Source: an uncultured Lachnospiraceae bacterium
Lineage (GTDB): Bacteria > Bacillota > Clostridia > Lachnospirales > Lachnospiraceae
Reading direction: 5' to 3'
DNA: 43,940 bases
Assembly: GCA_949740535.1 (NCBI GenBank)
Contig: CATJHO010000132.1
Span: forward strand, 1 to 43,940
The notes under the pieces were generated by a model. That model made no database searches. It had not been told where the DNA came from and saw nothing but the letters and a program-made list of their open reading frames with translations. This document shows positions 1-43,940 of the stretch, one piece after another. Each line of letters opens with the position of its first letter. Positions within the stretch are counted from its first letter, which is position 1. Position numbers and translations under genes: made by a program.

Positions 1-41
1 GCGTGGGCCGCAAGGATCTTCTGTGTCATTGTCATTCCCAT
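1..41 (-). CDS. leuC: 3-isopropylmalate dehydratase large subunit, N-terminal fragment (cut by window edge)
   Basis: Only the first 14 codons are present, read leftward off the window: MGMTMTQKILAAHA. This N-terminus is typical of the clostridial LeuC large subunit, an Fe-S isomerase of leucine biosynthesis; related aconitase-family enzymes begin similarly, so the call rests on a short string. The start is supported by GGAGG eight bases upstream of the ATG and by a sigma-A-type promoter at 106-134. The gene points the same way as ilvN and ilvC 8.8-10.4 kb to the right. Confidence 0.7.
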   Translation of the reverse strand, partial: MGMTMTQKILAAH

Positions 42-105
42 TGCTTCTTCCTCCTTTTTAAGTTGCTATATGGCTTTCACCCTGACTTTTAAATTTTCTA
101 TGTGT

Positions 106-134
106 ATTCTAGCACGGTTATTGATATAAGTAAA
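106..134 (-). promoter_or_regulatory. Promoter for leuC
   Basis: On the minus strand a -35 TTTACT (129-134) and a -10 TAGAAT (106-111) are separated by 17 bases. They lie about 65-90 bases upstream of the leuC ATG in AT-rich DNA. No T-box or other leader fits in so short a region. Confidence 0.6.
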
Positions 135-160
135 ATATATATTATGAATATTTAATATAA

Positions 161-871
161 TTAAATCTTATACCCATACACCTTCTCATAAATCTGCTCC
201 AAATCCATAGAATTTTTGGTCAGCAGCAAATCCTCCGCTATTCTTCCATCCTTAAGAAAAATGCACCGTGTACATACCTTCTCAAGCAAATCCAGCACAT
301 GGCTGGTCAGGATAACAATACTGCCCTTTCGGGCACAGGCAAGCAAATCCGCTTTAAATTGGATAATTCCATAAGTATCCACCCCGCTCTCCGGCTCATC
401 CAAAAGAATCAATCCAGGCTCTCCAATAAGCGCCATAATAATAGACAGCTTCCGTTTCATTCCCAAAGAAAGCTGATGAATCCGGAAATTTCGCTGTTCA
501 TATAAGTGATAATTCCGCAGATATGGATCGATTTCCTCATAAAAGCTCCCGCCGAATTTCACCTGGCAAATAAACTCTAAAACCTCGTACACTGTCATTT
601 TTTCATAAAAGCTGATGTCGCTCTGCATATAACCAATGCCGGCTCTAACGGAACGCTCCCCCACACTTTGCCCCCACAAACAGATACTTCCCTCTGATAT
701 GGGAAGCAGCCCCGCCACAGCCTTTACAAGGGTTGTCTTTCCGACACCATTCGGGCCGATAAATGCCGCAATCTCCCCTGCCGAAAGCCTCACGGACAAA
801 TCCTGAATCCCGCGGCCTTTGCCATACAATTTCGTTACATGCTCTAAAATCAAGTCACAATCTTTGTTCAT
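161..871 (-). CDS. ABC transporter ATP-binding protein
   Basis: This 236-residue protein is a complete ABC ATPase, the usual length for an exporter-type subunit. Walker A is GPNGVGKTT at residues 39-47, the signature LSLGM is at 134-138, Walker B with catalytic Glu (LILLDE) is at 154-159, and the switch His is at 191. The signature has SLG in place of the common SGG. It should power the membrane protein encoded just upstream, whose 3' end it overlaps by 17 bases, implying translational coupling. The substrate cannot be told; the pairing of an about 240-residue ATPase with an about 450-residue permease resembles EcsAB or ABC-2 exporters. GGGAG lies 10 bases before the ATG. Confidence 0.9.
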   Translation of the reverse strand: MNKDCDLILEHVTKLYGKGRGIQDLSVRLSAGEIAAFIGPNGVGKTTLVKAVAGLLPISEGSICLWGQSVGERSVRAGIGYMQSDISFYEKMTVYEVLEFICQVKFGGSFYEEIDPYLRNYHLYEQRNFRIHQLSLGMKRKLSIIMALIGEPGLILLDEPESGVDTYGIIQFKADLLACARKGSIVILTSHVLDLLEKVCTRCIFLKDGRIAEDLLLTKNSMDLEQIYEKVYGYKI

Positions 872-2204
872 AGCTTAAATGCTCCCAATTCCTCTTTCCC
901 TGCCGAATCCATTGATACAGAAAAATCAAATTCCCTATCGGAAGATGCAGCTTTATCAATACCATAAAAACCCTTAACTGATGCTGACGTTTCGGATATT
1001 TTGCAAAAAGACCGGCATTTACAAAGATGGAAATGCTCAAAACAGCGGCCCCCAGCAAAAGGAATGTAATACAATCTGCGAGATTCCGGAGGCGAACAAG
1101 AATCAGTACCAAAAAAAGATTATCTCCCAAAAGGTATATCCCTTCCTTCACCAAGTCCAAAAAAAATTTTCCGTATGGATAATCCGACATAAAATAAATG
1201 AGGAACTTTTTCTGTTCAAGACTGTAGATATCCTTAAAATAAAATGCTGTAATCAAACAAATCCCATAAGCCGCAAAAAAGACCCCAAAGGAACTGTCTC
1301 CAAGGCAGCAGGTCAAAGCAAAGAATACCATGGAACACAGCTTCCAGAAAAGAAACTCCCTGTTTCGATACATCCAGAGATACCTTGCCGGGCCATGTCC
1401 ACCCATCCCAAAGGGACTTCTATTATGGTGTGCCCCTTGGTTATATTTTGCCGAATAAGCTCTGCCCTTTCTATAGGGGAATATATTAAAATGCGGCTTA
1501 TGCCCTTTTGGAAAAAAGCGAAAGGAACCGGCGATTACCGACATATCTGCCGATTTATACAGGTACACTCCTATCCATACAATGGACAGCGACAAAATCA
1601 ATAGCAGTATTGCAGCAGAAGAATTCTCTGAGAATAAACTTTCGCCAATCCCCTCTCCCATCACCCACCCGTACACTACATGATAGTTTATGCATCCAAG
1701 CCTAAGAAAAACAGCTGTGACACCAATCCCCCCGGCACTTAAGAAAGTCAGAATTTTCCCATGAGCCTTAAGTCCCAGAAGCATTCCCATCCCACAGACA
1801 AAGATCCCATAAACCACCTGAACCGACAGGGCATAGCTTAATCCGATTCCCTGCATCTGAAAAAGCACCGTTCCACCATAAATCTGTAAAAAGAGAATCT
1901 CTGTATTCACAGACAAAAATAAAAGAAAGCTTTTCAGTCCGGATATGCCCAGCAGCGTCAAACTTTCCCAATACTTTTTCAAAAAAGAAACCCATTGATA
2001 ACAGGCTAGTGCAACCATAGCACAAAGAAGGAAAAGAAAGCTGATTCTGCATATATAAATCTGATCCGATCTGCCGAATCTCTGTCCCGTCATTGCTTTC
2101 GAAATCTGAACTATCCACGGATAGCATAAGATAAGCAGGCCATACAGAACCCACTTTGCCGTTTCCAGCCTTTTATCAATTAGAGCGAAATAAATTTTCT
2201 TCAT
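855..2204 (-). CDS. Polytopic membrane protein, probable ABC exporter permease
   Basis: This 449-residue protein has about ten hydrophobic segments split by a hydrophilic basic loop near residues 225-285 that is rich in His, Gly and Arg. I do not recognise a named family with certainty; it looks like the permease half of an EcsB/ABC-2-like exporter. Support comes from context: it overlaps the ATPase gene downstream by 17 bases and begins 5 bases after the stop of the lipase gene, so the three genes form one transcription unit. The ATG follows a GAGAG run directly after that stop, consistent with reinitiation. Function is inferred from the neighbours only. Confidence 0.65.
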   Translation of the reverse strand: MKKIYFALIDKRLETAKWVLYGLLILCYPWIVQISKAMTGQRFGRSDQIYICRISFLFLLCAMVALACYQWVSFLKKYWESLTLLGISGLKSFLLFLSVNTEILFLQIYGGTVLFQMQGIGLSYALSVQVVYGIFVCGMGMLLGLKAHGKILTFLSAGGIGVTAVFLRLGCINYHVVYGWVMGEGIGESLFSENSSAAILLLILSLSIVWIGVYLYKSADMSVIAGSFRFFPKGHKPHFNIFPYRKGRAYSAKYNQGAHHNRSPFGMGGHGPARYLWMYRNREFLFWKLCSMVFFALTCCLGDSSFGVFFAAYGICLITAFYFKDIYSLEQKKFLIYFMSDYPYGKFFLDLVKEGIYLLGDNLFLVLILVRLRNLADCITFLLLGAAVLSISIFVNAGLFAKYPKRQHQLRVFMVLIKLHLPIGNLIFLYQWIRQGKRNWEHLSYEQRL

Positions 2205-2209
2205 CTCTC

Positions 2210-3592
2210 TTAAAAGCCCTTCTCTTTAAGCTTAGCCACAATCTGTACATAAGCCTCCACCACATCAAAGCCCTTATAATCCTGCCGTTTCAGATCAATC
2301 ATATCTCCGTGGGAAATTCCCCGCACCCGCCTGTTGGAAAAGACGCCCTGGAATTCTCCCCATTTGGCAGAATACGTACTGACCAGCCCGTCATTATCGC
2401 CCTCCAAAGGGCGGATCATGCACCAGGGAATACTCAGCAGCAGATGGCTCCAGGGGTACCGCATCATAGAAGCATAGCTCTGATAGTAAACTCCCGGCGC
2501 ATCCGGCGTTTCCCGGTTAAACTCTGCACTGGCCCTGGTCCCAAACTGATGGGTGGCCGTATAAAAATCCGGATTCCGATCCCCGAATTTTGCAAATGCC
2601 CTGTCAAAGATACCTGCCACAAAGCGGTAAAGCCCCTCCGGCAGACGTAAGGCATAGTCCACAAACCGGCATCCCCGGTGGGGCGTACACATGGTGGTTA
2701 AAGATGCCACATATGGCGCCATCTTCAGCGTAGAAATGGCATAGCGGGCATCCAGGCCGCCTTTGGAGTGGGCAATGATATTTATTTTCTCGGCTCCCGT
2801 TTCTTCCAGTATCTCATAAATCCGCTTTCGGATATCTTCTCCATTACTGACAATGGTGCCAAAAGCCTCCTGATTGCCGTAATAAACCACCGCTCCATTT
2901 TGCTTAAGTTCCCTGGGGATCCGTCCCCAGTAATTAAAATACCTCAGATCCCGGAATCCCACCCCGTGGACCATCAGCAGGGGGTAACGGGTTTTACAGA
3001 TCTCTGAGTCAACCCGCAGATTCCGAAGCTGTACCTTTTCCCGTTCAAAATCGTACTCCTCATAGACCAGACGGCAGGCATAAAGAAGCACAAAAAGATT
3101 CACCAGCGGAATCCATACGGTCAAAAGCATCACCACCCGCCGGGCAATACTCAGCCGCCGGGAGGTAAAGAAAATCCGCAGAGTACCTTCCGCTGTCAGA
3201 AGAAAACCCAGGACCACAGCCAGAATTCCATTGGCTGTAAGAATCGCCAGAGAAAAGCTGTACGGCCCCGCTTTCTTTATGTAAACCATTATAAAAACCG
3301 CTGTCTGGGCCGCCAGTCCGTAAAGCCCTGCATACACAAGCCTTCGGCCCCCCAGCATCACGCGGACCCGCAGGCTGGTTTTCACAGAATCAAAGACCGG
3401 CATTATAAACAGCCACAGACAGCCGGCAGTAAAGCACAGCATCAGAAGGCTCATGACCAGCATGCGAAGACCGGCAGAACAAGCTTCCCAGGTAAGCCGT
3501 TGATTTACTCCGTCAAGCACCAATATAAAATTAAGTATCATGGGAAGTCCGAAAACTGCCGCACAGCGTCTGATTGTCCGTTTCATTTCCAT
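2210..3592 (-). CDS. Membrane-anchored alpha/beta-hydrolase, lipase-like
   Basis: Residues 1-170 of this 460-residue protein hold about five hydrophobic segments; residues 200-460 form an alpha/beta-hydrolase domain. The oxyanion motif VHG is at 208-210, the nucleophile elbow AHSKGG puts the catalytic Ser at 276, Asp399 or Asp401 (GDNDG) is the likely acid, and His428 (ISHGD) the base. This arrangement matches triacylglycerol-lipase/esterase families acting on acyl esters. The catalytic domain follows the last helix, so its side of the membrane is uncertain. It is the first gene of a unit with the ABC pair; a strong promoter lies at 3627-3655. Such a hydrolase with an exporter suggests envelope lipid or acyl-peptide processing, which is inference. 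Confidence 0.8.
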   Translation of the reverse strand: MEMKRTIRRCAAVFGLPMILNFILVLDGVNQRLTWEACSAGLRMLVMSLLMLCFTAGCLWLFIMPVFDSVKTSLRVRVMLGGRRLVYAGLYGLAAQTAVFIMVYIKKAGPYSFSLAILTANGILAVVLGFLLTAEGTLRIFFTSRRLSIARRVVMLLTVWIPLVNLFVLLYACRLVYEEYDFEREKVQLRNLRVDSEICKTRYPLLMVHGVGFRDLRYFNYWGRIPRELKQNGAVVYYGNQEAFGTIVSNGEDIRKRIYEILEETGAEKINIIAHSKGGLDARYAISTLKMAPYVASLTTMCTPHRGCRFVDYALRLPEGLYRFVAGIFDRAFAKFGDRNPDFYTATHQFGTRASAEFNRETPDAPGVYYQSYASMMRYPWSHLLLSIPWCMIRPLEGDNDGLVSTYSAKWGEFQGVFSNRRVRGISHGDMIDLKRQDYKGFDVVEAYVQIVAKLKEKGF

Positions 3593-3626
3593 ATTACCGC
3601 CAAGTCAGGATAAACTGCCTTAAATT

Positions 3627-3655
3627 ATTATAAAACTCCCACCGGGATTATTCAA
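3627..3655 (-). promoter_or_regulatory. Promoter for the lipase-ABC operon
   Basis: On the minus strand -35 TTGAAT (3650-3655) and -10 TATAAT (3627-3632) have a 17-base spacer. The -10 is perfect and lies 35 bases upstream of the hydrolase start. Confidence 0.75.
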
Positions 3656-3656
3656 G

Positions 3657-3690
3657 AAAAAAGAGACGCCTGCTCTCACAGACGCCTCTG
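3657..3690 (-). terminator. Possible weak terminator after the VanW gene
   Basis: On the minus strand a TTTTTT run (3657-3662) follows a small GAGA/TCTC stem (3663-3677). The region also holds a direct repeat of GACGCCT (3665-3671 and 3681-3687, period 16). The T run is convincing but the stem is only 4 bp, so termination is uncertain. The run abuts the -35 of the next promoter. Confidence 0.35.
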
Positions 3691-3723
3691 TACCTGCTTA
3701 TGAAGTTAAACCGCCGTACCGCC

Positions 3724-4569
3724 CTACAGCTTACAGATCGATACGGTCAATGTGCCATTGTCTGCGGACGCCTGAATCTGAATGGGTTCCGAAAAAGTAT
3801 TGGTAAACCGCAGATCCAGGGCAGTGCCGGAGATAGTCGCATCCATTCCTTCCGGTATATAAGTCACCTGCAGGGAATGCGGATGGCGTTCCGTGGCCGG
3901 AAGTCCCGCAGTCACCATGGCTGCGTAAAGCGTCGAGGAAACCTGGCAGATTCCCCCGCCGGTTCCAAGAACATATTTTTTATTGACAATCACATTGGCT
4001 TTTACATAACCGTTTGCAGCTGTTCTTGGCAGAATTGTCTGACTGAAGGAAAAGCTGTCTCCCGGATTTACCACAACGCCGTTGATTCTGGCTGCTGCCA
4101 GACCGATATTCACCGCGCGTGGTATATTGGCATTGTAGGCTGTGGAGTAAGTGCCAAGGATCGTGCTCTCAGCCACAGGCGCCGCCGCAGAACCGGAAAG
4201 AGCCATGCCGTCTCCTGCGGCGCTTCGTCCTTCCGCCTTCCCATAAGCTTCGTAGTGGTCACAGTAGGCCCGATAGTCATTCCCAAAAGCTGCCTGCAGA
4301 TCCGGATAATTATTCCGGTACACCAGACAGTTGAATTCCGCGCTGCCGGAACGGCCTTCCGCAAGCCCGCTGTCAAGGTAATGGCGGTACAGGCTGTTGT
4401 AGTCATATCCCAGCGCTGCCTGCAGATCCGGATAGGTATTGTAATAATAATCCATATCAAAGGTCAGACTGGTAAGCCCTTTCTTCGCCGCGTCCACGGA
4501 TGTTCCGCTTCCCCAGAACAGACAGAAGCATAAGCTCATCAAAATAAAAATACTTGTTTTCCGTTTCAT
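3724..4569 (-). CDS. Secreted VanW-family protein with two PDLQ-type repeats
   Basis: This 281-residue protein begins with a signal peptide (residues 1 to about 27). Two adjacent repeats of about 37 residues follow, each of the form Y-x3-YPDLQAA-GxDY...HY...G-AEGRS. The C-terminal half is a VanW domain, recognised by FSFSQ, GTGGGICQVSSTLYAA, ERHPHS and YIPEGMDATI. VanW sits in glycopeptide-resistance clusters but has no proven reaction; here an envelope role is likely, and nothing else from a van cluster is present. The chosen ATG has GGGAGGGGG just upstream; an in-frame ATG 27 bases earlier lacks a good site. A promoter and a leader stem-loop precede it. Confidence 0.85.
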   Translation of the reverse strand: MKRKTSIFILMSLCFCLFWGSGTSVDAAKKGLTSLTFDMDYYYNTYPDLQAALGYDYNSLYRHYLDSGLAEGRSGSAEFNCLVYRNNYPDLQAAFGNDYRAYCDHYEAYGKAEGRSAAGDGMALSGSAAAPVAESTILGTYSTAYNANIPRAVNIGLAAARINGVVVNPGDSFSFSQTILPRTAANGYVKANVIVNKKYVLGTGGGICQVSSTLYAAMVTAGLPATERHPHSLQVTYIPEGMDATISGTALDLRFTNTFSEPIQIQASADNGTLTVSICKL

Positions 4570-4600
4570 GTTTTCCCCCTCCCGGTAATCTTTCATGTAG

Positions 4601-4625
4601 GGAGTCCTGTGTGCCAGGTACTCCT
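4601..4625 (-). other. Stem-loop at the 5' end of the vanW-like mRNA
   Basis: GGAGT-A-CCTG and CAGGACTCC pair as a 9-bp stem with one bulged A and the loop GCACA. The stem begins about 5-7 bases downstream of the -10 at 4630-4635, so the transcript would start with a hairpin, a layout known to protect mRNAs from 5' decay. AGGAGG at its base is unused as a ribosome site. Confidence 0.5.
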
Positions 4626-4629
4626 CCTT

Positions 4630-4638
4630 ATTATAACA
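4630..4638 (-). promoter_or_regulatory. Extended -10 promoter for the VanW-family gene
   Basis: Minus strand reads TGTTATAAT: a perfect TATAAT (4630-4635) preceded by the TGn extended -10 motif. The -35 at 17 bases (TTCCGT) is poor, as is common with extended -10 promoters. Confidence 0.55.
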
Positions 4639-4719
4639 CAATCCAGCTGATAACGGAAGTGGTTTTCTTCTCTTTGATTCTCGTATACGTCCGGGTTTCT
4701 CTGCCGAAACAGGAACCCG

Positions 4720-5895
4720 TCAGTACTTAAGCTCCTCTCCGTCAAAAATTGCAGCCAGCAGACTGCAGGCACAGCCAATCATATGAGTATTCTCCCGAAA
4801 CCGGGATTTCTCCACCTTCACATCATGATACCCGCCCAGCAGCTTCTGTTCATTAATCTGCTTCTGTAAGGCATTCAGGTACTGCCGGGGCAGCCAGTAA
4901 CCTTCGTGGCCGATTATAACCTTCTGGGGATTATACAGATTCACTGCATTTGTGATGCCACAGGCCAGCTTCTCTGTCATATCGGCCAGCACCTCATGAA
5001 CACGCCGGTCTCTGTTCTCCTCTGCCATCCGGCAGAACTCCCAAAATTCCAGCTCCTTTCCCGTTATCCGGGCAAGACGCTCCGTAACCACCCGGCTGCC
5101 CGCATAGGTTTCCAGACAGCCCCGCCGGCCGCAGCTGCACAGATTCCCCTGCCAGTCAATGCTTATATGACCCAGCTCACTGGTAAATCCGCTGAAATCC
5201 CGGTTAATCTGCCCGTTTGTTATAACTCCGGAACCAATTCCATTGGCAATGCCTGCAAACAGAAAGTCCTCCACATCTCTGCCATTTCCGTAGTACTTCT
5301 CCGCCAATGCCGCACAGTTATACTGACTGTCAAAAAAGACCGGAAGACCGTACCGCTTCTTCAGCATAGAGACAATTTCTATATCCCGCATTCCGTAAAA
5401 ATTGGGCGGATTGAGAATTGTTCCTTTCCTGGTATCTACGGGTCCCAGAGAACCGATCCCAATCCCGTAAAGTCGCTCTTTCCCGGCAGATTCAAGTACT
5501 GCTTCAATGTCCCCGTATAACCGTTCAAACATCCTGTCACAGTTTTCCTCTGTTACCACGGATTTCCGGCGCGTGAGCACATTCAGCTGCAGATCGCACA
5601 ACACGACACTGCATTCATCCCGAAATATATGAACCCCTATCATTTTGGGCGCATGGGGAGAAATGCAAAGCTGTATGGGATTGCGCCCTTTTCCTTTCAC
5701 CGGAAGAGCTTCTCTTTCTTCAATGATCCGATCTTCCAGGAATTCACCGATGATGTGCGTCGCCGCCATTTTGGAAAGCCCTGTCCGTTTTGCCAGCTCA
5801 ATTCGGGATACACACTCTTTAGTAGCAATCAGTTTCAATACCAGTCCCCGGTTCTGCCTTTTCAGGGATGTGTTATTCAGTCCTGTATCCTTCAT
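4720..5895 (-). CDS. ROK-family transcriptional regulator
   Basis: This 391-residue protein has the NagC/XylR-type layout: a winged-helix DNA-binding domain at about 15-65 and a ROK sugar-kinase-like domain from about 84. The ROK zinc site is intact (His243, Cys253, Cys255, Cys260 in GHISIDWQG and CSCGRRGC). The N-terminal phosphate loop (IGVHIFRDE) lacks the DxGGT motif, and the position of the kinase catalytic Asp appears to be Gln191, so it should sense a sugar rather than phosphorylate one. It is the last gene of an alcohol dehydrogenase - oxidoreductase - ROK unit (21-base gap), which it probably regulates. GGAG lies 6 bases before the ATG. Confidence 0.9.
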   Translation of the reverse strand: MKDTGLNNTSLKRQNRGLVLKLIATKECVSRIELAKRTGLSKMAATHIIGEFLEDRIIEEREALPVKGKGRNPIQLCISPHAPKMIGVHIFRDECSVVLCDLQLNVLTRRKSVVTEENCDRMFERLYGDIEAVLESAGKERLYGIGIGSLGPVDTRKGTILNPPNFYGMRDIEIVSMLKKRYGLPVFFDSQYNCAALAEKYYGNGRDVEDFLFAGIANGIGSGVITNGQINRDFSGFTSELGHISIDWQGNLCSCGRRGCLETYAGSRVVTERLARITGKELEFWEFCRMAEENRDRRVHEVLADMTEKLACGITNAVNLYNPQKVIIGHEGYWLPRQYLNALQKQINEQKLLGGYHDVKVEKSRFRENTHMIGCACSLLAAIFDGEELKY

Positions 5896-5916
5896 TTCTT
5901 TCTCCAGACTGTTTAT

Positions 5917-6903
5917 CTAACGATATCCGACAGAGGCCAGAATCCCATCGATTATCCGGGCATTTGCCACAGAAAATTCCTCCGATACGGCAGGCGTTTC
6001 TCCCTCGGTAATACAGCGTCCCAGCTGCTCCACCTCCAGCCGGTAATTCTGGGGAACCATTACGGTCTTCTCCTCTTTCCCACCCTCAAAGGTTTCAAGT
6101 ACATAACTCAGTTCTCCCGGCGCATTAAAGCCGAATTTTACCGCCTTTATGGAGCCCTTTGTGCCGTGAATCTGGAAACGGTCCAGAGAAACGTTTTTCT
6201 CCGTAGCCAGAACCATGCCGCAGTCAAAACTGGCGCGCCCTCCATGCTCATACTCCATCAGTACGGTTGTATACATATCTACATTTCCCTCGGAAAATGT
6301 GCTGACTGCCTGAATCTTCTCTGGCTCTTTTCCAATCATACGGAGAATCAGGCTGCTGCAGTAAACTCCCAGATCGTAAACACTGCCGCCTAAGGTTTCT
6401 CTGCGCATACGGATATTTCCTTCCTCATAATCAGAGGTAATCAATGCAGCCTCCATATAGCGGATCTCTCCAATGGCTCCTTTCTCAATCTCTTCCTGAA
6501 CTGCCGCGATAAAGGGGCTGTGCTGGTAAGCAAAAGCCTCCATCAGGAATACGTTCTGCTCCCTGGCTGTCTCAAACATTTCTCTGGCTTCCTGCTCCGT
6601 GGGCGCCAGCGGCTTTTCACACAGAACATGCTTCCCGGCCTTCAGTGCCTTGATCGTCCACTCGTAATGCATGGTATTGGGAAGGGGAATATAGACTGCC
6701 TCCACCTGGGGATCTGCCAGCAGTTCTTCATAGCTTCCATAAGCCTTCTGAAATCCGTATTTCTCCTGAAAAGCTTCTGCCTTTTTCATGCTTCGTCCCG
6801 CAACTGCGTACAGTTCGCAGTTTTCCGCCTGCTTCATCCCCTCTGCCGTATCCCGCTCAAAGATATAGGCAGTTCCCAAAAGACCCCATTTTATTGTTCT
6901 CAT
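5917..6903 (-). CDS. Gfo/Idh/MocA-family oxidoreductase
   Basis: This 328-residue NAD(P)-dependent dehydrogenase of sugars, polyols or their derivatives has an N-terminal Rossmann fold (KWGLLGTAYI at 5-14) and the family hallmark CEKPLA (95-100), with Lys97 the usual catalytic lysine. The C-terminal half is the substrate-binding beta-sheet domain. The exact substrate is not readable. It lies between an iron alcohol dehydrogenase and a ROK regulator; the three together look like a small carbohydrate or polyol utilisation unit under sugar control. AAGGAG eight bases upstream supports the ATG. Confidence 0.9.
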   Translation of the reverse strand: MRTIKWGLLGTAYIFERDTAEGMKQAENCELYAVAGRSMKKAEAFQEKYGFQKAYGSYEELLADPQVEAVYIPLPNTMHYEWTIKALKAGKHVLCEKPLAPTEQEAREMFETAREQNVFLMEAFAYQHSPFIAAVQEEIEKGAIGEIRYMEAALITSDYEEGNIRMRRETLGGSVYDLGVYCSSLILRMIGKEPEKIQAVSTFSEGNVDMYTTVLMEYEHGGRASFDCGMVLATEKNVSLDRFQIHGTKGSIKAVKFGFNAPGELSYVLETFEGGKEEKTVMVPQNYRLEVEQLGRCITEGETPAVSEEFSVANARIIDGILASVGYR

Positions 6904-6942
6904 CTTATTTTCTCCTTTTTAAATTCTGTGCCGCTCACACTG

Positions 6943-6980
6943 CCCTCTCCTGACAGGGACATACACGCCCTTGCCAGGAG
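6943..6980. repeat. Intergenic repeat (family 2, copy 1) forming a hairpin
   Basis: The 27-mer at 6943-6969 recurs at 20938-20964 with two differences (core TGACARGGACATACACGCC). Here it also folds: CTCCTG (6947-6952) pairs with CAGGAG (6975-6980), and CAGGG with CCCTTG inside. No T run follows on either strand, so it is not a standard terminator. It lies between the alcohol dehydrogenase and Gfo/Idh/MocA genes. Confidence 0.55.
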
Positions 6981-6997
6981 AAGGTTTAAATGCTTTC

Positions 6998-8179
6998 TTA
7001 CCTGGCCATTCTGTAAATCTGGGCCATATCCTCTTTCTTTAAGGGAACGACACAGCCGTTGGCGCCGCCTGTGGCCTGCTCGCAGCTGGCCGCCATCTGC
7101 TCGATCTGCTCCTCGGCCGGGCTGATCCCCAATTCCGTCAGTGAGGTCGGCATATGGATGGAGCGGTAAAAATCTTCCATAGCCCGGATGCCTTTTTCAA
7201 TGGTCTCATCTTCTGTCTCTCCCGGAGCCACTCCCTGCACATTAACTGCAAATTTTACAAAACGATCCTTTGCTCCATGGTTTACATATCTCGCCCAGCT
7301 TCCCCAGACGGCTGCAAGTCCTGCTCCGTGGGCCACATCAAACATTCCCCCCAGCTCATGCTCCAGATTGTGGCTGGCCCAGTCACCGCCTCCGGTTCCG
7401 CAGCCGGTAAGGCCGTTGTGGCACAGACTGCCTGCCCACATAATCTCTGCTCTGGCTTCATAATTCTTCGGATCATCCACAAGAATCCTGGCATATTTCA
7501 TCACATGCTTCATCAGGGTCTCACTGATGCTGTCTGTAACCTCCATATTGTCGTTCTGATTAAAATACCGTTCCATGGTATGCATCAGAATATCCGCTGC
7601 CCCGCTGGCCGTCTGGTATGCCGGCAGTGTCATGGTAAGCTCCGGATTCATCACCGCAAATTTAGGACGGCTTAAGTCCGTATCATAAGACCGCTTCAGC
7701 CCCTCTTTCTCATTGGTGATCACACAGCCGTCGCTCATCTCGCTTCCGGCTGCTGCAATGGTCAGAACCACGCCGATGGGCAGACAGGTTTTGGCCTCCC
7801 GTTTTCCCATAAAATAATCCCACACATCTCCTTCATTGGCTGTACCGTAGCCGATGGCCTTTGCAGAATCGATAACGCTTCCGCCTCCTACTGCCAGAAT
7901 GAAATCCACCCCTTCTCTTTTACAGAGCGTAATCCCTTCATAAACCAGAGACAGATGAGGATTCGGCACAACACCGCCCAATGTCACATACGAAATACCG
8001 GCTTCCTCCAGTGATTTCTGAATACGGTCCAGAAGTCCGGAACGCACCGCGCTTCCACTGCCATAATGGAGCAGAACCTTCCTGCACTGCTGTTCCTTCA
8101 CCAGTTCCCCCGTCTGTAACTCTGTTTCCCTTCCAAAAACCACCTTTGTGGGAGCATAATACATAAAATTCTGATACAT
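6998..8179 (-). CDS. Iron-containing alcohol dehydrogenase (BDH/YqhD-like)
   Basis: This 393-residue group III dehydrogenase should reduce aldehydes or oxidise alcohols with NAD(P)H in the cytosol. The nucleotide-binding motif GGGSVIDSAKAIGYG is at 98-112. Predicted metal ligands are Asp196 and His200 (ADILMHTMERY) and two histidines within EHELGGMFDVAHG (about 274-284). Length and motifs match butanol-dehydrogenase-like enzymes of Clostridia. It is the first gene of the unit with the Gfo/Idh/MocA and ROK genes (95-base gap holding a hairpin) and has its own promoter at 8224-8252. GGAGG is 7 bases upstream of the ATG. Substrate could be butanal, lactaldehyde or a sugar-derived aldehyde. Confidence 0.92.
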   Translation of the reverse strand: MYQNFMYYAPTKVVFGRETELQTGELVKEQQCRKVLLHYGSGSAVRSGLLDRIQKSLEEAGISYVTLGGVVPNPHLSLVYEGITLCKREGVDFILAVGGGSVIDSAKAIGYGTANEGDVWDYFMGKREAKTCLPIGVVLTIAAAGSEMSDGCVITNEKEGLKRSYDTDLSRPKFAVMNPELTMTLPAYQTASGAADILMHTMERYFNQNDNMEVTDSISETLMKHVMKYARILVDDPKNYEARAEIMWAGSLCHNGLTGCGTGGGDWASHNLEHELGGMFDVAHGAGLAAVWGSWARYVNHGAKDRFVKFAVNVQGVAPGETEDETIEKGIRAMEDFYRSIHMPTSLTELGISPAEEQIEQMAASCEQATGGANGCVVPLKKEDMAQIYRMAR

Positions 8180-8223
8180 GACCTTTCCTCCTTTAATTAG
8201 TACATCGCTTTTACTTTATATTT

Positions 8224-8252
8224 ATTATTACACGCTCTTTACTAATTGTCAA
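8224..8252 (-). promoter_or_regulatory. Promoter for the alcohol dehydrogenase unit
   Basis: Minus-strand -35 TTGACA (8247-8252, perfect) and -10 AATAAT (8224-8229) with a 17-base spacer, about 45 bases upstream of the start codon. Confidence 0.7.
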
Positions 8253-8267
8253 CCACTATTTTCCTCT

Positions 8268-8296
8268 GAAAAAAGAATCCTGCACAGCAGGATTCT
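8268..8296 (-). terminator. Orphan intrinsic terminator
   Basis: AGAATCCTGC (8274-8283) and GCAGGATTCT (8287-8296) form a perfect 10-bp stem with loop TGT, followed on the minus strand by TTTTTT (8273-8268). No convincing minus-strand gene ends here: ilvC already has its own terminator at 8711-8742 and the small gene between is on the plus strand. It may end a small RNA transcribed from about 8420. Confidence 0.8.
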
Positions 8297-8398
8297 CCCT
8301 CTGGGGCATAATTCCTTTCCGCCACAGTACGCTTCCCCCGATAGTTTATTATCTTATAGGAGATGAAGTTTCCCAATAAAATGATTCCCTTTTCGAAG

Positions 8399-8427
8399 TT
8401 GTGTTTCTGTGGAAAATAAATTATAAT
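8399..8427 (+). promoter_or_regulatory. Promoter for the small membrane protein gene
   Basis: -35 TTGTGT (8399-8404) and a perfect -10 TATAAT (8422-8427) with a 17-base spacer, 40 bases upstream of the ATG at 8467. The same ATTATAAT block also offers a minus-strand TATAAT (8420-8425) with a poor -35. Confidence 0.55.
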
Positions 8428-8466
8428 GATTCCGATATTCAAATTTGCGAAGGTAAAAAAGCAGTC

Positions 8467-8670
8467 ATGGGAAAGAAACAGCAGAAAAAGTTCAGCCTTG
8501 GCATCGGCCTGATGGCAGGCGTTATTACAGATGGTTATCTTCGTCTTATCAGTGGAGACGAAGGAAACCTTCTTGTACACATGATCGTATTTCTTGGGAG
8601 TGCCTTGATCGTCTCCGGAACAGCCTATGGACTTTTCTCTTTATGGAATATAATTTTCCGGAAGAAATAA
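8467..8670 (+). CDS. Small membrane protein of unknown function (67 aa)
   Basis: A short ORF starting MGKKQQKKFSLGIGLMAG. The N-terminus is basic, followed by a hydrophobic glycine-rich segment (about 10-28) and a second hydrophobic segment (about 36-62) ending in IIFRKK, so a two-helix inner-membrane protein is likely. The frame is open 22 codons further upstream, but the promoter at 8399-8427 makes the internal ATG the better start; GAAGG is 13 bases away, a weak site. No family recognised. It stands alone on the plus strand between two minus-strand operons and shares the hairpin at 8711-8742 downstream. Confidence 0.6.
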   Translation: MGKKQQKKFSLGIGLMAGVITDGYLRLISGDEGNLLVHMIVFLGSALIVSGTAYGLFSLWNIIFRKK

Positions 8671-8710
8671 GCAGTGGGAACACTTTTCCGAAATGGGAGT
8701 AAGATAATAA

Positions 8711-8742
8711 ACCGGGGCTGTTGCAGCTGCAGCAGCCCCGGT
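8711..8742 (-). terminator. Terminator of ilvN-ilvC
   Basis: ACCGGGGCTG (8711-8720) pairs with CAGCCCCGGT (8733-8742), and the inside (TGCAGCTGCA) is itself palindromic, so the stem can extend to about 15 bp. On the minus strand it is followed by TTTATTATC, fitting termination of ilvC; the plus side has no T run. Confidence 0.7.
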
Positions 8743-8819
8743 ACAGCGGATCCCTAAACTAAACCCGCACTCTTCCATTCTTGTCAAAATACTAGTACTG
8801 CCTTGCGGAAATAACGGTA

Positions 8820-9857
<1,038 letters not shown>

Positions 9858-9898
9858 TTATATATCTAAAGGTTCATCGCCTAAAGTATCGTTTTTCA

Positions 9899-10432
9899 TC
9901 AGCTGAAATCGTAGTCCATCAGCTGTCCGTCCTCATCGTACATCTTCACGTCAAAAGTGCCTCTGGACAGCCCTGTGATTCCCGTTCTTGCAAGCTCCAG
10001 AATCTCATAGCCGCTCAGCAGATCAATAAAAGCATCGGTCTTGGACTGATTTCCCGTCAGCTCAATCAGCAGGGACTCCCTGGACACGTCCACAATCTTG
10101 GCACGGAAAATATTGGCCACGGAAATAATGGACTGACGGTTCTCCTCATTGACCTTCAGCTTAATCATAATCAGTTCCCGGCAGATTGAACTATCCGGCT
10201 CCAGACGCTTTATATCTATGACATCCACCAGCTTGTTTAACTGCTTTTCAATCTGCTCCAGAATAATCCGATCGCCCTTTGCCACCACTGTGGCGCGGGA
10301 ATACCTGGGATCCGCCGTCACGCCTACGGTCAGACTGTCAATATTATAGCCCCGCCGGCTGAACAGACCTGCAATCCGGCTCAAAACGCCGGAGGTATTG
10401 TCAACCAACATAGAAAAAACAACTTTTCTCAT
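9899..10432 (-). CDS. ilvN: Acetolactate synthase small (regulatory) subunit
   Basis: This 177-residue protein has an N-terminal ACT domain (SMLVDNTSGVLSRIAGLFSR, then GYNIDSLTVG) that binds valine for feedback control, and a C-terminal domain that activates the catalytic subunit IlvB. The start is the ATG at 10432, which has AGAGG eight bases upstream; an in-frame GTG nine bases earlier overlaps that site. IlvB is not encoded beside it, an unusual split. The mRNA has an about 165-base leader from the promoter at 10609-10637 that contains a structured repeat. Confidence 0.96.
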   Translation of the reverse strand: MRKVVFSMLVDNTSGVLSRIAGLFSRRGYNIDSLTVGVTADPRYSRATVVAKGDRIILEQIEKQLNKLVDVIDIKRLEPDSSICRELIMIKLKVNEENRQSIISVANIFRAKIVDVSRESLLIELTGNQSKTDAFIDLLSGYEILELARTGITGLSRGTFDVKMYDEDGQLMDYDFS

Positions 10433-10451
10433 GTATTTCACCTCTTATTTT

Positions 10452-10553
10452 AGTTCCGCAGTCCCCTGCCAAGCTCCCCTGTAGCAGAAGCATTTCCGGT
10501 CGTTTGATCCCGTCCGTAAATCCTTCCGGGGCTGTATCCGGGGCCTGCTGTTT
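10452..10553 (-). repeat. Structured intergenic element, family 1, copy A (ilvN leader)
   Basis: A 102-bp element whose ends (plus strand) read AGTTCCGCAG and CTGCTGTTT. Near copies lie at 41232-41332 and 41343-41442. In mRNA orientation the ends pair (GCAGGCCCC with GGGGACTGC, one mismatch) and an inner block folds as a long stem (GGAAGGATTTACGG with CCGGAAATGCTTCT). The 3' end reads CTGCGGAACT and stands exactly 6 bases before the ilvN Shine-Dalgarno. A fragment of a second unit (GCAGGGGACTGCGGAGCT in mRNA sense) lies upstream at about 10565-10582, about 113 bases away. Confidence 0.75.
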
Positions 10554-10608
10554 AAAACCTTTTTAGCTCCGCAGTCCCCTGCACTCAGCCAGGCGCCGCA
10601 CTTTTTTA

Positions 10609-10637
10609 ATTTTAGCAAGTTCTCGAAGTCTTGTCAA
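10609..10637 (-). promoter_or_regulatory. Promoter for ilvN-ilvC
   Basis: Minus-strand -35 TTGACA (10632-10637, perfect) and -10 TAAAAT (10609-10614), 17-base spacer, placed immediately after the stop of the ABC ATPase gene. It makes ilvNC independent of the ABC importer operon and gives a leader of about 165 bases. Confidence 0.8.
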
Positions 10638-10641
10638 TCCA

Positions 10642-11436
10642 TCAGGTGAGCATCATCCGGTCATTGGCGAAGGCTCCGCCGCTGGCCTGTTCAAATTTGG
10701 CCAGAAGATCCGCAACTTTCAGTTTTTTCTTCTCCTCACCGGACACATCGTAAATGATATTTCCCTCATACATCATAATCAGGCGGTTTCCATGGGCAAT
10801 AGCGTCCTTCATGTTGTGGGTTATCATAAGCGTTGTCAGATGGTCCCGCATCACAATACGCTCGGTGACGTCCAGCACCTTGGCTGCCGTCTTGGGATCC
10901 AGCGCGGCTGTATGCTCATCCAGCAGTAACAGTTTCGGCTTCTTCAGGGTTGCCATAAGAAGTGTCAGGGCCTGCCGCTGGCCACCGGAGAGAAGTCCCA
11001 CTTTGCTGGTCATGCGCTCCTCCAATCCCAGCTCCAGAACCTTCAGCTTCTCATGATAGGCTTCCCGCTCCGCCCTGGTAATGCCGGACTTCAGAAAACG
11101 AAAGGTTCCTCTTCTGGAAGCCAGCGCCAGGTTCTCCTGAATCTGCATGTTGGCCGCCGTCCCAATCATGGGATCCTGAAACACACGGCCCAGATAGGCG
11201 GCCCGCTTATGCTCCGGCAGCCTTGTCACATCCACACCGCCGATGAAAATCTTTCCCTCATCCACCGGCCACACGCCCGCGGTTGCATTGAGCATTGTGG
11301 ACTTTCCGGCACCGTTTCCGCCGATCACTGTAACAAAATCCCCTTCGTTAAGCTCCAAAGAGAGATCCTGAAGGGCTGTCTTTTCATTTACAGTACCTAC
11401 ATTAAAAGTCTTCCAGATATGTTCTATCTTAAGCAT
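10642..11436 (-). CDS. ABC importer ATP-binding protein (TrpZ-like, COG1101 type)
   Basis: This 264-residue ATPase powers the importer encoded with the next two genes. Walker A is GGNGAGKST, the signature LSGGQRQAL and Walker B KLLLLDEHTAALDP. The family tends to have DEH where other ABC ATPases have DEP, as seen here. It overlaps the permease gene by 8 bases, so translation is coupled. The ATG at 11436 has GGGGAGG eight bases upstream; an in-frame GTG further up overlaps that site. By analogy with streptococcal TrpXYZ the substrate may be tryptophan or another amino acid, but this family has members of unknown specificity. Confidence 0.88.
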   Translation of the reverse strand: MLKIEHIWKTFNVGTVNEKTALQDLSLELNEGDFVTVIGGNGAGKSTMLNATAGVWPVDEGKIFIGGVDVTRLPEHKRAAYLGRVFQDPMIGTAANMQIQENLALASRRGTFRFLKSGITRAEREAYHEKLKVLELGLEERMTSKVGLLSGGQRQALTLLMATLKKPKLLLLDEHTAALDPKTAAKVLDVTERIVMRDHLTTLMITHNMKDAIAHGNRLIMMYEGNIIYDVSGEEKKKLKVADLLAKFEQASGGAFANDRMMLT

Positions 11437-12358
11437 GGGATGCACCTCCCCTTTTTACCGGCTTTGCAAAATACTTTGCCTTCAGATACGGAATAGCAAG
11501 GAAAATCGTAACAATCACCGCAGCTATCAGCTTCAGATCATTTGTATCCAGTCCAAACTTCATTACGATCTGCAGTACAAAATAGTAAATGATCGATCCA
11601 AGGACCACAGAAAAAAGCTTAAAGGCAAAATTCCCGCGGATCTTTCCAAATACCACCTGGCCGATGATAACCGCCGCCAGGCCGATTACAATGGCGCCGC
11701 GTCCCATATTTACATCCGCAAATCCCTGATACTGTGCAAACAGGCCGCTGGAAAGAGCCACAATTCCGTTGGACAGCACCAGACCCAGAATCTTACTGGT
11801 ATTTGTGTTGATTCCCTGGGCGCGGGACATATGTTCATTACAGCCCGTGGCCCGGATGGAACAGCCCAGCTCTGTTCCAAAAAACCAGTACAAAACCGCA
11901 ATCAGGCAGATAACAAAAATTACGGTCACAAAAATCGGATTCTGATAAAAAGGCACATCCCTCACCCAGCGCAGGGAAACCAGCAGATCGTACTGATCCA
12001 CACCGATAGACTGATTGGCCCTTCCTCCCATAATCCGCAGATTCACGGAATAAAGCCCCAGCTGAGTCAAAATACCAGCCAGGATTGCCGGAATTCCCAT
12101 AACCGTATGTAAAATTCCTGTTGCCAGCCCCGCAAGCATCCCGGCACCCACTGCCACAAGCAGGGAAAAGCCAGCCGAATGCCCCTGCAGCATCAGCATC
12201 ACGCAGACAGCCCCTCCGGTAGCCATGGTTCCGTCCACAGTCAGGTCTGCCAGATCCAAAACCTTATAGGTGATATAGACGCCAATGGCCATAATACCCC
12301 AGATAAGCCCCTGGGCACAGGCTCCCGGCAGAGTGTTCAAAAACTTGATAATCTCCAT
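11429..12358 (-). CDS. ABC importer permease (TrpY-like, COG4120 type)
   Basis: This 309-residue membrane protein has about eight to nine hydrophobic segments. It resembles the branched-chain-type (LivH-like) permease branch: DLTVDGTMATGGAV near the N-terminus and GRGAIVIGLAAVIIG further on are characteristic. It partners the ATPase downstream (8-base overlap) and the lipoprotein upstream. The ATG at 12358 has AGGAGG five bases away and gives the usual MEII..LPG start; the frame is open 13 codons earlier without a ribosome site. Its leader has a terminator and the CTGCGGAACT motif seen at two other genes. Confidence 0.88.
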   Translation of the reverse strand: MEIIKFLNTLPGACAQGLIWGIMAIGVYITYKVLDLADLTVDGTMATGGAVCVMLMLQGHSAGFSLLVAVGAGMLAGLATGILHTVMGIPAILAGILTQLGLYSVNLRIMGGRANQSIGVDQYDLLVSLRWVRDVPFYQNPIFVTVIFVICLIAVLYWFFGTELGCSIRATGCNEHMSRAQGINTNTSKILGLVLSNGIVALSSGLFAQYQGFADVNMGRGAIVIGLAAVIIGQVVFGKIRGNFAFKLFSVVLGSIIYYFVLQIVMKFGLDTNDLKLIAAVIVTIFLAIPYLKAKYFAKPVKRGGASHA

Positions 12359-12375
12359 GATAACCTCCTCATTCC

Positions 12376-12418
12376 AGTTCCGCAGTTTCCCATCCATACA
12401 TCCATATACAGCTCCGCA
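12376..12418 (-). repeat. Two copies of the TGCGGARCTG motif upstream of the permease
   Basis: In gene orientation TGCGGAGCTG (around 12410-12418) and CTGCGGAACT (around 12376-12385) occur 34 bases apart, and the second stands 6 bases before AGGAGG, the same spacing as in the structured elements before ilvN and the sugar ABC ATPase. The full about 100-bp element is not present here. Confidence 0.5.
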
Positions 12419-12479
12419 TCCGGCCGCCGAAACAGTTGTCTGTAAAGAGATCTATCCCAGGATGGAACACTGCTTTTCC

Positions 12480-12499
12480 TGTCCCTCTAAAAAGGGACA
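12480..12499. other. Small hairpin in the intercistronic leader
   Basis: TGTCCCT (12480-12486) pairs with AGGGACA (12493-12499) around a six-base loop CTAAAA. It lies just beyond the internal terminator in the substrate-binding protein to permease gap. It may stabilise the 5' end of a processed transcript; no T run follows. Confidence 0.45.
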
Positions 12500-12519
12500 C
12501 AACTTTCATAATTATAACA

Positions 12520-12558
12520 AAAAGCGGGAAAAAAGGAAAGTTCTTTTTTCCCGCTTTT
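12520..12558 (-). terminator. Intercistronic terminator within the ABC importer operon
   Basis: AAAAGCGGGAAAAAA (12520-12534) pairs perfectly with TTTTTTCCCGCTTTT (12544-12558), a 15-bp stem. The tail on the minus strand is TGTTATAATT. It follows the substrate-binding protein gene by 27 bases. No clear second promoter was seen before the permease, so partial read-through would give more binding protein than permease and ATPase, as in many importers. Confidence 0.8.
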
Positions 12559-12584
12559 GTTAAATTCTGAGATTTCCAGTCTAT

Positions 12585-13634
12585 TTACTCTGTTCCCTCA
12601 ATCACTTCATAGTCATCCGGGATGGTAATTCCAAGAGACTCACAAAGCTGTGCATTGTATTTCTTGGTAAACTGAGGTGCATACTCAATGGGCATCTCTG
12701 CCACATTGGCTTCGCCCGTCAGAATCTTTGCAGCCATCTTACCGGTGGCAGCACCCAGGTCATAATAGCTGATGGACAGGGTTGCAACGCCGCATCCTGC
12801 ACAGATACCTTCTTCTCCTACCACAACAGGCATTTTGGCCGGCTCACAGATATTGCGGATCACTTCTGTATTGTTTGCCGCCGTGTTATCTGTGGGGATA
12901 TAGAGCACATCATTCTCATCCACGGCAGTCTGTGTAACTGATGACAGATCGTTGGAATCTGCAAAGGAATACTGCTTGCAGGTATATCCCAGCTCCTCCA
13001 GGTAACCCTGAACGGTATCTACCTGATATTGGGAATTGGCCTCTGCGGAACAGTATACCAGGCCTACATTCTCTGCATCCGGAAACAGGTCCTTGAGCAT
13101 CTGAGCCTGCTGATCCAGAGGAGCCAGATCGGAAGTACCGGAAATATTGGTGCCCACCGTTCCCTTAAAGTCTTTGATATTCAACGCCACGCCGTACTCC
13201 GTAACGGATGTTCCCAGAATCGGAATGGTGCCGGTTCCTGCCTGAGCTGCCTGCAGGGCCGGAGTTGCATTGGCAAGAATCAGATCTACCTCATCGGATA
13301 CAAACTGATTGACAATGGTAGAACAGTTTGCCGGATCGCCGGAAGCATTCTGCTCATCAAAGGTTACCTGATCGCCCAGCGCTTCCTTCAGTGCATCCTT
13401 AAATCCTTCCGTGGCCGCATCCAGTGCATCATGCTGCACCAGCTGGCAGATACCTACCACATATTCAGCATCCCCTGCCGGAGCGTCTGTCTCTGCCTCT
13501 GCTCCAGCCTCTTCCCCGGAAGCGCCTTCCTGTGCCTCGGAAGGCGCTTCGGTCTGCCCGCCGCTCTTACCGCCGCATGCTGCCACAGAACACGTCATAG
13601 CCAGCACCAGCATCAATGCCATTAACTTTTTCAT
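12585..13634 (-). CDS. ABC importer substrate-binding lipoprotein (TrpX-like, COG2984 type)
   Basis: This 349-residue protein has a lipoprotein signal peptide with lipobox VAAC at Cys20, an acidic Glu/Ala-rich linker to about residue 57, and a periplasmic-binding-protein fold (YVVGICQLVQHDALDAA, ILANATPALQAA, GLVYCSAEANS, VVVGEEGICAGC). It would be anchored outside the membrane and deliver substrate to the permease. The family includes streptococcal TrpX; specificity here is unproven. It is the first gene of the operon, with a near-consensus promoter at 13731-13759 and AGGAGG eight bases before the ATG. Confidence 0.92.
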   Translation of the reverse strand: MKKLMALMLVLAMTCSVAACGGKSGGQTEAPSEAQEGASGEEAGAEAETDAPAGDAEYVVGICQLVQHDALDAATEGFKDALKEALGDQVTFDEQNASGDPANCSTIVNQFVSDEVDLILANATPALQAAQAGTGTIPILGTSVTEYGVALNIKDFKGTVGTNISGTSDLAPLDQQAQMLKDLFPDAENVGLVYCSAEANSQYQVDTVQGYLEELGYTCKQYSFADSNDLSSVTQTAVDENDVLYIPTDNTAANNTEVIRNICEPAKMPVVVGEEGICAGCGVATLSISYYDLGAATGKMAAKILTGEANVAEMPIEYAPQFTKKYNAQLCESLGITIPDDYEVIEGTE

Positions 13635-13688
13635 AGTTCATTCCTCCTAACAATCGCTGTTATGTATCACATGGCTTCCACTTTTCCA

Positions 13689-13702
13689 CCACAACGCTGT
13701 GG
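13689..13702. promoter_or_regulatory. Palindrome in the leader of the ABC importer operon
   Basis: CCACAACGCTGTGG, a 5-bp inverted repeat (CCACA/TGTGG), lies 29 bases downstream of the -10 in the untranslated leader. It could be an operator or a small RNA hairpin. No regulator is identifiable from it. Confidence 0.3.
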
Positions 13703-13730
13703 CGCGTTAAAGCATCAATCCACCTTAGCA

Positions 13731-13759
13731 ATTGTATACCAAGAAAATCCGTTTGTCAA
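13731..13759 (-). promoter_or_regulatory. Strong promoter for the ABC importer operon
   Basis: Minus-strand -35 TTGACA (13754-13759, perfect) and -10 TACAAT (13731-13736) with a 17-base spacer, about 97 bases upstream of the substrate-binding protein start. Confidence 0.85.
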
Positions 13760-13824
13760 TCCATGAAAGAAAATTTTTATTTTCAAAGGCAGGGCAGCTT
13801 TTCAGCTTTTCACTCCCCGGACCA

Positions 13825-14343
13825 CTACAGCTTCACGGTGCCAAGGGGAATCTTATCCTCGCTCCAGGCAGGATAATACATCAGGGTCAGCTCCCCGGCG
13901 CCCTCCTGTACCTCCACATAATAAATCAGATCCATCTGCGTCTTACCCGGAAGAATAGGAGATACCTTGTTGTAAATTCCGCTTGTATTTCCCGTGGGAT
14001 CATATCCGGGAACAGACAGAATCCGCCCCACATCCCGATAATCCGCTCCATTTACCGTGATCAGATACCCAAAGTCTCCATTATATGCCACACTGCTCAG
14101 ATTCTCCAGTCGGAAATCCATCCGGTAGAACACATATCCTTCCTCTGCCTGTTCCTCATTTCCGGCTATCTCCACATGCCTGCCCGCATATTCACAGCCA
14201 AGATATTCCGGCTGCAGCCAAGATCTCAGACTGTAGGAAGCATCCTTCCTGGCGTCCTTCGCCACAAGACACACCCCCAGAAGATAAAAAGTGGAAATAC
14301 CCAGAAGAATCACGCCTGTTACAATTTTAACAGCCTTACGCAT
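13825..14343 (-). CDS. Membrane-anchored extracytoplasmic protein of unknown function
   Basis: A 172-residue protein beginning MRKAVKIVTGVILLGISTFY, a single N-terminal membrane segment or uncleaved signal. The rest is a beta-rich domain (FYRMDFRLENLSSVAYNGD, LPGKTQMDLIYYVEV) resembling the DUF4352-like immunoglobulin-type domains of Gram-positive exported proteins. The ATG overlaps the end of the preceding gene by 8 bases, indicating coupled translation with the zinc-ribbon protein, which carries a related-looking outer domain. An upstream open frame exists but is the shadow of that gene. Function unknown. Confidence 0.7.
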   Translation of the reverse strand: MRKAVKIVTGVILLGISTFYLLGVCLVAKDARKDASYSLRSWLQPEYLGCEYAGRHVEIAGNEEQAEEGYVFYRMDFRLENLSSVAYNGDFGYLITVNGADYRDVGRILSVPGYDPTGNTSGIYNKVSPILPGKTQMDLIYYVEVQEGAGELTLMYYPAWSEDKIPLGTVKL

Positions 14344-15211
14344 CTGCCTGCCCTCCCAAATCCATTTCCTCCAGATGCACCTCAATGGAGTGAATGGTCT
14401 GAATAAATACGAGATCCTCATCCACCCGCTCTTCCAGAAAGAGGGTAATATCCTGTACTTCCCCATCCACCCAGAAAAACAGACAGCCCTCTGCCTCACT
14501 GCTCATACAGAGGGAGTAAGATTCAAACAGGGGAAAATCACGTGGTATCCCGCCCTCCCAGTCAATCTCATAGGTGGGCACCTGCTTATAATAACTGCCG
14601 CTGCAGCTGATATAAGTATCCGAAAGACGGTTTTTATCCGCCCATTCCCCATCGCTCTCTCCCCGGAGCTTTACCACAGCCAGCTTCTTTCCTTCCGGAA
14701 AATCCGGGTAGGTTTTCCTGCCCTCGTCCACTGCCCATGCCTCCACTACGGTAAGCTTCATCCCCTGCAGGGAAAATGTCTCGCCTAAGGCGTGGCTTTC
14801 CCTGTCTGTCCGGGCTTCCACCACTTCCTCCTGCAGCTTCTCCTTCTGTTTTTTCTGATACATCACGGAAAACGCAGTGCCGCCCGCCATAACCGCCAGA
14901 AAGACAGCCAGGGACACCAGGAGAAAGATGGTGCTTCCACGGCTGCTCTTCTTCCGCTCATCTACATGGATATACACAGGCGCCGCAGTTTCTGCAGCTT
15001 TTGGCTGCTGGTTCTGCCAGGGCTGTCCGGCTTCCATATTGTTGTACCCCGGCTGTCCGCCGCCGGTATGGCGGTATCCATTGTCATACTGCTCATGGTA
15101 CTGCTGATGCTGCTCCTCCGCCGTCTCCTTTTTGTTGTAGCAGCCACATTTAGGACAGATGCCGTAATATTTCTCATAATCAAAGTTTTTGCCGCAGCTG
15201 TAACATTTCAT
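14336..15211 (-). CDS. Zinc-ribbon membrane protein with extracytoplasmic domain
   Basis: This 291-residue protein starts with a four-cysteine zinc ribbon (Cys3, Cys6, Cys19, Cys22), then a Gln/Gly/Tyr-rich linker (about 30-78), one transmembrane helix (about 93-117), a short coiled segment rich in Lys and Glu, and an outer beta-type domain (about 135-285) with LGETFSLQGMKLTVVEAW, similar in style to DUF4352. The architecture places a zinc ribbon in the cytosol and a folded domain outside. It is co-transcribed with the glyoxalase-fold gene upstream (24-base gap) and the coupled gene downstream. Role unknown; envelope sensing is a guess. Confidence 0.75.
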   Translation of the reverse strand: MKCYSCGKNFDYEKYYGICPKCGCYNKKETAEEQHQQYHEQYDNGYRHTGGGQPGYNNMEAGQPWQNQQPKAAETAAPVYIHVDERKKSSRGSTIFLLVSLAVFLAVMAGGTAFSVMYQKKQKEKLQEEVVEARTDRESHALGETFSLQGMKLTVVEAWAVDEGRKTYPDFPEGKKLAVVKLRGESDGEWADKNRLSDTYISCSGSYYKQVPTYEIDWEGGIPRDFPLFESYSLCMSSEAEGCLFFWVDGEVQDITLFLEERVDEDLVFIQTIHSIEVHLEEMDLGGQADA

Positions 15212-15235
15212 AACGCCTTCCTGCTTTCTTCCAGT

Positions 15236-15607
15236 CTATCTTCTTGGAACAATTTCAATCCAGTATCCGTCCGGATCTGCAATAAAATAGATCCCCATGC
15301 CTTTATTTTCATAACAGATACAGTCCATCTCCTGGTGTTTCGTATGAGCGGCAGCCAGATCGTCTGTGGTGAATGCCAGATGGATCTCATTGTCTCCCAG
15401 ATCGTAGTGATCCTTCTCCCAGTCCCTAAGCCAGGTAAGCTCCAGCTGAAAACCGGTCTGTCCGTCAGTGAGATACACCAGAATAAAGCTGCCATCCCCC
15501 GCTTCCTTTCTGCGGGCCTCCTTAAGTCCCAGAGCTTCTTCGTAGAAGCGGATCGACCGCTCCAGATTCTTTACATTGAAATTATAATGGGCAAATTGAA
15601 AGTTCAT
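15236..15607 (-). CDS. VOC/glyoxalase-fold protein
   Basis: A 123-residue vicinal-oxygen-chelate protein with two beta-alpha-beta-beta-beta halves: HYNFNVKNLERSIRFYEEALGL at the start, and FIADPDGYWIEIV near the end, as in lactoylglutathione lyase (glyoxalase I). Likely metal ligands are His5, Glu (QLELTWL), His (EIHLAF) and the final Glu (WIEIV). It may detoxify methylglyoxal or act on another substrate; the family is broad. AAGGAGG sits six to seven bases before the chosen ATG; upstream in-frame sequence lacks a site. Confidence 0.88.
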   Translation of the reverse strand: MNFQFAHYNFNVKNLERSIRFYEEALGLKEARRKEAGDGSFILVYLTDGQTGFQLELTWLRDWEKDHYDLGDNEIHLAFTTDDLAAAHTKHQEMDCICYENKGMGIYFIADPDGYWIEIVPRR

Positions 15608-15720
15608 GGCTTTCCTCCTTCTTTCCTCATAGTTTTTCATATAGTTTCCAGAATACAGACTCCCAGTCCTTACACCTCTCCCGCCTCCCAAAAGGCAGAT
15701 TGTCTCTTGACAACGTCCCT

Positions 15721-16425
15721 CTACTGGAAAAATGTCTCTCCACAGTTTTGGATCGGTACAATAAAAGCCCCATCCGGATGATCCGGATGTTCCATAAGCC
15801 AGCGCTCAATAATCGAATAGTCCTCCCAGCAGTGCATGGGATAAATGCGCGCTTTGCCGTCCCTTGGAGCTGTCAGGGACAGGAAATAATCAAATCCCAG
15901 CGAATACTCTTCCTGTCTGGGATCCAGCGGGAGAAATGCCGCATCCACGCGCAGTCCCCGAAGAGGTTCTATATATTTTTGAAAGTTCTGCTCCATCTGC
16001 CGGTTCCAGCTCTCAGGCTCTCCGATCCAGCGCCAGTCGTTCAGATCCCCTGCGTGGTAAATGGTTTTTCCCTCCGTCTTCACCAAAAACGCCACACCTT
16101 CATCCGTGGATCTCAGGGTCTGAATCTGCAGCCCATCCTGCTCCCGGCTTTCTCCCGCTTTCAGGCGCAGGGTCCGGGAACGGAGCTTCTCCGGCACCCT
16201 GGATTCCCAGATATCTCTGGACAGGACAAAACAGATATCCTCCCGCTCTTCTGCCAGACGGAAAATATCCGGATTAAAATGATCCGGATGACGGTGGCTG
16301 GCAAAGACATAAAGCCTTTTCCCATGAGAGAATTTGGGCAGACGGCCCTGATAATAATCAAACAGCAGCATACTCTGGGTAAGCTCCACAAAAAAGCCGC
16401 TGTGTCCGATGTATGTGATCTGCAT
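15721..16425 (-). CDS. MBL-fold metal-dependent hydrolase (UlaG-like)
   Basis: A 234-residue metallo-beta-lactamase-fold protein. The metal motif HRHPDH is at 44-49 (His44, His46, Asp48, His49) with IYHAGDLN supplying a further ligand, and MHCWED near the C-terminus. Such small proteins act as phosphodiesterases, lactonases or other hydrolases; the substrate cannot be read. The ATG at 16425 is chosen because GAGGAAA lies at good distance; two earlier in-frame ATGs (16446, 16455) lack ribosome sites. It follows gpsA closely, separated by a long hairpin. Confidence 0.85.
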   Translation of the reverse strand: MQITYIGHSGFFVELTQSMLLFDYYQGRLPKFSHGKRLYVFASHRHPDHFNPDIFRLAEEREDICFVLSRDIWESRVPEKLRSRTLRLKAGESREQDGLQIQTLRSTDEGVAFLVKTEGKTIYHAGDLNDWRWIGEPESWNRQMEQNFQKYIEPLRGLRVDAAFLPLDPRQEEYSLGFDYFLSLTAPRDGKARIYPMHCWEDYSIIERWLMEHPDHPDGAFIVPIQNCGETFFQ

Positions 16426-16455
16426 GCTGGTTTCCTCTTTTTCCATTAAATCCAT

Positions 16456-16499
16456 GAGAATCCGTTGCTGCCCTACTCCCAGGGCAGCAGCGGATTCTC
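16456..16499. other. 19-bp inverted repeat covering the gpsA stop codon
   Basis: GAGAATCCG-T-TGCTGCCCT (16456-16474) pairs with AGGGCAGCA-G-CGGATTCTC (16481-16499) around a six-base loop. The gpsA stop (16473-16475) lies at the top of the stem and the right arm encodes the last gpsA codons. No T run follows on either strand, so it is more likely a processing or 3'-protecting structure than a terminator. Confidence 0.7.
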
Positions 16500-17483
16500 A
16501 ATCTTCTTATCCCGAATCATCAGCTCATTTACCGCCTCACGGGCCGGTTTATCCTCAAAGAGCACTGCATTTACCTGCTCAATAATGGGAATCTCCACCT
16601 CGAATTTCCGGGCCAGTCCCATGGCTGCTTTGGCAGAGTACACACCCTCCACCACCATTTTCACCTCGTCCATGGCCTCTTTCATGGTTTTTCCCTGACC
16701 TATGAGATATCCGGCCTTCCGGTTCCGGCTGTGGACCGAAGCGCAGGTTACAATGAGATCCCCGATCCCTGACAAGCCGTTGAAGGTCTCCATCCGGCCT
16801 CCCATGGCCAGGCCGATGCGGCTCATCTCCGCAATACCTCTGGTAATCAGCGCCGCCTTTGTATTATCACCATACCCAAGGCCGTCCGCAATTCCTGCTG
16901 CCAGGGCAATCACGTTCTTCAGCGCTCCACCCAGCTCAATTCCCAGCATATCAGGACTGGTATACACCCGAAATACCTGATTCATAAATACATTCTGAAT
17001 AAATTCTGCTGTCTCCCGATCTCTGGCTCCCGCCACCACCGTGGTGGGCAGTCCCCGGCCCACTTCCTCTGCGTGGCTGGGCCCGGACAATACTGCTGCC
17101 CGGCAGTTCGGAATCTCCTCCTCAATGATATCCGTCAGCGTCATCAAGGTGCTCTCTTCAATTCCCTTTGCCACATTGACGATGATCTGCCCATCCTCCA
17201 CAAAGGGAGCCATGCTGTGGGCTGTACTTCTGATAAACGGAGAGGGAACAGCCAGGACCATAAGCTCCGCCCCTCTTACACTGCTCTCAAGATCTGTGGT
17301 AATCCGCATCTCCTCTGGCAGTTTTACTCCCGGAAGCTTATCCTTGTGCTCATGACATGCATTCAGCATGGCCGTCTCTTCTTCTATAATCGACCACAGC
17401 GTCACCTCGTGCCCATTGTTACAAAGAAGTAAAGACAGAGCTGTTCCCCAGCTTCCCGCACCGATCACACTCACCTTTGCCAT
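16473..17483 (-). CDS. gpsA: Glycerol-3-phosphate dehydrogenase [NAD(P)+]
   Basis: This 336-residue cytosolic enzyme reduces dihydroxyacetone phosphate to sn-glycerol 3-phosphate for phospholipid synthesis. The Rossmann motif VIGAGSWGTALS is at the N-terminus; catalytic Lys lies in GGALKNVIALAAG; GLSGIGDLIVTCAS is a family signature. The product is the acyl acceptor of PlsY, encoded 33 bases upstream. The ATG at 17483 has AAGGAG nine bases away; the ATG nine bases earlier abuts that site and is rejected. Confidence 0.97.
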   Translation of the reverse strand: MAKVSVIGAGSWGTALSLLLCNNGHEVTLWSIIEEETAMLNACHEHKDKLPGVKLPEEMRITTDLESSVRGAELMVLAVPSPFIRSTAHSMAPFVEDGQIIVNVAKGIEESTLMTLTDIIEEEIPNCRAAVLSGPSHAEEVGRGLPTTVVAGARDRETAEFIQNVFMNQVFRVYTSPDMLGIELGGALKNVIALAAGIADGLGYGDNTKAALITRGIAEMSRIGLAMGGRMETFNGLSGIGDLIVTCASVHSRNRKAGYLIGQGKTMKEAMDEVKMVVEGVYSAKAAMGLARKFEVEIPIIEQVNAVLFEDKPAREAVNELMIRDKKIENPLLPWE

Positions 17484-17516
17484 AACGTCCATCTCCTTTT
17501 TTGATTTGATATTGTA

Positions 17517-18164
17517 TTAATCTGCTTTTTCTCCGATTTTCCGCTCTGTGCCCGTCAGAAGTCCATGAATATTTTTTTTGTGGCGGTAAAGAGCCAGCAG
17601 CGTCAGAAAAGCTGTAATCCCATACAGTTCATACAGATGCGGCTGGGTCAGACCCCATTTCCCAAAAGTTCCATAAAACACCACCCCTGCCAGCAGTTCA
17701 ATCACCACCAGAATCGATCCCACGGACACATATCTGGTTACTGCAACTGAGAGCACAAAGCTTGCGGCTGAAATCAGCATCAGGACCGGATCAAGGCTTA
17801 CAAACAATCCGGCTGTAGCCGCGATCCCCTTACCGCCCTTAAAGCCCAGGTAAAAAGGAAAATTATGCCCCAGAATCACACCCATGGACGCGTACATGCC
17901 AAGCAGCACCCCCATGTTTTCTTTTGAATCTCCATAATCCCGAAAGAGAAACCGGACCAGCAGTACGGCAAAGACACATTTAAGGCAATCCCCCAGAAAG
18001 GTAATGGCCCCGGCCTTTTTCCCAAGGGTCCGCAGCGCATTGGTTGCTCCCGCATTGCCGCTTCCATGCTCCCGGATATCAATCCCATTCATTCTTCCAT
18101 ATAAATAGCTGGTCTGAAACAGACCAAACACATATCCAATCCCTACACAGACAAGGCGTACCAT
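17517..18164 (-). CDS. plsY: Acyl-phosphate:glycerol-3-phosphate acyltransferase
   Basis: This 215-residue inner-membrane enzyme transfers an acyl group from acyl-phosphate to glycerol 3-phosphate, the first committed step of phospholipid synthesis in Firmicutes. Family motifs are GSGNAGATNALRTLGKKAG and GHNFPFYLGFKGGKGIA, with about seven hydrophobic segments. It begins 2 bases after the der stop; AAAGGGG within the der tail is its ribosome site, implying coupling. gpsA, which makes its substrate, follows directly. Confidence 0.97.
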   Translation of the reverse strand: MVRLVCVGIGYVFGLFQTSYLYGRMNGIDIREHGSGNAGATNALRTLGKKAGAITFLGDCLKCVFAVLLVRFLFRDYGDSKENMGVLLGMYASMGVILGHNFPFYLGFKGGKGIAATAGLFVSLDPVLMLISAASFVLSVAVTRYVSVGSILVVIELLAGVVFYGTFGKWGLTQPHLYELYGITAFLTLLALYRHKKNIHGLLTGTERKIGEKAD

Positions 18165-18166
18165 AT

Positions 18167-19489
18167 CTACTGCCCCTTTCTTTCCCGAATGAAAAATTTA
18201 AGCGCTGTACCCTTGAATCCAAAAGCTTCCCGAATCTTATTCTCCAGATAACGGACATAGGAAAAATGCATAAGCTCCTTGTCATTTACAAAGATTACGA
18301 AGGTGGGCGGCTTCACGGCCGCCTGGGTTACATAGAAGATCTTCAGACGCTTTCCTTTGTCGGAAGGCGGCTGCTGCAGCGCCACAGCCTCTGTCACAAT
18401 CTCGTTGAGCACTCCTGTGGCAATCCGCAGATTCTGGTTCTGGATCACCATGTCAATCATATCAAAAAGCTTGTAAAGCCTCTGTCCTGTCTCTGCTGAG
18501 AGAAAGAGCATCTCCGCATAGGGCATGTAGGACAGCACCGTGCGGATCCGGCTGGTATACTCATAAATCGTCTTGTCATTCTTCTCAATGGCGTCCCATT
18601 TATTCACCGCGATGATAATCCCCTTGCCCCGATCATGGGCAATGCCTGCGATCTTGGCATCCTGCTCGGTTACGCCCTCCATTGCATCAATCACCAGCAC
18701 CACCACATCAGCCCGCTCCACAGCAGTCACCGTGCGGATAATGCTGAAGCGCTCCAGCTCCTCTTTCACCCTGCTCTTGCGCCGCAGTCCCGCTGTGTCA
18801 ATAAACACATACTCCTGCCCCTTGTAGACTACGTTGGTGTCAATGGCATCACGGGTCGTCCCGGCAATATCTGATACAATTACCCGGTTCTCCCCGGTCA
18901 GCTTATTGATAATGGAAGATTTTCCCACATTGGGTTTGCCTACAATGGCAATTTTGGGGCGGTCATCCTCCTCTTCCTCCCCTGTATCTTTGGAAAAGTG
19001 CCCGGCCACCTCATCCAGCATATCTCCCAGCCCAAGCCTGGAAGCCGAGGAAATAGGGATCGGCTCCCCCAGTCCCAGATTGTAGAACTCATATACATCC
19101 GGCATCAGCTTCTTAAAACTGTCTACCTTATTGACCACCAGCACCACCGGCTTTCCGGAACGGCGCAGCATATCTGCCACTTTGGAATCCGCATCCACAA
19201 GCCCCTGACGGACATCTGTGAGAAAAATAATCACATCCGCCGTGTCGATGGCGATCTGGGCCTGGGCCCGCATCTGAGACAGAATCACATCCTTACTGTC
19301 CGGCTCAATCCCGCCCGTATCAATCAAGGTAAATGTCTGGTTCAGCCAGGTAACATCCGCATAAATGCGGTCTCTGGTAACTCCCGGCGTATCCTTTACA
19401 ATGGAAATCTCCTCTCCTGCCAGGGCATTAAACAGTGTGGATTTCCCCACGTTTGGCCGCCCTACAATGGCCGCGATTGGTTTACTCAT
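18167..19489 (-). CDS. der: Ribosome assembly GTPase Der (EngA)
   Basis: This 440-residue protein has the tandem GTPase layout found only in Der: first domain [23 protein letters not shown]; second domain [21 protein letters not shown]; then a KH-like C-terminal domain ending [10 protein letters not shown]. It acts in maturation of the 50S ribosomal subunit. GAGGAG upstream of the ATG is preceded by a perfect 8-bp hairpin. The order DUF512 - der - plsY - gpsA is common in Clostridia. Confidence 0.98.
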
Positions 19490-19508
19490 AATCGTTCTCC
19501 TCGTTTTC

Positions 19509-19537
19509 CAGTTCCGGTAAGGCTTACGGCGGAACTG
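19509..19537. other. Hairpin between the DUF512 gene and der
   Basis: CAGTTCCG (19509-19516) pairs perfectly with CGGAACTG (19530-19537), and GTAA/TTAC pair inside. Its outer ends (CAGTTCCG and CTGCTGT) resemble the ends of the about 100-bp structured elements at ilvN and the sugar ABC ATPase, so it may be a shortened relative. It stands 8 bases before the der Shine-Dalgarno. Confidence 0.6.
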
Positions 19538-19543
19538 CTGTCT

Positions 19544-20863
19544 TTATATCTCTCCAAGTACTGCCTCTATCAAAGCTTTTCCGTCTGATTCTACAATAAT
19601 TACCGGCACTTGTAAAGACCTTGAGAGTTCTTCTACTGTCATATCATCCAGGAAAATACGTTCTCCGCTCTTCATCATATGCTCCGTAAGCAGCAGAGCT
19701 TCTCCCAGATCCTTTCCTGCAAGCTGTCTATACAGATCCTGTCCGGTCAGAAGTCCGGCAACGGTAATACGCTCCCCAAAAAACGTATTTACAACAGGAA
19801 TTACCTGAATCTCTGTCTTCGGATACTTTTTATGGATTTCTTCTGCCTCTTTGTCCAGAATCGGCGCTGCCAGGGTTCCGGTAGCAATGGATACCTTTCG
19901 CTCTCTGCCATCCCCTGTGCGTCTTACGAGCTCCTCCTGAATCTCTTCCTGGAGAAGCCGCACCATCCCTACTCCGTTTTCCAGCTGAAGATAGCCGTCA
20001 TACGTCTCTTCCTCTGGAATCTTTGCATCTGCCAGCAGGTACCATTCATCCCCTCCGTGGATGAAGTGAGTTCCATACTCCGCGTACAGACGCTGCTGCC
20101 ACCTGTGAATCTGTTCCAGTACTTCTTGTGCGTCTTCTTTCGTAAAGGGCTCAAGAGGATAAAGCCCCTCCCGGTGATCCGTAAGACCTACCGGCACAAC
20201 CGAAACACTCTGAAGATTCGGCAGATATTTTATAAGCTCCCCGATGCTGTACTCCAGCTCTTCTTTGTCATTGACACCTTTGCAGAGCACAATCTGGCCG
20301 TTCATGATGATACCGGCTTCATGGAACTTACCCACCTTTTTTAAGGCTTCCCCTGCAAAGCGGTTATTCAGCATCCGGCAGCGAAGCTTCGGATTCATGG
20401 TATGAAAGGAAATATTGATGGGAGACAGATGATAGCGGATAATGCGCGCAATATCCGCGTCACTCATATTGGTTAAGGTTACATAATTCCCCTGCAGGAA
20501 GGAGAGACGGGAATCGTCGTCCTTAAAATAGAGGGTATCCCGCATTCCTCTGGGAAGCTGATCGATAAAGCAGAACATGCATTGATTCCGGCAGGAGCGG
20601 TACTCGTCCATCAGTCCGTTCTCAAAAACAATGCCCAGATCATCCTCATACTCTTTTTCAATCTCAAGCTCCCACTCTTCTCCGTCCGGCTTGCGGATAA
20701 GAATCTCCAGATACTCTTCATTGATCAGGTAGTGGTAGTCAAAAATATCCTCTACACTCTGGCCGTTTACGGATACCAGTATATCTCCGGGAGCCAGCTT
20801 TAGTTCCTCTGCTATACTGTCCGGCTCTATCTGGCTGATGATGTGTTCCTTATTTTTTTTCAT
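19544..20863 (-). CDS. PDZ-radical SAM DUF512 protein
   Basis: A 439-residue protein with an N-terminal PDZ domain (about 10-65; APGDILVSVNGQSV), then a radical-SAM-like segment with CRNQCMFC (Cys91, Cys95, Cys98) likely binding a 4Fe-4S cluster, then the DUF512 region (PVGLTDHREGLYPLEPF, VNTFFGERITVAGLLTG). The family is widespread next to der in Firmicutes; its reaction is not established to my knowledge. The ATG at 20863 has AAAGGAG 11 bases away. Upstream lies a 183-base gap with two repeat-like blocks. Confidence 0.9.
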   Translation of the reverse strand: MKKNKEHIISQIEPDSIAEELKLAPGDILVSVNGQSVEDIFDYHYLINEEYLEILIRKPDGEEWELEIEKEYEDDLGIVFENGLMDEYRSCRNQCMFCFIDQLPRGMRDTLYFKDDDSRLSFLQGNYVTLTNMSDADIARIIRYHLSPINISFHTMNPKLRCRMLNNRFAGEALKKVGKFHEAGIIMNGQIVLCKGVNDKEELEYSIGELIKYLPNLQSVSVVPVGLTDHREGLYPLEPFTKEDAQEVLEQIHRWQQRLYAEYGTHFIHGGDEWYLLADAKIPEEETYDGYLQLENGVGMVRLLQEEIQEELVRRTGDGRERKVSIATGTLAAPILDKEAEEIHKKYPKTEIQVIPVVNTFFGERITVAGLLTGQDLYRQLAGKDLGEALLLTEHMMKSGERIFLDDMTVEELSRSLQVPVIIVESDGKALIEAVLGEI

Positions 20864-20937
20864 GGTTGGGTTGTCTCCTTTCATGTTCCTAAGCAGCCTT
20901 CTCAGCCTCAAATCTTACTTTCTCAGTACTTGAACTA

Positions 20938-20964
20938 CCCTCTCTTGACAAGGACATACACGCC
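20938..20964. repeat. Intergenic repeat (family 2, copy 2)
   Basis: The 27-mer here matches 6943-6969 except for two positions (core TGACAAGGACATACACGCC). Both copies lie in non-coding leaders of minus-strand genes. Unlike copy 1 the flanks do not complete a long stem. Confidence 0.55.
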
Positions 20965-20998
20965 TCGGTCATGCTATTTTGCCAATTTGCGGTGTTAT

Positions 20999-21033
20999 CC
21001 TCAATCGGCGTACGTCCAGTACGCCTCAATCGT
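20999..21033. repeat. Perfect hairpin flanked by 9-bp direct repeats
   Basis: GGCGTAC (21007-21013) pairs with GTACGCC (21019-21025) around loop GTCCA, and CCTCAATCG occurs on both sides (20999-21007 and 21025-21033). It lies 14 bases beyond the GNAT/TfoX_C stop in this gap. The layout is that of a small mobile palindromic repeat; no T run follows, so it is not a standard terminator. Confidence 0.6.
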
Positions 21034-21046
21034 CTGCCATTACTCA

Positions 21047-21781
21047 TCAGCCTTTTAAGTAATCACTGAATTCTTTCAGTTCTTTTTTCGTTTCTTCAGA
21101 TAGACTGTTAAATTCCACATTCTGAACAGCGCCCTCCAGTGCATACAGATGAACCAGGCAGACATTGGGAAAGACCTGTTTCAGCTTTAAAAACGCCTGT
21201 CTGGATCCGGATTCCTTAAGCTTTTCTGCAGAATCAATCCCAACGCGCTTAAGTTTTTGTTCCATCTCTTTTCCAATGTTCCTCATGGCTGTTAATTCAG
21301 ACCGTAAATCCAGCCTCATATAAATAGACGTATCCATAGGGCTGTTATTGTAGCTCTCGATCTCGTAAAATCCGTATTTTTTATACATGTGTATGGCGCT
21401 CTTAAGAAAGGGCAGAGTGTCCAAAAACATAGAATGGTATCCAATTTCCTCTGCATCCCTGATAATCTGCCGAATCAGCATACCTCCGATCCCCTGACCC
21501 CGGAACTGCGGCCTTACATACAGACGTTTCATTTCACAGCCTGCTTTGTCAAGCTTTTTTAAGCCGATACACCCGGCCAGATTTTCATCACTGTAACACA
21601 GATACAGCCTTCCATCCGGCAGACCGTATTTTTTCTCCAGATCCTTAAGCTCATCCTCATAATTCTGCACACTTAGGTACGCTTTAAACCCCGGATCCCC
21701 CTGAATCAGCATCTCTGTGTATTCTGAAAACAGTTCACGCACCTTACCAGGCGACTGATACGCCGGTACTAACTGGATCAT
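21047..21781 (-). CDS. GNAT acetyltransferase fused to a TfoX C-terminal domain
   Basis: A 244-residue fusion. Residues 1-160 form a GNAT N-acetyltransferase domain with the acetyl-CoA loop RPQFRGQGIGG at 90-100. Residues 161-244 match the TfoX C-terminal domain (AMRNIGKEMEQKLKRVGI, then LVHLYALEGAVQN), known in competence regulator TfoX/Sxy and often found as a stand-alone partner. It presumably acetylates a small molecule or protein, perhaps with the TfoX part as a nucleic-acid or protein contact. AGGAGG six bases before the ATG fixes the start. Last gene of the SdpI-MATE-YdcF unit. Confidence 0.88.
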   Translation of the reverse strand: MIQLVPAYQSPGKVRELFSEYTEMLIQGDPGFKAYLSVQNYEDELKDLEKKYGLPDGRLYLCYSDENLAGCIGLKKLDKAGCEMKRLYVRPQFRGQGIGGMLIRQIIRDAEEIGYHSMFLDTLPFLKSAIHMYKKYGFYEIESYNNSPMDTSIYMRLDLRSELTAMRNIGKEMEQKLKRVGIDSAEKLKESGSRQAFLKLKQVFPNVCLVHLYALEGAVQNVEFNSLSEETKKELKEFSDYLKG

Positions 21782-21839
21782 AGGAAACCTCCTGTCTGAT
21801 AATCTTTGTTTCCAAGCAGCACACGTGGGCAGCTCCCGT

Positions 21840-22427
21840 CTAGCGAAAGAGCCGGTACCATTTATACCCCACACAGTAAAACAATTCCCGCATCAGAAAG
21901 GGAATTTTTGTCTTGAGACTGCGGTACATGGTCGTCGGCGTGGGGGAGCCGTACGCTTCCATGCCTGTATCCTCTGCCAGCAGCATGGCGCGCTTCATAT
22001 GGAGCGGATCACTGACTACAATGGCTGACTGCCAGCCGTTCTCATCCATCAGCGCCTTAGAATTCTCCAGATTTTCCTGGGTAATCACCGACGTCTCCTC
22101 CATCAGAACGTCCTCCTCAGGAATGCCCTGGCTCAGCACATACTCCTTGGCCGTGTATGCGTCGGAATGCTGATTGCCCTCAGCTCTTCCGCCCGTGACA
22201 ATGATCTTTTCTGCCAGTCCCTGCTGATACAGGTAAATGCCGTGATTTAACCGCTCCCGGTATACCAAAGAAACGCCTCCGTCATAGGCGGCTGCTCCCA
22301 GAACAATGACTACATCCGCCTCACGGCTCTCATCCCGGATACTGCAGGCGCAGATACTTATGATGTTTTCTGCAATGTAGAACATAACTATAAGAATCAC
22401 CGATACCAGGATTTTCCTTTTTTTCAT
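21840..22427 (-). CDS. YdcF/SanA-like DUF218 membrane protein
   Basis: A 195-residue protein with one N-terminal membrane helix (KILVSVILIVMFYIAENII) and a DUF218 domain: ADVVIVLGAAAYDGG, KIIVTGGRAEG, TSVITQENLENSKALM and VVSDPLHMKRAMLLA. Related proteins such as YdcF and SanA are linked to envelope integrity, with unclear biochemistry. GGAG six bases before the ATG supports the start; the frame extends 14 codons upstream to a TTG without better signal. It lies 78 bases after the MATE gene, in the same direction. Confidence 0.88.
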   Translation of the reverse strand: MKKRKILVSVILIVMFYIAENIISICACSIRDESREADVVIVLGAAAYDGGVSLVYRERLNHGIYLYQQGLAEKIIVTGGRAEGNQHSDAYTAKEYVLSQGIPEEDVLMEETSVITQENLENSKALMDENGWQSAIVVSDPLHMKRAMLLAEDTGMEAYGSPTPTTMYRSLKTKIPFLMRELFYCVGYKWYRLFR

Positions 22428-22505
22428 TTCCCACTCCAAGACTTTATAAATTCTTTCATTTTCATCCAAAGGAGTTTGAGCGCATAAACGAGCTGATGCA
22501 TTTTA

Positions 22506-23888
22506 TCAGACAGCGGAATGCTCCTGCTCCCTCCACATTTCCTTCAGTTCCTTTAACACAAAGACTACAATCACCTGTGTTAAGACAAAGGTCAGCAGAT
22601 CTGCCGCCGGCTGTGCAAGCTGCAGTCCCCACAAACCAAAGACCTTGGGCAGAATCAAAATGGCCGGAATAAAGAACAGCCCCTGCTTTCCAATGGCTGT
22701 CAGCGTCGCCCGGAAGCTGTATCCAATGGACTGGGTCAGCATATTTCCGATAATGGTAAATGCCTGCAGCGGCAGCAATGCACACTGAAGCCTTAAGGCC
22801 AGAGCGCCAATTTGGACCACCTCCGCATCCTCCCTGCGGAAAAGCCGCAGAATCGGCGTGGCAATGGAGAACATCACCACTCCCATCACCAAAAGAAATA
22901 CAAAGGCCACTCTCTGGCAGAAGTAATAAGCCTCCAGCACCCGGTCATACCGCTTTGCCCCGAAGGTAAACCCGCAGACCGGCTGAAAGCCCTGTCCAAA
23001 GCCAATGAGAGCCGAATTAATAAACATCATAATACGGGTCACAATGGACACAGCTGCCACTGCCGCATCCCCAAATCTGGCGGCCGCCACATTCAGCAGT
23101 ACGGAAGCTGCACTTGCCAGCCCCTGGCGTCCCAGTGTGGGAAGTCCTGCAGACATAATTTCTTTATACACCCAGCCTCTCATGGTAAAAAACCGAAGAT
23201 AAGGCTTTAACACATTTTCTGAGCGGACCACCAGTACCAATAAGATCAGAAAGCTGATAAACTGGCTGAAAATGGTGGCAATGGCCGCTCCGGAGATTCC
23301 CATATGCAGTTTAAAAATCAGAATCGGGTCCAGGATTACATTGAGTATGCCGCCTGTGGTAATGCCGATCATCGAAAGCATTGCATTTCCCTGGGAGCGC
23401 AGCTGGTTGTTAAATACAAAGGAAACGGTCATATAAGGAGCTGCAAGCAGAATATATTTTCCATAATCCTTTGCATAGGGCGCAATGGTCTCTGTCGCTC
23501 CCAGGGCTGATACCAGAGAGTCGATCTCTAAGATTCCAAACACCGCCAGCAGCATGCCGCATACCAGAGCTGTATAGACGGATGATGAGCAGGCACGCTG
23601 AGCCTTTTCTGTCTCCCTGGCCCCCAGCATACGTGACATATAATTGCCGCTTCCCATGCCAAGGGTGAAGCCGACTGCCTGGATCATCGCCATCAGGGAA
23701 AAATTCACCCCCACTGCCCCGGACGCACTGGTACTGAGCTGGCTTACGAAAAAGGTATCTGCCATATTGTAGATGGAAGTGATCAGCATACTGATAATGG
23801 TGGGCACCGCAAGACGGGGAATCAGCTTATTGACGGGTGTATCCATCATCATTTTGTATTTTTCTTCTGTGGTCATTGCGTGCTTCAT
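22506..23888 (-). CDS. MATE-family efflux transporter
   Basis: A 460-residue integral membrane protein with twelve predicted helices and the MATE internal duplication: PRLAVPTIISMLITSIYNMADTF near the N-terminus, SGNYMSRMLGA following, and FGQGFQPVCGFTFGAKRY in the second half. Such proteins export cationic drugs or metabolites using Na+ or H+ gradients. The substrate is unknown. AGGCAGG lies 10 bases before the first ATG; a second in-frame ATG four codons later is possible. It is in a five-gene unit starting at the SdpI gene. Confidence 0.93.
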   Translation of the reverse strand: MKHAMTTEEKYKMMMDTPVNKLIPRLAVPTIISMLITSIYNMADTFFVSQLSTSASGAVGVNFSLMAMIQAVGFTLGMGSGNYMSRMLGARETEKAQRACSSSVYTALVCGMLLAVFGILEIDSLVSALGATETIAPYAKDYGKYILLAAPYMTVSFVFNNQLRSQGNAMLSMIGITTGGILNVILDPILIFKLHMGISGAAIATIFSQFISFLILLVLVVRSENVLKPYLRFFTMRGWVYKEIMSAGLPTLGRQGLASAASVLLNVAAARFGDAAVAAVSIVTRIMMFINSALIGFGQGFQPVCGFTFGAKRYDRVLEAYYFCQRVAFVFLLVMGVVMFSIATPILRLFRREDAEVVQIGALALRLQCALLPLQAFTIIGNMLTQSIGYSFRATLTAIGKQGLFFIPAILILPKVFGLWGLQLAQPAADLLTFVLTQVIVVFVLKELKEMWREQEHSAV

Positions 23889-23906
23889 TGTTTTTCTACC
23901 TGCCTC

Positions 23907-24446
23907 TCAGGCAATCTGCTCAATCCGGCACTTCTGGCACAATGGATAGGAAGCGGTAAACGGCTCTATGCACTTTTTCATTTCCGCAAAGGAGCTTCCA
24001 TAAAAATAGAGCGCCGTATAAGTATTTCCTTCCCAGTAACTGTACATTCTGCCGATTCCTTCCATGGCCTGCTCCATCTGTCCGCACACATAATTAATAT
24101 CACAGTTCTGATAAACCTCATCCGGCAGATCCACGCCATTGGAATAGTAAGCAAGCCCTTCTAAGGTTCCCACCTCCACCTCCGGCTCAATTCCCTGTAA
24201 TACGGAACCTTTGGGAATGCCGATCCGGTTGAGCAGGCCTGTCAGCCACCCTATACTGTCCGGATCATCCTTTATTAAATGAATTTCGATATCGCAATAG
24301 GCAATTTCTCCGTAAGGATTCTGCGCCGTACCGCCTCCGGTAATCTCTCCCATGCCTTCCTTCTCAAGGATTTCCTGTAAGACATCCTCCAATTCAAATC
24401 TGTGCTTTGGCTGAAAACGCGCATTCAGCTTTAATGTTACATACAT
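23907..24446 (-). CDS. Conserved-looking cytosolic protein of unknown function
   Basis: A 179-residue soluble protein (MYVTLKLNARFQPKHRFELE) rich in acidic residues, with a glycine-containing stretch GEITGGGTAQNPYGEIAY, a CDIEIHLI strand and a C-terminal pair of cysteines (YPLCQKCRI). No membrane segments, no motif I recognise. It starts one base after the SdpI stop, using AAGGAGG inside the SdpI tail, so the two are translationally coupled. The MATE gene follows by 18 bases. Confidence 0.75.
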   Translation of the reverse strand: MYVTLKLNARFQPKHRFELEDVLQEILEKEGMGEITGGGTAQNPYGEIAYCDIEIHLIKDDPDSIGWLTGLLNRIGIPKGSVLQGIEPEVEVGTLEGLAYYSNGVDLPDEVYQNCDINYVCGQMEQAMEGIGRMYSYWEGNTYTALYFYGSSFAEMKKCIEPFTASYPLCQKCRIEQIA

Positions 24447-24447
24447 A

Positions 24448-24828
24448 TCACTGCCTCCTTACACCGTTCCGATCAAAATTCTTCCTAAGCGCCCGCTCTG
24501 TGGGAAATATAGAACCCAGTAAGACCACGCATTGAACAATACCGATAATGCCGCCCAGGTTCCCTGCAACATCCCTACCCTGCCCTATTACAAAAAACAT
24601 GGGAAGGATGGATAAGGGAAGCAGGATCCATCCCCAGATCACCCACAGCTTTCCACAGTATTGATGAGCGAATTCCCAGGTGTCCTTGTTTCTGGTGGAC
24701 ATTCTTGTACGATAACCGATTACCCCATTGATCTCATCCGGAATGTGGTGCAGAAACATGCTTCCAAAGCCAATCATTGTAACGGGGACGATTGCATTCA
24801 TCAACACCATAAAGATCCAGAATTCCAT
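24448..24828 (-). CDS. SdpI/YhfL-family membrane protein
   Basis: A 126-residue protein with three hydrophobic segments and the SdpI family signature GVIGYRTRMSTRNKDTWEFA followed by GK. In Bacillus, SdpI protects against the SdpC toxin and works with a regulator; most homologues are uncharacterised. No sdpC-like gene is visible. First gene of the unit running to the GNAT gene, with a clear promoter at 24864-24892 and GGAGG nine bases before the ATG. Confidence 0.85.
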   Translation of the reverse strand: MEFWIFMVLMNAIVPVTMIGFGSMFLHHIPDEINGVIGYRTRMSTRNKDTWEFAHQYCGKLWVIWGWILLPLSILPMFFVIGQGRDVAGNLGGIIGIVQCVVLLGSIFPTERALRKNFDRNGVRRQ

Positions 24829-24863
24829 CTGTTTCTGCCTCCAGACATGTATTTATTATCATC

Positions 24864-24892
24864 AATATACCACCTATCCTCTGATTGTTCAA
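24864..24892 (-). promoter_or_regulatory. Promoter for the SdpI-MATE-GNAT unit
   Basis: Minus-strand -35 TTGAAC (24887-24892) and -10 TATATT (24864-24869) with a 17-base spacer, 35 bases before the ATG. The 263-base gap 24829-25091 holds only this and the opposing promoter at 25021-25050. Confidence 0.75.
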
Positions 24893-25020
24893 TCCGCTTT
24901 TACACAGAAAAATCTTATTCTAATTCTCCATTCTATCAGGACAAAAATTTACGCTTACCCGGTCCTGTGCGGCCCTGTCAAAAGAAGGCAGAATTCCACC
25001 CGAAAAATTGCCGGAGGATC

Positions 25021-25050
25021 TTGACGTTTCCCCCTTTTAAATGTTATAAA
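25021..25050 (+). promoter_or_regulatory. Promoter for the PRPP synthetase operon
   Basis: -35 TTGACG (25021-25026) and -10 TATAAA (25045-25050) with an 18-base spacer, 41 bases before the ATG. Confidence 0.7.
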
Positions 25051-25091
25051 CTTATTAGAATATTTTAAGAATCTCTATTCGGAGGATCAGT

Positions 25092-26276
25092 ATGTCGGAA
25101 ACTTATCAGTTCGATAATATTTTACCAGTCGCCCCCTTAAAAATCGCAGCTTTGGACAGCTGTATAGACTTTGCTCAGAAAGTAGACAAGCACCTGGTTA
25201 AATTCCGCCGGACTGCCAATAAGCAGCACCGGGATAATGTTTATTTTCAGGAATACGCCCAGGACTCTTATTTGATTAAATGCTCCTGCCCCCGCTTTGG
25301 AACCGGGGAAGCCAAAGGTTTTTATGGAGAATCTGTGCGTGGAAGCGATCTTTTTATTATGGTGGATGTATGTAACTACAGTCTCACCTACACGGTCTGC
25401 GGACATGAAAACCACATGTCGCCGGACGATCATTTCCAGAACCTGAAACGTATGATTTCCGCTGCTACCGGCAAGGCCCACCGAATCAATGTTGTTATGC
25501 CGTTTCTCTATGAAGGACGCCAGCATAAGCGCACCAACCGCGAGTCTTTGGACTGCGCTCTTGCCCTTCAGGAGCTGCGCAACATGGGTGTCACCAATAT
25601 CATTACGTTTGATGCCCACGATCCCAGAGTGCAGAATGCCACTCCCCTAAACGGCTTCGACAATTTCCAGCCGCCCTACCAGTTTATCAAAGCCCTGCTG
25701 CGCACAGAGCCGGATATGCAGGTTGACAATGAGCATCTGATGATCATTGCTCCGGATGAGGGCGCCATGGAGCGGGCTGTATATTTTTCCAATGTTCTGG
25801 GCATTGATCTGGGTATGTTCTACAAGCGCAGAGATTACTCTACGGTTATTAACGGAAAGAATCCCATTGTTGCCCATGAATTTTTGGGAGATTCTCTTAC
25901 CGGCAAGGATGTTATCATCATCGACGATATGATTTCCTCCGGAGGAAGTATGCTGGATGTAGCCAAACAGATGAAGGAACGGGGCGCCCGGCATGTCTAT
26001 ATCTGCTGTACCTTTGGTCTCTTTACTGACGGATTTCAGAAGTTTGACGAATACTATGAAAAGGGATATATCACCCGCATCGTGACCACCAACCTGAATT
26101 ACCGTTCTCCAGAACTGCTCTCCAAGCCTTACTACACAGAGGCAGATATGACCAAGTTTCTGGCAAGAATCATTGACACACTGAACCACGATTTTTCCGC
26201 GGACAAGATCAATACGCCCACCGATAAAATCCGCAGACTGATTTCCAAGCAGGGACGGCAGAATCAGGGCCTATGA
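25092..26276 (+). CDS. prs: Ribose-phosphate pyrophosphokinase (long clostridial form)
   Basis: A 394-residue PRPP synthetase, which makes phosphoribosyl pyrophosphate from ribose 5-phosphate and ATP for nucleotide, histidine and tryptophan synthesis. The PRPP-binding loop VIIIDDMISSGGSM is clear, as is FDAHDPRVQNATP. It is about 80 residues longer than the usual bacterial Prs (about 315), with extra sequence at the N-terminus and around the central region, so it may be a second, specialised enzyme; the canonical prs could be elsewhere. GGAGG lies close upstream of the ATG. It overlaps the phosphoesterase gene by 4 bases. Confidence 0.9.
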   Translation: MSETYQFDNILPVAPLKIAALDSCIDFAQKVDKHLVKFRRTANKQHRDNVYFQEYAQDSYLIKCSCPRFGTGEAKGFYGESVRGSDLFIMVDVCNYSLTYTVCGHENHMSPDDHFQNLKRMISAATGKAHRINVVMPFLYEGRQHKRTNRESLDCALALQELRNMGVTNIITFDAHDPRVQNATPLNGFDNFQPPYQFIKALLRTEPDMQVDNEHLMIIAPDEGAMERAVYFSNVLGIDLGMFYKRRDYSTVINGKNPIVAHEFLGDSLTGKDVIIIDDMISSGGSMLDVAKQMKERGARHVYICCTFGLFTDGFQKFDEYYEKGYITRIVTTNLNYRSPELLSKPYYTEADMTKFLARIIDTLNHDFSADKINTPTDKIRRLISKQGRQNQGL

Positions 26277-26884
26277 AAATTTTAGCAGTTTCAGATACGG
26301 AATCCCGTTATCTCTGGGACGATTTCCGCAGAGAGAAGCTTTCAGATATTGATCTCATCCTCTCCTGCGGAGATCTGAATCCCCTTTACCTTTCCTTTTT
26401 GGCCACCTTTTTTCATGGCCCAATCCTTTATGTCCACGGCAACCATGACGGGGTCTATGAGGTATCTCCGCCCTATGGATGTATCTGTGTTGAAGACCAA
26501 ATCTATGAATATCAGGGGCTGCGGATTCTGGGTCTTGGAGGGTCTATGCGCTACAAGGAAGGCCCCCACCAGTATACCCAGCGTGAGATGAACGCCCGGA
26601 TCCGGCGGCTCTGGCTTTCCATAAAGCGCCATAAAGGATTTGATATTCTGCTGACCCATGCTCCTGCATATCATCTCAATGATGAGGAAAATCTGCCTCA
26701 TCAGGGATTTCAGGGCTTTCTGCATTTGATGGAACGTTACCAGCCGTCTCACTTTGTCCATGGACATATCCATCTGTCCTACAACTACCGGCTCCCCCGT
26801 ATCTGTACCTACCAGAATACAACGGTTATAAACGCCTATGAGCGGACAATTTTTGAAATTCCCACTTCCCGAAAGGAGCTCTAA
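26273..26884 (+). CDS. Calcineurin-like metallophosphoesterase
   Basis: A 203-residue cytosolic phosphoesterase. Motifs in order are SDTES (Asp7), SCGDLN (Asp32), VHGNHD, LLTHAP and HGHIH, as in the family's two-metal site. The first motif is DxE where DxH is usual, which I believe is a feature of this clostridial subgroup. Substrate unknown. The start ATG overlaps the prs stop in ATGA, so translation is coupled; the BMP-domain gene follows after 3 bases, making a three-gene operon. Confidence 0.88.
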   Translation: MKILAVSDTESRYLWDDFRREKLSDIDLILSCGDLNPLYLSFLATFFHGPILYVHGNHDGVYEVSPPYGCICVEDQIYEYQGLRILGLGGSMRYKEGPHQYTQREMNARIRRLWLSIKRHKGFDILLTHAPAYHLNDEENLPHQGFQGFLHLMERYQPSHFVHGHIHLSYNYRLPRICTYQNTTVINAYERTIFEIPTSRKEL

Positions 26885-26887
26885 CCT

Positions 26888-28807
26888 ATGGAAGACTATG
26901 CAAAAGCCAGAAAGCTGGCACAGAAAGCATACCGGACTGCCCTCTTAAAAGGCAGCTACCCCTATCTTCCGGTATTGGATGAAATACTTTCTTTCACAAA
27001 AACCGCCTCGGAAACCGATCTGGGGCTGGTGGATATTCCCCTGGATCAGATTGCCGGTACGAAAACTGCCGGAAGAACGCAGGCCTTCGCAGGCAATTTT
27101 ATGCCGCTTCTTCCAGAAGATTCAGAATTTGCCGCCAAATGGATTTCACTTTACCATGCCCATCTGGACGAGGGGATCCGGGATCCGATCAAGGCCTGTG
27201 AATTCATGAACCGTTTCTACGTCATCGAGGGAAACAAGCGGGTCAGCGTGCTCAAATATTCCGATGCAGTCAGTATCAGCGGCCATGTCACCCGCATCCT
27301 CCCGGAAAAGAACGATTCCAAAGAGGTGCGGATTTACTATGAATTCCTGGACTTCTACAAGCTGACCTCCATCAATTATCTGTGGTTCAGCCAGGAAGGA
27401 AGCTTCCCCCATCTTCTGAAGCTGTTGGGAAAGACACCGGATCACATCTGGAGCGACGACGAACGGATGGATTTCCATTCTGCTTATATTCATTTTACAG
27501 ATGTTTTCGAGGAAAAGGGCGGCCGCAAGCTTCCACTGACGCCTGGAGACGCATTTCTCCTCTACCTGGATGTCTGCGGCTACGATGGACTTCCGGAAAA
27601 GCCGCACAGCCAGATCCGCACAGAGCTTGGAAAGCTGTGGAAGGATTTCACTATCTTTCCCCAGAAGCCGCCTCTGGAGCTCAGTATGCAGCCTGCGGCC
27701 CAGACAGGCCGGCCGGTAATCAGCCGCCTGCTCCCCGCAGCTTCCACTCCTCTGAAAATTGCCTTTCTTCATGACAAGACGGCGGAAACCTCCAGCTGGA
27801 CCTATGGCCATGAACTTGGACGCCAGCATCTGAATCAGGTTTTGGCCGGACAGGTGGAAACTATCTCCTGCGAAAATATCAATTCCGAAGAATCCGGGCG
27901 AAAAGCCATTGACGACGCCGTGTCCAAGGGATGTAAGGTGATCTTCACCACCAGTCCAAAACTCCTTGGCACCAGTCTCAAGGCCGCTGTCCGTTATCCG
28001 GACATAAAGCTCTTAAACTGTTCCCTGCAGACCTACAGCGGCCATCTGCGGACCTATTACGGCCGCCTCTATGAGGCCAAATTCCTGACCGGAGCACTGG
28101 CCGGCATCCTGACCGACACGCCTCATGTGGGCTATCTGGCCGATTATCCTATCTATGGGATGCTCGCCAATATCAATGCCTTTGCCCTGGGTGTAAAAAT
28201 GACTAACCCGGAGGCAGTCGTTCATCTGGAGTGGAGCACGGTAAAAGACAGTCATCCGGACGAGGTCTTCCGGCAGAAGGGTATTTCCTACGTCTCCGGA
28301 CAGGATCTGATAACTCCCCGGCACGCTTCCCGCAAGTTCGGACTCTACGACATCCGCGGCGGAGAGATGATAAACGTGGCCTCTCCCATCTGGCACTGGG
28401 GAAAATTTTACGAGCGGATCATCCGTGACATTTTGAAGGGTTCCTGGAAACAGAAGGAAAGCCAGACCAAATCCATCCACTACTGGTGGGGAATTTCTTC
28501 CGGCATGATTGATGTTATCTGTTCCAAAGACCTCCCGTCCGGAGCCGGATGGCTGTTAAACCTGATCCGGCGGGAAATCTCTGATTCCGGTTTCAATCCC
28601 TTCTCAAGTCCTCTGCAGGATCAGGAAGGCAGCTGGAAAAATCAGCCCGGAAACTGCCTGTCACCCGAAGAGATTATTACCATGGACTGGCTCCTCAATA
28701 ATGTGGAGGGCAAAATTCCTTCCATGGATGCTCTCGTGGAAGAAGCACGTCCTATGATACTCCTGCAGGGTATCCGGCAGTTCCTTGGCACAGCTTCCGG
28801 ATCTTAA
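26888..28807 (+). CDS. Cytosolic ParB-like / BMP (PnrA-like) fusion protein
   Basis: A 639-residue protein with no signal peptide and no membrane helix. Residues about 47-140 resemble a ParB/sulfiredoxin-fold domain (VDIPLDQIAGTKTAGR, GIRDPIKACEF, FYVIEGNKRVSVLKY). Residues about 288-530 match a basic membrane protein/PnrA domain (LKIAFLHDKTAETSSWTYGH, VIFTTSPKLLGTSLKAA, GYLADYPIYGMLANINAFALGV), a family that usually serves as a secreted nucleoside-binding lipoprotein. Lack of export suggests an intracellular nucleoside or related sensor. It is in an operon with PRPP synthetase, which fits purine or pyrimidine metabolism. AAAGGAG precedes the ATG by nine bases. Confidence 0.75.
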   Translation: MEDYAKARKLAQKAYRTALLKGSYPYLPVLDEILSFTKTASETDLGLVDIPLDQIAGTKTAGRTQAFAGNFMPLLPEDSEFAAKWISLYHAHLDEGIRDPIKACEFMNRFYVIEGNKRVSVLKYSDAVSISGHVTRILPEKNDSKEVRIYYEFLDFYKLTSINYLWFSQEGSFPHLLKLLGKTPDHIWSDDERMDFHSAYIHFTDVFEEKGGRKLPLTPGDAFLLYLDVCGYDGLPEKPHSQIRTELGKLWKDFTIFPQKPPLELSMQPAAQTGRPVISRLLPAASTPLKIAFLHDKTAETSSWTYGHELGRQHLNQVLAGQVETISCENINSEESGRKAIDDAVSKGCKVIFTTSPKLLGTSLKAAVRYPDIKLLNCSLQTYSGHLRTYYGRLYEAKFLTGALAGILTDTPHVGYLADYPIYGMLANINAFALGVKMTNPEAVVHLEWSTVKDSHPDEVFRQKGISYVSGQDLITPRHASRKFGLYDIRGGEMINVASPIWHWGKFYERIIRDILKGSWKQKESQTKSIHYWWGISSGMIDVICSKDLPSGAGWLLNLIRREISDSGFNPFSSPLQDQEGSWKNQPGNCLSPEEIITMDWLLNNVEGKIPSMDALVEEARPMILLQGIRQFLGTASGS

Positions 28808-28860
28808 TAAAAAATTAAACTTTTAGTGCAAAAAATCGAAAAAAGTGGACGGAAACCCTC

Positions 28861-28889
28861 TGGACATTACGGAAAATTAGTAGTATACT
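28861..28889 (+). promoter_or_regulatory. Promoter for the DUF1307 lipoprotein gene
   Basis: -35 TGGACA (28861-28866) and -10 TATACT (28884-28889), 17-base spacer. Directly after, around +1, lies an inverted repeat at 28899-28921. Confidence 0.7.
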
Positions 28890-28898
28890 TTCTTATTG

Positions 28899-28921
28899 GT
28901 ACACCACATTTATAGGTGTAC
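28899..28921. promoter_or_regulatory. Inverted repeat at the transcription start of the lipoprotein gene
   Basis: GTACACC (28899-28905) and GGTGTAC (28915-28921) are perfect inverted 7-mers, 9 bases apart, ten bases after the -10. The position suits an operator for a dimeric repressor, or a 5'-end hairpin of the mRNA. Confidence 0.45.
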
Positions 28922-28957
28922 AAAATTAATACCTGTTTAGAGAGGGGAAAAGGAAAA

Positions 28958-29416
28958 ATGAAAAAGCTTGTAAGTGTAGTAATGGTGCTCTGTATGACTC
29001 TGGCTCTGACCGCCTGCGGCAAGGAGCAGTCTGCATCCTATCGTATGGAGACAGAGCAGGGTGGTATTGCCATGACAGATACCATGGCTCTGGATGCAAA
29101 GGGTGACAAGATTCACACCATCACCGAGACCATCACGATGGATCTGTCCAGTCTGGACGAGGCTACTCAGGAGGAGCGTTTTGCTTCCTGTGATGAGCTG
29201 GTTGCGCAGTACTCTGCTGTTGAAGGCGTAACGGCTGAAGGTTCCAGTGACGCAGGTGTTTATACGCTGGTTGTTACCATCGACGCAACCGGAAACGCTG
29301 TAACGGATCTGGCTGAGGCTAATCTTCTTCAGATTCAGGGCGACGGCAGCAAGCTGTCCTTAAAGGCTACCGGCGAAGCTCTGGAAGCAGGCGGATATTC
29401 TAAGGTTGAAGAGTAA
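28958..29416 (+). CDS. DUF1307 (YehR-like) lipoprotein
   Basis: A 152-residue lipoprotein with signal peptide and lipobox LTAC at Cys20. The mature part (KGDKIHTITETITMDLSSLDEATQEERFA) is typical of YehR/DUF1307, whose members are small exported proteins without established function. Acidic and soluble once anchored. The ATG at 28958 has AGAGGGGAAAAGG just upstream and yields a proper signal peptide; an earlier in-frame ATG (28916) falls in the inverted repeat region. Monocistronic, with a strong terminator at 29464-29509. Confidence 0.9.
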   Translation: MKKLVSVVMVLCMTLALTACGKEQSASYRMETEQGGIAMTDTMALDAKGDKIHTITETITMDLSSLDEATQEERFASCDELVAQYSAVEGVTAEGSSDAGVYTLVVTIDATGNAVTDLAEANLLQIQGDGSKLSLKATGEALEAGGYSKVEE

Positions 29417-29463
29417 TCTGTCGAAAAAGGTTCCAACATAATGAAGAACAGGTAACCGAACAT

Positions 29464-29509
29464 AAAAGAACACCTTCCTGACCGCAGAGCGGACGGAAGG
29501 TGTTCTTTT
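29464..29509. terminator. Bidirectional terminator between converging genes
   Basis: AAAAGAACACCTTCC (29464-29478) pairs with GGAAGGTGTTCTTTT (29495-29509), a perfect 15-bp stem; the loop can form an additional CCGC/GCGG stem. T-rich ends on both strands allow it to terminate the lipoprotein gene (plus) and azlD (minus). Confidence 0.9.
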
Positions 29510-29518
29510 TATACTTCT

Positions 29519-29845
29519 TTAAAATACCATCTGCACCAGCAGCATATAGCAGATGGTTCCGCCTGCTATGGAGAGCAGCATCTGCCTCTTCCACAGGTGA
29601 AGGCCTGCCACAAGAAGAATACTTATAAGTTCCGGTATTCCATGGCTTCCTGTACATATACTTACTCCTTTAAGGCAGTAAACCACCAAAAGTCCAAATA
29701 CAGCCGGCGGAAGTACCTTTCCCAAGTATTGAATGTATGGGGGCGCAGGCTTTCCTGCCGGAAAGATCAGAAACGGCAGGAAGCGGGTCAGCATGGTTCC
29801 CAGCACCACCATTCCAATTGTAAGCATCTGTTGTGTAAGTGTCAT
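29519..29845 (-). CDS. azlD: Branched-chain amino acid exporter small subunit
   Basis: A 108-residue membrane protein with four hydrophobic segments and the AzlD start pattern ([19 protein letters not shown], then [14 protein letters not shown]). AzlD pairs with AzlC to export branched-chain amino acids and analogues such as azaleucine. It follows azlC after 38 bases and has AGAGGAG six bases before the ATG. Confidence 0.9.
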
Positions 29846-29883
29846 ATGTATCTCCTCTTTTCTGCCGCTCTGCCGGCTCCCGG

Positions 29884-30618
29884 TTATTCTTTCTTATCTC
29901 TGCTGCGCTGCGCCGGCTCCTGCCTCTTTAGAGGGCTTCGGAAAAATGTCAGAACCGCAAGAACCGCCAGCATGGCAGGAATCATAAAATTTTCCGCCCC
30001 AAAGACAGGCAGGCATAACAGTCCAATGCCCAGTCCCGCCAAGGAGCTGAAATGATTCTTTTCTTTGCTCCACTGCTCTATAAAAATTACAACAAACAAC
30101 GCCGTCATAACAAACTCCAGCCCCTCCGTACGAAAGCGGATCCAAGAGCCAAAAATTCCCCCAAGCGCTGCCCCGAAGAACCAGTAAAAATGATTCAGCA
30201 GGGTGACAGAAAACATAAACCATCCCCGGTCAATTCCTTCCGGAATTTCAGCTGAATAATTAATGGAAAAACTCTCGTCACACATACCGAAAATCAAATA
30301 AAAATCCTTCCATCCATTTCCCCGGTACCGATCCAGCATGGAAAGTCCGTAAAACAAATGCCGGGCATTGATCATCAAAGTCACAGCCAAAGCCTCAAGG
30401 GGCTGAAAGGCTCCCAGCAGAAGATTCACCGCCACAAACTCCGCGGAACCGGCAAAAACAGTCAGGCTCATCAGCATGGGATACCAGAAGCGAAAGCCTG
30501 ATACATTCATGTAAATACCATAGGTCATTCCAAGAAACCAGAAACCTGCAAAAATGGGGATTGTATGGGGAAATGCGGCTTTCAACGCGCTCTTCCATTT
30601 TTTCTTCTCTTCCATCAT
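29884..30618 (-). CDS. azlC: Branched-chain amino acid exporter large subunit
   Basis: A protein of about 244 residues with the AzlC pattern: [51 protein letters not shown] and DESFSI. It forms the exporter with AzlD. Two adjacent ATGs (30618 and 30615) follow GAGG at 4 and 7 bases; either may be used. A promoter at 30685-30713 drives it from just beyond the XRE gene stop. Together with leuC, ilvN and ilvC this makes branched-chain amino acids a theme of the window. Confidence 0.92.
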
Positions 30619-30684
30619 CAAACCTCACCACGGAAATTCATTTATCAATCTTGTCACGAGCGGGTAAATGCCCAATATTTAGTT

Positions 30685-30713
30685 ATTATATAAAAATCCA
30701 TGGGAGAACGCAA
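30685..30713 (-). promoter_or_regulatory. Promoter for azlCD
   Basis: Minus-strand -35 TTGCGT (30708-30713) and perfect -10 TATAAT (30685-30690) with a 17-base spacer, immediately downstream of the XRE gene stop codon. Confidence 0.7.
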
Positions 30714-30717
30714 GTCT

Positions 30718-31563
30718 TCAATGACTGAAACGGCTTCTCAATCCAAAGCAGACAGCCATAAATAAAAGCAGCAGCATCCACATAAACTGCGTGAACCATA
30801 ACGCGCCGCTCCTGCCCATCCTGTGGAAAAATGCAGTTACAATACCGTTTATCCCATATTCTTCTGCAGCCAGAATCAGACAGATCATGCTTAGAGCAAA
30901 ATACTTTCTGTGGTTCCATTTATATGCTGCGACAAGATAAATCCCCCACAGACCCAGAAGTCCTGCCGCCGCTATACAGATTCCCATGGTACGCAGAAGC
31001 GGAACCTCAAGAAGAATGCTCAGTACTATCAGGTAAGGAGCGGTAAGGGCGCTGAACACAAGCAGGCTCTTGCGGATTCGATTTGTTTCTGCCCAAAAAA
31101 GCGGCGCAAGCACACCCCAGGCAGCTGATAGAGACACAAGCACAAGCCAGGACCAGGAAAGGGCTCCTGATACGGCAAAATCGCAAATAAAACATACCAC
31201 AGCTCCAAGAAGAAACACAAATGACAGTCCTGCAAAAAATACTGCCCGCATCCGCTTCACTCTTAAGGAAGCGGATTTTCCAGAATACGCCAATGCCTCA
31301 TGCACCACAGTCTCAGTTCCCGCTTCTACGGCACCTTCCTCCCGCTCTCCCTTCAGCAGTTCTCCCACAGATACTCCCAGCGCTTCCGCCAGCGGAATTA
31401 AGAGGCTGATATCCGGACTGCTCACAGACCGCTCCCATTTCGAAACTGCCTTATCCGTCACTCCCAGCCGGTCAGCCAAATCCTTTTGTGTGAGACCTCT
31501 GGCTTTTCTCAGTTCCAGTATCAATCCGGCCATTTTTTCCTGTCTGTTTTTCTCCTGTTCCAT
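30718..31563 (-). CDS. Membrane-bound XRE-family regulator
   Basis: A 281-residue protein. Residues 13-70 are a Cro/C1-type helix-turn-helix (ILELRKARGLTQKDLADRLG, VTDKAVSKWERSVSSPDI). After a linker, residues from about 107 hold roughly five to six hydrophobic segments. This HTH-plus-membrane architecture is common in Lachnospiraceae and suggests a regulator that responds to membrane state or peptides. The azlCD genes follow 100 bases downstream with their own promoter, so they may or may not be its targets. GAGGAG eight bases before the ATG supports the start; an earlier open stretch is not coding. Confidence 0.88.
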   Translation of the reverse strand: MEQEKNRQEKMAGLILELRKARGLTQKDLADRLGVTDKAVSKWERSVSSPDISLLIPLAEALGVSVGELLKGEREEGAVEAGTETVVHEALAYSGKSASLRVKRMRAVFFAGLSFVFLLGAVVCFICDFAVSGALSWSWLVLVSLSAAWGVLAPLFWAETNRIRKSLLVFSALTAPYLIVLSILLEVPLLRTMGICIAAAGLLGLWGIYLVAAYKWNHRKYFALSMICLILAAEEYGINGIVTAFFHRMGRSGALWFTQFMWMLLLLFMAVCFGLRSRFSH

Positions 31564-31660
31564 TATAATAACTCCTCTTTTTCTAATAATAACACGTAAA
31601 GCTGTCAAAAAACAGGCCTTACGCTTATTTCCAGACAGCTTCTTGTTCTGGATAACTCCT

Positions 31661-31689
31661 AGTATAAAAGACTTTTCCAGGTATAACAA
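31661..31689 (-). promoter_or_regulatory. Promoter for the XRE regulator
   Basis: Minus-strand -35 TTGTTA (31684-31689) and -10 TATACT (31661-31666), 17-base spacer, giving an about 95-base leader in which TCCAGA and TCTGGA can form a 6-bp stem. The intergenic region 31564-31900 otherwise holds the opposing promoter at 31837-31866 and a 10-bp palindrome TATACGTATA at 31786-31795. Confidence 0.6.
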
Positions 31690-31836
31690 CCGATTTGCGG
31701 TTTAGCCCTGTAACTCTACCGCTGGTTTACCACCCTTTTTTTGTTATTTTTATCTCTTGCGCCGTCTTTTCCATCTGGCTTCTCATATACGTATACACAA
31801 ACCCGCACTCTGCCCCAAACGTGTACAGCAAAATCG

Positions 31837-31866
31837 TTGAATTCTGCAAAAGTTTTATGTTATAAT
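31837..31866 (+). promoter_or_regulatory. Promoter for the UPF0303 gene
   Basis: -35 TTGAAT (31837-31842) and perfect -10 TATAAT (31861-31866) with an 18-base spacer, 34 bases before the ATG. Confidence 0.75.
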
Positions 31867-31900
31867 ATAGATAATCTGCAAACCAAAGGAGGCATTACAT

Positions 31901-32398
31901 ATGGGTAATTTTTATTGGGAAAAACACTGGGCGCCTATTTTAGCTGAGCAGGAAAAGCTTCTGCGTTATTCCGAATTTACCAGAGAGATGGCGCTGGAGC
32001 TGGGACTTGCCATACTGAAATCCGCACAGGAAACCTATCACAAAGCTGCTGCAATCCGTATCATTGAGGACGGAACTGTTATTTTTGCTTACAAAATGGC
32101 CGGTACATCCTCTGAAAATGACTGGTGGATGGATCGGAAGCTGGCTGTATCCCGCATGACCGGTATGAGCTCTCTGCGTTCCTATGTGGAGGCAGAACAG
32201 AGTGAACCCCGTCCGGAGTGGATTGCAAGACCGGATAATTATGCCACCTGCGGCGGATGTTTCCCCGTTTTCCCGGCAGAGGGCCAGACTCCCTGGGCAT
32301 ATGTGCTTGTATCCGGCATGGACCATCAGGAAGATCACCAGATCATTGCGGATGCCATGGCCGAGCAGTTAAATGTAACAATCAAACGTGTACTGTAA
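31901..32398 (+). CDS. UPF0303 / heme-degrading-domain-like protein
   Basis: A 165-residue cytosolic protein of the UPF0303 (YBR137W-like, GlcG/HbpS-fold) family: REMALELGLAILKSA near the start, MAGTSSENDWWMDRKLAVSR in the middle and GCFPVFPAEGQTPWAYVLVSG near the end. Some relatives bind heme; the role of this one is unknown. AAAGGAGG lies eight bases before the ATG. Monocistronic, with the terminator at 32404-32460. Confidence 0.85.
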   Translation: MGNFYWEKHWAPILAEQEKLLRYSEFTREMALELGLAILKSAQETYHKAAAIRIIEDGTVIFAYKMAGTSSENDWWMDRKLAVSRMTGMSSLRSYVEAEQSEPRPEWIARPDNYATCGGCFPVFPAEGQTPWAYVLVSGMDHQEDHQIIADAMAEQLNVTIKRVL

Positions 32399-32403
32399 CA
32401 TAG

Positions 32404-32460
32404 AAATATCCCCATAGGAATCATCCATTTACATGGCTGCATTTCCAACTGGGGATATTT
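32404..32460. terminator. Terminator between converging genes
   Basis: AAATATCCCC (32404-32413) pairs with GGGGATATTT (32451-32460), followed on the plus strand by TTATTTATT. The 37-base loop can fold further through CCAT/ATGG. It ends the UPF0303 gene and, on the minus strand, lies just after the TIR-partner gene stop. Confidence 0.75.
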
Positions 32461-32467
32461 TTATTTA

Positions 32468-33331
32468 TTACTCTGCTTTTACATCCATCATGAAACTGGG
32501 AAGCTCCACCGAGTTCCCCTTATATGCCGCCTGTGCTTTTGCACGCTTTACCTTCAATGCCTCCGGTGATGATTCCACCTCAGCACGCGTCTTTCTCTTC
32601 TCCTGCAAAAATGTCCTGTCTCTTTCCAGGGCTTCCTGAATCACGGTATCTTCTGCGCTGTCTGTTCCGGTCTCGTTCTCTGCCGTCTCTGTTTCTGCCG
32701 GTTCTTTTTCCCCGGCGCGTTCTGCCGGTTCTTCGATTCCAAGCTTGGCTGCTTCCCATTCCCTCAGTTCCCGCTCTGCTTCCATCTTCTCCGCCTCTGT
32801 GGGAAGCTGGGCGTATCTGCCGCTCTCTACAAATTTTTGTATGGTTTCTTCCATAACCATATTTTTCTGAAGCTCCTGCCATATAAGACCAAGCTTGGCG
32901 CCTTCGGGTATAGCAGGATTGTTCTTTACATTGTTCACAACGCTTAGGGAAGCTGCCACACGGTTCGTCCTTACCCGCTGTACTTCTTCCTTGGTCTTAC
33001 AGCTTTTCAGCTCTTTTTCATAACTTTTCTGCTCAGCTTCAATGGCCTTCACTTTCTGATAGGTCTGCGGATCATGCTTCTGCAGATACTCCATTTCTTC
33101 CTGCGTCAGCTTCTTGCCGGAAGCCATCTTCGTCCGGATCTGGGAAGAAAGTCTGGCCGTGCCATCCGCCTGAGACCTTCGAATCTCTTCTGCCTGACGC
33201 GCTGTCGGATCAAGCAGTCTGGTGCTTCCATCTGCAGTAAAATCATTATCCTCTTTCTTTTTCTTCCATTTCAACTGCATTTCCATATTTCTGGTATAAG
33301 TGCCTAATGATTGTATCTTTGAAAAATCCAA
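32468..33331 (-). CDS. Charged, probably helical protein downstream of the TIR gene (TTG start)
   Basis: A 287-residue soluble protein rich in Glu, Lys, Gln and Ala. A central block (about 85-180; LTQEEMEYLQKHDPQTYQKV, ELKSCKTKEEVQRVRTNRVA) looks conserved, followed by an acidic, low-complexity stretch (EPAERAGEKEPAETETAEN). I believe similar proteins occur in other Lachnospiraceae, without known function. The likely start is a TTG at 33331, eight bases after GGGAGG; the first in-frame ATG (33286) has no ribosome site. It follows the TIR-repeat gene by 142 bases in the same direction, with no terminator seen between, so it may be its partner. Confidence 0.7.
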   Translation of the reverse strand: MDFSKIQSLGTYTRNMEMQLKWKKKKEDNDFTADGSTRLLDPTARQAEEIRRSQADGTARLSSQIRTKMASGKKLTQEEMEYLQKHDPQTYQKVKAIEAEQKSYEKELKSCKTKEEVQRVRTNRVAASLSVVNNVKNNPAIPEGAKLGLIWQELQKNMVMEETIQKFVESGRYAQLPTEAEKMEAERELREWEAAKLGIEEPAERAGEKEPAETETAENETGTDSAEDTVIQEALERDRTFLQEKRKTRAEVESSPEALKVKRAKAQAAYKGNSVELPSFMMDVKAE

Positions 33332-33473
33332 ATGCTGCACCTCCCTGCTGCGCCTGTATCGTTTAAAACGCAGGGTAAAACTGCCAGAATCACATTGTTC
33401 CCTGCTTCCTGTCTGCCTGTTTGTAATATATATCGGCAGATATTTCCGCTCTCTTAACCCGCATCCAACCGGA

Positions 33474-36400
33474 TTAAGACAGAAAATTTCCACAGTGGTC
33501 AAGCTTTTCCCTGGCCCAGTCCCGGTACTGGGCATATTTTGCAACGCCGGGACACTGCCTTGCAATCACATCCCAGATCTCGTATGCCTGAGTCAGCAGT
33601 TCCCGGCTGCGTTCTGCGGAACTGTAGGACGCCATATTATAATAGGCCGCGGCCAGACTGCTGTAATCGCTTATTGTATGCGTTTCTTCAAATATTTCTT
33701 TACAAAGGTCTGCATACCTTGTCCGGTATTCCTGCCACGCATCCCAGTCCTCTTCCTGTACGGCAATGGAGCCTAATCTGTCGCAGGCACGTGACAGATC
33801 CCGTTTGGCCTTTATGGTCCCTGTCTCCTCGTACAGCTGTCTGCACAATCCCAGATTCCGCAGATAAAATTCCTTCGCTCTGGAGAGGTCTCCTCTGCTT
33901 CTGCTGACATCCCCCAGCCGTTCACAGCTGATAAACAGATTCCGCCGGGATTCCACGGTTCCTGCTTCCTCATACAGCTTTTCACGCAGCGAAAGCGCTT
34001 CCAGATAATAATTCTCCGCCTGAGAAAGATCACCCTCCCCTTTACAGATGTCCCCCAGCTTATTGCAGCTGACGGCAAGATTGCTTCTGGCTTCTGCCGT
34101 ACCAGTTTCCCGGCAGATTTCTCGATTCAGCTCCTGACTTTTCAGGTAATGTTCTTTTGCTCTCTCCCGGTTTCCCTCATCGAGAAAGATATTTCCCAGC
34201 CGAGTGCAGGTAATGGCAAGATCGCTTCTGGACTCTATGGTTTTCGTCTCCTCATACAGCTGTCTGGCAATTGCCAGATTTTCCTGATAATGCTTCTCTG
34301 CCTGACAGATATTTCCCTCCATAAGACAGAGATCTCCCAGCATACTGTAAGCCGCCAGAAGATTTCTCCTGGCCTGTACGCTCTCATCCTCCCTGCACAG
34401 CTCTCTGCACAATGCAAGGCCCAGTAAGGCATATTCCTGCGCTTTATCCAGTTCTCCTTCCTCTTTACAGAGACCGCAAAGCGTTTGATAATCTACAAAA
34501 AGCCCCTTTTTGTACTGTATGTTCTCCGTTTCCTCACACAGCTCCCTGTGAAGCTCCATACTCTTCCCATAGCTTTCACGGGCCAGAGCCGGCTTCCCTT
34601 CCCGTCTGCTCACATCTCCCAGCCGTTCATATGCAAGGGCCAGATCATTTCTGGACTCTGCCGTTTTCGTCTCCTCATACAGTTGCCGGCACAGTTCCTG
34701 ATTCTTAAGATAGTATTCCCGTGCCCTGGTCAAATCTCCCCTGCTCCTGCTGATATCTCCCAGCCTGCTGTAACTGATGGAAAGATCCCGTCTTGCCTGT
34801 ACGGTTCCTGTCTTCTCACAAAGCTCCCTGCAAAGCCTGAGACTTTGTCCATAATATTCCTCTGCCTGGTCAAGATTTCCCTCGTCACGGCTGATATCTC
34901 CCATTCTGTTACAGCTGGCTGCCAGCCCTCTCTGGGATTCCACGGTTCCTGTTTCCTCATATAAATGCCTTTCAAGTTCCTTTGTCTTCAGGTAGTATTC
35001 TTTTGCTCCAGACAGTTCTCCTCTGCTTTGCCTGATACTTCCCAGCAGATCATAGGTGACACTCAGGGCATTTCCTGCCTTCACCGTTTTCGTTTCCTCA
35101 TATAGCTTCCGGCGGATTTTAAGAGACTGAAGACCGTAACCCTCTGCCTGGGACAGCGCTCCCTTCCTCCTTGCGATCTCACACAGATGTTCATAGCTGA
35201 CAGAGAGTCTGCTGGCAGATTCTATGGTCTGCGTCTCCTCCCACAGCTGCCGATCCAGCTCCAGCGCTTTCAGGCAGTACGCCTCCCCTTTGGACAGATC
35301 CCCCTGTTCCCGGTAAACATCCCCCAGAAAGCTGCAGCTGGATGCCAGATCCCTTTTGCACCGCACACTCCCGATTTCCTCCCAGGACTGCCTGGAACGT
35401 TCAAAAGCCTTCTGATACCAATTCTCCGCCTGGGTAAGATTCCCCTCTTTCAGGCAGACAGCTCCCAGCCTGCTGTAACTGACGCTGAGACTGCCCCCGG
35501 CCTCCGGGGGTTCTTCCTCCTCATACAGCTGTTCCATCAGTTCACAGGCCTGCAGATAATACGCTTTTGCCTCAGACAACCGGCCTTCCTCCTGACAGAC
35601 GGTTCCGATTGCGCCGCAGCTGATAGAAAGGTCCCGCCGGGACAGCCGGGTTCCCGTCTCTTCATACGCTTTGCGGTCCATCTCCAGATTTTTCAGGTAA
35701 TATTCTTCCGCCTGAGAAAGCTTTCCCTTCTCACGGCTCACATCCCCCAGCCTGCCGTAACTGGCACTGAGACTGCGCCTGATACTGCGGCTGTCAAATC
35801 TGCTGCCCAGCTCCTGGCAGACAGACTGCATGTTTTCAAAAGTCCGCTTGGCAGCTGCAAGGTCTGCCAGTTCCCTGCAATAGTCTCCCAATTCCCACAA
35901 GGCATGCACCCAGGCTGCAGCTTCCGCCTCAGTACCGCCCTTCTCATACTGGCTGTGCCGTCTCTTAACCAGCTTTTCCTGCCATGTGACGGCTGTCCGA
36001 TAATTCCGCTCCACACCATCGCCGCCACGGTACATGCTGACCAGCTTTTCCATGGCCTCCGGCAGCTGCTGCTCTGCCGCACCTATGATAAGATTAAGGG
36101 CCCGGCTTCTGTCCACCTCCACATCAATCCCATTGAGATAAGCCAGACCAATGAAAAAATTGTGCTCCGGCGAACCGTCATTTTCCAGAATGGCCAGCTT
36201 CTGAACCGCCTCTAAAAGGGCGCTGGAAAGGGCGCCTTCCCTGCAGATATCCGCGCAGGGGGGAAGATTTTGAAACGAGCTTCGAAGCTTTTCACTGTCT
36301 GTGGGAACCAGCTCCACCGGCAGGATAAGCTTGCCGGACTTCTGCGCCTCTGGATATTCCAGGGCCATCACATAGTTTTCCGGCTCAATGATATGAGGTG

Positions 36401-37079
36401 TTACTGCCAGGGTAAACAGACTGCATTTATTCAGCGCATCCGCAATGGCCTCATTGAAATTTTCTCCCGGCGTCAGAAATTCATCGTACCAGATGGCAAT
36501 ATCCCGGCAGAACTCATTTTGGTGAATCAGCTTCATCAGCTTCTGGGCATATTTTCGATCTTTCTTGCGGTAGCTTAAGAATATGTAAGCGTCAAAAGCT
36601 GCCCGGACCTTGGCTGCCAGCTCATCTCCCACCAGCACGGAAACCAGAAATTTCTCCAGCTTTTCCTCATAGGGCAGAGCCGTGGGATCCGGATCTTCCC
36701 GGTTGATCATCTGCAGATCGCCGCATATCCGGTTGAAATCCGCCTCCAGTCCCTGTTCCTGCAGAAACGGCAGAACCGGAATATGGCGCTCCACAGCAAA
36801 GGAGAACTCTGTTTCCAGAGCACGGCTCTTCTGATAGAGAAACCGGCTGGTAACCGGAATCACCATCAGCTGCATCTGCTCCAGCTCCTGCAGAAGCTCC
36901 TCCTCTTCATATGGGGCCTCCGGCTCTGCGTCATAGTAAATGGCGCAGTTCTGGATACGCAGAATATCGCTGCTTAGTTCTTCCAAATAAGCAGGCATAT
37001 CCTCCGGATGGCCGGTGAAATAGACTCTGGATTTTCCCTGCGGACTGGAATTTCCCCTGGTCTTACAAAGCAGTTTCAT
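33474..37079 (-). CDS. Tandem TIR - Sel1-like - TPR-like repeat protein (1201 aa)
   Basis: Residues about 17-110 resemble a degenerate TIR fold (SRVYFTGHPEDM, MVIPVTSRFLYQ, IPVLPF). Residues about 163-258 are a clearer TIR domain: DAYIFLSYRKKDRKYA, BB-loop FLTPGENF, LFTLAVTPHI, and NYVMALEYPEAQ with Glu241 at the place of the NADase catalytic Glu. Residues about 300-375 are Sel1-like, and 397-1148 hold sixteen 47-residue TPR-type repeats, each starting LGD/LGS and containing EYYLK and YEET. TIR proteins cleave NAD+ or make signal nucleotides, or serve as scaffolds; which applies here is unknown. AAGGAGG eight bases before the ATG at 37079 fixes the start. Confidence 0.85.
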   Translation of the reverse strand: MKLLCKTRGNSSPQGKSRVYFTGHPEDMPAYLEELSSDILRIQNCAIYYDAEPEAPYEEEELLQELEQMQLMVIPVTSRFLYQKSRALETEFSFAVERHIPVLPFLQEQGLEADFNRICGDLQMINREDPDPTALPYEEKLEKFLVSVLVGDELAAKVRAAFDAYIFLSYRKKDRKYAQKLMKLIHQNEFCRDIAIWYDEFLTPGENFNEAIADALNKCSLFTLAVTPHIIEPENYVMALEYPEAQKSGKLILPVELVPTDSEKLRSSFQNLPPCADICREGALSSALLEAVQKLAILENDGSPEHNFFIGLAYLNGIDVEVDRSRALNLIIGAAEQQLPEAMEKLVSMYRGGDGVERNYRTAVTWQEKLVKRRHSQYEKGGTEAEAAAWVHALWELGDYCRELADLAAAKRTFENMQSVCQELGSRFDSRSIRRSLSASYGRLGDVSREKGKLSQAEEYYLKNLEMDRKAYEETGTRLSRRDLSISCGAIGTVCQEEGRLSEAKAYYLQACELMEQLYEEEEPPEAGGSLSVSYSRLGAVCLKEGNLTQAENWYQKAFERSRQSWEEIGSVRCKRDLASSCSFLGDVYREQGDLSKGEAYCLKALELDRQLWEETQTIESASRLSVSYEHLCEIARRKGALSQAEGYGLQSLKIRRKLYEETKTVKAGNALSVTYDLLGSIRQSRGELSGAKEYYLKTKELERHLYEETGTVESQRGLAASCNRMGDISRDEGNLDQAEEYYGQSLRLCRELCEKTGTVQARRDLSISYSRLGDISRSRGDLTRAREYYLKNQELCRQLYEETKTAESRNDLALAYERLGDVSRREGKPALARESYGKSMELHRELCEETENIQYKKGLFVDYQTLCGLCKEEGELDKAQEYALLGLALCRELCREDESVQARRNLLAAYSMLGDLCLMEGNICQAEKHYQENLAIARQLYEETKTIESRSDLAITCTRLGNIFLDEGNRERAKEHYLKSQELNREICRETGTAEARSNLAVSCNKLGDICKGEGDLSQAENYYLEALSLREKLYEEAGTVESRRNLFISCERLGDVSRSRGDLSRAKEFYLRNLGLCRQLYEETGTIKAKRDLSRACDRLGSIAVQEEDWDAWQEYRTRYADLCKEIFEETHTISDYSSLAAAYYNMASYSSAERSRELLTQAYEIWDVIARQCPGVAKYAQYRDWAREKLDHCGNFLS
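33636..35891 (-). repeat. Sixteen 141-bp coding repeats (47-residue TPR-like units)
   Basis: Units start at Leu397 (nt 35891) and recur every 47 residues without insertion to the unit at Leu1102 (nt 33776), sixteen in all. The consensus is LGDxxREeGdLsqAeeYYlk-xxeLxRqLyEETgTxesrxdLaxsyxR. Units differ considerably at DNA level, so the array is old rather than a fresh expansion; the most alike are the units beginning LGDISRSRGD and LGDVSRSRGD. Confidence 0.9.
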
Positions 37080-37154
37080 AATAGATTCCTCCTTTGACAG
37101 CTTTTGTTCCATTTAAACATACGTTTTACTGCCCCTTTTGTTCTCATACCCCGT

Positions 37155-37802
37155 CTAAGGAAGTATCCGATTCACCAGCTTCTCACTCCTGGGCAGGAAA
37201 AATCCCGCCACCGGCCCTACCAGGCAGGCGCAGACAATGGTGCCGATTCCAAACGAGCCGCCCAGCAGAAATCCCACAAGGACAAAGCCTGCATCCACAA
37301 GGACACGTACGATGCTAAATTTAAAATGGCTCTTATCGCTGATTACAAGAGCAACGAGATCATTGGGGCCGGTTCCTGCATCGGATTTAATCACAATCGT
37401 CATGCCAAAAGCCAGAATCACACAGCCTGCCGCCAGAATGGGAAGCTTAAACCACAGAGGCCTCTCCACTGCAAAGAGAAATCCCAGAAAACAGGTAAAA
37501 AAATCTATAATGGGCCCGCCGCAGATCATACAGAGCAGTGTTCCGATCTTAATATAGCTCCTGTCCACAAACAAAAGTACCAGTATAATCAAAAAGCATA
37601 TCGCAATATGCGTATAGCCATGGGTCAGCGCCTCCCACCCAGTTATTCCTGCAAGGGTCCGGAAAATTCCCTGTACCAGCACATTAAAAGGGTCCGCACC
37701 CAAATCAGCAAGCAGAAACAATGTCACGCCCAGATGCGCGATGGTTAATCCCACAAGTAAAATCAGCACTCTCAGCAGCGTCTCTTTTACCGTTCGTTTC
37801 AT
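37155..37802 (-). CDS. YczE/YitT-like membrane protein
   Basis: A protein of about 215 residues with five to six hydrophobic segments and the YczE pattern: LGVTLFLLADLGADPFNVLVQG, SYIKIGTLLCMICGGPIIDF, IVIKSDAGTGPNDLVALVIS and GSFGIGTIVCACLVGPVAGF. Function is not established. Three in-frame ATGs occur at the start; GGGAGG is too near the first two, so the third (37802, 12 bases away) is preferred with low certainty. It has its own promoter at 37851-37879 and precedes the TIR gene by 75 bases, so the TIR gene may be read from the same promoter. Confidence 0.82.
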   Translation of the reverse strand: MKRTVKETLLRVLILLVGLTIAHLGVTLFLLADLGADPFNVLVQGIFRTLAGITGWEALTHGYTHIAICFLIILVLLFVDRSYIKIGTLLCMICGGPIIDFFTCFLGFLFAVERPLWFKLPILAAGCVILAFGMTIVIKSDAGTGPNDLVALVISDKSHFKFSIVRVLVDAGFVLVGFLLGGSFGIGTIVCACLVGPVAGFFLPRSEKLVNRILP

Positions 37803-37850
37803 AAGCTTCATCATCCTCCCTGTTCAACCGTTTTATTTTCAACTGCTTCT

Positions 37851-37879
37851 ATTATAACAATAAGCACAGGAAACCACAA
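37851..37879 (-). promoter_or_regulatory. Promoter for the YczE-like gene (and perhaps the TIR genes)
   Basis: Minus-strand -35 TTGTGG (37874-37879) and perfect -10 TATAAT (37851-37856) with a 17-base spacer. No equally good promoter was seen in the 75-base gap before the TIR gene. Confidence 0.65.
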
Positions 37880-37949
37880 TCTAAAACACATTCCTCTGAT
37901 CTTTCCCGGCCGCTTATCCCCTTGTTAAGAGAGGCATATTCCTATATAC

Positions 37950-38000
37950 AAAAAATAAGACCAGGATTCCTGCTCCAGCAAAAATCCCAGCCTGTCTCTT
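37950..38000 (-). terminator. Terminator after the amylosucrase-type gene
   Basis: CTGGGATT and AATCCTGG (37983-37990 and 37961-37968) pair on the minus strand with two wobbles, followed by TCTTATTTTTT (T run at 37950-37955). The stem is modest and the loop is long. Confidence 0.5.
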
Positions 38001-38020
38001 CTTAATTTCATAAATACCGC

Positions 38021-39853
38021 CTATTCCCGCAGAAGCCAGCGCATTCCGTAAGCCGGAAGACTGACTTCCTTTCCTTCGATCTGCTCTCCGGAAATCAGAT
38101 CTATATACACGCCGTCCTCATTAATCCAGGCAGTCCGCTCCTGCCCGCTGAAATTAAACAGCGCTGTCAGCTTCTCTTCCTCAAAGGCCCGGTTTACACA
38201 AAGAATGGCCGCATCATAAGTATCAGCTGTCCAGACTGCCGCCTGGTTCAAAAATACGGGATGTTCTGCCCGGAAGGCTTCCATTCTGCGGATACAGTCA
38301 AACAGTTCCTTCTGATAGCTTCCTTCCTGTTTCCGAAGCTCTGCCTTCTTCCAGGAAAAGTTTCCTCTGTGAAGATAACGGGAATCTGCTGCCTTCTTCG
38401 GATCCTGATGATACCCGTAATCATTAAACTGTCCAATCTCATCTCCGCTGTAGATCACAGGAATGCCTGACTGAACCAGCATATATCCGTGAAGCATCTC
38501 TACAAACCGCAGCGCCTTTGCCTTGGCCTCTTCGTCTCCTTCTTCCACAGCCCGTTCCAGCCCGCACAAAGATGCGGTGGTTCCACAGAGCCGGGCATCG
38601 CCGGAAGCGGGATCGTCGTTGTAAAGCTCTCCTTTGGAATACGCACCAGGCCATTTTCCTGTCAGAAACGCATTGAGGTATTTCTTATGCGGAACTTCTT
38701 CTATGCCCTTTGTTTCTTTCAGCCAGTCATAGTCCAGTCCCCAGCCGATGTCATCATGGCACCGCAGATAATTCAGGAATACGTACTCTTTTGGCAGACT
38801 GTTCACAACATCCATCTGCCGCTTGAGCAGGGATGTATCTTCTGTGGCAGCTGTATGCCAGGTAGTTGCCATGGTGGTTACATTGTAGAGCATATGGCAC
38901 TCCGGCTTTTCTACTGTGCCAAAATAGGGAACTACCTTTACCGGCTCCATCACTACCTCACCCAGAAGCAGCACGCCGGGACACACAATTTCACAGATCA
39001 TCCGCAGCATCCGCACAATGCTGTGAACCTGCGGCAGATTCCGGCAGTTAGTACCCAGTTCCTTCCAGATATAGGGAACCGCATCAATCCGTATAATATC
39101 TACTCCCTGATTGGTCAGATTCAAAAGACAGTCTGTCATATCGTGAAACACAAAGGGATTCCGGTAATTCAAGTCCCACTGATAGGGATAAAACGTTGTC
39201 ATCACATACTTTTTCTCATCTTCCAGCCAGGTAAAGTTCCCCGGCGCCGTGGTGGGAAATACCTGGGGACAGGTCATCTCATAACGGCCCGGAATCTCAT
39301 AGCTGTCATAAAAGAAATAACGGTCCTGAAATTCCTTCTCTCCTGCCCTGGCCCGCTTTGCCCATTCATGCTCTTCGGAGGTATGGTTCATGACAAAATC
39401 CAGGCAGATGCTGATCCCATCCCTGTGACAGGTTTCCGCCAGGTCCGCCAAGTCCTCCATGGTTCCCAGATCCGGGCGCACCTTCCCAAAATCTGAAACC
39501 GCATAACCTCCGTCACTCTTCCCTTCCGGGGAATCCAGAAGAGGCATAAGATGCAGATAATTAACGCCGCACTCCCGGACATAAGGCAGTTTCTCTTTTA
39601 CCCCTTTCAGGTTCCCGGCAAAGGCTTCGGTATACATCATCATGCCGAGCATATCGTTACGCCTGTACCAGTCCGGATCTGCTTCACGGGACCGGTCAAG
39701 CTTTTTCAGGGAAGCCTTGCGCTCCTCATATCTGGCTTTCAGCCGCCCGCACAGATAGGAAAACCCATCCTCCGGATACAGCTCACAGTACAGCCATTTC
39801 AATTCATCCAGATGTCTTGCCATCCGGGTCTCAAATTCTACTGTATTTGTCAT
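38021..39853 (-). CDS. Amylosucrase-type GH13 glucanotransferase
   Basis: A 610-residue GH13 enzyme of the amylosucrase branch, which uses sucrose as glucosyl donor to build or rearrange alpha-glucans, or hydrolyses it. An N-terminal helical region precedes the barrel, as in that subfamily. Conserved sites are DFVMNHT (152-158), the nucleophile Asp257 in IIRIDAVPYIW, the acid/base Glu299 (LGEVV), and the RCHDDIGW motif (His366, Asp367). The absence of a signal peptide means it is cytosolic. AAAGGAGG before the ATG supports the start. The sugar ABC ATPase lies 248 bases upstream, alpha-galactosidase beyond. Confidence 0.88.
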   Translation of the reverse strand: MTNTVEFETRMARHLDELKWLYCELYPEDGFSYLCGRLKARYEERKASLKKLDRSREADPDWYRRNDMLGMMMYTEAFAGNLKGVKEKLPYVRECGVNYLHLMPLLDSPEGKSDGGYAVSDFGKVRPDLGTMEDLADLAETCHRDGISICLDFVMNHTSEEHEWAKRARAGEKEFQDRYFFYDSYEIPGRYEMTCPQVFPTTAPGNFTWLEDEKKYVMTTFYPYQWDLNYRNPFVFHDMTDCLLNLTNQGVDIIRIDAVPYIWKELGTNCRNLPQVHSIVRMLRMICEIVCPGVLLLGEVVMEPVKVVPYFGTVEKPECHMLYNVTTMATTWHTAATEDTSLLKRQMDVVNSLPKEYVFLNYLRCHDDIGWGLDYDWLKETKGIEEVPHKKYLNAFLTGKWPGAYSKGELYNDDPASGDARLCGTTASLCGLERAVEEGDEEAKAKALRFVEMLHGYMLVQSGIPVIYSGDEIGQFNDYGYHQDPKKAADSRYLHRGNFSWKKAELRKQEGSYQKELFDCIRRMEAFRAEHPVFLNQAAVWTADTYDAAILCVNRAFEEEKLTALFNFSGQERTAWINEDGVYIDLISGEQIEGKEVSLPAYGMRWLLRE

Positions 39854-39872
39854 CCGATTCCTCCTTTACTCC

Positions 39873-39893
39873 CGCGGGCAATACTCTCCCGCG
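39873..39893. other. Small hairpin in the leader of the amylosucrase-type gene
   Basis: CGCGGG (39873-39878) pairs with CCCGCG (39888-39893), loop of nine bases, about 20 bases before the start codon. No further signal was seen in 39894-40101 apart from the unresolved promoter; no terminator follows the ABC ATPase gene, so co-transcription is possible. Confidence 0.4.
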
Positions 39894-40101
39894 CCGGCAT
39901 TCTCTGCCGTTTTTAAGCCCAAAAACAGGAAGCCGCAGCAACTCCGCCCATAGCCGAACTGCTGTACCGCGGCCTCCTGCCCTCGGAACATCTTTCACTA
40001 CTTTTATGAAATTGCTATCTCCCATCCCACATAGAACAGCCTTAGAACGTGCTGAAAATTATGTGCTTGATTTTACTCATATTTGGCTGCCGGCTCTGTG
40101 A

Positions 40102-41211
40102 TTAATGGGTAATTGCTATTTCTGTCTCTTTGTCAAATACATGAATCTTATCTGTATCCAGAACAAAATCCACTACATCATTCTCGCGGGCCGCTGTGCT
40201 GGAGCTTACTCTCGCCGTCATCTGCGTTCCGCACATATCAAAGTACAGATACACTTCTGCACCCAAGAGCTCATACACATTTACCGTTCCTTTTACCACT
40301 GCCTGATTCTTGGCTCTGGTGGTTGCCGGATCGCTTACGTCCTCCGGACGGATTCCCATAACCACTTCTTTTCCCGCATAGCCGCCGTCAAGGAGCTTTC
40401 TGCCCTTTTCTTTGGAAAGCGCAATGCGGTACTCACCGGCTTTCAGGAATACCTCTTCTCCCTCTGCCTGGCAGACTGCATCCACAAAGTTCATCTGCGG
40501 AGAACCGATAAAGCCTGCTACGAACAGATTATCCGGAGCATTGTACAAGGTCTGGGGGCTGGCAATCTGCTGAACCACGCCGTCCTTCATAACAACGATT
40601 CTTGTTCCCAGTGTCATCGCCTCAGTCTGATCATGGGTTACATAGATAATCGTAGCGCCCAGTCTCTGGTGAAGCTTGGAGATCTCGGTACGCATCTGCA
40701 CGCGCAGTTTCGCATCCAGGTTGGACAGAGGCTCATCCATCAGGAATACCTTGGGATTTCTTACGATGGCGCGGCCCATAGCCACACGCTGGCGCTGTCC
40801 GCCGGAAAGCGCTCTGGGCTTCCGGTCCAGAAGCTTCTCCAGATCCAGGATCTTGGCTGCTTCCCGCACCTTCCTGTCAATCTCATCCTTGGGAGTCTTC
40901 TTAATCTTCAGGCCGAACGCCATATTGTCGTACACGGTCATATGCGGATACAGAGCATAGCTCTGGAACACCATTGCAATATCCCTGTCCTTGGGCTCCA
41001 CATCGTTCATCATCTGGCCGTCAATCTTAAACTCGCCGGAAGAAATGCTCTCCAGGCCTGCTACCATACGCAGGGTGGTAGATTTTCCACATCCTGACGG
41101 ACCTACGAAGATAATGAACTCCTTATCCTCAATTTCCAGGTTAAAATCTTTTACTGCCTCGTATCCGTTGGGATATCTCTTCCAAATATTTTTTAATGAT
41201 AAGCTTGCCAT
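40102..41211 (-). CDS. Sugar ABC importer ATPase (MsmK/UgpC/MalK type)
   Basis: A 369-residue carbohydrate-import ATPase with Walker [10 protein letters not shown], signature [15 protein letters not shown], Walker [17 protein letters not shown], and a C-terminal TOBE/regulatory region (about 240-369; GIRPEDVSD). MsmK-type subunits serve several sugar importers at once and are often encoded apart from permeases, as here: no permease or binding protein lies in the window. Neighbours suggest alpha-glucosides or alpha-galactosides as substrates. GGAGG eight bases before the ATG; two tandem structured repeats stand directly upstream. Confidence 0.93.
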
Positions 41212-41231
41212 CCCTCTTACCTCCTGATTTG

Positions 41232-41332
41232 AGTTCCGCAGCCCCCTCCCACTGCCCCTTGTTAAGAAGTATTTCCGGCCGGTAACTGCCGTCCGTAAAT
41301 CCTTCTGGGACTGTGTCCGGGGTCTGCTGTTT
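41232..41332 (-). repeat. Structured intergenic element, family 1, copy B
   Basis: A 101-bp element that nearly matches copy C, 111 bases away, and is similar to copy A at 10452-10553. In mRNA sense its ends pair (GCAGACCCC with GGGGGCTGC), GGAC/GTCC forms a small stem, and AGAAGGATTTACGG pairs with CCGGAAATACTTCT as a long stem. The CTGCGGAACT end lies 6 bases before the ABC ATPase Shine-Dalgarno AGGAGG. Confidence 0.8.
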
Positions 41333-41342
41333 ACATTATTTG

Positions 41343-41442
41343 AGTTCCGCAGCCCCTCCCACTGTCCCTTGCTGAGAAGTATTTCCGGCCGGTAACTGCC
41401 GTCCGTAAATCCTTCTGGGACTGTGTCCGGGGTCTGCTGTTT
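41343..41442 (-). repeat. Structured intergenic element, family 1, copy C
   Basis: A tandem partner of copy B with only a few substitutions and one deletion; the pairing blocks are unchanged. Together B and C fill the 264-base gap between the ABC ATPase gene and the next gene. In mRNA order C comes first. Confidence 0.8.
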
Positions 41443-41476
41443 TGATTATTTAGGTTCTATCATTACATGTATTTCT

Positions 41477-41938
41477 TTAGTTTTTCTCTAAAAGCCGGTG
41501 CAGCTGCATTTCCTCCAAAAATTCCTTGTTGGGTTCCAGGTAAATCAGCTCATTGCCCACTTTCATGGTGTACACCTCCGCCTGCTCCCAGCCAGATGTA
41601 AAATCACGGACCCGGCAGCCTGAAGCCTGCTTCCGGCCTTTTGCCACATACTCTATATTCTTGCGCTCACAGCGGTAGAGATCCCTGCGCTTCTCCTTGC
41701 GGATAATTTTGGAGACTTCAAAATCTCCATTCACGTACACAAATTCAAATTCATACCGCCAGCTTCGAAGCAGCAGGATGCCGATGACCACGAAAGCCAG
41801 CACTGGCAGAAACAGCAGCGGATAAATAATCGTATCCACCACCAGCACCACCATGGATGCCAGCATAACTGCTTTCAACAGCCGTTTTCCTTTTGGCATT
41901 ACATAAGGAATATACCACTCCAGTACAACATCCTTCAT
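41477..41938 (-). CDS. Small membrane protein, possibly DUF6106
   Basis: A 153-residue protein with two adjacent hydrophobic segments (about 20-60; LKAVMLASMVVLVVDTIIYP, LLFLPVLAFVVIGILLL) and a soluble C-terminal domain (EFEFVYVNGDFEVSKIIRKE, then GNELIYLEPNKEFLEEM). It resembles the DUF6106 family of Firmicutes, from memory only. Function unknown. GGAG precedes the ATG by seven bases. It lies between alpha-galactosidase (39-base gap) and the repeat-bearing leader of the ABC ATPase. Confidence 0.7.
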   Translation of the reverse strand: MKDVVLEWYIPYVMPKGKRLLKAVMLASMVVLVVDTIIYPLLFLPVLAFVVIGILLLRSWRYEFEFVYVNGDFEVSKIIRKEKRRDLYRCERKNIEYVAKGRKQASGCRVRDFTSGWEQAEVYTMKVGNELIYLEPNKEFLEEMQLHRLLEKN

Positions 41939-41977
41939 CTCTCTACTCCATTCCAGTACAACAATATTTTTGATTCT

Positions 41978-43940
41978 TTATACAGCTCGAATATGGTACT
42001 GCACCGCCTCATACTGCAGCAGCCTGCCCGGCACCGGAAGTCCGGCGCTCATCAGAGCCTGGCCGGAAAAGCTTCCTTCCATACCTTCCACCTGATAGCG
42101 CATCTGCGGGTTCAGGCCTTTGGCCTTCACATACCGCTGAGCATCATTGGCCTCCTTCTCAGTAAGCACCAGGGAAATCAATGCTTCTTTCTGATCCGGA
42201 GATACATGCTCCCAGGCAGTATACTCCAAAAAGGTATACGGATTGGTCAGCCGGTAGTAATCACCGGAAACAATCAGTGCATAATTCTCTTTATAACACT
42301 GTATCTGCTCTTTGCAGATGCGTTTTTCTTCCTGGGTCAGTTTGGTAGAATCCAGCTCGTAGCCCAGAATTCCGTCCATAGCCGTCACCCCTCTGGTCTT
42401 AATGGGCACCGTACGGCCTGTCTGATGATTGGGGCACACAGACACATGAGATTCCACAGCAGAAACCGGGTAAACAAACGTAGTTCCATATTGTATCTTT
42501 AAGCGGCACACGGCATCCGTATTGTCGCTGCACCAGATCTGCGGCTGATAGTAAAGCATTCCCGGATCAAACCGTCCCCCTCCTCCGCTGCATCCGCAGA
42601 AGAGAATCTCCGGATGGGTGAGAATAATGCGGTCCATAATATCATACAGCCCCAGAATATAACGGTGGTAAATCTCGCCCTGCTTTTCTTTCTCTGCAAT
42701 GGCTGACCAGGCATCTGTAATAAAACGGTTCATATCCCATTTGACATACTCAATCCGGGCGCTGTCCAGCACGCCGTTGATGGAATCTACAAGATAATCC
42801 CGCACATCCGCCCTTGACAGATCCAGCACCAGCTGGTATCTGCCTCTGGATGGCTGGCGGCGGGGCATCTGCAGACACCAGTCCGGGTGCTGCCGGTACA
42901 GCCTGCTGTTCTCGGACACCATTTCCGGTTCAATCCAAAGGCCGAACTTCAAACCCATTCCATGAATCTCTTCCGAAAGTCCCCGAAGCCCTCTGGGCAG
43001 TTTTTTGATATTCACATCCCAGTCGCCCAGCGCCGCGCTGTCATTGTTCCGATCCCCGAACCAGCCGTCATCCAGAACAAAAAGCTCTACGCCCATATCT
43101 ACCGCCGCTCTTGCAATATCCAGAAGCTTTGCCTCATCAAAATCAAAGTAGGCCGCCTCCCAGCTGTTAATCAAAACAGGCCGTTCCCTTTTTACATAGG
43201 GGCTTTTACACAGGTTTTCCCGGTAAATATTGTGATACAGGTGTGTCAGATGGGTCAGTCCCTTTCCGGAGTAAGCCAGCACCACCTCCGGAGCCGTAAA
43301 ACGCTCGCCGGGCTTCAGCTGATAGGAAAAATGCTTGGGATGAATGCCCATCACAATCCGGGTCTGATCATACTGGTCTTTTTCCACCTTGCACATAAAA
43401 TTGCCACTGTATACAAAAGAAAATCCATAGCAGCGGCCATCATCCTCACTGGCTCCCCTCTCACAAAGAATCGTAAATGGATTGTGCTGGTGGCTGGAAG
43501 CTCCCCGGAAGCTCCCCACATTCTGAATCCCGTAGGCCAGAGGGTTTCTGCTCCACTCACGCTCCATGGTATGACGCCCGTCAAAATGAATAAAATCATA
43601 ATCGGAATCCATAAAATCCATGGTCATCGACATAATGCGGTTCAGATAAATGGTATCCTCACTCTCATTGAGCACCTTGACCGACCGGGTAATAATATCT
43701 TTTTCTTCAAAAACCGAGTAACAGAGCACAACCGTAAGCTGTGTGGCCGGATCTGTCAGCCAGATTTCCAGGGTGTCCACCCGGTCCTTTTCCGTTACCC
43801 ACAGGGAAGGAAGGCCTGCCAGGGAATACTTGCCCGCATAAATCTCATGCTTTGCAACCTTTCCCACAAAGGCATAGCTTCCGTCCCCGTTTTTTACTTC
43901 AATGCTGCTCAGTCGATAATCGCAGCTTCCATCGCTCGAA
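41978..43940 (-). CDS. Alpha-galactosidase, GH36 (N-terminus beyond the window)
   Basis: The visible 653 or so codons run open to the right edge of the window, so the true start lies outside; a GTG at 43867 is only an internal valine (SYAFVGKVAKHE). GH36 enzymes have about 730 residues, so roughly 75 may be missing. It hydrolyses alpha-1,6-galactosides such as melibiose and raffinose. The nucleophile Asp is in YVKWDMNRF (near nt 42736) and the acid/base Asp in IWCSDNTDA. LFVLDDGWFG and GLKFGLWIEPEM are typical barrel motifs. No signal peptide can be assessed. Confidence 0.95.
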   Translation of the reverse strand, partial: SSDGSCDYRLSSIEVKNGDGSYAFVGKVAKHEIYAGKYSLAGLPSLWVTEKDRVDTLEIWLTDPATQLTVVLCYSVFEEKDIITRSVKVLNESEDTIYLNRIMSMTMDFMDSDYDFIHFDGRHTMEREWSRNPLAYGIQNVGSFRGASSHQHNPFTILCERGASEDDGRCYGFSFVYSGNFMCKVEKDQYDQTRIVMGIHPKHFSYQLKPGERFTAPEVVLAYSGKGLTHLTHLYHNIYRENLCKSPYVKRERPVLINSWEAAYFDFDEAKLLDIARAAVDMGVELFVLDDGWFGDRNNDSAALGDWDVNIKKLPRGLRGLSEEIHGMGLKFGLWIEPEMVSENSRLYRQHPDWCLQMPRRQPSRGRYQLVLDLSRADVRDYLVDSINGVLDSARIEYVKWDMNRFITDAWSAIAEKEKQGEIYHRYILGLYDIMDRIILTHPEILFCGCSGGGGRFDPGMLYYQPQIWCSDNTDAVCRLKIQYGTTFVYPVSAVESHVSVCPNHQTGRTVPIKTRGVTAMDGILGYELDSTKLTQEEKRICKEQIQCYKENYALIVSGDYYRLTNPYTFLEYTAWEHVSPDQKEALISLVLTEKEANDAQRYVKAKGLNPQMRYQVEGMEGSFSGQALMSAGLPVPGRLLQYEAVQYHIRAV

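Follow-up and report, generated by a model that had tools for sequence, protein, structure and literature searches.

A sense-only hairpin family adjoining Shine-Dalgarno sequences, mostly between cistrons, in a lineage of Lachnospiraceae

The window, the whole stretch of DNA that was analysed, comprises 43,940 nt from an uncultured Lachnospiraceae bacterium. Two copies of a structured element of 102/103 nt are located on its minus strand between two genes of the same direction. The upstream gene (41477..41938, minus strand) encodes a DUF6106 protein of 153 aa; the downstream gene (40102..41211, minus strand) encodes a UgpC/MalK-type sugar ABC transporter ATPase of 369 aa (assigned with NCBIfam and Pfam), and both copies are in mRNA sense relative to its ORF. 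The stop codon of the DUF6106 gene lies 32 nt before the first copy (41343..41444, 102 nt), which is followed by a linker of 8 nt (41335..41342, caaataat) without a Shine-Dalgarno (SD)-like motif and then by the SD-proximal copy (41232..41334, 103 nt). The SD, AGGAGG (41220..41225, minus strand), is 6 nt 3' of this second copy. The copies are 96% identical to each other with a start-to-start spacing of 110–111 nt; an earlier note on this DNA was therefore correct in describing two near-identical units in the leader of the ATPase gene, and in placing a unit closed by its stem P1 next to the ribosome site. Both copies were found by blastn as members of one family and by the covariance models R1 and R2 (73.4 bits for the upstream and 76.9 bits for the SD-proximal copy with R2). 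In the SD-proximal copy, a near-invariant tip hairpin AGAAGGATTTACGG..CCGGAAATACTTCT spans 41265..41306, and the arms of P1 lie at about 41318..41327 (5' arm) and 41238..41247 (3' arm, followed by a conserved GGAACT tail), limits that are approximate and taken from the cmsearch alignment. A 32-nt core pattern with up to three mismatches occurs twice in the window and in 0 of 100 shuffles.

The third copy mentioned in the earlier note is real and is located at 10452..10555 on the minus strand (blastn; 64.4 bits), before the ORF 9899–10441, which may, judged by reading its sequence, encode the small subunit of acetolactate synthase. A fourth, decayed copy (12376..12480, minus strand) is recognised by the covariance model with 19.2 bits (E 0.02). 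It retains the exact tail CGGAACTGGAATGAGGAG at 12365–12382 and is placed at the start of an ORF ending at 11429, whose product may be permease-like from a reading of its sequence. Elsewhere in the window, 33474–37112 (minus strand) holds an ORF of 1212 aa whose many repeats are spaced by multiples of 141 nt; by eye, it begins with a TIR-like part and continues with tetratricopeptide-type repeats.

The element RNA is one interrupted hairpin, in which a small internal loop sets off P1 (~10 bp) from P2 and an asymmetric 3' bulge lies between P2 and the tip hairpin. The stem is variable and covaries, while the tip (AUUUACGGACG..CGGCCGGAAAU) varies little. By eye, three A·G mismatches, each with its A on the 5' side, are for the most part conserved. 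Both window copies fold far better than shuffled sequences (z −5.7 for the upstream and −4.5 for the SD-proximal copy, with 0 of 200 shuffles as good in each case), in agreement with the structured RNA that the earlier note had proposed. The closing stem (GCAG-CCCC with GGGG-CTGC) and the AGAAGG..CTTCT stem of that proposal are retained, but its three separate stems are one long interrupted hairpin: the supposed independent GGAC/GTCC stem is its second segment, in which GTCCC pairs with GGGAC.

The covariation check suggested in the same note also gave a positive answer. In a sequence-only alignment of 38 copies from other genomes, 94.6% of the cells pair as compared to 82.3% after shuffling and 33–47% with slid partners, and compensatory double changes occur in 24 of 35 pairs; the 35-pair structure was derived from this alignment itself. 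Model R2 contains no copies of the window's own genome. When the model of other-genome copies was applied to 85 copies of the own genome, 89.5% of the cells paired (74.4% shuffled), with double changes in 26 of the 35 pairs and 432 double-change cells versus 147, in a model-fitted alignment that leans toward the structure. On all five measures, 0 of 500 shuffles matched the real copies, and slid structures were 33–50% paired. The pairs thus covary beyond the controls, as in a structured cis-acting RNA.

On the sense strand, G·U exceeds A·C 2.4- to 5.5-fold, both in model-fitted alignments (120:30 in the own genome, 148:27 and 29:12 in others), where the covariance model favours G·U over A·C and so biases the counts, and in the sequence-only alignment (37:13, one mismatch column excluded). 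P1 alone gives 10:3 in the sequence-only alignment (p 0.09). The excess points to pairing kept on the mRNA strand, and from these sequences the pairing looks constrained there. Transcription-linked C-to-T mutation bias could add to the asymmetry. In predicted folds of 76 sites, the probability that the SD is unpaired is 0.607 with the element and 0.562 with a shuffled element (p 0.004); with the element removed it is 0.614, not significantly different from 0.607. As predicted to fold, the element leaves the SD accessible.

A blastn search of the own genome with one copy gave 48 matches (E 0.01). R1, built from 31 own-genome copies, gave 114 rows, which correspond to 97 distinct places and 17 opposite-strand shadows (dropped). 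The 97 places are a lower bound, as the genome is 84% complete and scoring was limited to 150 candidates; of the 32 exact tails located in a pattern search, 4 fall outside the 97, and R2 adds at least one more place (C57). An SD and an ORF follow 80 of the 97 places and another copy follows 12, with neither at the remaining five (four at contig ends and one with a start codon but a weak SD). The start codons behind the 80 places are ATG in 71, GTG in five, and TTG in four, and the start distance is 14–25 nt in 74, 14–30 nt in 76, and 75–79 nt in two. Over 200 nt of downstream sequence was available at 93 places, and 78 of them passed a 36-nt rule for SD and ORF in the sense direction, as against 0 of 94 in antisense; random positions passed at 10.6% (2,120 of 20,000), a rate inflated because the sampled loci are centred on elements. 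Among 139 copies from other genomes, some of them places counted twice in overlapping loci, 90 are followed by an SD and an ORF and 38 by another copy, while the rule finds neither behind the remaining 11. Four of these 11 (4/139) have a start codon within ~15 nt and no recognisable SD, and the others have weak SDs, contig ends, or further copies.

By a longest-ORF rule with at least 700 nt upstream, 76 of 83 own-genome arrays sit behind a co-directional gene; the rule mislabels some sites, and at least one of the seven 'opposite' calls, the window's own site, is an artefact. The median distance from the stop codon to the element is 27 nt, with 63 of the 76 within 60 nt and 13 overlapping the stop codon. 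Of the 77 downstream proteins in the own genome, 30 were scanned with NCBIfam, including the window gene, and 25 of these match a family at E 1e-20. Genes over the cut-off are dapA, proA, proC, LL-diaminopimelate aminotransferase, bioA, aroD, ilvD, ispG, rhaA, purine nucleoside phosphorylase, rnfB, rnfC, rmlD, mutS, pgeF, and oxaloacetate decarboxylase alpha; ftsW-type, argR-type, PTS IIC, and TrhP/UbiU-like genes were below it. Further downstream genes identified by eye are gyrA, gyrB, polC, lon, glmS, trpS, coaD, and V-ATPase subunits. The association with particular genes that the earlier note had thought worth checking is not seen, since the copies in this one genome precede unrelated genes.

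Within the genus, the own genome and seven relatives (8 of 16) have 47–148 R2 match rows each among the best 150 candidates scored, some of which may be opposite-strand shadows, and the remaining eight genomes have no R2 match. A diverged 92-nt form was seen by R1 in three R2-negative genomes of the genus (L065, L066, and L067); it precedes a gene reading as ribosomal protein S14 (rpsN), and four are in tandem in G003. In the family, a scan with strict filters and 13 candidates scored per genome found at least 7 positive genomes among 299 (about one per genus) and no element in the other 292. As half of the genus and most of the family yielded no element, it appears dispensable. A first, stricter pattern had no match in GTDB 220, and a looser exact pattern matched 71 stretches in 84,980 GTDB genomes, most titled Lachnospiraceae and one Oscillospiraceae. 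Many of these stretches presumably come from mouse-gut collections, and cultured isolates such as 1XD21-13 and D16-50 are among the carriers. On a gyrB tree of 23 genomes, the element trait needs four changes, two of them forced by well-supported branches.

Orthologous junctions were compared at gyrB and V-ATPase B, which were sought in 26 genomes; 21 gyrB and 16 V-ATPase loci were fully readable, and incomplete ones, for example of G003 and G009, were left out. The stop-start gap between V-ATPase A and B is 12–17 nt in 11 of the 16 genomes, five of which carry elements elsewhere with no copy at this junction. The gap is 119 nt in G000 and G013, exactly one element plus SD, and 167 nt in G012 and 271 nt in G006, with partial and tandem copies. 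The corresponding gap of G005 (L281) is 62 nt and contains a core-deleted mini hairpin that keeps P1 and the tail and has lost the tip. Between gyrB and gyrA, the gap is 19–30 nt in five element-free relatives of the genus and 142, 135, and 127 nt with an element in G000, G006, and G005; other positive genomes have no element there, such as G012 (12 nt) and G013, which has a different repeat. The short stop-start gaps in relatives, where others have the element, show by sequence comparison that the element was inserted between the stop codon and the SD at the junctions compared. Occupied and empty orthologous sites, as expected of a MITE-like repeat, were thus found at both V-ATPase A-B and gyrB-gyrA. 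No target-site duplication is evident at the V-ATPase A-B junction, the one inspected by eye for this.

In 400 kb of the element-free genome G001, four of the own-genome junctions were found, with no copies; in 400 kb of G013, eight were found and four were occupied, including the window's site. One of the eight is probably a paralogue (50% identity upstream); three of the four occupied junctions were flagged by script, and the fourth, decayed, was recognised by eye, with a 33.6-bit model match in the locus. The covariance model finds 15 copies in the 400 kb of G013 and none in those of G001. The orthologous site of the window in G013 also has a tandem pair, in which P1 is wholly different yet paired.

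Another hairpin repeat, GTAAAGTCGCAAAGGCGCAC..AAGCGACTTTACCC..GCGCAGCGACTTTTATAGGAGG, which is unrelated to the element, likewise extends right up to the SD. It is located in the V-ATPase B-D gap of G006 and G012 (L285 and L286) and in the gyrB-gyrA gap of G013 (L253), and shorter look-alikes precede gyrB in G005 and G012. In four element-free genomes of the same genus (G008, G010, G007, and G015; L290, L291, L292, and L294), the V-ATPase B-D gap is 319–571 nt; these long sequences are alike by eye and end at the SD.

Copies within 400 nt of each other in the own genome are 89–98% identical in 10 of 13 pairs and 75–78% in three, whereas the best dispersed pair is 91% identical and the median over 3,815 dispersed pairs is 73.5% (copies above 40 bits). 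The tandem layout noted for the window recurs elsewhere, with further copies directly following elements. GGAG, GAGG, or AGGA occurs in 0 of 50 tandem linkers, some of them from overlapping loci; in L088, the weak match that comes next has a GGAG among its first bases. With no SD-like motif in the linkers, the arrays seem to lengthen on the 5' side of the single SD. Judged by these repeats, the SD lies outside the repeated unit.

The element is a member of no named family. Rfam 15 gave no matches in the whole window and none in 20 further loci holding copies; no family reached its gathering threshold, and 41180–41500 had two matches at chance level only (E 3.1 and 8.6). No description of the element was found in the literature surveyed at the level of titles and abstracts, which is no proof that it is unpublished. 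Stem-loops at gene junctions are also present in Clostridium operons, where the SRPS stem-loops are linked, in the account summarised in PMC4423207, to cistron-specific mRNA processing and levels in Clostridia. The present element differs in being one conserved family at dozens of junctions, locked to the SD. To our knowledge, each SRPS stem-loop is individual, and together they do not form a sequence family. By description, the element also resembles the dispersed intergenic, MITE-like enterobacterial repeats of about 100 bp of the ERIC/RU type, summarised for another host phylum with RUs of 127, 168, and 103 bp (PMC2759123). REP/REPIN sequences with RAYT transposases share high copy number, imperfect hairpins, and extragenic location, and in the same summaries REPs alternate in orientation in BIMEs (PMC3116915, PMC2817692). 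Unlike REP/REPIN, the element varies in its outer stem and conserves its tip. A Y1/RAYT mobiliser (REP/RAYT or IS200/IS605-derived) was rejected, as the Y1 transposase PF01797 does not track the element: it is absent from 6 of 14 positive genomes (G000, G004, G006, G028, G284, and G319, of which G000 and G284 are only 84% and 77% complete) and present in 7 of 12 negative ones. ERIC repeats lie in both orientations, and no tie to the SD is known for them. Pneumococcal BOX and Neisseria NEMIS are transcribed modular or RNase III-cleaved repeats near genes; their likeness to the element is by description only, and the element is SD-locked and in sense only, which we know of for neither.

The element is thus a sense-only, SD-adjacent, mostly intercistronic, lineage-specific hairpin family, and several explanations of it have to be weighed. 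The earlier note had likened the window pair to tandem riboswitches, with sugars or amino acids as candidate ligands. The conserved structured tip, the doubled structured RNA, and the closeness to the SD do recall tandem riboswitches, but a metabolite-sensing function is scarcely credible. The downstream genes are many, unrelated, and without a pathway-specific set, and their diversity makes a single-metabolite riboswitch unlikely; on this diversity and the intercistronic position close behind co-directional genes, the sugar or amino acid version was rejected. The RNA is also a single hairpin without a multi-helix pocket, and no SD-hiding fold is predicted, the SD being equally open without the element. 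It is very improbable that the covariation is mutational, with quasi-palindrome correction by template switching, a process known for bacterial inverted repeats, keeping the arms complementary without selection. P1 is indeed almost completely different between some orthologous sites, but the A·G mismatches and the 3' bulge are (by eye) largely conserved rather than corrected, and G·U exceeds A·C on one strand. A global protein-binding translational operator, with CsrA as the leading candidate binder, is improbable to a lesser degree. GGA motifs, one conserved in the tail (GCGGAACU) and one within the SD, would suit CsrA. All 13 strongly positive genomes have CsrA, as do 2 of 12 negatives over the cut-off. 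Flagellin, however, tracks nearly in the same way (13 of 13; 1 of 12), so the CsrA link is inseparable from motility and shared descent. The weakly positive 14th genome, G284 (77% complete), has neither; CsrA is present in 152 of the 299 family genomes, and the element was found in only seven, six of which have CsrA. In addition, the tail is variable among genomes at its second GGA, and the tip GGAs lie in stems, whereas known CsrA sites have GGA in loops.

The main rival is the dispersed mobile repeat that the earlier note had already named as an alternative. A mobile hairpin, copied as MITE-like DNA or from an RNA template, would insert in a single orientation immediately before SD motifs; the structure of the hairpin would serve its own copying, the host would gain nothing, and the copies would decay. 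We consider this a real possibility, although a doubtful one. It would account for the high copy number before diverse genes, the patchy distribution on the gyrB tree, the empty and occupied junctions, the truncated copies, and an SD outside the repeated unit. Against it, recent dispersal is not seen in the own genome, where the best dispersed pair is the 91% one; the Y1 transposase, the sole partner enzyme looked for, does not track the element; and there was no match in phages, plasmids, or IMG/VR (the last by one exact pattern), for which phage or plasmid cargo was rejected. A plain repeat with random orientation and distance to genes and no covarying pairs, as the earlier note had framed it, does not describe the family: the sense is uniform, the start distance nearly fixed, and the pairs covary.

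We tentatively favour, as quite possible though by no means assured, a new lineage-specific intercistronic RNA element of ~105 nt that would isolate the downstream cistron, perhaps by processing. Insertion and constraint at the RNA level are supported; the mechanism we infer. The element would act after transcription, its hairpin forming in the stop-SD gap of the polycistronic mRNA. The invariant tip could be recognised by a general RNA-binding factor or a double-strand ribonuclease, and the closed stem, ending ~11–12 nt before an open SD, would separate the downstream cistron from its neighbour. This separation would break translational coupling and protect the 5' side of the downstream cistron; the hairpin may also mark a cut that frees it. 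Copies would have spread to new junctions in the past, and tandem duplication would enlarge arrays locally. Against this explanation, positive genomes are without the element at several orthologous junctions, and decayed or core-deleted copies exist, as expected of a mobile repeat; the dispensability of the element, the equal openness of the SD when it is removed, and the few copies followed by a start codon but no recognisable SD also weigh against it. In our best reading, the element would work most like an SRPS-like processing or isolating stem-loop and has a history like that of a MITE-type insertion, with a putative effect on the host.

A bolder and rather unlikely proposal is an RNA-shaped mobile element that would target ribosome-binding sites and insert in sense between stop codon and SD. 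Across a bacterial lineage, dozens to more than 100 junctions would thereby have turned into independent translation modules that share a single RNA recognition signal. If true, this would be a genome-wide rewiring of operons by a repeat. Intergenic repeats are usually seen as placed without regard to the ribosome site; here, in contrast, a covarying hairpin is present in one orientation and at a near-fixed start distance at ~80 junctions of one genome. With empty orthologous junctions available in related species, two questions can be put to the test: can a dispersed repeat serve as a module at the RNA level by which operon genes are uncoupled, and what confines such an element to ribosome-binding sites? 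The family itself offers naturally varied stems on an invariant core, a collection with which the binding factor may be found.
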